Of a stretch of 64,000 nt of DNA, positions 1 to 64,000 are shown one piece after another. The position numbers and the translations under genes were made by a program. Source of the stretch: Caenorhabditis elegans (lineage: Eukaryota > Nematoda > Chromadorea > Rhabditida > Rhabditidae); NCBI RefSeq assembly GCF_000002985.6, contig NC_003281.10, positions 6,448,001-6,512,000 on the forward strand. Reading direction: 5' to 3'. The notes under the pieces were generated by a model that searched no databases, was not told where the DNA came from, and saw nothing but the letters and a program-made list of their open reading frames with translations. How positions within the stretch are numbered: position 1 is the stretch's first letter; the number at the start of each line of letters is the position of its first letter.

Positions 1-329
1 CTTGTCTACGTATTTAAAATCAAAACATTAATGGTCACAGATCATAAATCACAATTCTATCATTAGAAGAAAGTAATATATAAAAGGATGTTCATCTTCA
101 CCCGTATATTAAACCAATTTTTGAGTTTAAACAAATGCATAGTTATATTGATTACATGAAAAACAAACTGATTAGACTTACATAAACCGGATGAAAACGA
201 TTCGATCATTAAGAGATCAAATTGAATGGAACACAAACAAAACAAAGGAAATATGACAGAAATTCTAATTACAATAAAAAACTTTAAAAGATGATAAAAT
301 GCCCATTATACATATTTGACTTTAATAAA
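1..329. other. AT-rich flank downstream of the AVL9 homologue
   Basis: I see no supported gene here. The part nearest 330 is presumably the 3' UTR of the minus-strand AVL9 gene. The short open frames lack splice sites and coding character. Confidence 0.5.
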
Positions 330-2685
330 TCACTCAGATGGCTCCTCTGCCTCTTCAACACCTTCTTGTGCGGTTGCTTTTCGATTCCACCAGTTTGAGA
401 ATTTTGCTTTGACTCGACTACCGGTTTCTCCTGAAAACACGATCGAGTTAATCACTTTAGTATTAAAAATATTTTTTTCGTTTTGGCAAAATGTCAGTTT
501 TGTAAATTTTGAACATTTTGAATAATTCAAAGCAATGAAAGCTATGCCCTCAATTTTTTACTGCTACTTCATTTCTCGAAATTTTTTAGATGCTATATTA
601 ATTTCCAAACCCGAAAAAAATTACCAATGGTATTTCCTAAATTCTTTCCGGCAGTATTTACAGTTCCAATAACTTTTGAAGCTCCTTCAACTCCATTTAC
701 GGCATGTTCAAAACGAAGATACACGTCATAGACTCCCATTTGTTCCGAGAACATGTGCCTGAAATATTCAGATTGAAAAATGTATTCATGTTCTGAAATT
801 CCTCACCCTGGCGCAACAGATGTTAAATCTTCATGTTTGTTTGCAACCCAAATTTTGTGATTTTTAGTTCTCCGCCATTCGTTTACAAAAGCGATTCCAA
901 AATGAGGTATCGCTGCTTGTAGATCGGAACGTGACGTGGCAACGAGGCCAAGAAGATAGTTTTTCATTTGTAAACGAATCCATTCATCTGATCCATCGAA
1001 TTCAGCATTTGAGGATTTAACCTGTTCTTCGACTTTTTTGAGAATAAAATCAGCGAATCGAAGATCTGCAGTAGTTAGAGAAACTACTCGTTCCAATGCT
1101 GTGTCGTTGACAAATTCAATGTGATTATGGACAAGAGAACCGTCGTCTTCGATCTGAAATTACTCAAGTTTAGTTAGAAACCTGAAAATTGTTAATTTAA
1201 AATACAAACCTTCACAATAACATCAAATAAATCCTTTTTCATCGCAAATAAGGCATTCGTAGCTCCAAATATACAACTCTGAGTCTTCGGGACTAAATCC
1301 ATTGATTGAATTGATAGATATGGATCAAATGATGATCCTTGTGTGAATAAGCTTATAGGAAATCCACACGAATCCTTTTCTTTCAATGGATCATCATGTG
1401 AAAGCTGAACACCAACCTCCTCTTCTATCACTATTTCTTCGCTTTTTCCTTCAGTTTTTGAATTTACATTTTTGAAATGACAACTCGTATTGACCCCGAT
1501 TGTTGCGTAGAACAGACCTTCTTCCAAAAGCTCTGAAATTCAAAATTAAACGATTTTAAAATGTCTGTATATTCTTACTTGGAAACATTGAAACAATAGC
1601 CAGCATAGTTTCTCCTAATCGTAATCCAGTTGGTGCAATGAATAAAACTTTCCGCTCTAATAGGAATAATTTAAAAAGCAGTAGAGCTCGGTGACGGAAT
1701 CGTATAAAAAGCTCTTGAATTGATATTTCTGAAACTGATATCGCTAATTAAAATGTGAACATTTGAAACTATTTTCATGTTTTATTTTAGTAAATTGATT
1801 CAATAACGTACCATGATGAGCTAGATTTGAAAAGTATTCTCCAGTAAGATTTTCGTCGAATATATCGCAAAGATTCGTATACATTTGAGCAAGAACATCA
1901 ACTTTCGAAAAATCTTTTTGTTCAAAATATGCCTGAGTTATTACTTCCAATTTTGCTTTTAATGGACCAAAAAGTGGTATTCTTGAAAGAACGCATACAG
2001 CTTTTTGAACACTGGTCCTAGTCACATCTTCCGATTTATTTATTAATTCCTGCAAAGTCAAACAGTTTTTATCTGAAGAGTCATATAAAATCTCACTTTT
2101 GCATCGATTTGTCTGTAACACGAGATGCCAAATATCGATTTTCCAGGTTCTTCTCTAGATGGAAGCAAAAAGAATATTGTATCTTTTTGACAATTATGTA
2201 CACCATCCGGCAACGCCAGTGATGGAAGAAGATGCCATTCATCGGGTAATCCCGATTCGCCCGTGCCATCGAGTTTCGGGTGCGAGTATTCTACCTACAA
2301 GATTTATTTTATTGATTTTTTACAAATTGAGTTGATGAACTTGAATTTAAATCTTCACTCCATATAATACAAAACTTAATAATTAAATGTATATGAAAAA
2401 TACTGCAAAAATAGTAAAAAGTACCAAAAACGTTCTGCTTTTTGTGAAATGTTCGATTGACTGTAACATTTATTTCAAATTAACTGCAAAATATACGCGA
2501 TTTTGTAGTTTATATTGCCATTTTATTACTTTCCTGCACATTTATGACCTTAATCGTTACGTTTTCGAGTTTATTCTTTTATGTATCATATTTTCCTGAT
2601 TTTTCTGATAGTTTGCCATTTTTGTTACCTCACATCCTCGCTTGTGATGGAAACTAACGACGACCACATTCAGAATTGGATGCAT
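330..2685 (-). CDS. AVL9/DENN-like late secretory pathway protein
   Basis: This is an eight-exon gene: 2629-2685, 2097-2294, 1812-2049, 1579-1728, 1210-1532, 807-1153, 625-758 and 330-430. All phases agree and give 515 aa. The product opens with a hydrophobic strand followed by FHHKRGC. Exon 2 carries FLLPSR and IFGISCYRQI, the N-terminal hallmarks of the AVL9 family, which belongs to the DENN-domain superfamily. AVL9 proteins act in post-Golgi secretory traffic and epithelial polarity, so a peripheral membrane-traffic role is inferred. The start ATG at 2683-2685 gives the conserved N-terminus. The gene lies about 670 nt downstream of set-1 on the same strand, which is rather far for a tight operon. 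Family assignment is firm; the precise function in worms is inference. Confidence 0.85.
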
Positions 2686-3352
2686 CTTTCTCTGAACTGT
2701 AAGCTCTAATGTTTTCCCGAATTTTACCATCTTCAGATAAATTCTTATGGTTGCTATACCGGAAAACGGAATATACTCGTAAAAAAAGATTAATGTAGCA
2801 AAATTTATGGATTTTAATTGTTTTCAAAATGAAAAATTGAGATTTGCACGCTGATAATGTTTTCCGATAGGGATGGAAACGATTTTAGCGTTAACCAGTC
2901 ATTAAAGTAGGTTTCCAACTCGCACCTCATGTACACCACAAAAATGAATAATTCAGGAAAAAATGGGCGATCAACGAGAAATTTACAGAAGAATTAAAGA
3001 TATTAAAGGCATTTCGTAGTGGAACAAGTGAGGAGATTTTCAGGTTTCAATGAAAGGAAAGAACAAGGGACTTTTCAAAAGTCAACAGGAAAGGTACAGA
3101 ATTGGATACTCACGAGATCCAGATTATCATAAATGAGCACGTTATTACGGCTCGTTATTGAGATTTGTTTCAGGTTTGATTCGCTGTGAGAATGAGAAAA
3201 GGCGGTTGAAAGAGACGAAGTAATGAGAGGATTGGGCACGAGTGCCGTGGAAAATATGAGAAAATGAAGGGAATTACAGTAGTATACTCGTGAAGGTAAA
3301 TGAACATTTGAAATGGATTGAGCAGATCGAAGAGATGTTGTGGAGCAACATA
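2686..3352. other. Spacer between set-1 and the AVL9 homologue
   Basis: About 670 nt that should hold the set-1 3' UTR and the AVL9 5' region. No ORF here has usable splice sites or a recognisable product. Confidence 0.5.
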
Positions 3353-4356
3353 TTATGTGTTCACAAGCCATGGATTCTTGGCAATCGTCTCTGCTGAACG
3401 ATCTCCATAATCGTAGAGAAGCTCTTCTCCTTGTGCGATTTGACGCCTGGCGACGAGAATCAGGTGATGCGACCCATCGATTTCCACCACCTGGAATGTT
3501 TAGTTTTGGAATTGTTATTTACATTTTTTTAATTTATCAAAGACTTTCTTAATAAATTTCAAATTTTGAAATGCTCACTTTCGTTTTGAGATTCGGCCTT
3601 AACACGGAATGATTGATGAGTCGTCCTTTCCATGGAGATTCTTTTGTCGCATCGATACACCATTTTTTATTGTTGTGCTCAAAAAAGTACATGTAGGATC
3701 CGATTTCCTCATCATTCGAATATTGTTCTTCTATCACTTTTGCTTCCGAGTACTCCATCATAACACCTAGAATACTTTTTAAAAACAATATTACAACAAT
3801 TATCTGTGTTATCTACATACCTCTGTATTCGACAACAAAGTCTCCTTTTTCAAAGTTAACTTTCGTTCGAATTCCTCGCCCCTTCACAACATCTTTGTAC
3901 ACTTCAAGAAGTCGTTCATTAGTCCCCTTGAGTACGGTATCGCGAAGAGCATGTTTAGCTTCATCGCTAATTTGCTTGCTCGTCTTCCGATTACTTCGCC
4001 GCACTTGGAAGAATTCTGTGATTTTATGGTTTGAGACATCTTTCACCGACACTCCTTTTCTGAAAGAAAAACTATTTGGAAATTGAAGTTTTCAGCTTGG
4101 ACAATTTCTGTGAATATGTTGTGAATTCAATTAGAAATATTGAAGTTTTTAAACGTTCTATTACAATCCCTCTTGTCACTAATCAATCATACCTGCTCCT
4201 TGTGTTTTTCGACGGTGTCATTCTTCCTGAAGATGAAGAGTGTGAAGCCAAAGACGATGGATTTTCGGAGTTCTCAATATCACTAGATGGTGACGCTGCT
4301 GCGGCACGATCCTTTCGCATTCTACTCGTTGCCAGCTTCTTCGCGGCAACTTTCAT
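3353..4356 (-). CDS. set-1: SET-1, histone H4K20 monomethyltransferase (SET8/PR-Set7 type)
   Basis: Exons 4193-4356, 3821-4059, 3579-3766 and 3353-3490 give 242 aa, the size I recall for C. elegans SET-1. The N-terminal 60 residues are Ser/Lys-rich and probably disordered. The SET domain fills the C-terminal half: the V-E-Y-R-G-V strand, C-I-D-A-T-K, the R-L-I-N-H-S AdoMet-binding turn, and E-L-L-Y-D-Y-G-D-R, which contributes the catalytic tyrosine. There are no post-SET cysteines, as in SET8. SET8 enzymes put one methyl group on H4 lysine 20 in chromatin; in worms this is tied to X-chromosome dosage compensation and cell division (established knowledge). A splice acceptor lies 14 nt before the ATG and may receive a spliced leader. 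The gene is divergent from jhdm-1. Confidence 0.96.
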
Positions 4357-6482
4357 CCTTCGAGTGACACCGCTGAAAAAATAATAAATTTTGTAGGGTG
4401 AGGAGAATAGTAAAAATAGAGAAATTTATAAAGAAGCAAAAGAGGTGTCATAGAAATAATAGAAATATTCGCCCACAATTTATTTTTTTTGTTTTGAAAT
4501 GGTTGGGTAAAAATATTATAATGTGTTGTTTCAAAAACCCAGATATTCAATATGATTTCATCGGTCCTGAATACTGTAATTGAAAATGGAAAAGCCATCT
4601 TGGATGTACCTGAAAAAGTAGTTGGGAAGAGGGTAACAGAGGAAATTGAAGCGGGCAGAGAGATGCGTAAAGCAGATTGAATGGGTTTTCGGAGGAATAT
4701 TTTTTTTAGAAAGTGAAGGTTTCTATTGTGAAAAGGGTGGGCTTTCACCGATTCCGTTGAATTTCCAAATATCAAAAGACCGAGTAGAACATCATCATTA
4801 AGATATTTATCCACATTTCGTGAATAACCTCATTAGAAATCAAATTCAGTGGTTTTTGACGAGAGCTGAGCACAAAGAACAATGTCGTGCACACGCGACT
4901 AAATTCAAATGGTGTGCAGTCATATGGTTTTGGCGGGAAGTGCCGTGGAGCGTTATTGCACTCACGGTAGATGTCGGTGGTTGGTGTAAAAAATGGTGGA
5001 TTGAAATTATGGAATTGAACTTTAAAATGTATATTTCCGTAATAATAGATACACTTATTGGGCTCGTAAAATTAAACAGAAAAGATACTCAAAGATTAAA
5101 ATTTAGATAAATTTTGACGCCATGCGCATGACTAATGTTTCTATTTATATTTTAAATATTATACCAACTGGAATTTTAAATTTAGATGTCCTATTGATCT
5201 ATTAATTTTGACTGAATTGAAAAAAAACAACTATGAGAAACAGAGCAACAAATCGATGGCAACATCGTGCACAAGAGTGTCATCGCATAAAAAATGCAGT
5301 TTGTCATTCTTCAATGCGACTACATGAGAGCCCGACGAAGAAGATATGCTGAAAAAAAGAACATCGAATCGGTGTCGAGAATCTGAATGACATAAGAAGA
5401 TGCAGCCGCTGGTTTATTGATGCTGGCAGCTAATCGATTATGAATGGGTAATTAGAAAACGATCGGTATATTCTATTCCATTCCCTTCCTATTTATGCTG
5501 CGGTCGATAAAACGCTAAATCGATAAAAAGTTTAGTCGTTGTAAGATTGAGCAGCAAACAAAGAATGGTGCCGTCCACCCGTTCGTTTTCGACTGTTTTG
5601 TCAATTCAGCGGTCTACGTCACAACGCCACATAATTGTAGGCCAGAAAGGATGTCAGGGGAAATCGATACGAATTATCAGGAATAAGGAAGAAATATTGA
5701 CCTTGAAAACCCAGAATTGTATTTTAATGGAATAAATAGTAAAAAAGAGGAAGAAATAGTGAAATCAGGGAGTGAAAAGAAAGGAGGCTGGTTATACGAT
5801 CAAACAACAAACAGGAATGCACTATGGGGTGAGGGTGAGGAGAGTCGCAGAGAGAGAAACGGCTTGCGTCGAACACGCCAGTGGTCCAGCTTGCGCCTTT
5901 TCCGTTCCTTGCCCATAGTTTCTATTTCGATTTTTGCACGCTTTTTGCTTTAATGTTTTGAATGTGTATTTCTCTCTTATTGCTTTTAAGAAGCATTTAA
6001 AAGCAAAAATAATCAAATTTTAACTTTTTTCATCGTAGTGCGGAAAATTATGTTCAAAATTTGTCAATTTATTTAAAGATAATTCCTTACTCGGTCTTAT
6101 TAACGCTTCAATCAAAACAATTAGAAACAGTTTTCAAAAATAAGATGAAAAAAGTCCAAAAAATTAAATAAATAAGAACCGACAAATCGATCGATTTTTT
6201 AAAATCACTGTGTTCCGTTTGAGACCCTTCGAAAATTCCATGTACCTTTAATTCAAGCAGTTCACGAAACTTTTTTTGGGTACTTAATTTACATTTTCTT
6301 TTATTAAAAGCCATTAGAATCTCGAAAGTTAATCTAATTAATCGCTTGAAAATGTCCTGAGAAAAACTCCGTTCTCTGCGTTCAAGTCTTTAATTGATTT
6401 ACCGTAGTTACGCCAACTTTATGACAGTTTTGTATCATAACTAACCATTTTCCTATGATTCTAATAAAATATATTATTTTAG
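4357..6482. promoter_or_regulatory. Shared upstream region of set-1 and jhdm-1
   Basis: These 2.1 kb separate two divergent chromatin-enzyme genes and must hold both promoters. The stretch around 5820-5940 is less AT-rich than its surroundings and has purine-rich GAGAG runs (5833-5862), so it may include an untranslated first exon or core promoter. I see no convincing coding exon: the several 60-150-codon frames have biased low-complexity composition and no conserved motifs. Confidence 0.5.
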
Positions 6483-9400
6483 ATGCCGCCGAAACGGAAA
6501 TCAAATGGAAAAACGCCAGCGAACGGTAAAAAGGGCGCAAAGAAGGCTAGGAAAGAGTCAAGTTCAGAGCACGAACATAGTGCTTCAGAAGGTGAAGAAA
6601 CTACTGGATTCGATAAGTCGTCACTTCAACGATGTGTGAATTTTGATTTCGAAGCTCTGATGAATGATCCGTCTTTCCAACATCCCGAATTTGTACATAC
6701 AATGGACCCAGAAGCTTTAAATTTGGAGTTCTACGACAAAAATGGACTTGACAACCCGATACATTTCCGATGTGATCCAAAAAGAATAGGAATGACGTGA
6801 GTATTGATTTTTCCAATTAATTGTAAAAATAAATATTTTTACAGACTTCCCTCACCAGATTTCTCAGTGGATGATGTCCTCGAACTGGTAGGCGGAAATC
6901 GAATGATAGAAGTTGTTCAAGTCCAGAATCAAGGAAGTGTGAAAATGTCGTTACAGGAATTTATAAACTTCTACAAGTGAGTAATTACAAATTAGTATTA
7001 AACACCAATCAAACTTCATTTTCCAGAACGCCACAAGAAAAACGAGAAGTACTGTACAATGTTCTATCTCTAGAATTTTCCCAAACTCCCTTAGAAGATC
7101 TCGTAAAATCTCCAGAACTTGTTCGTCAAATCGACTGGGTTGGAAACCAGTGGCCAGATGCTCTGCGCCAGAGGTGGATCTCATTCAACGGAAGAGACAA
7201 AAAATTCTACAATCCGCATCATACTTTTCCAAAAGTTCAAAACTACTGCCTGATGAGCGTAGCGAACTGTTATACAGATTTTCACATTGATTTTAGTGGA
7301 ACATCTGTGTGGTATCATGTACTGAAAGGTCGTAAAGTCTTTTGGTTGATTCCACCAACCGAAACCAACTTTTTTATTTATCAAGAATTTATTAAAACTG
7401 TCAACGATAATGCGTTCTTTGGAAAGTCGGTCGAAAAGTGCCACGTGGCTATCTTGGAGCCAGGAGACACGATGCTAATTCCAAGTGGATGGATTCATGC
7501 CGTATATACTCCAGATGATAGTCTCGTTTTTGGAGGCAATTTTCTTCACTCACAATCATGCAAAACACAATTAAGAGTTTATCAAGTTGAAAATAAGTTG
7601 AATGTGAGTTTTTACAGAAGACTTGTAAATAACAAATTTGAAACATTTCAGATCACTAGAAAATTTCGCTTACCGTACAATGAAGAACTTATTTTCTACG
7701 TTATAGCTGATTATGTAAAACAATGGACAGGAAGAGAATATGTGAGACCACTTCGAATCGAAGATGCAAAATATGACTATGTTGGAGACAAATGGAAAAC
7801 CGCTGGTGGCCATCATAAGAAAATCGAATACTCAGATTACGAAACTGGAGTTGAATTGACAAACGATATGATTAAAGGAGACGAGGAATCCACAAAAGAT
7901 GGTAGAGTATTTTTTATTTTTTAATGTCAAAAAAGAATGAATGACTAATTTAAAATGGTTTCTTTGATCTTTTTAATATTTTTCTCTCTTTTATATGATT
8001 TTAAAATCGAAATTTTCAGAAGTTAAAGTGATTGCAATGCACGCGGAGAATTCACTATTTGGTTATCCTATGGTCAGCAAAGCAACGTTTTCAGCTGACA
8101 CGGGTCTTGAAGAAGAAGCTGACGAAGATGAAGTCAAGTATCAAGAAACTAAAGGTAAGGAGATTTAAACACGACAGTAATAAAATTGATGAATTTCAGA
8201 AGAAATGGATGCTCGACGCGATGCTGAAATCGATGAACTAGCTAATTCAAATTCATTAATTTTCTACAAGAACCGTGTAAGAATTTATCGAATTCAATGA
8301 AGTTTCCTCTCGAAATTTACATGTTTTTCAGACGCACGATTTTGTTCGAAATAAATGCGTGCCGGACCACAAACTTCCAATTGGACACGAGCCGCCAATC
8401 TACTTTAACGATGATGAGATTTCTAGGATATCCCCTCGACTTTTGGATGAACTTGAAACTCTTGGCACTTATATTCGTCGAAAAGCACGTGTCGAAGTGG
8501 CTGAAGGAATATGCCAGCCAGCGTCTCTCATTAACACATTCCAAACTGTTTTGAAAAAAAGACGTTCTGAATTGGTAAGTCAAAAAGACCGATAAACATT
8601 GTTGAAAGTAGTAGATAGTGAGAAGTGAAAGACTGTTGAAACGCCTGCGTCTCTATCGCCCTCTTCATCTCGTTCTGCATGCGTCTCTATGGCCTCAAAC
8701 TGTCGTATTATTTTGCAGGCTATTGGCATAGTGAGAAAAACTTATCTGATCTAGGTTTTTTTAGGTATAATTGAAAAATTGTTTGATGAGCTGTTATTCT
8801 TTTCTGCCCTGAACAAACGTTTATTTCGATAATTTTTAGTTACACTAACACTAAGTTTATTTACATTTAGTGCTCTATTTTTGTGTAAAATTATTGTTAA
8901 TGTCACTTGCCACATCTAATTGTCACATCCATTGTTACAGCCGGTAATTGTACTGCGAAACGCGCGATTCTAAAAGACGATCGAATGATCTCTTACAGTC
9001 TGTTTAATAATTTGCAACCGGGGCACTCATAATTTTGTAAATATCTCGCAAAGATCCATCTGTCTTTTTTTTTCAAATTTCCACTACTTAGTGGCGAATA
9101 ATGCTAGTTTCCTAATTTTTCAGCCGAACTAAAGTCAATCGACTCATACCACATACACCGACACGTTCAATCTCCTTCACTATCTCACTATTATAATCTC
9201 ATAATCTGTAAATTTTCTAATAATCCGTTCACAAAAAGATATAACAATTCTAATACTAATTATTAATTTGCGTCGAGAATAAATTCCTTTTTGTGCTGCA
9301 TTAAAATTTTCAAAATGTTTTTTTTTTTGTAGTTGCCCAAGTCTTCATACTTCTCACTATCGTTTAAAGTGTGCAAATTGTTTTTTTTTTAAATTTTAAT

Positions 9401-11404
9401 TGTTTTGACTTTCAGACAGGGAAGAAATTTGAATTCAACCAGATAATGCCTCGAAGATATGTAAGTTTTTATATTGTTATTATTTCTGAAAATTATTGCA
9501 ATTGGTTGAAAATCTAACTTTCAGACTCGATCCACCATGGAAACCGGTGAATATGACTTCCAGCCGACGCAAGAAGTACCACAAGAATCTGCGAGAAGAA
9601 GCACAAGATTCAAAGTTGATAACTTTCCCGATGAGCTTTTAGAATCGGAAGTGACTGATAAGCCTATTATATTGCCTCAACAACCATCATCAGGACCTCT
9701 CGAATATCTTCCTGCACCCAAAGATGAAATTAAAGAGGATATTAATGGTTTTGAAGAAGAATTTGAGGAGGAATATGAAGGAATTGGGCAACGTGATGAT
9801 CAGGAGGAAGAGGAATACGATGCCGAAGAGCCGGAAGATCAAGAGGAGGAAGAAGAAGATGAATATCAAGCCGAAGAATATACTCCAACTCCAGTTACAA
9901 GACGTTCTAGTTCAAGACGTTCAGGTGCTAAAAATGATGAATCAGAAGAAGTGTCAGTAAAGAAGGACAAAAAGGAAAAGATGGAGAAAGTTGAAAAAGA
10001 CGAGAAGAGAAGGAATTCGAAGAGTAAGAAAGACAAAATTTCGAAGGAAAAGAAGAAGAAGGAGAGAGAACGTATTGAATTGGAAAGTCAACTCGATGCA
10101 GAGCTCAGAGCTGCTCATGGAGGAGGATCGAGCAAATCTAAAAAGAAAAAGCCAGAGAAGCCGGCATTTGTTGGTGGACTTCCAACTTCATCTATTCAAA
10201 TCGATCCAGTTGTTTCAAATCCGTATAACTATGATCCCAGAATGGAGATGATGAAGCTTGGAACTGGACAGCTCAAGTCAGCATACAGAAAAACGAAAAA
10301 TGTGAGTTTTTATCTGTTTTGTTCATTCAATTTTAATATTAACTATTTTAAGAACGTCGAACTTCATATTGAAAAGAATCTCTACAAGATTGAGCCGAAA
10401 CGAGGAAGTGAGGAAGGAAGTCAAAGCCGCGAGCAAAGTATGGAACCAGAGCACAGTACTCCAGTTTTCACGACTTTTGATGATATAAATGAAGCAAATA
10501 ATGATCATTACGATGGACAGAAGCCTCCAACTAAAAGAGCTAAATGTAAGTCTTATTTGAAATTTTCGTACTTAAAATTCAAAAAATCAATTTAATTCCA
10601 GATGAGGCAATTAGTGTTGACACATATGAAACTCCATCGTCTTCAAGAAATAAAGAACACAAAGAATATCGTCCCAGTCCGAACGCTGCTCCAACTCCAT
10701 CACCATCCCATCATCAAAAACCAAAACTTTCATCTCCAGCAATGGTCTCATCGACAAACGAATATCAGTTACGAAAACACATGTCGAGCGAACGGCGAAG
10801 CAGTGATGCAGGATCGGCAATGAAAAAGGGCGTATATATGCCTGCAATGTCTCGTCAGGATAAGATGATTGCTGAGGGAGCATCTGCTCCCTCGTCACGT
10901 CACTCCTCGATCTCATCTGAACGTCGTCCGAGTTTCATACCTGATTTCAACTCTTCTCGTAATTCATCTATTGATACACCATACACTCCGACTACTGTAA
11001 CACCTTCAAGAGTAAGATTTTGATGCAATTTTTAGCAAACATTTTTCTTATTTTTTCAGTCTTCTTGGCTCCCGAACACGTCGTCCATTAATCGTCACTC
11101 AATTGAAGATGATTCTCCAATAGATGTTGTCAATGATTCATTATCACCAATAAATATAGCCAGCTCGCCGACCTACCCAACTGCAATCACTCCACCACCG
11201 GTTACTCTCAGCGATTTGAAGAAGGATATGTCAAATGGACGCAAAAGTCATAGTCAGCATCATGACGATGGGTTCGTATAGTATTAAAGAAATTATATAT
11301 TATAATTTGTATTATTTAGGCACAAGCACAAGATTCCATCAAAAGAAGCGATTGCAGAGCTGAAGCTTCTCGTCGGAAAACTTAAAGCTATCAATGATTC
11401 CTAG
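6483..11404 (+). CDS. jhdm-1: JmjC histone lysine demethylase, KDM2/JHDM1 type
   Basis: Thirteen exons (6483-6796, 6845-6976, 7027-7603, 7652-7901, 8020-8154, 8200-8276, 8332-8574, 9416-9460, 9525-10301, 10353-10545, 10602-11011, 11060-11271, 11320-11404) give 1149 aa in consistent phase. The JmjC domain spans about residues 140-340: Y-T-D-F-H-I-D supplies Fe ligands His235 and Asp237, G-W-I-H supplies His306, and the K-G-R-K-V-F-W stretch resembles the 2-oxoglutarate-binding part of KDM2. The sequence around it (C-L-M-S-V, G-T-S-V-W-Y-H-V-L, F-G-G-N-F-L-H-S) is KDM2-like. After that come about 600 residues of acidic, Lys-rich and Ser/Pro-rich disordered sequence. I see no CXXC, PHD, F-box or LRR, unlike vertebrate KDM2. 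The ATG directly follows TTTTAG, so spliced-leader addition at the start codon is likely. It removes methyl groups from histone lysines in the nucleus; the target site cannot be read from sequence. Confidence 0.93.
8575..9415 (+). other. jhdm-1: Long intron of jhdm-1
   Basis: This 841-nt intron is much longer than the other jhdm-1 introns. It is AT-rich with several poly-T tracts and no coding signal. It separates the JmjC part from the disordered C-terminal part, so it would be the natural place for an alternative 3' end or internal promoter. Confidence 0.6.
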
Positions 11405-12126
11405 TTCTGATCTGCTATTCAACTAAGGAATCGATCGTCGCCTCTTTACATTTTCATTTACAATTATTTTCTTGTTTTTAACAAAAATGTTCTTAATCAA
11501 CAAGTTCGGGCTCTGTCGCAAAATATAAGCTCTCATTTTCCAACATTTGTTTCTATCTTAATGTCCATTAATATATGGTTTTTGTTGTTATCTCGTGTTA
11601 TTTTAAGTTCCAGCATTTGCGAAAGTTGTCTGAATTTCTTGAATTAACACATCCATTGTTTTTTCAAGCTACCTCAATTTGCAATGTTATTCAAACACCT
11701 ATTGCTGTTCATTTTTCATTCCAAATTATCTATCTTTACCCGTTTTTTACTCCTCCCATTTTTCAAAAATAATTTTATCTGCAACGTCGTGGTCTGATGA
11801 TGATTCTCGTACAGAAATTCTTTTTTGCATCTCAATGTTTCCAACTAATTTCCCGTCGATATCCGTTGTTTTTTATCTATCGTATTTTTTTAAAAACAAA
11901 TGCCAATACCAATTCACGAGAGCTTTACTTGCCTTGATGAACCGTATCTCTGTATTCATTTTTTGTTTACTTGATCCTTTTCTAGTTTTTTCATTTTAAT
12001 AAAGCAGACGTTAGAATTTATCGTTTACGGACTGGAAAATAGGTGGAAATTCCTTGTAGTCTATACTTTTGCAATAGGAAATTTCCATAATTCAAGCTTA
12101 AAAAATTGAATCTTCATAGGCGTACA
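11405..12126. other. jhdm-1 / algn-1 spacer
   Basis: About 720 nt with pyrimidine-rich tracts. A splice acceptor (CTTCATAG, ending at 12119) lies 7 nt before the algn-1 ATG and is a probable trans-splice site. No supported ORF. Confidence 0.5.
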
Positions 12127-14182
12127 ATGGCAAAGGAAGACGACGAATCGCCAGACGAGAGGTAAAACAAAAAATTTTTAAAAATTACTGAAAATAACAG
12201 TTTAGAAGTGAAGCCGCAGTCGTCGTTCTTGGTGATGTCGGCAGAAGCCCACGAATGTGTAATCACGCAAAAATGCTCGCTGATGAAGGATTTGATGTCA
12301 AACTTATTGGATTTTTCGATTCTATTCCAGGAGAACAAATTATGAATCATCCAAGGATAAAGTGAGTTTCAGAAAATTTTTATCTAAAAAATTTGCAAAA
12401 AAGTTGTTCCGTTTAAAAAAATAAATTTAGTTACAAATCATCCAAAGAATTTTTCCAAATAAATAAAATTTCAGAATAGTTGGAATCCCGCCACCTCCTG
12501 ACTTCATGGATTCGTTACCAGCTTTCGTGCAACTTCCACTGAAACTTTTTTGGAACTTTATAACTCTTTTCTTGGCTCTCGCTTTTCAAACAAGCGCCTT
12601 TAATTTAAGAATTATTCTTATGCAGAATCCGCCGGCGCTTCCGACGATGATAGTTTGTTTCATGGTAGGATTCTACTGACTACCGTTATAAAATATCAAC
12701 TTTAATTTCAGTTTTCCATATTCAAATTCGCAAAATTCTCAATTGATTGGCACAATTACATGTATTCAATTCTACAAAATAAATACCAATTGACCGATGA
12801 TCAAGTTTTTGGAAACGATAAAAAAACCAAAAAAGCCCAGTGAGTATTGGACACCGGCATTGTTCCCCGACGCGAAAAAAAACAGTCGGTACTCGGTCTC
12901 CACACGACAAATCTTTGTGAAACGAAGAATGACATACGCCTTTAAAGAGTACTGTAATTTATCCCATGAAAAATATTTTTTACGAAAACTGGAAAAATCA
13001 CATCAAACTGTTGCAGCAACGAATTTGAAACTATAGTACTCTTCAAAGGCGCATAACCTTTCATATTTAACGAAAACTTGTCGTGCCGAGACCGGGCAAC
13101 GTATTTTAGCCAAAACATTCGCGTCTGTACAATAAATCAAACTCGTATTGAACAATTTACATTTTCAGAATTGTGAGATGTGTTGGATTCCTAGAAGGTC
13201 TATGTGGAAAACTATCCGATTATAATCTGTGTGTAACAAATGCCATGCGTCGAGATCTCATGGATCGATGGGGCATCAGAGCCAGCACATTCTATGATAG
13301 GCCGCCGACGTGGAAATTTAGGTTTGAACAAATGTGAAATTTCTGAAAATTAATCTCGAAATTTTCAGAGACACAACAATACAAGAGATCCATGATTTGT
13401 ATCTAAGACTTTCACAAAAGGAACGAATTCTACAAGGAAAAGACGAAGACTCCACAATTCTGACTCATAAATCTTCGAACGGAGTAGTGCAGCTACTAAC
13501 AACTCGACCCATTGTGTTTCTCTCTTCCACATCCTGGACACCTGATGAACGGTTTGAAATTCTTCTCGATGCGCTGGTTGCATATGACAAAACAATCGGA
13601 CTCCCGCGAGTTTTGATGATTATCACTGGAAAAGGTCCACTGAAAGCGAAATATTTACAAGAAATTCACGAGAAAAATCTGAAGAATGTCGATGTATTGA
13701 CTCCATGGTTGGAAGCAGAAGATTATCCAAAGATTCTAGCCTCTGCTGACTTAGGAATCTCTTTGCACACAAGCACGTCTGGATTGGATCTTCCGATGAA
13801 AGTTGTTGATATGTTTGGAGCTAAAGTTCCAGCATTGGCTCTAAAATTCAAATGTATTGATGAGCTCGTTGAGGAGAAAACTAATGGATATCTTTTCGAT
13901 GATTCTGAGCAGTTGAGTCGTCAAATTATTGAACTTTCTCGTGGATTCCCAAATAATTGCAATGAATTGATACGGCTCAAGAAGAATACACAGGAGCAAA
14001 AATTCGATTCTTGGGAAGTGATGTGGAAGAGATCAGCTACCTCTGGTGCAGACTTTCGAGTTCCAGACAATGGATTCGCCAAACTTCGTGCAATTATTCA
14101 ATTCTCATTTTTCGCTATTTTATTGATCATGCCGATTCACTTATTTATGGGCACTTTTTCGGGGGCATTCAGATCGCTTTAA
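12127..14182 (+). CDS. algn-1: ALG1 beta-1,4-mannosyltransferase (GT33)
   Basis: Exons 12127-12161, 12206-12361, 12475-12664, 12712-12839, 13169-13321 and 13369-14182 give 491 aa. The product matches ALG1 throughout: V-V-V-L-G-D-V-G-R-S-P-R-M near the N-terminus, a hydrophobic membrane segment in exon 3, I-D-W-H-N-Y in exon 4, S-D-Y-N-L-C-V-T-N-A-M in exon 5, and T-G-K-G-P-L with G-I-S-L-H-T-S-T-S-G-L-D-L-P-M-K in the last exon. ALG1 adds the first mannose from GDP-mannose to GlcNAc2-PP-dolichol on the cytosolic face of the ER, an essential N-glycosylation step. A C-terminal hydrophobic helix precedes the stop. Intron 4 holds a palindromic repeat (see 12893-13095). Confidence 0.95.
12893..13095. 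repeat. Palindromic MITE-like repeat in algn-1 intron 4
   Basis: The left arm, from GGTCTCCACACGACAAA through GCCTTTAAAGAGTACTGTA (about 12895-12957), is matched in inverted order by TAGTACTCTTCAAAGGCGC through CTTGTCGTGCCGAGACC (about 13034-13093). The GGTCTC...CACGACAAATTTTTG...GCGCCTTTAAAGAGTACTGTAG consensus is a familiar dispersed C. elegans repeat, and a second copy occurs at 21327-21590. Confidence 0.75.
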
Positions 14183-14336
14183 TTTTTTTTCGGGGTTTTG
14201 TACATTCAATAAACTATTGGCCAAAATTGTTTATCAAAGTGAAATGTTAGAGACAAAAGTGGGACACGCGTTGAGAATCGGAATGAGATTTTACAGGAAG
14301 GATCGTTTTGAGCAGGAATGAGTTGGTTATGAGTGA

Positions 14337-14847
14337 TCAGTTCATCAATGAATCTGCAATATTATAAATTATTCAGATAAACTTCAGATTTAAAGAATAG
14401 AACTAACCATCGACAGGAGTATCGTCAATAATGTCGTCATCCATTTCAGCATTGACAGAGCTGGATTCAACTGGATTTTTACGAGCGAGAGCCTTCTGCT
14501 GACTAATAACTTTCCATTTATCGTTGGCGGACTTGCACTGGAAATTTTAATTTCTTAACTCTTTCGAAACCCATAATTACATGATTGTGAATAGAAGTAT
14601 TCTCAAGCTCTCGGAGTCCTTTGACAACATCATCTCCTGAGATCGTCTTGTGCTTCTGATCGCGAGCAGATTGAGCCGAAACGTCGGACAAGTTTATGAG
14701 AAACACTGCTGCAGCACGAGCGATGACGTCTCGAGCATCTTTTGATGCAGAAATATTGTCTTCTTTCATGAGCCGAGTCACAATTGCTGCTGGCATCATC
14801 ATTTGAGCAATTCGATCATCGTTTTGATCCACATCGTTTGATGACAT
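14337..14847 (-). CDS. Histone-fold protein, POLE3/CHRAC17-like
   Basis: Exons 14581-14847, 14408-14537 and 14337-14353 give 137 aa. Residues about 15-90 form an H2B/NF-YB-type histone fold: [10 protein letters not shown], then [18 protein letters not shown], then [17 protein letters not shown]. The C-terminal tail is acidic (D-D-D-I-I-D-D), as in POLE3. POLE3-type subunits pair with a POLE4/CHRAC15-like partner in DNA polymerase epsilon and in ISWI/CHRAC remodelling complexes. It sits 367 nt downstream of dlc-1 on the same strand, so co-transcription is possible. The last coding exon is only 17 nt. An NF-YB or Dr1-like identity is less likely given the length and tail. Confidence 0.85.
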
Positions 14848-15214
14848 TTCTATCTTAAATTATTGCCTTGTTCAGTTTCGAGTATAAAAATGAAGCACAG
14901 ATAATTAAGGGATTTAAAGCTATCCTTTTATTTTTACTTTTAGTGCGAGCACTTTTCGAGAACAAAAATATTATGAGTTCTCTTTTCTCTCAAAAACGGA
15001 CAACGTAAGAAGATTTATGGGTGATGGAGGAAGATTCAAAGAAAATGAACAGTTTGAGCTAAATAAATAGAATGCGACGAAGGAAAATGTTTTTTGGGAG
15101 GAAAAGGAAGATTTAACAAGAGTGCACACTGAAGATCCTACGCCACCTAAGGTACACGTAGGATCAGGTCACAATTTAAAGATCATTGAATGTTTTTTAA
15201 GAACAGGATGGGAT
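14848..15214. other. Spacer between dlc-1 and the POLE3-like gene
   Basis: 367 nt covering the dlc-1 3' UTR and the upstream part of the POLE3-like gene. An acceptor-like AATTTAAG lies a few bases before that gene's ATG. No ORF is supported. Confidence 0.5.
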
Positions 15215-15764
<550 letters not shown>

Positions 15765-17223
15765 TTTGAACGGATTTGGCTGCAAAAAATACAAAATTAA
15801 ATTAATTGAACACCGGGTACTCGGTAGTAGTTATAATAACGGTTGTGAATGCGGAATGCGGAGGTCAAAGAGATAGATAAGGATAATGGAAGAACGGCAA
15901 GGTAATTATTTGAGCGACCCAATTTATGACACGAAACAGGAGTATGTTAGTACGAATAAGGCTCTTCAGAGTATTAAAAATATAATTTGCAAAGCTCGGA
16001 GGCACTTGAGTACAGAGTATTTGCGCCCGCAACATGAAAAACTTTTGACGTGAATTGTTTAAATCTGAACAGTTTAGAAATAATGAAATAGATGAAAGAA
16101 GAAGAGTTCCCCAGTTATGTGTCATCGGGAACTTTTTTCAAAAGATATTTCATGTCAACAAACAGGCTACTTTTTCGATAAGAGTACACATCAGATTGTA
16201 CGCATTTATCAGCAGCAGCATTCGTAAGACAACAGAGAAAAGATATCGAAAGTGGAGGAGAATGAAGTGAGCCAAAAGATAACAGTTTCAAAGAGTGGAG
16301 GAATGGGTGGCATTGGGAGACGAAAGAGAAGATGGCTGAGCGAAGCCGAGAGCGAGATAGGCGGGGCGCGTCGCACGCTGCACAGCCGCGTCGCACGCGA
16401 CCCGGCTGTGTTGGAGTGTGCGACTCGGCTGTCGTCGGGGCAATGCGCGCGCACTCAAATGCAAACAGGCGCGTGCCCGCGTATTTCAAAATGTTTTGGG
16501 GTGTTGGTGGGAGCGAGAAGAAGGAGAAAAAAAAGAAAAAGTGAAGGGCGTTGGAAGAAACTGCGAGGTTGTTGTGTGAGACGAGCATGAATGTGTTTAT
16601 AGACTCTAACTCCTGAATACAATAGACCGGAAAAAGGAAGAGGGTGAATATAAAAGTAATAGATGCATAGAAGATCAATTTGAAACATAGCAAAGCTCTT
16701 GGAAAAAACCAAGAGCTTAAAAATATATGATGAACACTTTAAATCTATTTTTAACACTTTTAATCTACTTTTAATCAACTATCGTCAACAAAAATTCCAC
16801 AATCTCTACTAGCAAAATGTTGTTATCGCTCGAAAAAGCACTGGAAACACTATCTTTGCAAATTCTATGAATAATTGCTTATAAATTCTGGAATTTAGTT
16901 ATTTCTTTTTAGAGAAAGTGTGTTTTTTTGGGAAAATAAAGGGCGTTTGAGAAAGATTAAAAAGCCCAAAGATTCAAGTAGGAAATTTTTTTACGAATAC
17001 TCTTATTTTGAAAAATTCGGAATTTTTCGAAAGTTAAACATTTTGCTAAGCGCTACCTTAATCTTTGAATAGCCTAAAGGCGCAAGGAGCAAGTCTCGAG
17101 TAGGGTCCCGCAACGATTGAAAGCGACTACGGTAGTATTTGAAATTAGCAATATTTGTTTTACACGTTTTCTCCTTGAATTTTCAAGTTTAACTGTAAAT
17201 TATTACTGTAAATTTGTTCAGAG
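15765..17223. promoter_or_regulatory. dlc-1 / nduf-2.2 divergent upstream region
   Basis: The 1.46 kb separates divergent dlc-1 and nduf-2.2. At 16330-16490 the base composition jumps to GC-rich with many CpG, including repeated GTCGCACGC and CGCGCGCAC words. This is unlike the AT-rich surroundings and suits a housekeeping promoter or a noncoding first exon of dlc-1. The overlapping long frames on both strands are composition artefacts. Confidence 0.55.
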
Positions 17224-19143
17224 ATGCTTTCGCGATCATTGCATCCTCTTCGAGCGGTAGCATGCGCCAGGCCAGCTATTTCTAATCGTGATTCTCACAC
17301 AATTTGGTATCCTGACGCTAAATTCGAACGTCAATTCAAGGTATTACTGTTTGCATATACTTTAATGCATTTTCACGATTTCAGACTGGCGGAACTCTTG
17401 GGAAACTTTGGATGTCAGAACGCGTATCCGATTTCGACGATCAAATCGGACTTGACAAATTGGAGAAACTTGCATACAGCGATCCGGTGCTCAGCGACAA
17501 TTATGAGGGAAAGAAGAGGTTGCTGCAACGTTTTTTTTGCGATTTTTAAATTCTATTTCAGAGAGAAGAATCTGGAAAACATGATTCTCAACTTTGGACC
17601 ACAGCACCCTGCGGCTCACGGAGTTCTTCGTCTTGTTCTCAAGCTGGAAGGAGAAGTCATCATTAAAGCTATTCCACATATTGGTCTGCTACATCGCGCT
17701 ACAGAAAAGCTCATTGAGCACAAGACCTACACACAGGTTGAGTCGAAACAAATTTCAATTCGAATTCGAATAAAATTGTAGGCACTCCCGTATTTCGATC
17801 GCCTTGACTACGTATCCATGATGTGCAACGAACAAGCTTTCTCTCTGGCAATTGAAAAATTGTTGGGGATTGACGTTCCACCAAGAGCGAAGTATATCAG
17901 AAGTGAGCTATATGAATCGAGTATCGCAATTTAACATTTTAAAACATATTTTCAGTTCTTTTCGGCGAACTCACTCGAATTCAAAATCATATTATGGGAA
18001 TCACCACACACGCCCTCGACGTTGGAGCTATGACCCCATTCTTCTGGATGTTCGAAGAACGCGAAAAATTATTCGAATTCTCAGAACGAGTTTCAGGTGC
18101 AAGAATGCACGCAAACTATGTTCGTCCAGGCGGAGTCGCATGGGATCTTCCTGTTGGATTAATGGATGATATTTATGATTGGGCTGTGAAGTTTCCCGCT
18201 CGTATCGATGAACTGGAGGATATGCTTACAGAAAATCGAATCTGGAAAGCTAGAACAGTTGATATTGGTAAGTGTGACATCATTGAGAGCATAATGAAAT
18301 CCAATATCTTCTAATTTTCATTATTTTAGGCCTTGTCTCCGCATCCGATGCTCTTAATTGGGGATTCAGTGGTGTGATGGTTCGTGGAAGTGGAATTAAG
18401 CAAGATGTTCGAAAAACCGAACCATATGATGCCTATGCCGATATGGAATTCGATGTACCAATCGGAACAAAGGGAGATTGCTATGATCGGTAAAAAATAG
18501 AGAGGAAACATTCAATCATTATCTCATTTTTCAGTTATTTGTGTCGCGTAGAAGAAATGAGACAATCGTTGAACATTGTTCATCAATGCCTCAACAAAAT
18601 GCCAACTGGAGAAATTAAATCCGACGATCACAAAGTGGTGCCACCGAAACGAGCTGAAATGAAAGAGAACATGGAATCGCTTATTCATCACTTTAAATTT
18701 TTCACTGAAGGATTCCAAGTACCGCCTGGAGCTACATATGTACCGATTGAGGCTCCAAAGGGAGAATTTGGAGTGTACCTCGTGGCCGATGGAACGGGAA
18801 AACCGTATCGGTAAGGGGGTGACTCAGTGTGATAGTATAAAACATACGTGTTTTATATTTATACAATATACTCTATTTTCTGCATTCAAAAAATGATTGT
18901 CATCATCAGAACAGTACTGATAGAAATAAAAACTGGAGAACAAAATAGTACAGGGACGTAAAAATAATAGATTTCAATAAACTAAATATGAAAATAGTTT
19001 GAATAATTTCCAGATGCTTTATCCGTGCTCCTGGTTTTGCCCATCTTGCCGCAATTCACGACGTATGCTACATGTCTCTAATCGCTGATATTGTTGCTGT
19101 TATCGGAACTATGGATATCGTTTTCGGAGAAGTTGATCGATGA
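17224..19143 (+). CDS. nduf-2.2: Complex I 49-kDa subunit (NDUFS2)
   Basis: Exons 17224-17340, 17385-17518, 17562-17736, 17782-17902, 17956-18267, 18330-18489, 18535-18810 and 19014-19143 give 474 aa. The N-terminus is Arg/Ser/Ala-rich, consistent with a mitochondrial presequence. The mature part has [36 protein letters not shown] and the invariant C-terminal G-E-V-D-R. NDUFS2 lies at the quinone-binding interface of NADH:ubiquinone oxidoreductase in the inner membrane. C. elegans has two such genes; position here suggests nduf-2.2, the paralogue of gas-1. The next gene starts 194 nt downstream, so an operon is plausible. Confidence 0.95.
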
Positions 19144-19303
19144 ATGTGTTTTTTGCTCTTGTAATTTTTGTTTTAGTGTAGCCGATGAATGAATTTTCTT
19201 TTTTTTAATTTTGAATGTACGGTTGGTTCGTTTTGGTGGTTTTCGCCAAATTTTCAATATTATTTCTGTTATACTTATCAAATAGTTTTTTTTAAATTTT
19301 GCA

Positions 19304-19304
19304 G
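19304..19304 (+). promoter_or_regulatory. Probable SL2 trans-splice acceptor
   Basis: A TTTTGCAG acceptor lies 33 nt before the ATG at 19337 and about 160 nt after the nduf-2.2 stop, the usual geometry of a C. elegans operon junction. Confidence 0.5.
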
Positions 19305-19336
19305 TTAATTCTTAAAAATTGGTAATTGGATTTCTC

Positions 19337-22300
19337 ATGGATGCTACGACCAGCAAGCCTCGTGAAAATGATCTTGAACACATGAGTAACGCGTCATCTA
19401 CGTCGTCTGGAAGATCGTCACGGGCTGAAGTTCTATGGGCGGATGTCTTAAGTCATATTCCATTCGTCAAAAGATTCACAACACCAGATTCTCGAAAAGA
19501 GCAAAAAGTTCGAATATTATCGAAAAACGAGGTGGACGAAGAGGATGGTGTACAATTGGAACAATTGATACAAAATCAAGAAGTCATTTTATGTCACTCA
19601 TCCTCAATGAATTTTCACCAACAGTGCAGAGGGAGTGTCGTCGATTTTGAGTATATAGAGAAAAAAGTCAAGGTTCGACTTGAATTTGAGTTTTGAAAAT
19701 TGTAAAACGAAAGCTACTGCAAAACATCTTTGCACCTAGAAAGAGTAAATACAAGTTTTTCGGAAAATCTTTCAAAAATTAATTAGCGTCATCGAAACTT
19801 TTACAGTACAGAATTAAAAAAACCTTTTTTAGTCAAAACGGAAAAGCGAAAAAAATCTTCCAATTCCAAACAACATCAAAAAAAGTTTTTCAAAATTTAA
19901 ATTCGAATATTTCAAACATTTGCACTCTAGTTTTTTTTGTAAAAAGCAAAAAATTTACCCATTTATTAAGAAACCATGAGATCATGAGAATGCCTATCAT
20001 TTTGGCGCGGGAATATCTCGTAGCGAAGGCACCTAAATCTCTCATAAGTTTCTCTGTAAGCGACAGAAATTTTCGATTTTTTCTCTAAAAAGCGTCCGTG
20101 TAAAGTTAAATTTTTCTGGGAAAAAATCCCGATTTTTTGTAGATCAAACTGTAATGAGACAGCCTGACACCACCTTCGAAAATCAATTTCATATTACTTT
20201 TCCCGAAGAAAACATATTTTCAGGTGACCGTCTCATCGGAATCAGACTTTCCAATCTGGGAAGACACTGATATTTGGATGCAAGCGTTATCAACCCCAAC
20301 AAGCTCTCTTTATGCAATTGATGCAAATACATCTGTTAATTCAGAACTTATCGAAGATGAATCAGTTGTACAAGAACAAAAAGAACAAATATCAGTGAAT
20401 ATTCAAGATCAATCTGACCTATTTCGATCTATCAACGGCTGGAAATTGATCAGTACAAGGCGTGAACGACATCGTCGAATGTATGATGGAATATGGAAAA
20501 ATGTGTATTTGACACAACTCGAAATGACTTGCATTGATCCAATTGATACTGAAAAGTTATTACATGTCCAGGAAAGAGCCCCACTGCGTCTGAGTGACGA
20601 TATTGAAGAATTTGGAGATGTTTTGGTGGATGTAATCAAAAAGAAAACCGACACAAAGAACAATGTTTTTACGGTACTGATGAATGATTTTTCACTAAAA
20701 AAATCTTTCTTTTCCAGATAACTCTCGGTCTTACCGGCTTTGCTCGATTCCATGCAGAAATTCAATTATCGAAAGAATCCACATATTACTTGAATTTCGA
20801 TGATGGTTATGAAGATGACTTGGCGAGTCTTGCAAGTGAAGAAGACATTCTTTCTGGCTACCAAACTATTCAAAATGTTGATGAATTATGTGACAAAGTA
20901 AGTCTAATTTTAAATACAAGCGAATAATATTTAAACATGACATTTTCAGATCGGTGAACTCACTGTCACTGACGTTTGCATCAAAACGTGGTTTGATATC
21001 CTTCACAATTATGCTTACATTCGTCTCATTGTAACATCAGCGAAGAGAAAGCTTCAACACTTTAAGTTGCTCACTGGTCACCATGTAATCATTCAATCTG
21101 CTACTAGTGATCGGGATACAGTATTGGCTGTTGTGAGCAGAGTTATGAAAGATGGAGTGAGAATTATTTATACTTTTAACTTGTAATTTTGTAATTTTTA
21201 AAACTCGTGCTGATTAAAAATTTACAGACAATTTTCCATGAACAGGAAAAAAAAAGAAAATGCCTGAAAATATTTGAATCATGATGCTAAATCCAAAGAC
21301 GTGAAAGTTGGCAATTTTTGCGCCAAACCCGGTCTCGACACAACAAATTTTTGTTTAATGTAAAACGGTGTGCGTCTTTAATGACTAAATACTGTAGTTT
21401 AAATGTTTCGTTATTGTGGTCATCAATTTTTATATTTTCACAATAAAAAATATAAAAAATTATTTATTCGAAAACCAAAGTATTACTTTAAAAATGTTTT
21501 TTAACTAATAAAAAATTATTCTTCTGCTGTTCTTCTACAACGAAAATTTGAAATTACCGTAATCTTAAAAGACGCACACTTTTTAGTTATTATTTTTTAA
21601 ATGGACTTATTTATTACAAAATCCTAATTTATATTTTTTATTTTCAGATTGTGCTTACCTTACAAGGAGTTAAAAAACAAACAAAAAATTTTGTATTCTC
21701 CAAAAACGAATTGTTCACTATTCAAATCGACCATAATTATGAGGATCGTCTACAAAAACTCACTGGAAAAGAGGAAGAGCATGAAAATCTTCGACGTGAG
21801 CTTATAAACTCTGATTCGGATATTCGATTGCATCGATCCTGGAAATCCAATGGTAAACAATATGCTACATTTACAAGCAAGAATGATGCATTTAAGAAGA
21901 TTCCTTTTAGTAAGAACTTCCTTTTTTATTATTTTTCATAAAAGTTTCATCCTTGCAGATACAAAATTTCTACTTGGAAAGTGCTGGGAAGCCGAAGGAG
22001 TTCTCGAAAAGAAAGCGGATTTCATTTTTGCTATCCGAGTGGCCGACAAAAATTTCAGCACTCCTTCGACGGTATAAAATTGTATCACGAAATAACAACA
22101 TTAACCCAAGGAAAGTGTTTTCAGATGACGTTCGAAATAAAATTCACAAGAAATCTTGTGCGAAACTCGAAGGATTTTGAACTTTCCAAAGCCTTCTACT
22201 ATGTAGATTTCGATTTGGCCCATTTTGTTGAAAGTGATCATTGGTAAGGAGATAATTTATCGTACGGTTTCGAATTTTCTAACAAAGAATAATTACAGCT

Positions 22301-23291
22301 ACTCGCTCTTGAACGCTAAAAGTGTGAATGGGAAACCCGATGAAACTGTTGTCAAATCGTGTCCGATAGACGAAGATTTAGTATTCTCAGTATTTCCATT
22401 TCAATGTGGTAGAAGAGCAGAAGAGAGACGTCGAGGATATCAAGAATCACAGAGAGAAGTACAATCTTCCACGAAAAAGCCAGACGTAAAAGTAGAAAAG
22501 AATGTAAAACTTGAAGCCCCAGAGAAGCAGAACAAGAGAAAAGATACAGCACTTAACCCAAAGGAGAAATATTGTGCGCAAAAGTTGGAGAAACAACTGA
22601 ATGATCAGACGAAGACTCCAAAGCAAAAGCCTAAGCAAGAAACTTCGGCAGGAATAAAACGTGAATCAACGCAGAGGCCGTGTGTAATACCTAGAACATT
22701 TGAAACTTCAAATTCCAAAGATGCTTCAAACAAGGTTCCATTGCAGTCGGTTAGCGAGCCGAAGATTTTGTTGCAGGATACAAACTCACGTTGTGCTCAA
22801 CCACGAAAAGCTGTTTCTCATGAAGGGCTGAAATCGCATCAGCAAGAGAATGTTCTGAAACATCTCGACAATAAGCACAAGTTTCTGTGTTTTGTGAATA
22901 TTGCCAAGCGAATTGAAAACGGTTGGTTTTATATGGTTAATTTAACAACAAAAAACTAAATCTCACTAAGTTACAGATAATGGTAATCCATTGGTTGAGC
23001 TGTCTATCGGATTCGATGAAAACGGTGGAAAAGTGCAACAATCTCCATGGCCCCTCGGTATTCGAATGTTATTGACTGATGGTTTGGAGAAAACGGAAGT
23101 CAAGATTCAAGGAGATGTCCAGGATACGAATGGGGTAACTTTTTTCCTCCCAATCTTTTAAATATTTTGTATTTCAGGAGACAGTTACTTTCATGATTCA
23201 ACAACAACTTTCCGATCTGGACTTTCTGAATAGTTACAAACCAAAAAAACTCCTCGCCTGCTTCCGAGAACACGGCCACAATCTTAAATAA
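19337..23291 (+). CDS. Unrecognised 853-aa protein downstream of nduf-2.2
   Basis: Ten exons (19337-19672, 20224-20673, 20718-20897, 20950-21156, 21648-21909, 21959-22071, 22125-22243, 22299-22921, 22977-23134, 23178-23291) join in consistent phase to 853 aa. I do not recognise a family. It has no signal peptide or membrane helix. The N-terminus is Ser-rich, the middle is a mixed, apparently folded region, the stretch coded near 22400-22850 is Lys/Glu/Gln-rich and probably disordered, and the last 90 residues look folded again. The start codon is 194 nt past the nduf-2.2 stop with a TTTTGCAG acceptor at 19304, the spacing typical of SL2 operon genes. It could be a nematode-specific nuclear or cytosolic protein; this is a guess. 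Confidence 0.8.
21327..21590. repeat. Second copy of the GGTCTCGACAC palindromic repeat, in an intron
   Basis: GGTCTCGACACAACAAATTTTTG followed by GTGTGCGTCTTTAATG and ACTGTAGTTT (about 21329-21398) matches the algn-1 intron element. Partial inverted sequence, TACCGTAATCTTAAAAGACGCACACTT, is at about 21557-21583. The rest between the arms is AT-rich. It explains why this intron (21157-21647) is long. Confidence 0.65.
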
Positions 23292-23769
23292 ATAATTTTT
23301 AATTTTTATAAAATTTTAAAATTCATTTTGTGAAATGTCAAAAATACTGTGTTTTAGTATATTTTATCACCCCATTCTGCATTTTTGCATTCCCACATCT
23401 ACTTGTTCTTGCCTCTCCCCCTTCATCGTTACTATGTAAGTGTATTATTTCCTTCTTCCCCATTGTTTTCTTCATGTTTCCTTTAAACGCCTTTGCATTT
23501 CATTTACAAATAGGATATTTGGAGTTTTCCGATATCATTTGTTTCCCCGAACCACAAGTTAATTTCCAAAAAATGTTTTTTTCTTTTTAAAAAAACTTCA
23601 CGTTGAGCTTTCCATTCTAAAAAATCATAAAAATACCGTATGAAAATATTATTTTTTAAAAACACGAACTTGTTCCAAATAATTAATTTTTATCAATTTC
23701 CGCAATCTCACCATCAGACAATACCAATTTTGATCATTTCGAAATTCTTTCCTTCCTTATTTTAAAAGA
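23292..23769. other. Spacer before wht-6
   Basis: 478 nt, pyrimidine-rich in its middle, holding the upstream gene's 3' UTR and the wht-6 upstream region. No supported gene. Confidence 0.5.
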
Positions 23770-26700
23770 ATGTCAGAGGAAATCTCTTATGAAAAAATAT
23801 TAGAGGACGTTGAATGCACTGCAGTTTCACCTGGCTACAGTACTTTGGGTGATATTGTTCCCGTCTCGTTGCATTGGAATAACATAACGTGAGTGATAGT
23901 ATGCCCCTTTAAATGAGAGTAATGTAATTTAATTTGATTATGGTGTTCGTTTAAAGCTCTGTCCTAAAAATGGATGGGAGCTCAGTATCAAGTTGTTTAA
24001 ATGTCGTATATCCGAGAAAATTTGAATCATCACTTTAAAGGCGCATGATGTGTTTCTGAGTGGGTCTCGCCACGATCTCAGCCCTAAGTGTCGATACAAT
24101 TGCAAAAATTTTCAGATTGGTCAATTTGATGTAGAAAATGAAGTTTATGAAATTTCAAATTCTAATATACTCAGAAAATGGATGATTTACCAAAACACAT
24201 TTAGCACCTCGTTTCCACGGCGTGTAAATTGGTACCTCTGGCCTAGCGAAGAGTGATATTTTCGAGAACTATATCCTCCGTTCGCGGAACGCTGGGTGCT
24301 GAATGTTCTATGATAAATCTTTGCCTTCCGTAAGCGCATATGAGTTTCAAATTTCCTTCACTTCATAACCTACACCAAATGAAGAATTTTGAAAATTTTG
24401 CTACCCGTATAAACCACTTTGACTGAGATCGGGGTGAGACCCACTTTGAAAAACAGCGTGTTCCATGAAAATGAAAATGATGAAAAGTTCCATGAAAATA
24501 CGATAACATGGAAAATTGTTTCAAGTTGGCTGTGAAACTTTACCAAACTTCCGTAAATTCAGAGTGACAACCATAAAAGAGAAGAGACTATTGTTGAAAA
24601 ATGTGAGTGGATACGCGAAATCCGGAGAATTGCTTGCATTGATGGGTGCCAGTGGAGCTGGAAAGACAACGTTGCTGAACATGCTCATGTGCCGAAATTT
24701 GAAAGGATTGAGTACGGAGGGAACAATTACGGTCAATGGAAATGAGGTAATTAAAAAGCGTATAAGGATTACTGTTGTCATTTCTTTACTGCAGTTATTT
24801 TGGATAATAACAATATTTAAAAAATACGAACAAATTCTAATAATTTACAGAAAATTCTATACAAACCAAAAATACAACCAGATAGCTTAATCTGAAGTTT
24901 TTGATATTTTTGTGTATAACCATTTAAGGTGAAGTAGTAGCTCCCATTTCCAGATGGCACACAAAATCTCCTCGATATCCGGATTTGCTCAACAAGAAGA
25001 ATTATTTGTTGGAACTCTGACAGTCAAAGAATACTTGATGATTCAAGCGAAACTTCGTATTAATGGATCTAAAAAACTTCGAGAAGATCGAGTTACAGAT
25101 GTACTTCATCAATTGAAACTCTGGAAGTGTCGTGATTCAAAGATTGGAGTTATTGGTGAAAAAAAGGGAATTTCTGGTGGTGAAGCACGGCGTCTTACTT
25201 TTGCATGTGAAATGTTATCCAATCCTTCACTTTTATTTGCTGATGAGCCGACAACTGGACTTGATTCTTTTATGGCTGAAAGTGTAATTCAGATATTAAA
25301 AGGAATTGCAAAAACTGGAAGAACTATTATTTGTACAATTCATCAGCCGTCTTCTCAATTGTATCAAATGTTTCATAGAGTCATTTATTTAGGTAAGCAC
25401 GTTATAGTCATGCAATTAATGCCAGGCGGGCCCGACTTATGTGAGAACACATTGCACTCAAGGTAGTAGATATGACTTTCTCGCATATGTGGCTTAGTTA
25501 CAATTTTAAAGTTTATATCTTACTTAAATCTTACGAATAAGTTGATGTACATATGTGCAGGATTCAAAGATTAATCTATTCAAATTTCAAATTTTTATTC
25601 AAAAAATTAAAAATTTCCAGCAAATGGTAGCACAGCTTTCCAAGGAACACCACAAGAATCTATTTCATTCTTTGAAAAATGTGGACATCGAGTGCCAGAT
25701 GAGTACAATCCCAGCGAGTGGATAATTTACAAGTTGGCAGTGCAACCTGGACAAGAGAAACAATCAAATGATCGAATTCAGAAAATTGTCGAGCAATACG
25801 AAGATAGTGATCATCAGAAGCGAGTGATGGAACAGTTGTCTGATGTTTCAGAGAAGATACCTCCGCCTGAAATGCACAGGGCTAATGTGTTCACGCAGAT
25901 TTTCGCGCTTTCCACCAGGTTAGTATTGATGCTTAAAAGTGTAATCTTACTTACAAGATCTACATTGTATTACATAGCATTCTACATAGTAAAATTCACT
26001 TACAAAATTCCTCCAAAATGTATTCTTTGTTCCAGATGCGGAATTGATGTTTGGCGTGCTCCCCAACTGACATTGGCAAAAGTGATTCAAAAGATTCTAT
26101 TCGGACTATTCATTGGTCTTTTGTACCTTCGGGTCAGTATTCTATATTCTCCGCCATTTTATCAAATCAATTTCAGACGCCATACGATGCACGTGGAATC
26201 CATAATATTAATGGAGCCCTGTTCTTTCTGGCAGGAGAATACATTTACTCAACAGCATACGGTTATATAAAGTTGGAAATGACAATTGATAATATGCGTA
26301 TTTTATTTCAGCAATTATGTTCTTCTTGAACAATGAATTTCCACTGGTTGCTCGAGAGTATCACGATGGACTCTACAATCTTTGGACGTAAGTTTTTTAG
26401 TTATACTAGGGATAATTCATTTTAAAATTTAGATACTACTTTGCTCGTTGTATCTCTCTTATTCCTCTCTTCTCTACTGATGGTCTTATTCTTCTGTTTA
26501 TAGTTTACTGGTTGATTGGACTTAACACTTCTGTTATGCAGGTATAGAATTGAAGCTTGCAGAAAAATCACATTTCTGTGTTTGCAAGGTCACCTACATA
26601 AAACGTTGAATCCCACAGAAATTTTCAGTACAGTTCATGAATTGAGAACATCCCAATTTATCCTTGTCAGCTATAATTTTTCAGGTCATTGTCGCATCAA

Positions 26701-27205
26701 TCATCACTGTACTCGCAAGTCAAGCAGCCTCTGCTTTTGGAATCGCCATGTCATGCATCTTCCCAACTGCTCAGGTCAGTGACTTCTCTCAAAAATAATT
26801 ATTCACTTTTTTCCAGATGACTGCTGTAATGGCAAGCCCACCTCTAGTTTTGTTCCGGCTTTTCGGTGGATTATACGGTAATACTAACACTTTCCCTGCC
26901 GCAATTCGATGGCTTCAGTGGATTAGTATGTACAGGTATTGGAATTATAGTTTATTATCAAAACATTAAAAGTTTAAAGATTTGCATTCGAAGGTCTAGT
27001 TGTCAATCAGTGGTCTGAAATTGACGATTTCCACTCAAATGCCAAAAATAATTGGACAAATTCTACGACGAACGATGTGCTTGATTACTTTGCATTCTCT
27101 GAATCGGCAATTCCACTTGATATCATTGGACTTATACTCATTAGTTTGGCATTCTATTTGATTGGATTTATTGCTTTGGTTCATCGTATGAAAAAAGCTC
27201 GTTAA
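23770..27205 (+). CDS. wht-6: White/ABCG-type ABC half-transporter
   Basis: Eleven exons (23770-23888, 24563-24746, 24954-25392, 25621-25918, 26036-26132, 26177-26261, 26312-26387, 26433-26541, 26685-26774, 26817-26935, 26980-27205) give 613 aa. The ATPase domain is N-terminal: Walker [11 protein letters not shown] from residue 68, Q-loop region G-F-A-Q-Q-E-E-L, signature I-S-G-G-E-A-R-R-L, Walker [13 protein letters not shown], and the switch H-Q-P-S-S. About six membrane helices follow, then a Cys-free extracellular loop before the last helix. Order ATPase-then-membrane and this length define ABCG/White half-transporters, which must dimerise; the cargo cannot be read. The symbol wht-6 is from recalled gene order. 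Confidence 0.9.
24060..24444. repeat. Inverted repeat in wht-6 intron 1
   Basis: GTGGGTCTCGCCACGATCTCAG (about 24061-24082) is mirrored by CTGAGATCGGGGTGAGACCCAC (about 24422-24443). It occupies much of the 674-nt first intron and resembles other dispersed palindromic elements of the genome. AATGAAAATGATGAAAAGTTCC repeats follow it. Confidence 0.7.
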
Positions 27206-27449
27206 GATTAGAGAACACAATATTTGTGAAATGAAGATGTAGTATTAAATGTTTTATTTTTGTTCGATAGCCGGCTCCGTCCAGAGAGTATTCTCTAACA
27301 TAAATATGTAAAAGTATTCTGTTAATACTGATTGACTCCAAATTATTGGCAGACCATATTTTTTTGGAAGTCAACATTTCTTTGAGTTCTGCAGCTGGTT
27401 CCCAGTATTGAGGATACGATTATCTGATTACGCAGCTCCGCCACACTGT

Positions 27450-27720
27450 CGTCAAAATTCTTAAAACGCATTTCTCCCATTCAACAGGTAGATACAGAGA
27501 ATTTTAATTATCCTTAGCAGAGGGTCATCTTGAGAAGAATCTCCCACAGACACCTTATTATTCCCTCCTTCCTTCCTGCTCTTCTTTCCTCATTATCCAT
27601 CATCTACAGTGCTCTTTGTCGCTTCTGCGTATCTGAAATTCTCACGCTATCTCAGAGATCTCAGGTATCCTGCAGATGCCCATTGAGCCATCAATGAACA
27701 GATTTCCCGCATTTAGTGTT
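27450..27720 (+). repeat. Direct repeat, copy 1 (upstream of zip-8)
   Basis: This copy shares AGAATCTCCCA-AGACACCTTATTA-TCCCTCCTTCC, CATTATCCATCAT, TCTGCGTATCTGAAA and TGAGCCATCAA-GAAC-TTTCCCGCATTT with the copy at 28350-28635, in the same order and spacing. It is diverged by point changes and small indels. Confidence 0.75.
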
Positions 27721-27949
27721 TGCGTTGGTTGGAAATGGTGAATGGCAAGAACGTGTTGTAGACACACTATGCACAGTAGGACACCTTTTTGAATATGGTA
27801 GTTACAGAAACTATGGAGAAAAATAGGAACAACTTTTTTCCCGATTAGACGAGAAAATTTGGTTATTTTTCTTAAACGATTACACAAATTACATCTAGAA
27901 AAAATCTATCAATTTTCTCAAAATGCTTGCTGTTAACCATGATCTATCA

Positions 27950-28070
27950 AGAACGTGGAAGACGTTTCATATCGCTTGCGTAATGTTTTTCATCCCGTCT
28001 GTCAATATGTAGAAATTAGATCAATGACAGTTTAACCTAGGTTTAGATTCTTTACGAAAACCCCTCCTTT
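27950..28070 (+). repeat. Inverted repeat arm, left
   Basis: The block CGTGGAAGACGTTTCATATC, then TTGCGTAATGTTTTTC, then GTCTGTCAAT and ATGACAGTTTAA reappears inverted at 30340-30476 with moderate divergence. The two arms lie about 2.3 kb apart. Confidence 0.6.
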
Positions 28071-28349
28071 AAGAATCTCTACAATGTCAATTATTTTTCA
28101 TAAAAATATCAGCATTACAAAAACTAAAAATCTGGCAGACTCGGATTTCTTTGAAAATTATTCTCATGCAGTTTACTTTTTATATTTGAAAAAAAGCCTA
28201 TTGGAGAGGGTTAATATTTCCTCCTGAAATTGTATTTCAGAGTTGCCTTTCCAATTACTCGAATGCTTCTACAATCTCTGCAACAACATATTTCTACAAC
28301 TCCTTGTTAACTATTCTCTCTAATCTTCTACCCATAACCATCATAATTA

Positions 28350-28635
28350 CTGCTTGAGAATGCCCATCAATCAGGTAGAGAGATCTTACAAATGAGAAGG
28401 AAGAGTTATAATCATCCCTTCATCATCTCTTCTAAGGACCATCTGGAACAGAATCTCCCAGAGACACCTTATTAATCCCTCCTTCCTTCCTTCTGCTCTT
28501 CTTCCCTCATTATCCATCATTTACAGCACTCTCTGAAATGTCTGCGTATCTGAAAGCTTCACACTATTTCAGTAATTCTAGATATCCCGCAGGTGCACAA
28601 TGAGCCATCAAAGAACGTGTTTCCCGCATTTGTAT
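28350..28635 (+). repeat. Direct repeat, copy 2 (upstream of zip-8)
   Basis: Second copy of the duplication at 27450-27720, offset by about 915 bp. The order of the matching blocks is the same, so this is a local segmental duplication rather than two transposon insertions. Confidence 0.75.
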
Positions 28636-30339
28636 GCTCTTTTTATGTGAGCGAGAACATCACGAGTACCTGTTGAAGGCTCACAGCAGGACACTGTTTG
28701 AGCATGCAGAAAACAATGAAGAACGTGGTGGGGCAGAATGGAATGTGAGAAAACGTTCCCATTATAGATATTTAGATGGGAACCACGATAAGATTAAAAA
28801 CGAACAGGCTCAGATTGGGGTAAATGAAAGGAAGAAATATTGATTGAAATCAAACTACAGATTTTCAAGCAAAAATAATCAAATTTTTAACGTCTCCTAT
28901 GGGATAACATTTTTTTCGGAAATTATTTTTGTGCCATGTTTATTTAATACTTTTCATTGAAAAATATTTGAAACAGAACAATTATTGTAACGACACTGAT
29001 AAGTTTGAAAAATATGGAATTTTAGCTAAAAATTAATTTTTTTTTCAAGTTCTCGACTTCCAGTTGGCCAAAAATAAGATTCGAAATTTGTTTCTTTTTT
29101 GGCAATTGGAAATTTCATGCAAATGTTGAGCACTTTCTCGAGCTTTCAATCAAACTGAAATTGTTTTTTTTTCAATTTAATATGTTTCTATATTTTGAAA
29201 CTAAATGCTAATAAAGTTAATCAAATATTACAGGAACACTCAATCCACGAAAAAACTTCCGCAATTTTCAACATACTTGATATTTCACCTTATTCTATGT
29301 TTATCCATGCAACACCTATTGCATTGTTATTTTCCTTATAACAAATTGATACGCACTGCGCAACATGACCAGATTAGTCGAGGTTATAGTATCACGCAAT
29401 ACTTACCAATTTTATTTGTTGGCTTTCACGGAATATGGGGGAAATGTGGGAAAGGCTGGTGAATTGATAGATGGATAATAACGGATATATAAGAAAATTA
29501 CATAGTGGCAAAAAGTAAGCGACATTTGGCGTTGTCAAATCAAAACTCGAAAGACAAGAAAACATTTCTGAAACGCCAAATATAGAGTAGTGAATACAAT
29601 TCAATACTTTACCTTCAAAATGATAAAATTCAGACAACAGTCAAAGTTTCCAAGTAAAAAACACACAGTCAATCCAAAAACAGAAAGGAGGAGAAACATT
29701 TGTCGTCTACAAATACAGACTGTCTACCAAAAGTAGACATCGATGGTTATAGAACAACCTTCCCAAAAATTAAGGTTTGTGCACTCACAATTATATTGAT
29801 TGGGCAGGATGGGGAATCGAACCTGAATTGAACTACAGGTGTTTTTTGACATTTTAGGAAGGTGAGACGAAAAAGGTGACCACATGGAATTAAACTGTCA
29901 GAAGAACAAATTGTGTTTGTTCATTGTAAGTTAACAGATGAAGAGCTTTGAAAACTGCATAAAAATGTGAGCTTTGAAACATTTGAAATTAAAATTAGAA
30001 AACGTTATGATAAATGTATTTTAAAAAGGAGAGAAGAATTGATCAAAGATTCCCTGCAAACTCGAATTTAATTTATTGGAACTCAAAATGTTACTCAATG
30101 AATACTAAAGACTCTTATTGTAATCAATTCTTATATTCGTAAAACTTATTCTGTAATATTTGTACAAAAACTAATATTTAAAAGTTTTTACACAAAATAG
30201 ATATTTAAAAGTTGAAAAAAAAATCAGAAAAGATGGATTAATATCTAGCAACTATTTTTAAAGTCATGGTTCATCTTCTTAAAATCTGAAAATTTCAGAC
30301 TACTTTCCAGGGAATTTTGTTCGCGCCACTCATTTTACC

Positions 30340-30476
30340 AAAATGTTTCCTTTGGGAATACTAATCTATAAAACATTTCTCACTTAAACTGTCATTAACT
30401 AGATTTCCAAAGAAACATTGGTAATTGACAGACTTGGAAAAACATTACGCAATCGATATGCAACGTTTTCCACGTA
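30340..30476 (-). repeat. Inverted repeat arm, right
   Basis: Reverse complement partner of 27950-28070. The plus strand reads AAACTGTCATTAACTAGATT, then TTGACAGACTTGG, GAAAAACATTACGCAATCGA and GCAACGTTTTCCACG. Confidence 0.6.
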
Positions 30477-30801
30477 ATTCTATGACTGTTTTTAATATCT
30501 AAAACACCATTAATCCCACTAAGTTTAGATGATATTTGTACAAAAGTTGACGCAAATCTATCTGAGAACTTCCAACCCTTTCAGTCTCTTTTCCCTCACT
30601 TCTCTCTATGCAAGAAACATCAACGGTCCATTGTTTTCCGTGTAGTAGGTCATATGTTCTCCTGCTCTCCCGTTCCAGATAGACCCGATAGATACTGTGA
30701 GAGTTCCCAGCGGGTGTTCTCTGCGCTCTCCAGAACTCCTATGCACTCTCCCAAAACTTCTCGGGTGGGCGGAGTCGAGGCCACCCCGCCAGCACCCGAC
30801 G

Positions 30802-30809
30802 TTGCATCA
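30802..30809. promoter_or_regulatory. TTGCATCA element (C/EBP-ATF composite type)
   Basis: TTGCATCA is the reverse complement of TGATGCAA, the composite C/EBP-ATF response element. It lies about 170 bp before the zip-8 ATG. Site match is seen; function is inferred. Confidence 0.45.
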
Positions 30810-30841
30810 CACCTGACTCTTTTCTAGATCGGCGACGGTCG

Positions 30842-30851
30842 GTTACGTAAC
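30842..30851. promoter_or_regulatory. GTTACGTAAC, perfect PAR/NFIL3 bZIP site
   Basis: The palindrome GTTACGTAAC fits the RTTAYGTAAY consensus bound by PAR and NFIL3/CES-2 bZIP dimers. It lies about 130 bp before the ATG of a PAR-like bZIP gene, suggesting auto- or cross-regulation. Confidence 0.55.
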
Positions 30852-30978
30852 CAGCTCTCTGGGAAGTGTTTTCACCTTTTCCTTGTTTTTCTTTTTCGTT
30901 GCATGGCTTTCTGAATTTCTTTTGGGAAGAAGATAGTACTCAAACTTTCTATAATTTCAGCTAACAACGTCCAACAAT

Positions 30979-32946
30979 ATGAGCAACACCATGCAAGGAG
31001 CACACTACCCGCAAATGGCATTCGATCCAACATGGCAAATGCATCCAGCGTACGCAACTGCAACTGCTTTGTGAGTCTAAATATGTATATATTTAGAATT
31101 TTTGAGATTATTGTAGTTGTTTTCGGTTTTTTAAATTTTGTGTCAAGTATTTTCTTCTGCAAAACAAAAGACAGTAGAGACCATCTCGCACTGCCACATC
31201 GTCCGTTGTCCCCGTCATGTGCTCATGGCGAGATGGCCTAGATTACAGCCGTTCTGGATTGGTCGGTTTGGCTATAGAGGTCAACATGTTGTAAAACGTT
31301 TGGAAAATGTTCAAAGTTTGGCCATTCAAAATATACGGAAAATGTGAACAATATACTACTCACATTATAGCTAGTGTAAAAACTTTTGTAGCATAGTTTT
31401 TTCTACAGTCTTTCGTTTCAGTTATCAAAATTCAGTACATGACTCTACAATTTTCTACTATACCTTTTTTTTTCTGTAATTTGAAAAACACTCTAGCTGC
31501 AAGAGCTCAAAATTGGAATAGATGCCGTTACATCACCAAATTACTATAGAGGATCTTAGCCAGTAGATAGAGTAAAAGACGCACATTCGACTGAGCTATT
31601 AAATTGCCACGTGGCAAGGGGCAACTGCCACGACAGACTGTCTTCAAGGTGTTCCATGAGCCGACACAGACAGATGGTCAATATGCGCTAAATATGACAT
31701 TTTTGCACATAATTATAGGTATTGGGGTAGGCAACCGGTTGTGGAGTGCCTGATATCTGATGCTAGATTTTAAATTTAGATTTCAGTATGATCTTCCCTC
31801 TAATAATAGAAACTATCTTTGTTTATACGTGTGCAACCACGATAGTTTAGGTGAAGATGCCACAGGGTTTTTGAATAGTTTAATTTGCAAGCAAAGTGTT
31901 GATAAACAATTTAATATTTATTTTACACTGCGAAATTGGTTGGTGGTATCATCCAAAAATGATGTTTTTTCGATACAAATCATATTGTGATTTTAAAAAA
32001 TGTGGAAGATTTCTGAATTGTTTAGAAATGCTTTCCTTAATGGTAATCAGAACGTCAGATTTAAAACAATTCAGAAATCTTCCTTTTTTTAACTCAGGAA
32101 ATTGATATGTATTGACAAAAAACCACCCTGATACCAGAACCACCATAAATATCCCCAGATAACCGATAGTGCTCCTCTTTTGTAGAAATTTGTAAAATAT
32201 TTTGTAGAATAAATGTGGAAATTTCAATTTTCAGTAATCCATACAATGTATCATTCGACTTCACACGCTCTCCAAATACCTCCGGCGGATCCGATGAATC
32301 AATGAGTGATGGCAGCAAGATCGACCCAAAACGATCTCCAAAGTAAGTTTTACCTCGGAATTCAGATGGGGAGGGTGCCTTGAAGAAAGGTTACTCATAG
32401 GAACATTGGGATGAGAATGGGAGGATGGGGGAGGGGGTGTTACATTATTTTCAGATTCTTCAACAACAACATTGCAAAGACACGTGCCAATCGACTCTCC
32501 AGACGATCCACGATCCGCCAAGGATTACTTTTAGAGTTTCAAAAAACTTGATATTTTTTCTTCAGATATCTTGAAAAGCGTATGAAGAATAATGAGGCTG
32601 CAAAGAAGTCACGAGCCTCCAGAAAACATCGAGAGCAGAAGAATCAGACAGAGAATGAGTTACTCAAAAGGAAAAACGCAGCATTAGAGGAAGAACTGAA
32701 GCAAGCAAAATGTGAATTGGCTCAGATGCAAATCACGATCCGAGATATGTCTATCGTAAGAGAAATAAAGCTCACTATGCACCTCAAAAGCTAATAATTT
32801 TTCAGGAACGAGAAGCATACCGCCGAGAGAACGAAATGCTGAAAATGGTGAACAACAAATTTGCGGACTCAAAATTCGAACCTCCGCAACCACTTCGTGA
32901 TATGACCAACTGCAACCTGCCATACAAATACGAACTTCTCTCTTAA
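30979..32946 (+). CDS. zip-8: PAR/NFIL3-like bZIP transcription factor
   Basis: Exons 30979-31070, 32235-32342, 32566-32755 and 32806-32946 give 176 aa. The basic region M-K-N-N-E-A-A-K-K-S-R-A-S-R-K has the N-N-E-A-A-x-x-S-R core of PAR/NFIL3/CES-2 factors. It is followed by a leucine zipper with heptad leucines in L-L-K-R, L-E-E-E-L and the coil running into R-R-E-N-E-M-L. The N-terminal 70 residues are low-complexity. An acceptor (AATTTCAG, ending at 30960) precedes the ATG by 18 nt. It should bind RTTAYGTAAY-like sites as a dimer in the nucleus. Such a site lies in its own upstream region. The long first intron carries a perfect 20-bp hairpin. The symbol is from recalled position. Confidence 0.87.
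32004..32083. repeat. Perfect 20-bp inverted repeat in zip-8 intron 1
   Basis: GGAAGATTTCTGAATTGTTT (32004-32023) and AAACAATTCAGAAATCTTCC (32064-32083) are exact reverse complements with a 40-nt loop. The transcript would fold into a stable hairpin. Confidence 0.85.
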
Positions 32947-34062
32947 ATTTATTTCATTCCCTCTATTGAGAAATTTCATGTATATTTTTGTGTCCCAATT
33001 CCCAGTTAAGTAGGTATCGGTTTTATGGTCTTCTGAGAGTTGTGGCTATTCTTATTTTTGTTTTTTGAAATTCTTGACATATAAATCTAGGATAACACCA
33101 GGAAAATGATGAGAAGGTCTCAATGGAGAACACCTTCTGATTCCTGAATGGGGATTTTTAGATAAGTTTACATAATAATAAGGAATATTCTTAACCTTAC
33201 TGTCTAATACTGCATGTCTAATAAATTGCATATAAGTACAAAAGTCTACAGTTGTTTTGATTTTATTACAAGTGGGCATGTGGAAAGAGTGAGGGCCTCG
33301 AGGACATGGGAATGTTTTGGTAACCTTGATTTCACTGGAACAATTAAAAGGGGAAAGTTAAGGCTGCTAATTCACGCCCTGGTACCATGGTTCAGACAAA
33401 AATTTAAAATGTTTAAATCATATCTGCAGATTTTTCTCAAAATTATAAAACCCGATACTCAAACTGTTCTATTGATGATATTAGAGGTTACAATCGAAAA
33501 TTTAGGATACGTTTAGCTATTTCTCAAAACTCTGAACCGCCAGAAATAGAAAAAAGCTTTTTCTAAAGCGTTCATGAAAAACCTTTTATCGTACTTCCAC
33601 ATTTCTTCAAATATTCACTAAACTTTTTCAGGTAAAATTTTATTTAAAATTGGCCAGTGCCTGAAAAAAGGAAGTTTTGACAATCTTCTGGGTAGTCACA
33701 ACATTGCAAAAAACATTTGTCCGACATTTGTTTAATCTGAAAAGTCGGTTGAAATTTCTAATATTTTATTTTGTGAAATGTAACTACAGTAATTTTTGTT
33801 GTGATTTCCTGACATAAAGCAGGTGTCAATGTTGTGTTTTCTGATGCGAAAAAATAAACCTCGGGAAAATCACTGGGAATGTTTTCATAACCTTGGCTAT
33901 ATTGCAACGGGACAGTCAGAAAATGAAGGTTGTAACTTATTAGAAGATAATGTAAGGGAAGAATCATATTTAATATATTAATAAAGCTTGGACACAGTAG
34001 GTTTTAAATCTCAATTCTTATGTTGCAATAATCAATTTTTATGTTGCAAAATGAATTTTCAG
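32947..34062. other. Region downstream of zip-8
   Basis: AT-rich with no supported gene. The words GGGAATGTTTT-TAACCTTG occur twice (about 33309 and 33877), a short degenerate direct repeat. Confidence 0.45.
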
Positions 34063-34202
34063 AAGTCTACAACGACCGATTCATTTTGTCTGACACGATG
34101 CGGTTGGAAGAACCCGTGCAGTGGAGCAAGGAAAACAAAAGAGGTGGAACAAGTCCTGGATCGTCTACAACAACTGGAGGTGCTGGCACTATCGAAATGT
34201 GA
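34063..34202 (+). CDS. Orphan coding-like exon, gene not assigned
   Basis: After a good acceptor (GAATTTTCAG) the frame beginning at 34065 reads V-Y-N-D-R-F-I-L-S-D-T-M-R-L-E-E-P-V-Q-W and ends in a Ser/Thr/Gly-rich tail with a TGA at 34200-34202. Codon choice (TTC, AAC, GAC, CAG, AAG) is like the real genes nearby. I could not join it unambiguously. A donor after ACTGGAG (near 34179) would be in phase with the first visible exon of the chitin-binding gene at 36754. Otherwise it is a terminal exon of a gene whose start I cannot see, for example an alternative zip-8 end. Confidence 0.35.
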
Positions 34203-34979
34203 AGATTCGTTTGAGTACTTATATTTTACTTTTGAACCCAATACAAATATTTTTAGATGGTTGTCTTGAGTTTGGATTCTATGAGCTTGAACAAGTTGAA
34301 ATTCATTTGGAGATGAAATCATTATGTGCACTTTTTTCACAGAAGATTCATTTATGTTTTAAGTTTCCAGAAACTAATAGAAAATGCCCTGAAAATTCCA
34401 TAATACTTTGCAATTTGATTACATTAACCTGGTTTCTCGTTTCTAATTCATTGGACCTAGATTGTGATACAATATTGAAGTTTCCGGTTTCGAACACTCC
34501 AAAGGTGATCAAATTGAACTATTTTATTAATCTACTTATGCCATGTGGCATCATGCCCTTCTTTCCTTCCGAAGGTAATCTAAGTTGCACTGGAGCCCAC
34601 CGCCACCTTCTCACTTTCATATTCATTGAAAAACTGTCTCTCCTTCTCACTCATTTTCCGCGCGGAGCCACCTGACTCCGCCTTCTATTTTCCCGTAAGA
34701 CTGTTCCGAAAAGAGACCCCCGCGGTTCCCGCCGTCAAATGACAGCACCTACCATCATCACAGCCAAGTAATGAGTTCTCTTCTCGTGTGTTTGCTCTTT
34801 ACCAATCAGTCACATTTGACCATATCTAAATGGGATTTATCTTTTGCTTCATATAACGATTTACTTGTACATTACTTTATTGCAAAAGTTTTCAATCACT
34901 TATTTTATTATTAATCAAAATGTTGAAATATGGTGTAGCCGAATCAATAGGTGGAGCTGATTTTATTCTTATTTAAATT
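34203..34979. other. Intergenic stretch
   Basis: No supported gene. The section 34660-34740 is unusually GC-rich (GCGCGGAGCC, CCCCGCGGTTCCCGCC) and may be promoter DNA. Confidence 0.4.
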
Positions 34980-35761
34980 TTACATTTTCTTGATATTAGT
35001 TTTTGAGTTCCGTCGCGACGTAAGACACATTTCAACCCATTCATGAACTTTTCCACGTTTGAAGTTTCCTTCGCTCCCCGCCTTGTCAATTTTCTTGTCA
35101 AAAACTTGTTCATGCTGATATTTGATCAATTTGTTTTCCCCTTTCTCGTTGTCAACATTTAGATCAGTTGGATCAAAATCATGTTTATCACAGATCAATT
35201 CGTGGAAGCGTGTGCCGATGCGGACCATGCACTGCTTCCTATTCATTTTACTATTCTGCTTGGGACAAGGTTTGTTTGGTTTTTGAGATGTTCAGAAATC
35301 CAAATGATTTTGTATATTGAACTCAAAGTTGCAAGATTCGAATTTTCAGATCTTAAAATGACTCTCAAATTGAGGAAAATTATACAATTTGGAATTTTTT
35401 GTAGAAACGTTTTCAGTGATTCATTAAAAATTACATACGGATCAAAATGCTTCATATAATAAGAAAAAAAAAAACAGCTAAACAAGCCTGAAAACAAATC
35501 CCTCTACCTTGGAAATTTTGTCACAAAAATTTACTAAATTTCGTTTTGATAGACAACAGACCAGCTATCACATGTGCGCCACAATTCGGTATTGATGTTT
35601 GAATTAATCTTGCATGTACCGTATGTCTTTTCCTCATCTTTCCCACAATCATGTTTACACGTCAACGTCATTTGATCTAGAGAAAGTGCACTACAAAGCA
35701 CAGTCTGAGCAAGTGCACCGAGAAAAAAAAAGAAATAAGCTTCACCCGGATGGCATTGCAT
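34980..35761 (-). CDS. Small secreted Cys-rich protein (two-exon model)
   Basis: The first exon starts at the ATG at 35759-35761. It encodes a signal-peptide-like start (a Y-F-F-F-F-L-G-A-L-A-Q core ending L-C-S-A), then T-L-T-C-K-H-D-C-G-K-D, G-T-C-K-I and W-R-T-C-D. The second exon, about 34980-35258, continues with N-R-K-Q-C-M-V-R-I-G, L-I-C-D-K-H and a Lys/Glu-rich tail with one more Cys before TAA. The junction is uncertain: phase-0 donors near 35563 and an acceptor at CAAGCAG (about 35259) would join. I do not recognise the family. Many nematode short secreted proteins look like this. Expression evidence would decide. Confidence 0.5.
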
Positions 35762-36753
35762 ATTGTTTTTTTTTCATTCGTCTAAACATGAAAACATTTC
35801 ATTTCAATCGGCTCTCTCCGCGCGAGCCTGTTCAATGACATATCAAATTACGATGCTTCCCGTTCGTTTTTCCTATTATCCTTCTACCTCCATGCGCATA
35901 TGTCCAGTGGCAGCGGAAACATTGGAAAAAAGCTATTGAAATAATGTTTCTAGAAGTTATGTTAAAAAAAGGGGGAAACATTTGTGAACAATGAAATTAT
36001 CAAGAATATTGGAAAATTTTGCTATCAAAAATTCCACACTTTTTGGAAAGTTTTCCTGAAATTTTGAGTTTTTTTATTATGATTTTGGCTCATGATTTAT
36101 AGATATTATTAGAAGCTCCACAATTTTTCATGCAACTCTAGACAGGTTTCACTTGAACTGCTCAAATTTCTTGCTCCAAGCATTCTCTAACCTTTTCTCC
36201 TGTTATCCACCTTCTCAGAAACTTTTTCCTATCAAAGAAACTCAGACCCCCACTCGTTTTTTAACCGCAAACTAATCGGCTCATTAAATGTGCGTGAATT
36301 GATATGTGTGCTCGGTGGATTATTCAACAAAATGATAATCTCTTCACCTAACAGTTCCTCCCCGAATAATTGAATTAGTACTGAAACTGGATAGTTTCTA
36401 AAGGCAGGATAACGGTAGTAACTGATAAGATATGAATAATGAGGAGAAATGAAAGCACATCAAGTTGCACCCTTGTTGACATTAAATTTCCTGACAGAGG
36501 AGGCCAACAACACTTGATTTGTCCTTATTAGAGTGTGTCCTGCCAGTTTCTCGCCCAATATTTGCACCCGTTAGTTTTCGCCAAAAGTTTTGATAGTAAG
36601 GGATAGAAAGAATTTCGAAACGTGTAATCTGAAACAAATACCTAAACTCAAATCTAGTTTCAATTCAGAGAAAAATCTTTATGAACCAAAAAAACATTTT
36701 TTAGTGCTCTCAATTCAAACATTTTGAAATTGCTCAAAATAGTTTTTTTTCAG
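35762..36753. other. Gap before the chitin-binding gene
   Basis: I looked for a first exon with a signal peptide for the gene at 36754 and found no ATG exon of the right phase. The DNA is otherwise featureless. Confidence 0.4.
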
Positions 36754-39700
36754 TATTCACCGACGTAATCTTCACATCAGAACGTTGCAACCGTGTGACA
36801 TACGGTCTACGAACAGTAAATGGAGATCCATCAAGATACAAGCAATGTGGTCCTTCTGGAAGAGTATGGATTGTTCCATGTGCTCCACAAATGACCTTTG
36901 ATCCAGAAGATAGGGTAAGGATGTAACTTTGATGCCATTTTTTTTCATTTTAAAAGCGAATTCACCGTTTAGTCTGAAAAATACATTCAGTAAAAGAGAA
37001 TTGCGATGATGTGAAATTATTAAATTGTAAAAATTTCGAAACATTTACATATCAAGCAAACAGAACTTTTTTAAAAATTGTGGAAAAAATGACTTACCCT
37101 GTTTCGCTAATCCAATTTTGCAACATTTTAATAGACATTCGAAATTATCGATAAATTCCAGGTTTGCAAAGAACGCCTTGATTCTCGAATAGTTAAGCCA
37201 ATGAGAAAGTACGAAACCTCTCGAACAATCATCACTACACCTGCTCCAATTCCTTCAAGTTATCCTGTATCCGCAGAAGTTATAGCTCCAGGCGCTCCAG
37301 CAGCGTCTCACGCTGCCCCTGAAGAATTTGTATTTTCAACTATTCGTCCGAAAAGTAGAAAACCAAAAGCAAAAACTCGAGGGAAATTCAGAAAAACGAC
37401 AACCGCCATGATTCAAACGACAACTCCAATGACAGTTGAATCATTTGAATCAATGGAAATGACGACGACTCCGAAAATTGTAATCTTCGCTAGCAAGAAA
37501 AATATGAACAATACTAATCGAAGTGGGGAATCAAGAACTCAATTGATAAGGAATCGAAACAGAGAAAGAGGAAATGCTCCAGCATTCACAAGGCCTGGAA
37601 GAGTTAGGACAACAACTCCGATGTCTGTAACTCATGCGACAAGATTTGTGCCAGGTATTCAACATAAGGTTACTGTAGCACCGAAAGAAGTTCAAGGAAT
37701 GCCACATACATTGGCTCCATATGAAAAAATGGATAGAAGACCGGATAGTTTTGGAGTTGAAGAATTAACAACAATGACTCCTGAGTATACTGTTAGGTGG
37801 GTATTTTTGAAGATTGTACTTTTGTACTCGATAGCAAGATGATATATTTTTTCAACTTGAAATTTGAGAGAAAAATATACCTGAAGTTATTTTATTGGTG
37901 CATGTCAATTATGACAATATCATTCTCCTCGTGACATTTTTCTAAAGTAAGTTTGAAATTAACTTTTCAGATACAATGGTCAAACGATGACCGAAAACGA
38001 GTTTCTAAATCAACTTCTACATATTGTCCAACATCAGAAAACTGTCTCCGAACGTCAGCAACAAGAGAAATTTGAAAAGATGGAACAGGAAAGACTTCGA
38101 CAGGAGAAGGAAGAAAAGGCTAGAGAATTGGAACGCCGTAGAAAATTGGAAGAGTCTGAAACTGCTCGTCAAGCCGAATTGGATCGGGTGAGCTTGATTT
38201 TCTTTATAGATATTTTCTAAGTGTAACTTTTTTCAGCAAGCTACAATCTACGCCGAGCAAGAACGTATGGCAATGGAGAGAAATCGAGAGTTGGAAAGAA
38301 TACGATTGGAAGAGAAGAAACGAGAGAATGAAAGAGTTAGACAAGAAGAAATTGCAATGGAAATTTCGAAAATACGAGAACTCGAACGGCTTCAATTGGA
38401 AAGACAACGAAAGAATGAAAGAGTTCGACAGGAACTGGAAGCAGCTCGTAAGTATAAATTGCAAGAAGAAGAACGTCAGCGGAAGATCCAACAGCAGAAA
38501 GTTGAGATGGAACAGATCCGACAGCAAGAAGAAGCACGGCAAGAACAATTGAGAGTTCTGGAAGAAGAGAGAGCACGGGAATTGGAGAGAGTTAGACAGG
38601 AAGAGTTGGAAAGACAACATCAAATGGAGATTCTGAGACAACAAGAAGAAGATCAGAAGAAGAAGAAGCTGGAAAAAGATCGGGAGCAGCGGGAACAGCA
38701 AGAAGCGGAAGAGCTGAACCGAATGATTATTGAGAAAGAAATGAAAGAAAATAAACAGAAAATGATTGAAGAGAAAAACAAACGGAAAATGTTGGAAAAG
38801 GAAATGGAAGATCGACAGAATGCGATTTATGAAGAAGAGGAAAGAAGAATAGCAGAAGAAGAGAGAAGGAAACAAATTGAAATTGAAGAACGTCGTCGAA
38901 TTCAGCAACAAATAATGATAGCTACAGAAGAAAGATCAAGATTAGATGCAATGGAAAGAGAACGAGAAATGTTAAGACAAATTAAAGAAAGTGAGAAACA
39001 GAGAAAGGAATTGGAACGTCAGGAGTTGTTGGGTACGTTCTTATTTAGTAAAAGGATATGATTTTTTTTAAAGTGAAACATGTTCACTCGTTCTTAGCCA
39101 GTGCAGGCACGAAAAAGGAAATAATGATTTCAAGGAAGGCACCTTTGTGCTAATTTAAAACAACTCAATTTAATAACGAAAAAAAAGCTATTAAAAAATC
39201 ACAAAGTAGGCTCCTCCCATATCATGGTTATTTTGTGTTTTCCTTTCATATTCTTACTTAATAGAAGTTTAAAAGTAAGTTTAAACAAAGAATTAATACC
39301 CAATGGGTCAAATTTAAAAAAAGTTAAGTGTGTAGTTAGTACCTCGGTTTATTTGTGGTTTGAAAAAAAAAACAAATCTTGACCATAAAAATTTCACAAG
39401 GTACTAATTCCTAATAAAAATTGAAAGAACTGTCATTACTTCAGCAACTACACCAATAACCACAATCAAGCCTATCTATCGTCCGGATATCTCGGAATAT
39501 CGACCACCAGATGTTGAGTCTCATATGATTCGTTTTACAACTCAGTCACCTGAATGGGCGACACCTTCACCAACATGGAATCCAGCATGGAATACGGTTA
39601 CTGCAGAAGAAGAAACCCCGGGAATTCCAATTATTCATAGTCAATGTCAAGTGAATGGAGAATGCGAACTGAAATATGACGTTGATTCGTTCTGTGCTCA

Positions 39701-40875
39701 TCCAAGGTAAGGGCTCCTTTTCAGAAGAAATATCAACATTTTATTTTAGATCTCCATCAATGTATCTTCAATGTGCTCCATTGTACGGTAGGTTGGGAAG
39801 ATGGACTGAAAGATATTGTCCAGATACTTTGATATTTATTGTATCAATTGGAAGATGTGAAAAGGGAGAAGAAACTCGTAAACCATATGATCCAGACAAT
39901 CGAGTCGTGATTCCAAGACTACCTTCGGAGACTTCATTTGTTGAGTGGAAGGGTAATAGGTTAGTTTTTGATAGAAGTTATTTAAATTTTATAAATAATT
40001 GGAAAACTCGTAGCAGCTCATCAAATTGATCCGAGAAACAACAGATAGCAAATTTTTCAAAGCATTTTTTTCGAAAACTGTTTTTCCAACTTCAAATCGA
40101 TTGCCATGACTTTTTGGATTTTCAGAGTGATTGACCATCAACTCCCAACTCATATATCCCCGCCACGAGTTTATCCGCCTGTCCCGGAAACTCACCAACC
40201 TCAAATCTACAGTACTATTGATCAGTTCCCAAAGGATTTGCTTCCAAAGATTCCAGAATTAGCGACAGCTGAAAAAACCTATGCTCAACAATACCAAAAT
40301 GTACATAATTTAACTTCAAAAATATTTTTTAAATTCTCATCTTGTAGCACATTCATGGAAGTGTGGTTAGTGGAGGACATAATCATCAAGTTGTTCGACC
40401 AATTGCTCCAACTCCAACAATTGCTCCAAATTCGAATGTTCCAGTTTCCTATCAAATTTCTCAAAGCCAGAACTCACTATCAACTAATGTACTGAACATT
40501 TAACAGATTCTGTATTTACAACTTTATTTTTCAGAGCATAAAATCCGAAATTGATCTTTCCCACATACATCCACTATTTCCACGTGTTCAGCCAGATTTT
40601 TTAAGTCGAATGTTGCCATCACTCAATTTTAAAATGCACGATGAAAACTCTGGAGCTCAATCACTTGGAAGTGTAGTCAAGCCTGTGCTTAAAAAGGTAA
40701 ATATTTTATTAAAAAATTGAGATTCTTATTTCTCCAATTTCAGATCGCTCTGAACCAAACTGAACAGTTCTTGGATCGTTTATTGGCTGATCAAAAAAAC
40801 GATGAGAAGCTACGAAAAGAAACAATTGATCGGCTAAAGTCATCAAATAGCGATAATATTACGAAAAAAAATTAA
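36754..40875 (+). CDS. Chitin-binding (ChtBD2) protein with central coiled coil
   Basis: Exons 36754-36914, 37162-37796, 37971-38187, 38237-39032, 39445-39706, 39750-39959, 40126-40300, 40348-40488, 40535-40696 and 40744-40875 join in phase to about 963 aa. The first visible exon enters in phase 1, so a 5' exon, probably with a signal peptide, is missing from this model. Architecture: a peritrophin-A-like module (E-R-C-N-R-V-T-Y-G, Y-K-Q-C-G, W-I-V-P-C, F-D-P-E-D-R-V-C), a Thr/Pro-rich linker, about 340 residues of E/R/Q-rich single-helix or coiled-coil sequence (37980-39030), then a second Cys-rich module (C-Q-V-N-G-E-C, F-C-A-H-P-R, Y-L-Q-C-A-P-L-Y, Y-C-P-D) and a Pro-rich tail. Such proteins bind chitin in eggshell, cuticle or pharyngeal lining; which one is unknown. 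Confidence 0.85.
37980..39030 (+). other. E/R/Q-rich coiled-coil coding region
   Basis: Purine-dominated DNA coding for repeated R-Q-E-E, E-L-E-R and E-R-R-R words, with almost no helix breakers. It resembles trichohyalin-type repeats. The long frames on the opposite strand here are mirror artefacts. Confidence 0.85.
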
Positions 40876-41798
40876 TTATAATTTTAAAATAATTTATTTG
40901 CAGAATTGTATTATTTTAATTTGTAAAAATGAAAACTGCGAGCCTCATGGTGAATTTTCAGAAAATTAATACAATGACAATTAAAAATTAGTGAATTATT
41001 TAGAACAATTAAGTATTTGTCGCTCGCAGTTTTTATTTTTGTGAATTTCTGTTCGCTAAAAATCTTTATTTCTTTTTGTCGTCAAATTGGGTGTCGGGTA
41101 CGCAAATACTGCAAACACCGTCACGCACATTTGCGGATGATGATTTCTCAAAATATTTTTTTAAATGTTTTTCACCGCCATTTTCTTTTTTCTCAAAATT
41201 TGCTTTCCTTTTTCATTTTTCCACATTCTACCTAGTTTTCGAAAGTCTTTCTGTTCCCCACTTGTGATAATATGATCTCCATTCGTTTAATCAATAATAA
41301 AGTGACAAATTTAAGTGTTTTGTTTAGTATTAAAGTTTTCGGTACTTATTGGTTACGTGTCTAAAGTATTTCAAAGTTTAAATGGAAAATGTGCGTTGTT
41401 TAAAAGTTGAGCTGTTTGTTTTCTGAGCTTCGTAATAGGGTAAATTTATTTTGTCTTCATATATCTTGCGCGCAATTGCGTTATACTTCAAAAATATTAG
41501 CATGCACCCAAATAGAAGAAATAAAAGTAAGTTGAAACCACATCGTAGGAGGTAACGAAACATTGTAGTTCGATGTATTAGTACAAACGCACGACATATT
41601 TTCGTTTCTGTTTTTTTCATGACTATTCGGATGAAAAACGCTTTTGTACTGTTCAGATTCGTAAAGCTGATTAATTAAAACAAAAATATTTCGAAATAGC
41701 AGTTTGACGTTTCTTTTTCATGAAAATAATTCTGTTCCGTGGTTACATTTTCTGAAACTATTTTTTTGCAACAACGTTAAATTTTCATTTCTAGGAAC
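40876..41798. other. Region between the chitin-binding gene and rpt-3
   Basis: About 920 nt. It includes rpt-3 upstream DNA with a TTTCTAG acceptor 4 nt before the ATG, and one possible small minus-strand gene (41378-41620). Confidence 0.5.
41378..41620 (-). CDS. Possible small single-pass membrane protein
   Basis: An 80-aa frame, divergent from rpt-3. From an internal Met it reads as one clear membrane helix (L-L-R-C-G-F-N-L-L-L-F-L-L-F-G-C-M-L-I-F-L-K) followed by a polar tail. An AATTAATCAG acceptor lies upstream. No family is recognised. It could be a chance frame in AT-rich DNA. Confidence 0.35.
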   Translation of the reverse strand: MKKTETKICRAFVLIHRTTMFRYLLRCGFNLLLFLLFGCMLIFLKYNAIARKIYEDKINLPYYEAQKTNSSTFKQRTFSI

Positions 41799-43178
41799 AT
41801 GTCTGCCGCTGCTTTGGAGGAAATCGGTATTGCTCCATTACAGGAGAATACTTCTCTCCGTCCGCCACCACTTCCAGCCACCTGCGTTGATGTATCATCA
41901 GACGACTATATCAAGCTTACAACGCTGGAACGTCAACTGGCGCATCTTCAAGTTATGGAGGACTATATCAAGCTGGAGACAAGAAACCTTGAAAAAGAAT
42001 TGCTTCATGCTCAGGAAGAAGTGAAGCGTATTCAATCTGTGCCACTTGTCATTGGACAATTCCTGGAAGCTGTGGACCAAAACCATGCTATCGTTGGAAG
42101 CACCACCGGATCCAACTATTATGTCCGTGTTCTATCGATTTTGGATCGTGAGCTGCTTAAGCCAGGATGTTCGGTGGCCCTTCATAAATATTCAAACGCA
42201 CTTGTTGATGTTCTTCCACCAGAGGCTGACAGCTCCATTCAAATGCTTCGTCCTGATGAGAAACCTGACATCTCTTATGGAGATATTGGAGGTCTTGATA
42301 TGCAGAAGCAAGAAGTCAGAGAAGCTGTCGAACTTCCATTGACTCATGGAGAACTTTATCAACAAATCGGAATTGACCCCCCAAGAGGAGTTCTCATGTA
42401 TGGACCACCAGGATGTGGAAAGACTATGTTGGCGAAGGCTGTTGCTGCAAATACTGCTGCTTCCTTCATTCGCGTTGTTGGATCTGAGTTTGTACAGAAA
42501 TATCTTGGAGAAGGTAATTATCAAGTTTTAAAACACCATTATTGTAACTTTTAGTCTTTTAGGACCACGAATGGTGCGTGACGTCTTCCGTCTGGCAAAG
42601 GAAAACAGCCCATCTATTATTTTTATCGATGAAATTGACGCGATTGCTACGAAACGTTTCGATGCTCAAACCGGAGCAGATCGTGAGGTAAGATTACTTC
42701 GAGATTGATAGTTTTTTCTCCGAATTTTAGGTCCCTAGAAAAAAGTTTTGTTAAACAAGTGGTATTTTTCCAGGTTCAACGTATTCTTCTCGAATTGCTC
42801 AATCAAATGGACGGTTTTGATCAAAGCACTAATGTGAAAGTTATCATGGCCACTAATCGACAGGATACTCTCGATCCTGCACTTCTTCGTCCAGGTCGTC
42901 TCGATCGTAAGATTGAGTTCCCATTGCCAGATCGTCGTCAAAAGCGTCTCGTATTCTCAACCGTCTGCTCTCGTATGAACCTGTCGGATGATGTTGATTT
43001 GGAAGACTGGGTTGCTCGTCCAGACAAGATTTCAGGAGCTGATATCAACTCTATCTGTCAAGAAGCTGGTATGCAAGCCGTTCGTGAGAATCGTTACGTT
43101 GTGCTTACCAAGGATCTTGAGAAGGCCTACAAGAATGTTGTGAAGAAGGATACCAACGATTTCGAGTTCTACAAGTAA
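41799..43178 (+). CDS. rpt-3: 26S proteasome regulatory ATPase RPT3
   Basis: Exons 41799-42513, 42563-42687 and 42774-43178 give 414 aa, the size expected for RPT3/PSMC4. Residues 40-80 form the N-terminal coiled coil, then an OB fold ([13 protein letters not shown]). The AAA module has Walker [11 protein letters not shown] from residue 202, Walker [11 protein letters not shown], and the second region [11 protein letters not shown]. The pore loop lies in [15 protein letters not shown]. It ends in D-F-E-F-Y-K, fitting the HbYX-like tail that docks into the 20S core. It unfolds and feeds ubiquitinated substrates. The start follows a TTTCTAG acceptor, probably trans-spliced. Confidence 0.97.
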
Positions 43179-43367
43179 ACCACGAGTTACTCTCCGATGA
43201 CCCTCCAGTTCGTCCTGTGAACCATATTTTTACTATAATTTATTGTATTTACACCGTGTCTCGCATAAACAATTTGCTCTTCACCGAACGTTCAAAATCT
43301 TCATACATTCATTCTGGTGAAAAAATCAAGATTAACAGTAGGTGTAAGTATAATAGTAGGTATAAGT

Positions 43368-44907
43368 TCAAACTAATGTAACATTCCTGTCGATTGGTCC
43401 AGAAACTGAGTTCCAAATACTAAAAATGGCTTGATCGTAATTGTTAGCTCCAGATTTTCCAGTTGAAGACATTTGAATAGTTGCTCCCTCAGACTTCTTC
43501 AATTTTATTCGGTTAAAAAAACTTGAGAAGCTTCCAATAACGAAATTATATGTAGGAACTATCTGAAATTTTTTATTCATCGTGTTTTCTTAATTTTCAT
43601 TCATCACTGTTGTCGAAAAAGTTCTGACTCCGAATAAAGAGTCGGGGTCTGAAATTATCAGATTTCCGAAATATCGAAAAAATACCACAGCAGATACATA
43701 AATCCCGAATGAAATAATATGAATTAAAATAAGAAATACGGAAAATTTAGTGGATTGATAGACTTCTTCCAGTTGATATTTTACAGCAAGTGAAGAATTT
43801 TTCAATTGTAATTTCAATTTAAGATTCATTCGAAGTAATATTAAATCAAATATAACATCTACGAGATTGACGAAAAATATAATTATAAAAAAGGTAAACG
43901 CCTGAAAAAAAAGATTCATCGTGAATTTTATTTTAATTTTTTTCAATTTGATCATATAACTTCATAAAGGTTTCTTGATTGACAATCGATATCGATTGTA
44001 AATCGAATTTAGAAATATCTAATTTCCATTTTCAAGGGCAGGTCAATAATATGGATGGGTCCTGCCGCGATCTCGATATCGCTCGAGATCGCGATATGCA
44101 TTCTTTTAACTTATTTTGTATGCACCTTTAAGTTACTGTTTTTGTATCATTAAAGGAGCATGTACATAATAAAAGAGAAATCTGAATTTATAGGTAAAAT
44201 AAACTGTAAAACTCATCCTACTTTCTGAGCAGCGACTGCTGGAATAACAGAAAACGATACATTTCCATCAGTGTAACTTTCATCTTTTAACATGTTAAAG
44301 ATAATACAAAAGTTCAATAGAACCTGAAAAATCATATAAATAATTTACCTAAAAAAACTTGAAATTACATTGAATCCAACAAGAATTGGCCCCATAACTA
44401 CCGACGCCTTTTCATATTTTTCTGCCGTTTCCATCGCAAAATACCGTTCAATTGTAACGGAGCACGGGAAAAAGGTAGAAAGTGTTAGGAAAAACAAAAT
44501 GAAAAAATTCCAAATTTTATGAGGAAATGGGGATATTATTAAATCACAATTGTCCGTTGATATTATTGATTTTATAATTTGGGTAGTCTGGAAATTATTT
44601 ATTGAACTCTGATATCTTAAATATGTGTCATTAGATCAGATTACGGTATTTTTAGGTACGTGTATTTTAAACTTACTGAAGTGGTGAGATGTGTCATAGA
44701 AAATGCTACAAGTGACACAAAATAGCTGATAAATATTGTTTTCAAATTTCCATGAAAACTTGATTTTGAGAGCTTGAACAAAAGAAAATAGATTAATGGA
44801 AAAACAGAACAAAATGAAATAATCATTTGATAATAGTTGGAAGCCTGGAATACAAGATTATAGGCCAAGTTGAAAGCAGTGATACAAGCTTGAGACGAAT
44901 AGTTCAT
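43368..44907 (-). CDS. SRAB-family serpentine chemoreceptor (intact)
   Basis: Exons 44677-44907, 44369-44587, 44222-44323, 43608-43901 and 43368-43562 give 346 aa with about seven hydrophobic helices. Family signatures: S-S-F-H-G-N-L-K after helix 1, T-I-E-R-Y-F-A-M with E-K-Y-E-K at the helix 3/loop 2 boundary, and the loop K-Y-Q-L-E-E-V-Y-Q-S-T-K-F. These fit the nematode Sra/Srab class of the SRA superfamily. Such receptors usually sit in sensory cilia and bind unknown ligands. It is head-to-head with a broken paralogue at 45553-46781 that has the same exon lengths. Confidence 0.88.
44067..44092. repeat. Short palindrome in the SRAB gene intron
   Basis: GCGATCTCGA (44067-44076) and TCGAGATCGC (44083-44092) are perfect inverted arms around TATCGC. 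It lies inside the 320-nt intron 43902-44221 and is GC-rich compared with its surroundings. Confidence 0.7.
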
Positions 44908-45552
44908 TTCTGTGTGAACTTACAGGATTTGAAAAATGTTGAATCAGACTGGAAATTCTCGTGATTATGAATTTCTATGAGTTTTTTGTATTGGGTAATA
45001 AATATTCCGAGTCGTAAATTCTCTGACGCTTTGGGCTGCGGTAGAGAAAAATGAACAACCTATGGTATAATTTATGAAAATAAAAACATACGTTCAAATA
45101 TTGGATCGAAAATCAGAAGCTCGTATAAAGTTATGGAATAAGTAGGTTTCTATTTAACGAGGTTATAACGTTACAATAAGTTCTGCATTACATAATACAT
45201 CAGTATATTTGAAGGCCATTGCATAAAAAACAAATTGACTAAGACATCTGTTGGTTTCACAGCTCTGCGAAACTCCAAGACCGCGCACAACATCACGCAT
45301 TTTCGAAAATGGTAAAAAAAATCATCTTGAAAAAATCCAGTGAAAGCTTACCTCTAACTATTTTTTGGTCGTTAACTTCAAAATAGAATTTGACAAATTT
45401 CATTATTCTTTAAAAAAAACTTTCCTGCAAATGCACCTTTATATTATCTTTATGTTTATCGTCACACAATTTATGATCATGAAAATTTATTACATAGTAT
45501 TCTAAGTTATTCAAATAAAATTGTATACACATTTATACTTACTTTTCCGAAA
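44908..45552. promoter_or_regulatory. Head-to-head upstream region of the two SRAB copies
   Basis: 645 nt shared by divergent paralogues. No gene. If the intact copy is expressed, its promoter is here. Confidence 0.45.
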
Positions 45553-46781
45553 ATGAACGATGATTCCGACGCCTGTACCAAGGCTGCTAATTTGGCACTT
45601 CATCCATTATTCAGAGCATCTAACATTTATCAAATGATTATTTCATATCTTTCAATTCTCCCATTGTTTTATTTTTTAGCTTTCAAATTTTCCAAATCAA
45701 GTTTTCATGGAAATTTGAAGGTTATATTTTATTGCTATTTTATAACATTAATTTTATTTTCGACAGTATATGGAGTAACCGCGGTCGGGCTGTTAGTAAT
45801 TTCAGTTTTAGTACAATTGGAAATATTTCAGACAATTCAATTTATTCGGCCACTCACTGCTATTAGGAGTTGTGATCTAATAGTTCCTTCACTTCATCAT
45901 AAGATCGGAAATCTTCCCATCTGTTTTTTAGTAACACTTTCCGCGTACTTCCCGTTCACAATTACAGTTGAAAGATATTACGCAATGAACAAATCTGAAA
46001 AATATGAGAAAATGCCAATCATATTGGGACCACTTTTTGTTTTATTCATTGTAAAATTGGAGTTAAAGATCAAGGATAAGGTAACATTGTTTCAGGTTAT
46101 TGTCAATTTCGGAGTAATTTTTCAAATTTACAAAAATGAAACGTTTTCTCATGGCGATGTAGCATTTTCTTTGTATCCTCCAGGCACGGCTGAGAAAGTT
46201 TGAAAAAAGGTATACTGAAACTTTAAATAATAATAACTTCAGGTATTCACATTTTATGTGGTATTATTTTTAATTAATCTACTTGATGTCATGTTTAATT
46301 TGGTTCTACTTCGTAAAAACATTAAACTTAAAAAGAAACTTACTCATTCTCCTCTAACTGCAAAATATCAACTCGAAGAAGTTTATCAGACTACTAAATT
46401 TTCTATTCTCTTAATTTTAATTTATATATTTTCATTTGCAATTTAATGCATCCGGACTTATATTTTTCCGGTACTTGGGGAATCTAATCATCTCTGAACC
46501 AAACTTGCTTTTTGGTATTCGAACAATATTCGCAACGGTTACGAAGATCAAAGAGCCTAATTTTAACTGAGAATAATTTCCAGATTGTACCTACCTATCA
46601 CTTTATAATTGGAATTTTCTCGATTTTATTCTTCAATCGAATAAAATCAAAGAAATGAGAACGAGCAACTATTCAAATGTCTTCAACTGGAAAATCTGGA
46701 GCAAATAATTATGATCAAGCTATTTTTAGTATTTGGAATTCCATTTCTGCCGTAACTGATAGAACTGTTACATTGACTTGA
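45553..46781 (+). pseudogene. SRAB chemoreceptor pseudogene (frameshift plus nonsense)
   Basis: Paralogue of the 43368-44907 gene. Exons 45553-45783 (231 nt), 45832-46050 (219) and 46096-46197 (102) equal the intact gene's exon lengths exactly. Exon 4 (46243-46537) is 295 nt rather than 294: one extra A near 46444-46446 makes an early TAA. Exon 5 (46584-46781) holds an in-frame TGA at 46656-46658. The first donor, GTCGGG, is poor, although that 48-nt intron is open in frame. S-S-F-H-G-N-L-K, T-V-E-R-Y-Y-A-M and K-Y-Q-L-E-E-V-Y are all kept. With so few lesions the loss looks recent. A sequencing error is possible but would have to strike twice. Confidence 0.85.
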
Positions 46782-47680
46782 ATACTTTGAACTTTTGTGT
46801 GACTTTTTGCAATAAAAGTAGATGATAGGATTAACTTTTAGAGCATCATTGAATCAAAGAGAAAATGAACATTTTGATCGACTTGGACTTGATAAGAAAT
46901 TTAAAGTTGCTGACTGGGTATTTGAAAATTTTAAAAGTATGGAAGCCATAACTTTCGTAAGCTGAAAAAACAAACTCAATAAAATTCTCCTTCAATAATT
47001 CTACCTCGTGAAAATTGCTCGTCAAGAGATCAGGGAAATAATGTTCTGCAATATCGAAAAATAGGAAAAAATGAATTTATTGCAGTTTTTTCAAAAGCAG
47101 ATTTTTCTTGCTAAAACTCAAGATGGGATATCTTTTTAGGATCTTGTAGTGAAATATGAAGACCATCTAACGCTATATTTTTATATAATTCCTCGATCTT
47201 GTTTGTGTCTATCGTATAGCGGTCTTAGGTTAACGAGTTTTTCGCAAAAAATGTTTTCATTTTCAGTTTAATAAAGAAAAAAAGAAACATAATCTATAAT
47301 GTTTTGTTTCATTTTACCGGCAGCTAAAAAATGCCGATTCTCTTTCATTTTCTCTCGTTTTCAGCTGATAAGTCCCAATAGTTTATCACGTTTCAAACTG
47401 ATAAGAGATTGTTCGGCTTGTCACATTTTTCTTAGTGTTTGCACCATAATCGTAATTGGTCTATCATTAATCACAGGCTGACCATACCTACCTTTTTTTA
47501 CTAGAAAAGTATTCAATTAATTATGCAAAATTGATTATGTAAAATGAGGCTGCAACTTTAAAATTACCAGTCTTCAGTTATTATTTGAAAAAGCTTCCAT
47601 TTCTTTTATTAAGCAGTAAACTTGAGCGAGCACACCAATTCAATACCAGATTTTTTGTGAAATTATTAAAATTTTCAGAA
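46782..47680. promoter_or_regulatory. Upstream region of MFS copy 1
   Basis: About 900 nt without a gene. CTGATAAG at 47365-47372, TTATCA at 47383-47388 and ACTGATAAGA at 47397-47406 are GATA-factor sites of the intestinal ELT-2 type, about 280-320 bp before the MFS start. Confidence 0.55.
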
Positions 47681-50177
47681 ATGTCATTTCTCAACACAAA
47701 TCGCTTCCACTGGTTATGTTTTTTCCTTTGGCAATTTGCACTTTTCTTTTGTTGCCAGCAAATTTTTTCGGTAGGAAAATAATTGAAAATTGCCTTGTAA
47801 TCTTGTTTTTTTTCAGATTTTCTACAATTTCAGTCCAGGCCTGTCTTGTGATGATCCCAGTTTTCAGTTTTCAAAACCGAAATGCAAGCTTTCAAAGTAA
47901 GTTTGCTCTGAAATTTGGGTTTTTCGGACTACGCGGAACATCTTTTTTTCAGATCAGAAATATGCTCAGAACTCACAGCAAATTGCTCTAAAATAGTCAT
48001 TGAGGAAGCTCCTTTCCACTCAATGGTTCAGGATTTTAAAATGTTTTGTGGAACAAAAGCTTATGATGCTGCATGGGTAGCCACTATTCAATTCATTGGA
48101 GTTCTTATTGGAGCTATTACTTATGGACATTTGGGTGATCATTTTGGTAGAAAACCTGTTTCATTTTTTGGAATCTCTGTGGGAATTTTGTTCGGAGTAG
48201 CTTCAGGTTGGCATTTTGAGAAAATTAGAAAGTATTACTTCAAAACAAAGTTGAAGATTATATTCTTATCAACCTTTCTATGAAAGCAAATTATTCAAAA
48301 AGTATTCGAATAAGGCGGTGGACAGCTATTGAGATTTTCCCGCGTGGGTTCGAATCTCATCCTGATCGAATACTTTTTGCAATTCTTACTTGCTATGAAA
48401 CTATTGAACCGAAATTTCTAACACTACAATTTCGAAAAAAATCGACTTTCACAACTGCATTCTTGATTATGGAAATTATTATTTTTCTCTTTTTCAGGAT
48501 TTGCTCCATCATGGGAAGTTTTTGCCGCTTTCAGATTCATCGTTGGTACTTCGATTGCTTCAATTCTCATTGTATTCTATGCATATATTCTGGAGTTTAT
48601 TGAGCCTGAGCAAAGAGTTTTCTTGAGATCTTTCTTTAATTGGGTAGGTTTTCATTAACCAGTAGTGCGACTTTCAGGCACTTCTCGAAAAATAGATAAA
48701 TATTATTTAACTGAATGCAATAAATCTTATATACAATATTTAGGGTTATGCTCGTCTAGTTTTCACTCTTGCTTGCTTTATCTGTGGCTACTGGAGATCT
48801 GCTGCAATTGCCACATCACTTCTTTCACTCCCAATTCTTCCAGTTCTTTTAATCTTACCAGAGTCCCCGAAATGGTGAACCCTCACTTTTCTTAATTAAT
48901 TATATTTTTTAATCTGAAGTTTTAGGTTTAATACCAAAAAGAGATTTCGAGACGCAAGGGCGGCTGAGAAACGTGTTGCATGGCTATCAGGGATCCCATA
49001 CGTCAATGACGAAGATCAAAGTATAGAAATATCTGAAAAACTAGAAGAGAAGAGTACGAAGATCTATACAATGAAAGATTTATTCACTTCCTGGACAATT
49101 GCATATCGTACAATTGTGGTCGGATCTTTGTGGTTCTCTACAAGTTTATCAGCGTTTGGTTCTGACTTGAATTCTGGGAATTTGGCTGGAAATTTTTATT
49201 TGAGTCAGTTTGTGTCCGGTGCGGTGACCGCATTTGCAAAAATTGTGAGTGCATTTTGAAGTTATTAACTAAAATGTAAAGTAATGATCACATTATTTTC
49301 CTAGTTGTACGTCTCACTTAAATTTAGAATTGAAGCTGTGTCTCAAATAGACTCAGAAATAGTGAACAATATTTTCGGCCGAACTTTGAATGTTTTATAG
49401 CACTTTTGTTAATAATTATTTCAGTTTGTATTCCTATTGGATACCTATGTTCCATCATTTGACCGTCGGCGTCTACACCAATATCCTCAAATTGCCATGA
49501 TTTTATGTTATTGTGTTATCATGGTTCTGATGATTCTTCCTGAATCAGACTGTGGAAGTCAAGGATCTCGCGATTTGGCTAGTAAGTTTGCCTGCAAATT
49601 AAGGTTTCCACTGTGAGCAGGCTCGCCTACATGCCTATTTTATTTTGGGTGCAATTAGAAAAAAGATTGTGGTTACAAACAAGTCCCTTGTTTTTTAGAG
49701 TTCTACAAATAATGTATTTTAGTCATCATAATTAACATCATCGGTGTTTCCTTCATTGAGATCACATGGGATGCATGTTATCTTGTAGCAGTGGAATGTT
49801 TCCCAACTAAAATTAGAACTATTGGTAAGTTAGTTTTGAATCTTTTAACATCAAATTATCTATTTTCAGGTATCGGTACATGCTCCCTACTTGCCAGAAC
49901 CGGAGCCTTACTTGCTCCTCAAATGGCTTATCTCTCTGATATCTATCGACCAGCTCCGTACGCAGTTGTTTGCTCAATTGGTACAATTTCCCTCCTGATA
50001 TCTTGTGTTTTCCTACCAGACACAAAAGGAGTTGATTTGGCAGCACTTGATCCAACTGAAGAACTTGATTACGATAGAAAGAAGAGCATGACGGAGAATA
50101 TTGTGATTCAGAGAAAAAGAACAGGAACTTTGGCGGCTGCTAGATTATCAATTGTTGAAAATAATATAAATGCATAA
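47681..50177 (+). CDS. MFS organic-solute transporter, SLC22-like (copy 1)
   Basis: Exons 47681-47770, 47817-47896, 47953-48206, 48498-48643, 48744-48874, 48926-49244, 49425-49581, 49723-49824 and 49870-50177 give 528 aa in consistent phase. About 12 membrane helices are expected. Motifs: a large Cys-bearing first loop (F-S-P-G-L-S-C-D-D-P, E-I-C-S-E-L-T-A-N-C-S-K), the MFS signature G-H-L-G-D-H-F-G-R-K-P, L-P-E-S-P-K-W after helix 6, and L-P-D-T-K-G-V-D-L after helix 12. These are typical of the organic cation/anion (SLC22) family. The substrate is unknown. A TTTTCAG acceptor is 2 nt before the ATG. It is a close tandem paralogue of 52605-59625. Intron 3 (48207-48497) carries a tRNA relic. 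Confidence 0.9.
48296..48379. repeat. 14-bp inverted repeat framing a tRNA relic
   Basis: CAAAAAGTATTCGA (48296-48309) and TCGAATACTTTTTG (48366-48379) are perfect reverse complements on either side of the tRNA-Ser remnant. The second MFS gene has only one such flank, CAAAAAATATTCGA, ending at about 53559. Confidence 0.85.
48311..48368 (+). pseudogene. tRNA-Ser relic (3' part) in MFS copy 1 intron 3
   Basis: The 58 nt match the 3' 63 nt of the split tRNA-Ser(GCU) at 53557-53619, read on the plus strand here but on the minus strand there. The T-arm with GGGTTCGAATCTC and the 3' acceptor strand CCTGATC are kept. The anticodon arm is damaged by a 5-nt deletion that removes the GCT anticodon context. 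The first base of the match, TAAGGCG, is exactly the D-loop breakpoint at which copy 2's tRNA is interrupted. No 5' half is present. It cannot encode a tRNA. Confidence 0.85.
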
Positions 50178-50643
50178 AAATAGAACATACTAAACATAAC
50201 AAATTGTGCACAAAAAGTGCTGTTTTTTTTTATTACGGGACACATGTTGTAAGTATCTGCACCCAGTTTTTTGAACACTTATTTCAAAAGATATTGCAAG
50301 AAACAAAATACCAAACAAGAATGCTCGATTACTTGATGCAAGTACACTCTCTGAAAATGCCACTGAAAAATTTAAAATTGGAAATGATGATCAATACAAA
50401 ATGTCTATATAGTATTTGGAAAGAAAAGGATACTCCAATCGATCAATAACGTAGACACCATCAGCCACGCCTTCTTACACATCGTCTCATTTCTCATAGT
50501 CATTACCATATTATCATCAGGAGAGCGTCCGTATTGCCTTCTCCAGGGGAGACTCGAACATTTTCGTTTACAACTATTTTTAGACATTCATTCTTGTATT
50601 CTACAGTCTCTGTACCTTGTCATCTTGTGAATATTCTCTCATT
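50178..50643. other. Spacer between MFS copy 1 and the F-box gene
   Basis: 466 nt with the 3' UTR of the MFS gene. No gene supported. Confidence 0.5.
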
Positions 50644-52023
50644 ATGCTTTCTCCTTCTTCGTCTACCGTCCCAGCCTTTGGTCTCCACAAACTCCCTCAC
50701 TTGGTCTCGGATAAAGTGGTGAAGTCAATGGTCCCAATGGAACTGTGAGTTTATTTTAATTTTGTTTTTAAATTTGAAAAATTGTATTTTAATTCTTCAC
50801 ATTTTATATTATATTGCATAAACAAGAACTTTAAAAAATCCCCAATAGGGATTTTTTGAATTTGTTGAGTATTTTGGAACATAACTCTCAAAACTTATAT
50901 AAATATAGATTCAAATTTACAAACATAACTGCACCTTTCTAATCATTTCGATACATTTTCTAAAATTATTTTCATTTTAAGATTTACCTACTCCATGGTA
51001 GCCGAAGAAACAAAGGCTCTCGTGAAACGGCTCTTCAAAAAAGTTTCATTTCAAGTGAGCATCTTTGTTCAAGAGCAAGACTATTCAGTGTCTTTTGGAC
51101 AAATCGGAGGAGCTATATCCAATCTTGGATGTGAAGTTTTGAGCCAAGAAAGTGAGCAAGTTAATGGAACACAAATATGGAAAATGGACGAGAATACTGA
51201 AGTACAAATGGAACATTACTACGATGGTCAGATTTGTAGAAGCTATTGGAAGATGAAGAAGGAAACTGAAGCGATCTTAAAAGTTCTAGACTATCTCCGA
51301 TCAGTGTTCAATGTGAAAGAAGTTTCAGTCAGCTTTTCTATTGATGAGAAATATGATGCTGTGGAGTTCTTGAAGTCGGTTAAAAATCGAGGAGTTCAAC
51401 TCAAAAATGTGAATATTACTGGCTTTGAAGTAACGTTGGAAGCGGAGGCTTATAAAAATCTCCTTAATGAATGTACAGAAACATCTGAACTCAACGTTGC
51501 CCCTCACGTAAACTGGGGATTTGAGTATCCTGTTTCAAACTTTTCCAACTTTTGCCAAAAGTTTTTGACAATTGAGCATGCTCATTGGGTGACTGTTCAT
51601 CATTTGAAATCTTTGAGAAACTGTGCGTCTGTAACTCTTAACAATTCAAAGTTGACAAATCAGAACTTGAATTGGTTTCTTCGAGAATGGATGGAAATGA
51701 GCGGAGCTTCGTTGCGAAACGTGGATTTGGAAGTTAAACAACTCGATTTACCACGGATTATTAATGGATTGAAATGGACAATAAAGGAAGGAATTATCTC
51801 GGGATTCGGAGGGTGAGTAATATTTTCAGTGTTTGCTAGGATGAAGAATTTAGTAGATCTAAAAATCGCATCTCTATATTCAAATTTAAAACTTAACTAT
51901 ACAACAAACTATTTCAGATTCCAAAAACTACCACCAGGAGATTGTTTTGAGATTCAACGAATTGACGGAGTCAAAGCGACAATTTCTCGAATCGGAGAAC
52001 GTTTTCTGATGACCAGAGATTGA
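50644..52023 (+). CDS. F-box B family protein (F-box plus FBA_2 domain)
   Basis: Exons 50644-50744, 50982-51812 and 51918-52023 give 345 aa. The N-terminus carries a nematode-type F-box across the first splice junction (L-H-K-L-P-H-L-V, V-V-K-S-M-V-P-M-E-L-F, A-L-V-K-R-L-F). The C-terminal half has the FBA_2 pattern: L-T-I-E-H-A-H-W-V-T-V-H-H-L, N-S-K-L-T-N-Q-N-L-N-W-F-L-R-E-W, then a C-terminal strand with I-Q-R-I-D-G-V-K-A-T-I. Proteins of this very expanded family are thought to be SCF ubiquitin-ligase substrate receptors, possibly for foreign proteins. It sits between two tandem MFS paralogues. The frame is intact. Confidence 0.85.
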
Positions 52024-52604
52024 TTATTAATAATAATAATAATTCCCAATGTGGTTTTCTAATAAATTGCCTAATTGTTCTAATAATATACTGAAATGAA
52101 AGTTTTTTTTTTCGAATAAATTGTTTTCTATCTATTTATTGCTATCGGAATCACAAAAAAAAAATTCTCTACACATTCTTTAACCTATTTTGAAAGATAA
52201 GCTGAAAGACACATTCTACATTGAAAAATAATCGTCAACCAATCAGCGATTTTTGCCACGCCCCGTGCTCGTTTCTCATTGGTCGCCGGGATATTCAATT
52301 GCGCGCGAACTTGAATTTCACCTAGGCAAATGAATATCGTTCTCGACATTTATTTAAAACTTCATTGTTGCGAAAATCGACCGTTGACCTATACTTTTCC
52401 GGTTTCATGATTTAATCAGCTAACCCATTTCCGATCTTTCAATTTTTTAATCCCCTCCGTTTAACTTCAGAACTACCTATAGGTCGCGTTTACTGATAAA
52501 CCTAAAAAGCCTGATAAGCCTAATTCGAGACGAAAATTTGTCATTTGCCTGTGCAAATTGTTTTATCAAAGTGAGTTAGGCAAATACGGTTTGTCCATTT
52601 AGGC
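52024..52604. promoter_or_regulatory. Upstream region of MFS copy 2
   Basis: About 580 nt. ACTGATAAA (52492-52500), CTGATAAGC (52511-52519) and TTTATCA (about 52562-52568) are GATA-type sites, as found upstream of copy 1. No gene. Confidence 0.55.
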
Positions 52605-55600
52605 ATGTCGTTTCTGAATATTAATCGCTTTCATATTTTGTGTTTTTTTTTATGGCAATTCGGACTTTTTTACGCTTGCCAGTTGATTTTTCCGGTTGGT
52701 GTTTAAAATAGTAGGCTAGTTTTAAAATAATTTTATTCCAGATTTTCTACAATTTTCATCCAGGGCTTTCATGCGAAGATCCAGGATTTAACTTTTCAAA
52801 GCCTAAATGCAAACTTTCAAAGTAAACCTCTTGCTTTTGCGTGTAAGATATCAATTATCATTTTATAGAGTGGAAATATGCACGGAGCTTACAGCAAATT
52901 GTTCCAAGTGGCACATTGAGCCAGCTCCTTTCCACTCAATGGTTCAGGATTTTAAAATGTTTTGTGGAACAAAAGCTTATGATTCTGCATGGATTGCAAC
53001 AATTCAATTCATTGGAGCACTTGTTGGAGCATTGGTTTATGGTCATTTAGGAGACCATTTTGGTAGAAAACCAGTTTCGTTTGTTGGAATCTCGATTGGA
53101 ATCATTTTCGGAGTTGCTTCCGGTAAGAAGTGATTTGTCACTAATCTGTAGTTATAAGCATGGGCTCCATGTTGTTTTTGTTGAATGAGAGAGCACATGC
53201 AGGCTTACACTAGATACACTATGCTTACACTAGAGAGAGTACATTGCTTCAATTTCTTGAATTTTTGACTTAGAAAATCTAAACTGTGTAATCACCAACC
53301 CTCTGATATTGAACCACCATAAATGCAATAGACGGCCACATAGGCGGTAATAGGCAGCCACTATAGGCAGGCAAGCAGGAGGTGGGAGCATCTTCAAACG
53401 ACCGATAAAACTCCAGTTTTAATACACCAAAAGTAGAACAATATCTAAAATATAGTTTTTCGAATTTTAAAATTGAACAATCTATCCACGATGTAATTTC
53501 AACCTCCTTGCTCCAAGATCATAGTTAAATTGTGCTCCAAAATTTCAAAAAATATTCGATCAGGATGAGATTCGAACTCACGCGGGAAAATCCCAATGGA
53601 TTAGCAGTCCATCGCCTTACACAGGTATACCGCGACATGCGAGCAACTGGTGAATAACGAACGAACAGCCGCTAACACGCGAATATCTGTTCAATTACTG
53701 ACGAAAAACCGCAAACATGCGAAAAACTGATCAGTACCGGACGAATGATTTTTGCTTGATTTTGAGAAGAACCGCTTCCGGTGAAGATTGCGCGAAAGTA
53801 AGATAAGTGGTTGAAATGGGTGACAAAATATTTTCAGCAAACTTTTTCGAACCGGGACACACGAATTTTTGGTGAATATCCGGCCGCCAACCGACGAGCG
53901 TCGGATGAACCCAGTAGTAGCCTACGAAGAAGTTGGGAGGGAATAGATACTAACTAGTTCAACTGATGAATCCTCTCTTAGTGCAAGTTGAACAAGTCTG
54001 TTCGAGTCTTTTTTTTTGAAATTTCACTTTCACGATTTTTTTAAATTTCACAAGTATGGTACGATTTTAATATTCATAAGGGTACCCCCTTATGAAAAAA
54101 AAATTTTGGTATTTTTTGGTATGAAAATTTTTTTCCCAAAATTTTTGAAAATTTCTTGATTGTGTAGAAAATGTATATTTTAGTATTTTTCACAGTTTTT
54201 ATGGCTCAATCACACTTCTGGGCAAAAAAATACAACAGTCAATTTCGCTTGTTCATAGAAAGTGAGTACTTCCAAAGTGTTCTAGCTCCGCAGGCAGCTA
54301 AAATATGAAAAACTTTTTAATTAGAAAGTTATTAGGAATGAAGTGATTGACAAATTACATAATGTATCTTTTTGCCATCTTGCATGGCTGAGCAGGTAGG
54401 AGCACCTAATTATGAGTCAAATATCACTAATTTTGACTGATGATATCTCCGTACTTTGCACAGAAAGCAATAAACTATTAAACATGAAACATGTTCCATA
54501 ACAAACTAAACAAGTTTATAGTTGACAATTTTTTGATATCTTGCTTGCCCGATGTGGCACATGACTTCGAAAAACTGTCATAGTAGGTAGATCAGATAGA
54601 GGAATAGAGGTTTTTACAGTTTCTTAGTTTTCGAAAGCACCACATTTGGCAAGAAAGTACATAGATACAATTAGGGAAACATATTTTTACAATATCTGAT
54701 GAATATTTGACAACTTTTGAAAAAAAGTTTTGGTTTTTCTTGAAAAAAAATCCATAGGGTCCCCCCTTATGAAAAATTTCTAAAATTTTTTCGAAATTTT
54801 TTTTTGAAAACTTTTTATAATTTGATCAGATGTTATAGAAAAATGTAAATTTGATTGTTTTTTTTTAGTTTCGATGTTCAGAGCACGATTTTAGACGAAA
54901 ACCTTTGGTTCAGTAGAATCCCTAAGTTCAAAAAACCCATTTCCTTTGGATGCGTATATCTTTGTTGAAAAATTTTTTCTGACAAAGTGATCAACTACAA
55001 AGTTGTTCATCTTAATCTAAAGTACAACTTTGTAGTTGATGGTATTTTTTCAAAAAACTTGATGGCCGAGATATGAACAGAAAAAGACGAAGAAAATACA
55101 GGCATGAAAGTGCCGCAATTAACACAACTTTATCTCGACCATCAAATTTTTTGAAGAAATATCATCAACTACAAAGTTGTACTTCCAATTAAAATAAACA
55201 ACTTCGTAGTTGATCACTTTGTCAGAAAAAATTTTTCAACAAAGATATACGCATCCAAAGGAAATGCGTTTTTTGAACTTAAGGGTTCCACTGAACCCAG
55301 GTTTTCGTCTGAAATCGTGCTCTGAACATTGAAATTAAAAAAAAAACAATCAAATTTACATTTTTCTATAACATCTGATCAAACTATAAAAAGTTTTCAA
55401 AAAAAAATTTTCGAAAAAATTTAGAAATTTTTCATAAGGATTTCCCTATGGATTTTTTTCAAGAAAATCCAAAAATGTTTTTTTTTTCAAAAGTTGTCAA
55501 ATATTCATCAGATATTGTAAAAATATGTTTCCCTAATTGTATCTATGTACTTTCTTGCCAAATGTGGTGCTTTCGAAAACTAAGAAACTGTAAAAACCTC

Positions 55601-58600
55601 TATTCCTCTATCTGATCTACCTACTATGACAGTTTTTCGAAGTCATGTCCCACATCGGGCAAGCAAGATATCAAAAAATTGTCAACTATAAACTTGTTCA
55701 GTTTGTTATGGAACATGTTTCATGTTTAATAGTTTATTGCTTTCTGTGCAGAGTACGGAGATATCATCAGTCAAAATTAGTGATATTTGACTCATAATTA
55801 GGTGCTCCTACCTGCTCAGCCATGCAAGATGGCAAAAAGATGCATTATGTAATTCGTTGACCACTCTATTTCTAACAACTTTTTAGTTGACAAGTTTTTC
55901 ATATTTCAGCTGCCTGCGGAGCTAGAGCATTTTGGAAGTACTGACTTTCTATGAACAAGCCAAATCGACTGTTGTATTTTTTTTGCCCAGGAGTATGATT
56001 GTGCTATGAAAACTGTGGAAAATACTAAAATATACATTTCCTACACAATCCAGCAGTATTACAATTTTTTGGGAAAAAAAAAATTTCCCAAAATTTTTTC
56101 ATACAAATTTTTTCCTAAATTTTTTTCATATGGGGCCCTTATCAAAATTTTAAAATTAGTGGAAAATATTTTTAATTAAATTTTTATTGAACTCAATTTT
56201 TTTTCAATTATTTGTTGGTTTCAATCACAAATCACATTTACGACTCTAAGTGATTTTTTCTTTTCTACGACTTCAATATAAGAGCGAGAAAGCATTTCAA
56301 AAGAAGCTCCAAACGCAGAAGACAACGGCACTCCGAAATAACGGTTGCGCGCCCTCTTTACCGTAAATCCTCCTCATTTTCGAAATTATTTTTTCACAAT
56401 TTCTTTTTCTTTCTCTTCGATTTTTCATAGTTTTCTTCACCAATTCTTTGATTTTTTGGCAAAAATAATTATTTTCCGTAAATATACTCGTGTTTCAGCA
56501 TTTCCGACGTTGAGGCGTCGATTCATCCGCGGATCCGACACGGAATCCATCGCAACTGCTTTTGACACTGATGCCAAGTAAGTTGCTGCTATTTTGATAT
56601 TCTGATTTTATTAACTCGATTTTCAGCCAAACGATCTGGATAATTCTTCTCGGTGCTCTTCCATCCGATTGCTCGCTTCCATGCTACAATTAAAGACCGG
56701 AAGTCGGAAATTTGTGCTCAATTTATCAATGTAATCATTAATTTTTTAACCCAAAGTTTTATCAACTCGAATTTTCAGAATTAGCAGCACACTCCCATCC
56801 AAACTCCAGAGACGTCTAAAGTTTATATGAAATCTCTCACCGGAGTTGCTGTTTGCCAAGCATCTCAAATTGTGGCTCGATTCGATTTTTCCGATGATGA
56901 AAATCCGCCAAACGCTCAACGCCGGCATTGAGCCTCAATTGGATGAACCGGAAAGCCCGCCGAGAATGAACGACGTTATTGATTGGAAAACTTGGAAAAC
57001 GGTTGGTTTTGTTGATAAAATATTCGAAAAGTTCCTGGATTCTCGATAACCAACGATTATTTTTCAGAGAAAATCCAAGATCAGCTTGTCATAATCTCAC
57101 TTTTAACCGTCATCGTCAAGTAGCCGCGACAGTTGCACCGAAATCGTCTCTAATTCATCACACTGGATCTGGAGATGGATGCAATCCCAATTTGTGAATC
57201 TCCGAATGCGACTCGCCGAGCAACAGTCAGATGGGACAGAATAATGTGATCGACGATGCTCCACCACCAACACGCTCACGTGGACTGTGATATTTCAACT
57301 GGACGATTATTCATCACGTAAGAAAAATAGTTGATACTTAATTAAAAGCCATTTTTTGTTTTCAGCGACTTCAACAATCACCGACTCCTGTCGCCTCGTC
57401 GCCTCGGAACGTGTCACCTACATCGACCAACCCGTCCCCATCCGAATAATTTTCTATTTTTTTTCAAATTTTATTTTATTTTTTTATAAAATAAAAATTT
57501 TTATGAACTATCAATTGTTATTAATGAACCGCAACTTTCAATATATGGCGAATAACGGGGTGGCAGCTAGCTGGGCATTCGGAGCGTCCTCATCATTTAC
57601 CGGTCCGTTTTTCGCGAGTTCTTCATCGAACAGCGGCCCGCGCCTTCACCGAAGCCATGTACCGTTTTCGCGAAATAGCGGCCCGTCACCCGACGAATAT
57701 TCACATGACGCGGTTTACCTGTGTTAACCACTCGGCCACCTGATCACGTTTAAAATGTTAACATGAATTCATGGGGTTTTGTTTGTATGTAACTCTCTGT
57801 TTCTCTGTGTCTAACTTTTGTTGTCAAACTTTCCCAGTACTGCTGTCATATGTAGAAGGGTTTTTCAGCCTTGCTTCTTCCTAGAAATGCCGAGGTCTAG
57901 AATATATCAAACTATGCGAGTAGCCACTCGAAGAATGTGTTTCAGGATTCGCACCATCATGGGAAGTGTTTGCCGTGTTGCTATTTATATGTGGTACATC
58001 AGTTGCATGTATCATGATTGTCTTCTATGCCTATATTCTGGAATTTATCGAACCTGAGCAAAGAGTCTTCTTGAGAACATTTTTCAATTGGGTTCGTTAC
58101 AATAAACCAGATCTTGGAGTAATTATGGGCTTCCAGGGATATGCTCGCTTAGTGTTCACCTTAGTCTGCTTCATTTGCGGTTATTGGAGATCAGCAGCAA
58201 TTGCCACGTCACTACTTGCTCTGCCAATACTCCCAGTGCTTCTGTGGCTTCCCGAATCTCCAAAATGGTAAGAAGAGATCACTGGCTATTCTATTTACAT
58301 TTTCAGGTATGCCACCAAAAACCGATTCCAAGAAATGAAAGAAGCAGAAAAGAAAATTTCATGGCTCTCGGGAATTTCATATGTCGAACGAGAAGACAGA
58401 CGAACCGAAAAAATTGAAGAAAAGGACACGAAAGTGTATACGATTCGAGATTTATTCAGTTCTTGGCCAATTGCGTACAGTACAATTGTTGTTGGATCCT
58501 TGTGGTTTTCGACAAGGTCCATACAATTTTCAGCTCTCGTTTGAGCAAAAGGGGTGCTGAAAATGAAAAATTGTTGTCCTTTCCTTTTTGATTCCTATCA

Positions 58601-59625
58601 CTAAATGAAAATGTTTTCGACACATCCGTCATTTGCCGAGGCGTAAAAATGTGTAAGGCAAACGACATTAGCCCTGCTTCCTTGAATAAAAGGAATTGAT
58701 ACATCAATCCCACAAGTTATATGAAAACTTCATATATTTTCCAGTGTGTCCTCATTTGGAGCTGACTTGAATTCTGGAAATTTGGCGGGAAATTTCTATC
58801 TGAGTCAATTCGTTCAAGCAGCTGCAATTGCCCTATCTAAACTTGTAAGCCAACATTTTAATTTTTATCCTACTTCAACGATATTTCAATTTTCAGTCCA
58901 TTTTCCTCCTCGATCTCTTCATTCCATCATTCAACCGCCAACGCCTTCACCAAGTTCCCCAAATAATAATGATTGCTTGTTACACTACAATCATGGCATT
59001 GATGATTTCTCCAGACTCAGACTGTTCTAGCCAAGGGTCTAGGAATTTAGCGAGTAAGTGATCATCAGTTTTCTTTAATTTAACTATATCTATGTGCTTC
59101 AGTCATTATAATCAATATCATCGGCACTTCATTCATTGAGCTCACATGGGATGCATGCTATCTTGTAGCTGCGGAGATATTTCCTACGAGGATTAGAACG
59201 ATCGGTAACATTTTTTCGAGGGTGCAAGTAGTGGTAAAAAAGCCACTCTACCACTACTGGTGCAGTTTTTTTCATTTGAAAAAAGTTCTAAAACCTTAGC
59301 CTACTACTTTTTTTTAAAAACACATAGCAACTACTTCAAAATTTTCATAAATATTTCAAATATTTTTCCAGGCATTGGTACATGTTCTCTTCTTGCTCGA
59401 ATCGGTGCTCTTCTTGCCCCACAAATGGCCTATCTTTCTGAAATTTATCCACCAATTCCTTACATAATCGTTTGCTCAATCGGCATTATTTCATTGTTGA
59501 TTTCATGTTTCTTCCTACCAGATACAAAAGGAGTCGATCTCGGTGCTTTGGATCGTAATCCTTTGGAAGAGTCTGGAGATAACAAAGAAGAAGAAATTAG
59601 TGAAATTCAAATTGGGACAAATTAA
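52605..59625 (+). CDS. MFS organic-solute transporter, SLC22-like (copy 2)
   Basis: Exons 52605-52694, 52742-52821, 52869-53122, 57946-58091, 58137-58267, 58307-58516, 58745-58844, 58897-59053, 59103-59204 and 59372-59625 join in phase to 507 aa. The first five exon lengths (90, 80, 254, 146, 131) equal those of copy 1, and the G-H-L-G-D-H-F-G-R-K-P, L-P-E-S-P-K-W and L-P-D-T-K-G-V-D-L motifs are kept. Intron 3 has grown to 4.8 kb by a transposon landing in a resident tRNA gene. An extra intron (58517-58744) splits what is one exon in copy 1. The frame is open with no lesion, so it may still be functional if the giant intron is spliced. Gene predictors may break it in two. Confidence 0.85.
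53557..53619 (-). pseudogene. tRNA-Ser(GCU), 3' part of a transposon-split gene
   Basis: On the minus strand this reads TAAGGCG, the anticodon arm ATGGACT-GCT-AATCCAT, a variable arm, a T-arm with GAGTTCGAATCTC, and CCTGATC plus discriminator G. Joined to 57724-57745 without the duplicated TTA, it gives an 82-nt tRNA-Ser with a perfect 7-bp acceptor stem (GATCAGG with CCTGATC). As it stands, box A is 4.1 kb away from box B, so no normal tRNA can be made. Confidence 0.92.
54060..56150. repeat. 2.1-kb near-perfect palindrome inside the transposon
   Basis: Arms of about 1.0 kb (roughly 54060-55075 and 55130-56150) are reverse complements with only scattered differences, around a loop of about 55 nt. 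Examples: GGCTGAGCAGGTAGGAGCAC (left) and GTGCTCCTACCTGCTCAGCC (right). Each arm has an inner hairpin, ATCAACTACAAAGTTGT (54990-55006) with ACAACTTTGTAGTTGAT (55024-55040). Since it lies in an intron of a plus-strand gene, its RNA would fold into a very long double strand. Confidence 0.92.
56345..57540 (+). pseudogene. Exon-like fragments inside the transposon, unrecognised
   Basis: Several stretches have acceptor/donor pairs and coding-like base use: 56500-56579 (TTTCAG then F-P-T-L-R-R-R-F-I-R-G-S-D-T-E-S), 56628-56730, 56780-57000 and 57068-57200. I could not join them into one open frame; stops interrupt each candidate join. Either it is a decayed transposase or a captured host gene fragment. 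I recognise no family. Confidence 0.35.
57724..57745 (-). pseudogene. tRNA-Ser(GCU), 5' part of a transposon-split gene
   Basis: On the minus strand this reads GATCAGGTGGCCGAGTGGTTAA: the 5' acceptor strand and box A (TGGCCGAGTGG) up to the D-loop TAA. Its partner is at 53557-53619. Confidence 0.92.
58517..58744 (+). other. Extra intron in MFS copy 2, absent from copy 1
   Basis: GTCCAT...TTTTCCAG, 228 nt, splits the codon after W-F-S-T at an AG|T junction. In copy 1 the same codons are continuous (exon 48926-49244). The flanking residues align without gaps (W-F-S-T-S, then G-S-D-L-N-S-G-N against G-A-D-L-N-S-G-N). Confidence 0.85.
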
Positions 59626-60660
59626 AATTTAGCATAATATATTGACGGAGAACAATGTAGAATAGTTCAGGTGCTGAAACTGAAACTGATAGAAATAAAC
59701 TTGAAATTTTGTGGTGTTTTTTTGAATATTATAAAATGCACATAAAGGTGCACGGATTTGCATAAATAGGTATCTAATTGCAAAAAAGAATTCCGTTTTA
59801 ATAAGAATTGTACAGAATCTCCTGAATCTGTGCTCTTTTCATTTTCCCAAACATCTCCAATATGTACAGTTTTTCCCATTCTTTCGTGCTACAGTTTCCC
59901 CTTTTTTCTTTTTTCCTTTTTCCCTTTTTCCTTATTTCTCCTTTACCTTTAAAAGAGATGTTGTAGTAAAAGAGATACGTAGTAAAAGATCAAGTAGTAA
60001 AACAGTATTTGCCTTATAATTGTGACTCTTTTTCTTTGTTTTGAGAGCGTCTCAAATGTTTAATACATTTTTTTTACATGCCCGGAGAGTCCTATTTTAA
60101 AACGTGACAACTGAAACTTATTTTTTTCCAGAAGCTAACTTCTCGAAGAACTTCTCGATTCATCAAGTTGCAACTTACTCAATGGTGTCGATTAAAATGC
60201 ACACAAATTTTGAGTGTTTCCAAACGATTCTAGGTCAATGTCAGTAGTTATAACCATATGTTAGCAAAAAAATGTAACTATCATTGTAAGAGTTCGCTTT
60301 GGGAAATTTTTCCAATTTTAGTTATTTGGTGAAAAGTTCACCCAGTATATTTTGGAAACCATATTCTTATACCGATCCTATGAAATTCACTTTCACGTGT
60401 ATGTATTTTATAGTTTCCCGAACTTGTCCAAATGTTTTTTACCACCACTATTACCAAGATATTATGATCCTTTGTGTGAACTATGATAACCATCACGTTT
60501 TTATCACAATATTGCACGAATTCACATGAACCCTCACAAGTTTAAATGCCGATGTCGTCGACTGATCGCCACCGATCGAATTGTGTTACGCTCCGCCCGT
60601 TGAATAGGAAGATGTACAAAAGGGGGAAAAACACAGAGAAATTATATCATTGTAATCAAA
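59626..60660. other. Region between MFS copy 2 and the small secreted gene
   Basis: About 1 kb, AT-rich. It includes a C/T-rich tract (59890-59955) and AGTAGTAAAA-type short repeats near 59965-60005. No gene supported. The last 150 nt is presumably promoter. Confidence 0.45.
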
Positions 60661-61314
60661 ATGTTTTCATTCTCTTCATCTATCATTTTCTATGTTTTTC
60701 TAATCCTAATTGTGAACTTAATTGGCGAGAGTCATGGTTTCACATTATATCGAGCACAGAAACCAAGTCATCATTCTGGATCCGATAGGTGAGATTTTCA
60801 ATTTTAAAAAATTGAATAATCCCTTTTCAACTAAATTTCAAAAAAAAAAAAATGTTATTCTTCATACTGAAAATTCACAGAAATTTTGTTTCATGCTTGT
60901 AAATCGTTAAAAACCACCTGAATATTAATTTCAAAAAATAACGAAAAGAAAAGTCAGTGTGTTCTGAAATAAATTGGTCTCATCAAGAAACTCGTTTTTC
61001 CCGTAACTGTAATTCAAAAATTCCTATCACTTCTTGTTTGAATGCAAATAAGCAAAATGAAAACTGGTTGAAAAAAAAAGTTTTTTAAGCGTTCTAAAAG
61101 TCGAAACAGGTTTTATTATTCCATAAAATTTTCAAAGAATACATTTTGAAAGACCATATAGTTTGTATGAAAATCCAATTTCAGTCGAAACAAATCTGAA
61201 AATGTGGATCTCGACGAGACGGACGGTGACTCGTTCGATCGAATGAGAAGTGTGCTTGGAGGAATGAATCCATCTTTGGGATTGATGCATCGTATCAGAT
61301 ACCGCGAGAAATGA
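60661..61314 (+). CDS. Small secreted peptide precursor (85 aa)
   Basis: Two exons, 60661-60788 and 61185-61314, join in phase (GT donor at 60789, AATTTCAG acceptor). Residues 1-25 form a clean signal peptide (S-I-I-F-Y-V-F-L-I-L-I-V-N-L-I-G-E-S). The mature part of about 60 residues has a polar, Ser/Asp-rich middle and a basic amphipathic C-terminus (F-D-R-M-R-S-V-L-G-G-M, L-M-H-R-I-R-Y-R-E-K). It has no cysteines. A neuropeptide-like or antimicrobial-like product is possible; dibasic cleavage sites are not obvious. Each exon is too short to stand out alone. Confidence 0.6.
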
Positions 61315-61698
61315 CAGACGTCGAGGCTCGCGGAAAAATATTTACGACTTTCTGATCTCAAGACTTCGTGGTATCATGGGAAACATATTGATGCTATTGA
61401 TTTTGTTAATAATGATAAGAGAAATGAAGAAAATTGATGATTGTTTTGAGTTTCAAATTGTTTATTTTCTCAGAAGACACATGAAAGATTCGTGATTTGT
61501 GATAAACTGATAATGTGATTAGCAAAATATGATAACAGTGACATGGCGAAGAAAGGGGGTGGTTACGGTAACAAAGTGGAACGAATTTATTTATACAAGG
61601 GTGTCTTGGGAATCTTTTTCACTTCTGTAAAAACTCAGAAGAACATTTTTCAAAAGTTCTACCTTGCTACCGTAACCAATCTATCAAAATATGAAATG
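61315..61698. other. Convergent 3' spacer
   Basis: Lies between the 3' ends of the secreted peptide gene and the minus-strand receptor gene. No gene is supported. Confidence 0.45.
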
Positions 61699-63151
61699 TT
61701 ACATAGTTTTTGGAGGAGAGTCTGTGTGAAATGTGAAAAACGAGTCAAACCCGATCAAAATTATAAATACAGCAAATGTGAATCCGCAGAAAATGGTCAG
61801 AAGAATCCTGTCGAGCACATTTGCAAGGAATTCCCATTCCAAAGAGCACCTGCAATAAGTATACAGTAACTCGAGCTTCTGGAGTGTAAACAATTAAACA
61901 GGTTGCTCAAATGGCATAATTAATTTTCAAATGCTTTGTTATTATTAAATAAAAATTGAGTTACAGTTTTTTTTAATTTCCGGATAAATACTAAATAAAT
62001 TGAATAATCTCTATAAAAATATTTATTATTGAAAATTCTTGTTCTGTGTATTTCTTAACACATTTAAAATGACATGATTAATTTCCCACATCGTCCGCTG
62101 AATGACTACAAGCTACAGATTTTGTGACTTTTGCAAGTTTTTCTTGTGAAATAAGATCGTAGTTTTTGTGATTTGCTTCCACATATGTAAGTTATGGAAA
62201 AAATATTCAGAAACAAATAAAAATCTGGAAGATTTCGTTTCCACTCTATTCTGAAAATTTAAAAATGAACTAACCTTCTTTGCATTTTTTGCTTTTTGAC
62301 ACCTCTCGCCTGACTTGTGTCCATGCTCATTCGATATTGATTTTTACGAAGAGCTTTCATTTTTGCCTGGAAACAATCTTCTTTGATGACGTCACTTTGG
62401 AAACTCAATTTTCGAGAAAATGATTCGAGTTTTCTCATCTTCGAGACCAAGTAGTTAATACAATTTTCAAAGTGATGTCAACATAACTCAACAAGTTTTG
62501 AAATGAAACTCAGTGTTTTAGGAAGTGGATTTTTCTATTCACGGAACAAAAACTCTAAACTTAGTTTTCAAACAAAACTGACACATTTTCGGTATCTACA
62601 CTTTCAACGGCAATCTATTTTTAAATCTTTAGCTTGGTATTTTTTGATTGACCTGAACTTTACACTATATTTCACACCAACAACTAAAAAATAAAAACGA
62701 CCACGACTATGTGACGTGGCAAGAACAAAGTCGGTGTTATCAAAAAGGAACTGATAATAAATCATTATTAACATATCGAATAAAAAAACAATAATTTACG
62801 TGTTGTGTGTACTGTCTGGTTATCGTCGCCAGTCGAGCGGTATAACTGTACGTAGACTGAAGATCACACATCTGAGATGATATAGAACCAAAAAAATGTT
62901 GAGGATCGGCGCGAGTTGTGTGCTGAAATGAGAGGGAAAGGACACATATAGGCAACTAAACATTTGGGAGAAGATAAAGCAGATGACATGATACAACAAA
63001 GCGACATGTTGACTGGGGAGAAGGAAAAGGCAAAAGACTTACTGAAATAGGATCCATATGTTGCAAAAGAAGTGGGTCTAGATGTGTAGAGTGTCGCTGT
63101 TCGGATATCACTCCAAATTCTGTCCATAAATCGATTAAAGATGTTGGAGGA
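61699..63151 (-). CDS. Cys-loop (nicotinic-like) receptor subunit, 3' part
   Basis: Partial; the gene continues beyond 63151. Exons 63043-63151, 62800-62922, about 62275-62438 and 61699-61849 read in consistent phase on the minus strand. The first two code for the cytoplasmic M3-M4 loop (L-W-T-E-F-G-V-I-S-E-Q-R-H-S; F-G-S-I-S-S-Q-M-C-D-L; A-R-L-A-T-I-T-R-Q-Y). The third is basic (M-R-K-L-E-S-F-S-R-K). The last holds the pre-M4/M4 pattern W-E-F-L-A-N-V-L-D-R-I-L-L-T-I-F followed by a hydrophobic helix and a short tail ending at TAA. This is the C-terminus of a ligand-gated ion channel of the acetylcholine-receptor class. The acceptor of the third exon (CTCGAAG) is weak, so that boundary is unsure. 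Confidence 0.72.
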
Positions 63152-63189
63152 CTGAAATAAGGTAAGATTAATTAACGAGTCTTCTAGAA

Positions 63190-63780
63190 ATGAGTTCGAG
63201 ACTTAGGTCTAATTATTGATTGCAAGCTAAAGTTTGAACACCACATAGTTAAAGTTAGTTGTCTAGCCATGCTTAGGTCTAAACAAATTCTCAAAGCATT
63301 CTCCTCCAATTCCCCAAAGTTCTACGCCCACCTTTATAATACCTATGTTGCTCCCATTATGAATTATTGCTCGGAAGTCTATGCTCCCTACCCAAACTCA
63401 TTGCTTTCAGCAAAACTTGAACAACCTCTAAGGCACTTTACCAAGCGCGTTCTTCAAAGATGCAATACAAAATTCTCATCTTATGAAAATCGACTCAGTA
63501 TAATGGAGCTCCACTCCACCAGACACAATAGAATTAAGGCTCAATTGAAACTACTGTATAGACTGTTAACAGGTACCTCTCATTTTTCTAACCTTAGACA
63601 ATTTGTTACTTTCTCTAGTTCTAATAGGCACCCAATGATTTTAGTTAGGAAGGACAAATGCTCCACGCATTTCTTTGCTCTTATCATCCCAGTCTGGAAC
63701 AATTTATTCAAAAATGTAACGGTTTTTATGTCCCCCTATCAGTTCTGTGAATTTATTGATCTCAACATCCCCCGGTTATA
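63190..63780 (+). mobile_element. Non-LTR retrotransposon 3' fragment (end of reverse transcriptase ORF)
   Basis: The frame starting near 63197 reads L-G-L-I-I-D-C-K-L-K-F-E-H-H-I, the motif after the reverse-transcriptase thumb of CR1/Jockey-type LINEs. It runs open to the TAA at 63779-63781 with Y-V-A-P-I-M-N-Y-C-S-E-V, F-T-K-R-V-L-Q-R-C and V-W-N-N-L-F. Endonuclease and catalytic RT parts are absent: the insertion is 5'-truncated, as usual for LINEs. It lies antisense in, or at the edge of, the receptor gene. The ORF end is undamaged, so insertion is fairly young. Confidence 0.85.
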
Positions 63781-63900
63781 ACTACACTTTTACCTCCATT
63801 CTCTTCTTTCTCCCCGTTTCACCTGTTCCCTATTATCTTTTTTTCTTTTTTTTTTGTAACTTTTACTCGAGTTGAACTCTTTTAGGGTTCGTCTCGTTTT

Positions 63901-63939
63901 ATTTGGTTATTTCTCTTCTTTTTATTTGGTTATTTCTCT
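63901..63939 (+). repeat. Short tandem repeat at the LINE 3' end
   Basis: ATTTGGTTATTTCTCTT occurs at 63901-63917 and again at 63923-63939, about 120-160 nt after the RT stop. Short 3' tandem repeats, rather than poly-A, are typical of CR1-like elements. Confidence 0.7.
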
Positions 63940-64000
63940 TGATTTTTGAAAAAGACATATTTCACTTGAAAACCTATATTGAAAAATATAGAAGGAAATT

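Follow-up and report, generated by a model that had tools for sequence, protein, structure and literature searches.

Introduction

Retrotransposons are already known to home on tRNA genes, and on the side of the DNA transposons the fixed-site Dada group does so as well. Dada elements are DNA transposons that lie inside small RNA genes, with 6–7 bp target duplications and largely family-specific fixed targets, and the Dada families of U6 and U1 genes are described as having no terminal inverted repeats (TIRs) (PMC3706591). Several Dada lineages occupy nt 8–13, in the A box, and Dada-tV and Dada-tY each use more than one tRNA type, so that Dada specificity is not absolute (PMC8869645). Table 1 of the 2013 Dada paper contains no nematode entry (PMC3706591). 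The retrotransposons Ty3, DGLT-A, NLTR-A and TRE5 insert beside tRNA genes, about 2–50 bp upstream in the quoted cases; yeast Ty3 is described as using TFIIIB for tRNA-gene targeting, and targeting by TRE5-A is abolished if the B box cannot bind TFIIIC (PMC5911963, PMC5006619).

Here we analyse a 64,000-nt stretch of Caenorhabditis elegans DNA (the window), in which a TIR element interrupts a tRNA-Ser(GCU) gene, together with elements elsewhere in the genome that have the same or related ends. We found no report of such tRNA-targeting TIR elements in C. elegans in the open-access literature; an apparent mention of Dada in a nematode paper proved to be the cited name Daday.

Results

A TIR element within a tRNA-Ser(GCU) gene

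The window element (positions 53620–57723) is 4104 bp long and without a visible transposase, its extent being supported by full-length alignment to two other copies, L067 and L069, at 93% and 90% identity respectively. Pattern search and comparison of the ends placed the left TIR, CACAGGTATACCGCGACATG, at 53620–53639 on the plus strand and the right TIR, CACAGGTAAACCGCGTCATG, at 57704–57723 on the minus strand, with 18 identical bases among the first 20 positions of the two repeats. The target site duplication, TTA, occurs at 53617–53619 and again at 57724–57726, and all coordinates given in a first-pass annotation for the 4104-bp element, its 18/20 ends and the TTA copies were confirmed in the sequence. 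A long interrupted palindrome extends from 54128 to 56080, its longest arms being 503 nt in length and 96% complementary. It is best explained as a TIR transposon of the cut-and-paste type that is non-autonomous and belongs to a group of elements having CACAGGTAA.

The two parts of the tRNA-Ser(GCU) gene, delimited by ARAGORN and by paralogue alignment, flank the element on the minus strand: nt 1–22, including one TTA copy, at 57724–57745, and the remaining D arm, anticodon, variable and T arms and the 3′ side of the acceptor at 53557–53616, followed on the same strand by a T-rich stretch (53549–53555). No tRNA was detected in the uncut window by ARAGORN, or by Rfam at gathering scores, and the 3′ half reached 19.5 bits (E 1.7) under a lax Rfam threshold. 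When the flanks were rejoined with one TTA omitted, ARAGORN called tRNA-Ser(gct), and the resulting 82 nt aligned without gaps to seven uninterrupted tRNA-Ser(GCU) genes, differing from them by two variable-arm bases that maintain a base pair. The claim of the first-pass annotation that a transposon had interrupted the D-loop of a tRNA-Ser(GCU) gene is thus borne out by the rejoining and by the intact paralogues, and in the latter the empty site that it had proposed to seek is visible within the same genome. Because ARAGORN gave a tRNA call for each of the other duplication lengths tested as well (k = 0 to 4), it does not settle that length, which is fixed instead by the gapless alignment. With Rfam RF00005, whose gathering score is 29, each of the seven paralogues reaches 64 bits, a value that pertains to the intact genes and not to the rejoined sequence. 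The rejoined RNA has a predicted cloverleaf fold at −28 kcal/mol (z −1.5), an unremarkable energy that 16 of 200 shuffles equalled. In the window the tRNA-Ser(GCU) gene is disrupted, which is probably tolerated since at least seven intact copies exist.

The element lies where it had been placed by the annotation, and the tRNA gene with it, within an intron (53123–57945, plus strand, with GT/AG ends in the sequence) of an MFS/sugar-transporter-like gene. The exon ORF at 52807–53130 matched Pfam Sugar_tr above cut-off and MFS_1 below cut-off, and the downstream ORF at 57966–58268 had no Pfam match. In the matching intron of the neighbouring paralogue, sequence comparison also revealed a remnant (48311–48368, plus strand) of this tRNA-Ser variant, in the opposite orientation.

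Related elements and their insertion sites

The pattern search yielded 68 end-repeat matches in the genome, of which all but 32 were read, and our sample comprised 16 two-ended elements with the same or related end repeats, the window element included. Insertion sites were located via the transposon ends, not via tRNAs. Further elements with the same ends and TTA duplications had been anticipated; the shared ends were indeed found, but TTA is not a family constant, as exact duplications of 2 or 3 bp and of differing sequence (including AA, GG, TG, CT, GAA and ATG) occur at 13 of the 16 sites, and L065, L066 and L070 have no exact duplication.

ARAGORN called a tRNA in the joined flanks of six of the 16 elements (Ser, two Ala, two Gly and Asn), and family A alone hits Ser, Ala and two Gly tRNAs, between nt 8 and 23. 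Paired A and B boxes, the promoter boxes of tRNA genes, were present at 13 of the 16 sites by a criterion (at least 15 of 19) picked once the scores were known. The same criterion was passed by 16 of 3000 random pieces and, among 95 half-overlapping local control windows, by 4; two of these four correspond to the intact, real tRNA-Gly beside L075. Moreover, uninterrupted copies, from the genome or from fetched paralogues, matched across the junction at 9 of 11 joined two-ended sites. As the flanks rejoin to one gene and the tRNAs differ among copies, the possibility that the tRNA halves are part of the transposon is ruled out.

Of the other copies in the sample, the majority likewise occupy the 5′ portion of a tRNA gene or a tRNA-like sequence. 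The 12 insertions that could be placed range from 4 bases upstream of the tRNA to nt 23, and are located at 4 bases upstream, 0/1, 3–4, 8–9 (twice), 9–10, 15–17, 16–17, 20–21, 20–22 (twice) and 22–23. This amounts to a spread of about 27 nt at the tRNA 5′ end, with no placed insertion in the anticodon, variable or T arms. L069 and C21 share the identical nt 8–9 position in two Ala genes, and L065 and L070 are inserted at or upstream of nt 1. Relative to the tRNA or tRNA-like sequence, six of ten two-ended family A copies are in the opposite and four in the same orientation. ARAGORN made no call at several targets, which are degenerate tRNA-like repeats and may therefore lack transcription; L071/L072, a single event doubled by duplication, is inserted upstream of a weak tRNA-like sequence, at a distance of ~60 bp, and at B4, where the site is unclear, there is only a B-box-like motif. 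Thus, the annotated transposon in the D-loop of tRNA-Ser stands, but as one of many tRNA-gene insertions rather than as the isolated, clean accident it had been taken for.

Cargo and search for a transposase

The window element contains a decayed gene fragment (56578–57270, plus strand) with 85% and 74% identity to L080, located on C2 in a Myt1-type kinase gene, where the matching stretch is downstream of the kinase exons. The interiors of L065 and L075 contain a Nup210 piece and a mitochondrial carrier piece respectively. Host-gene fragments between TIRs, found in these three copies, are a trait of Pack-TIR elements, described in a paper in whose text a term search found no mention of tRNA (PMC8277862).

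ORFs of the element copies, of which nine were scanned with Pfam and one of these plus one other compared with PDB sequences, gave host-gene pieces or nothing, and no transposase; the transposase by which Dada is recognised has a DDE triad and zinc fingers. A genome search with PF02992 (CMC transposase) gave no match but was equally silent in control genomes and hence uninformative, and the PF10551 transposase search likewise had no match in the genome. DDE_Tnp_4 (PF13359), the transposase type of PIF/Harbinger, and PF05699 had 3 and 17 genome matches respectively, none inside paired end repeats; a DDE_Tnp_4 partner may sit elsewhere.

Discussion

The worm elements resemble Dada in being DNA transposons in tRNA genes, with insertion into small RNA genes seen at 6 of 16 sites by ARAGORN and 13 of 16 by A and B boxes, and in the existence of deleted, non-autonomous copies; three of them (L069, C21 and B1) fall within the nt 8–13 region given for several Dada lineages. 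They differ in their short duplications, many tRNA types, scattered positions and clear end repeats, and membership of Dada was rejected on the 2–3 bp duplications (13 of 16), the lack of a fixed target and the 18/20 end repeats. PIF/Harbinger elements produce a 3-bp TWA duplication, and assignment to that group was rejected in view of the AA, GG, TG, CT, GAA and ATG duplications also present. CACTA/Mirage/Chapaev (CMC) elements have ends that start with CAC and short duplications, both shared by the worm elements, which is a weak criterion; we know of no tRNA preference among CMC elements. With Ty3 and the dictyostelid DGLT-A, NLTR-A and TRE5, the worm elements have in common that they hit many tRNA genes, at sites defined by their position close to the Pol III start; here a set distance range was found in many tRNA genes, with the exceptions of L071/L072 and B4. 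They differ in being TIR elements, most of which enter the gene itself, as far in as nt 23.

Judging from the sequences, the group very probably targets tRNA genes. That transposons with related ends have entered such a variety of tRNA genes close to the start suggests that they home on the machinery that reads these genes. The account we favour, and hold to be somewhat the likelier one, is of a TIR group that inserts near the tRNA 5′ end, its transposase acting in trans and guided by Pol III. The transposase would be supplied from elsewhere, and would be recruited by the Pol III initiation complex, either by A-box-bound TFIIIC or by TFIIIB immediately upstream, with no fixed sequence being read; the role of TFIIIB in yeast Ty3 provides the model. 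Tethering of the transposase by the Pol III apparatus is an evenly balanced proposition. The spread of positions, the variable duplications and the insertion of both L065 and L070 at nt 1 or before it count for the tether, whereas L071/L072, B4, the three sites without an exact duplication and the degenerate targets count against the overall account. More tentatively, and with somewhat less confidence than in the tether itself, the elements may be a cut-and-paste, Pol III-tethered group that enters any tRNA type near the A box and ferries host-gene pieces to dispersed, tolerated tRNA sites.

The alternative that survives best, which we consider unlikely, is that the transposase reads conserved A-box/D-arm DNA, in the way proposed for Dada, and cuts loosely around it without the involvement of a Pol III protein. 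The majority of sites do lie in or beside the A box, and decayed, possibly untranscribed tRNA-like repeats are also targeted. DNA reading also fits the three sites at nt 8–10, which overlap the nt 8–13 A-box site reported for several Dada lineages, L069 and C21, at nt 8–9, being within it (PMC8869645). It would, however, have to accommodate duplications that vary in sequence and length, positions distributed over about 27 nt and the insertions of L065 and L070 at or before nt 1, and short duplications have been argued to accompany short recognition motifs (Kojima and Jurka, PMC3706591).

Distinctly less probable is that the elements are biased only to open, nucleosome-poor DNA, with tRNA hits dominating the survivors through tolerance. 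Such genes are numerous and redundant, as the seven intact Ser(GCU) copies illustrate, and insertions in single-copy genes are removed by purifying selection; yet survivors would also be expected in the open promoters of protein genes, in introns and in intergenic gaps, and the placed sites are confined to about 27 nt at the tRNA 5′ end. Chance insertion, with which the window case alone is compatible, is highly improbable and was rejected on the ARAGORN calls, the junction matches and the box counts relative to controls, as tRNA genes account for far less than 0.1% of a genome of this kind, yet 6 of 16 two-ended elements lie in ARAGORN-callable tRNAs and 13 of the 16 in sequence that has the boxes.

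If the favoured account of Pol III-guided insertion is true, a TIR element with 2–3 bp duplications that enters many tRNA types within about 27 nt would represent a separate, convergent solution to homing on tRNA genes, in an animal genome that is among the best studied, and whether Pol III tethers a DNA transposase would become testable in worms. The data also suggest that one transposon group is the maker of some broken tRNA genes and that, with it, gene fragments travel to tRNA loci.

The split tRNA-Ser(GCU) gene and its relic

The first-pass annotation described a minus-strand tRNA-Ser(GCU) gene (57724–57745 and 53557–53616) separated into halves by a 4104-bp element, and what it observed was right: the element occupies 53620–57723, its ends match at 18/20 positions, TTA lies on either side, and ARAGORN calls tRNA-Ser(gct) once one TTA is removed from the rejoined flanks. 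The meaning it drew was too small, the case being part of a wider pattern of tRNA-gene insertion. The rejoined 82 nt align gap-free with seven intact tRNA-Ser(GCU) genes elsewhere in the genome (64 bits each with the Rfam tRNA model), from which the split gene differs solely by two variable-arm changes that preserve the pair. These changes predate the insertion, because a relic at 48311 shares both.

This relic of the same tRNA-Ser variant (48297–48378) occupies the corresponding intron of the adjacent MFS paralogue, in opposite orientation and flanked by 13-bp inverted arms (48297–48309 and 48366–48378). Its tRNA sequence begins at nt 20, precisely where the window insertion duplicated its target, and it may be a scar left by breakage at this point.

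Related elements fall into three families

The window spans C3:6448001–6512000. Relatives were sought genome-wide (100,286,401 bases, 7 contigs) with two queries from the window element, its left 508 bp and its right 234 bp. The end-repeat pattern, allowing at most 3 mismatches, gave 68 matches, versus 7 for the reversed pattern, and three end groups take in most of them: family A (CACAGGTAWACCGCGWCATG and near variants), which includes the window element, and the related families B (CACAGGTAAAGCGCCACAGG, CACAGGTAAACCGCGTCAGG and variants) and C (CACAGGTAACCCGCGACAAG and variants). We read both flanks at 16 sites (12 A, including the window element, 3 B and 1 C) and one flank at 3 A and 1 B copies; the sites examined cover 36/68 end-repeat matches. 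Two family A copies, L067 and L069, are 93% and 90% identical along the full window element, and other copies are shorter or have different interiors. The segment 56132–56517 also occurs, outside longer matches, at 21 other places (83–97%), 10 of them within paired family B ends, and the families therefore have interior sequence in common. L071 and L072 have the same right flanks, on C2 and C3, so a stretch with a family A copy in it was duplicated. Of the two, the C2 copy alone also carries a family B element in the tRNA-like sequence nearby, and the C3 copy thus displays that site empty.

No transposase was seen in the window element, which contains a long palindrome and a decayed piece (56578–57270) resembling a C2 locus, which we take to be wee-1.3, encoding a kinase closest to Myt1 in the PDB. 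Some members bear host-gene fragments, as Pack-TIR elements do: between family A end repeats, L065 has a 299-codon Nup210-like nucleoporin open frame (2822–3718; E 1.3e-18) and L075 a 104-codon mitochondrial carrier frame (2851–3162; Pfam E 8.3e-18).

Most target sites are tRNA genes or tRNA-like sequences

When flanks were fused with the duplication kept once, ARAGORN found a tRNA across the junction at 6/16 two-ended sites: Ser-GCT (window), Ala-AGC (L069), Gly-GCC (L075), Gly-TCC (L076), Asn-GTT (B1) and Ala-TGC (C21). Intact counterparts weigh more than these calls because ARAGORN is lenient, calling these tRNAs even with wrong duplication lengths and tRNA-Ala at unjoined L069, with the transposon end replacing one acceptor strand. 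Comparison with the genome or with individual paralogues covered 11/16 joined sites and, for L072, a flank only. Uninterrupted copies match across the junction in nine (window, L067, L074, L077, L069, L075, L076, B1 and C21); for L065 and L070 none did among the best 40 candidates scored. The L067 target resembles a tRNA and has both A and B boxes. An unbroken version of it stands at 35 of the 40 scored places (e.g. C1:196921–197015; 98–100% identity over ~95 nt, 18 copies at 100%), and it has the look of a recent dispersed repeat of Pol III type, perhaps akin to a SINE.

In a scan independent of ARAGORN, 13/16 two-ended sites had a paired A and B box score of at least 15/19, compared with 16/3000 pieces drawn at random from the window and five loci, and with 4/95 same-neighbourhood windows, which half-overlap and where a genuine, intact tRNA-Gly next to L075 accounts for two of the four matches. 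The threshold of 15 was picked once scores were known; at 16 the counts are 10/16 versus 2/95, and at 17, 6/16 versus 2/95. The scan misses L071 and L072, a single event that was copied by duplication and lies ~60 bp upstream of weakly tRNA-like sequence, and B4, with only a B-box-like motif. L070 has in its right flank (C4:1463840 region, C4:1462947 side) a tRNA-Asp with a 19-nt internal tandem duplication over the D arm and anticodon stem, read as tRNA-Asp by ARAGORN only after one duplicate is removed.

Numbered from tRNA nt 1, insertions lie 4 bases upstream (L070), at 0/1 (L065), 3–4 (B3), 8–9 (L069, C21), 9–10 (B1), 15–17 (L076), 16–17 (L077), 20–21 (L067), 20–22 (window, L074) and 22–23 (L075), with positions in degenerate targets approximate, nt 1 there having been placed by counting back seven bases from the A box. 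The anticodon, variable and T arms contain none of these 12 placed sites. The altered left end of L066 makes exact placement impossible, and its target start resembles that of L067. Exact 2 or 3 bp duplications flank 13/16 two-ended copies (chance expectation for a 2-bp match alone, ~1 in 16), and the 10 two-ended copies of family A that sit in a tRNA or a tRNA-like sequence are inserted in both orientations relative to the tRNA (6 opposite, 4 same). Among one-ended sites, L068 abuts the 3' half of a tRNA (anticodon read as CGT), L078 stops two bases past a perfect A box, the L073 target is, by eye, the same sequence as that of L074, and the family B element beside L071 ends within a weak A-box-like sequence.

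Discussion

Our data show that transposons with related ends enter the 5' part of several tRNA gene types through 2–3 bp staggered cuts. Harbinger elements follow a TWA rule, from which the duplications seen here depart. The CAC ends and short duplications of the present group recall CACTA/Mirage/Chapaev elements, which have both, but Pfam searches found no transposase inside paired end repeats, and PF02992, the model tried for that superfamily, matched in none of the control genomes either. Dada elements, as described in PMC3706591 and PMC8869645, differ from the present group in duplication length, in lacking end repeats (a lack reported for their U6 and U1 families) and in choosing targets by family. 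In one respect the two overlap: several Dada lineages insert at nt 8–13, and L069, C21 and B1 lie at nt 8–10.

The guide would be something common to the sites and unattached to any one base sequence. The Pol III initiation complex fits as a candidate, because its factors reach from immediately 5' of the gene as far as the A box; PMC5911963 describes use of TFIIIB by Ty3, and loss of TRE5-A targeting with B-box mutations that prevent TFIIIC binding. We consider it unlikely that the A box is instead read directly as DNA, an account that the positional overlap with Dada would also fit. Compared with elements guided by protein, which according to Kojima and Jurka (PMC3706591) adjoin their targets, and with Dada, placed there at specific sites within targets, probably by DNA reading, the present group is intermediate: within the target yet scattered.

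We found no report of such C. elegans elements in the open-access literature searched; Repbase or Dfam may name these families. Mobile elements that target tRNA genes are a known kind, and the split tRNA-Ser(GCU) gene has a wider meaning than first stated, its element being one of a group of TIR transposons that target tRNA genes.
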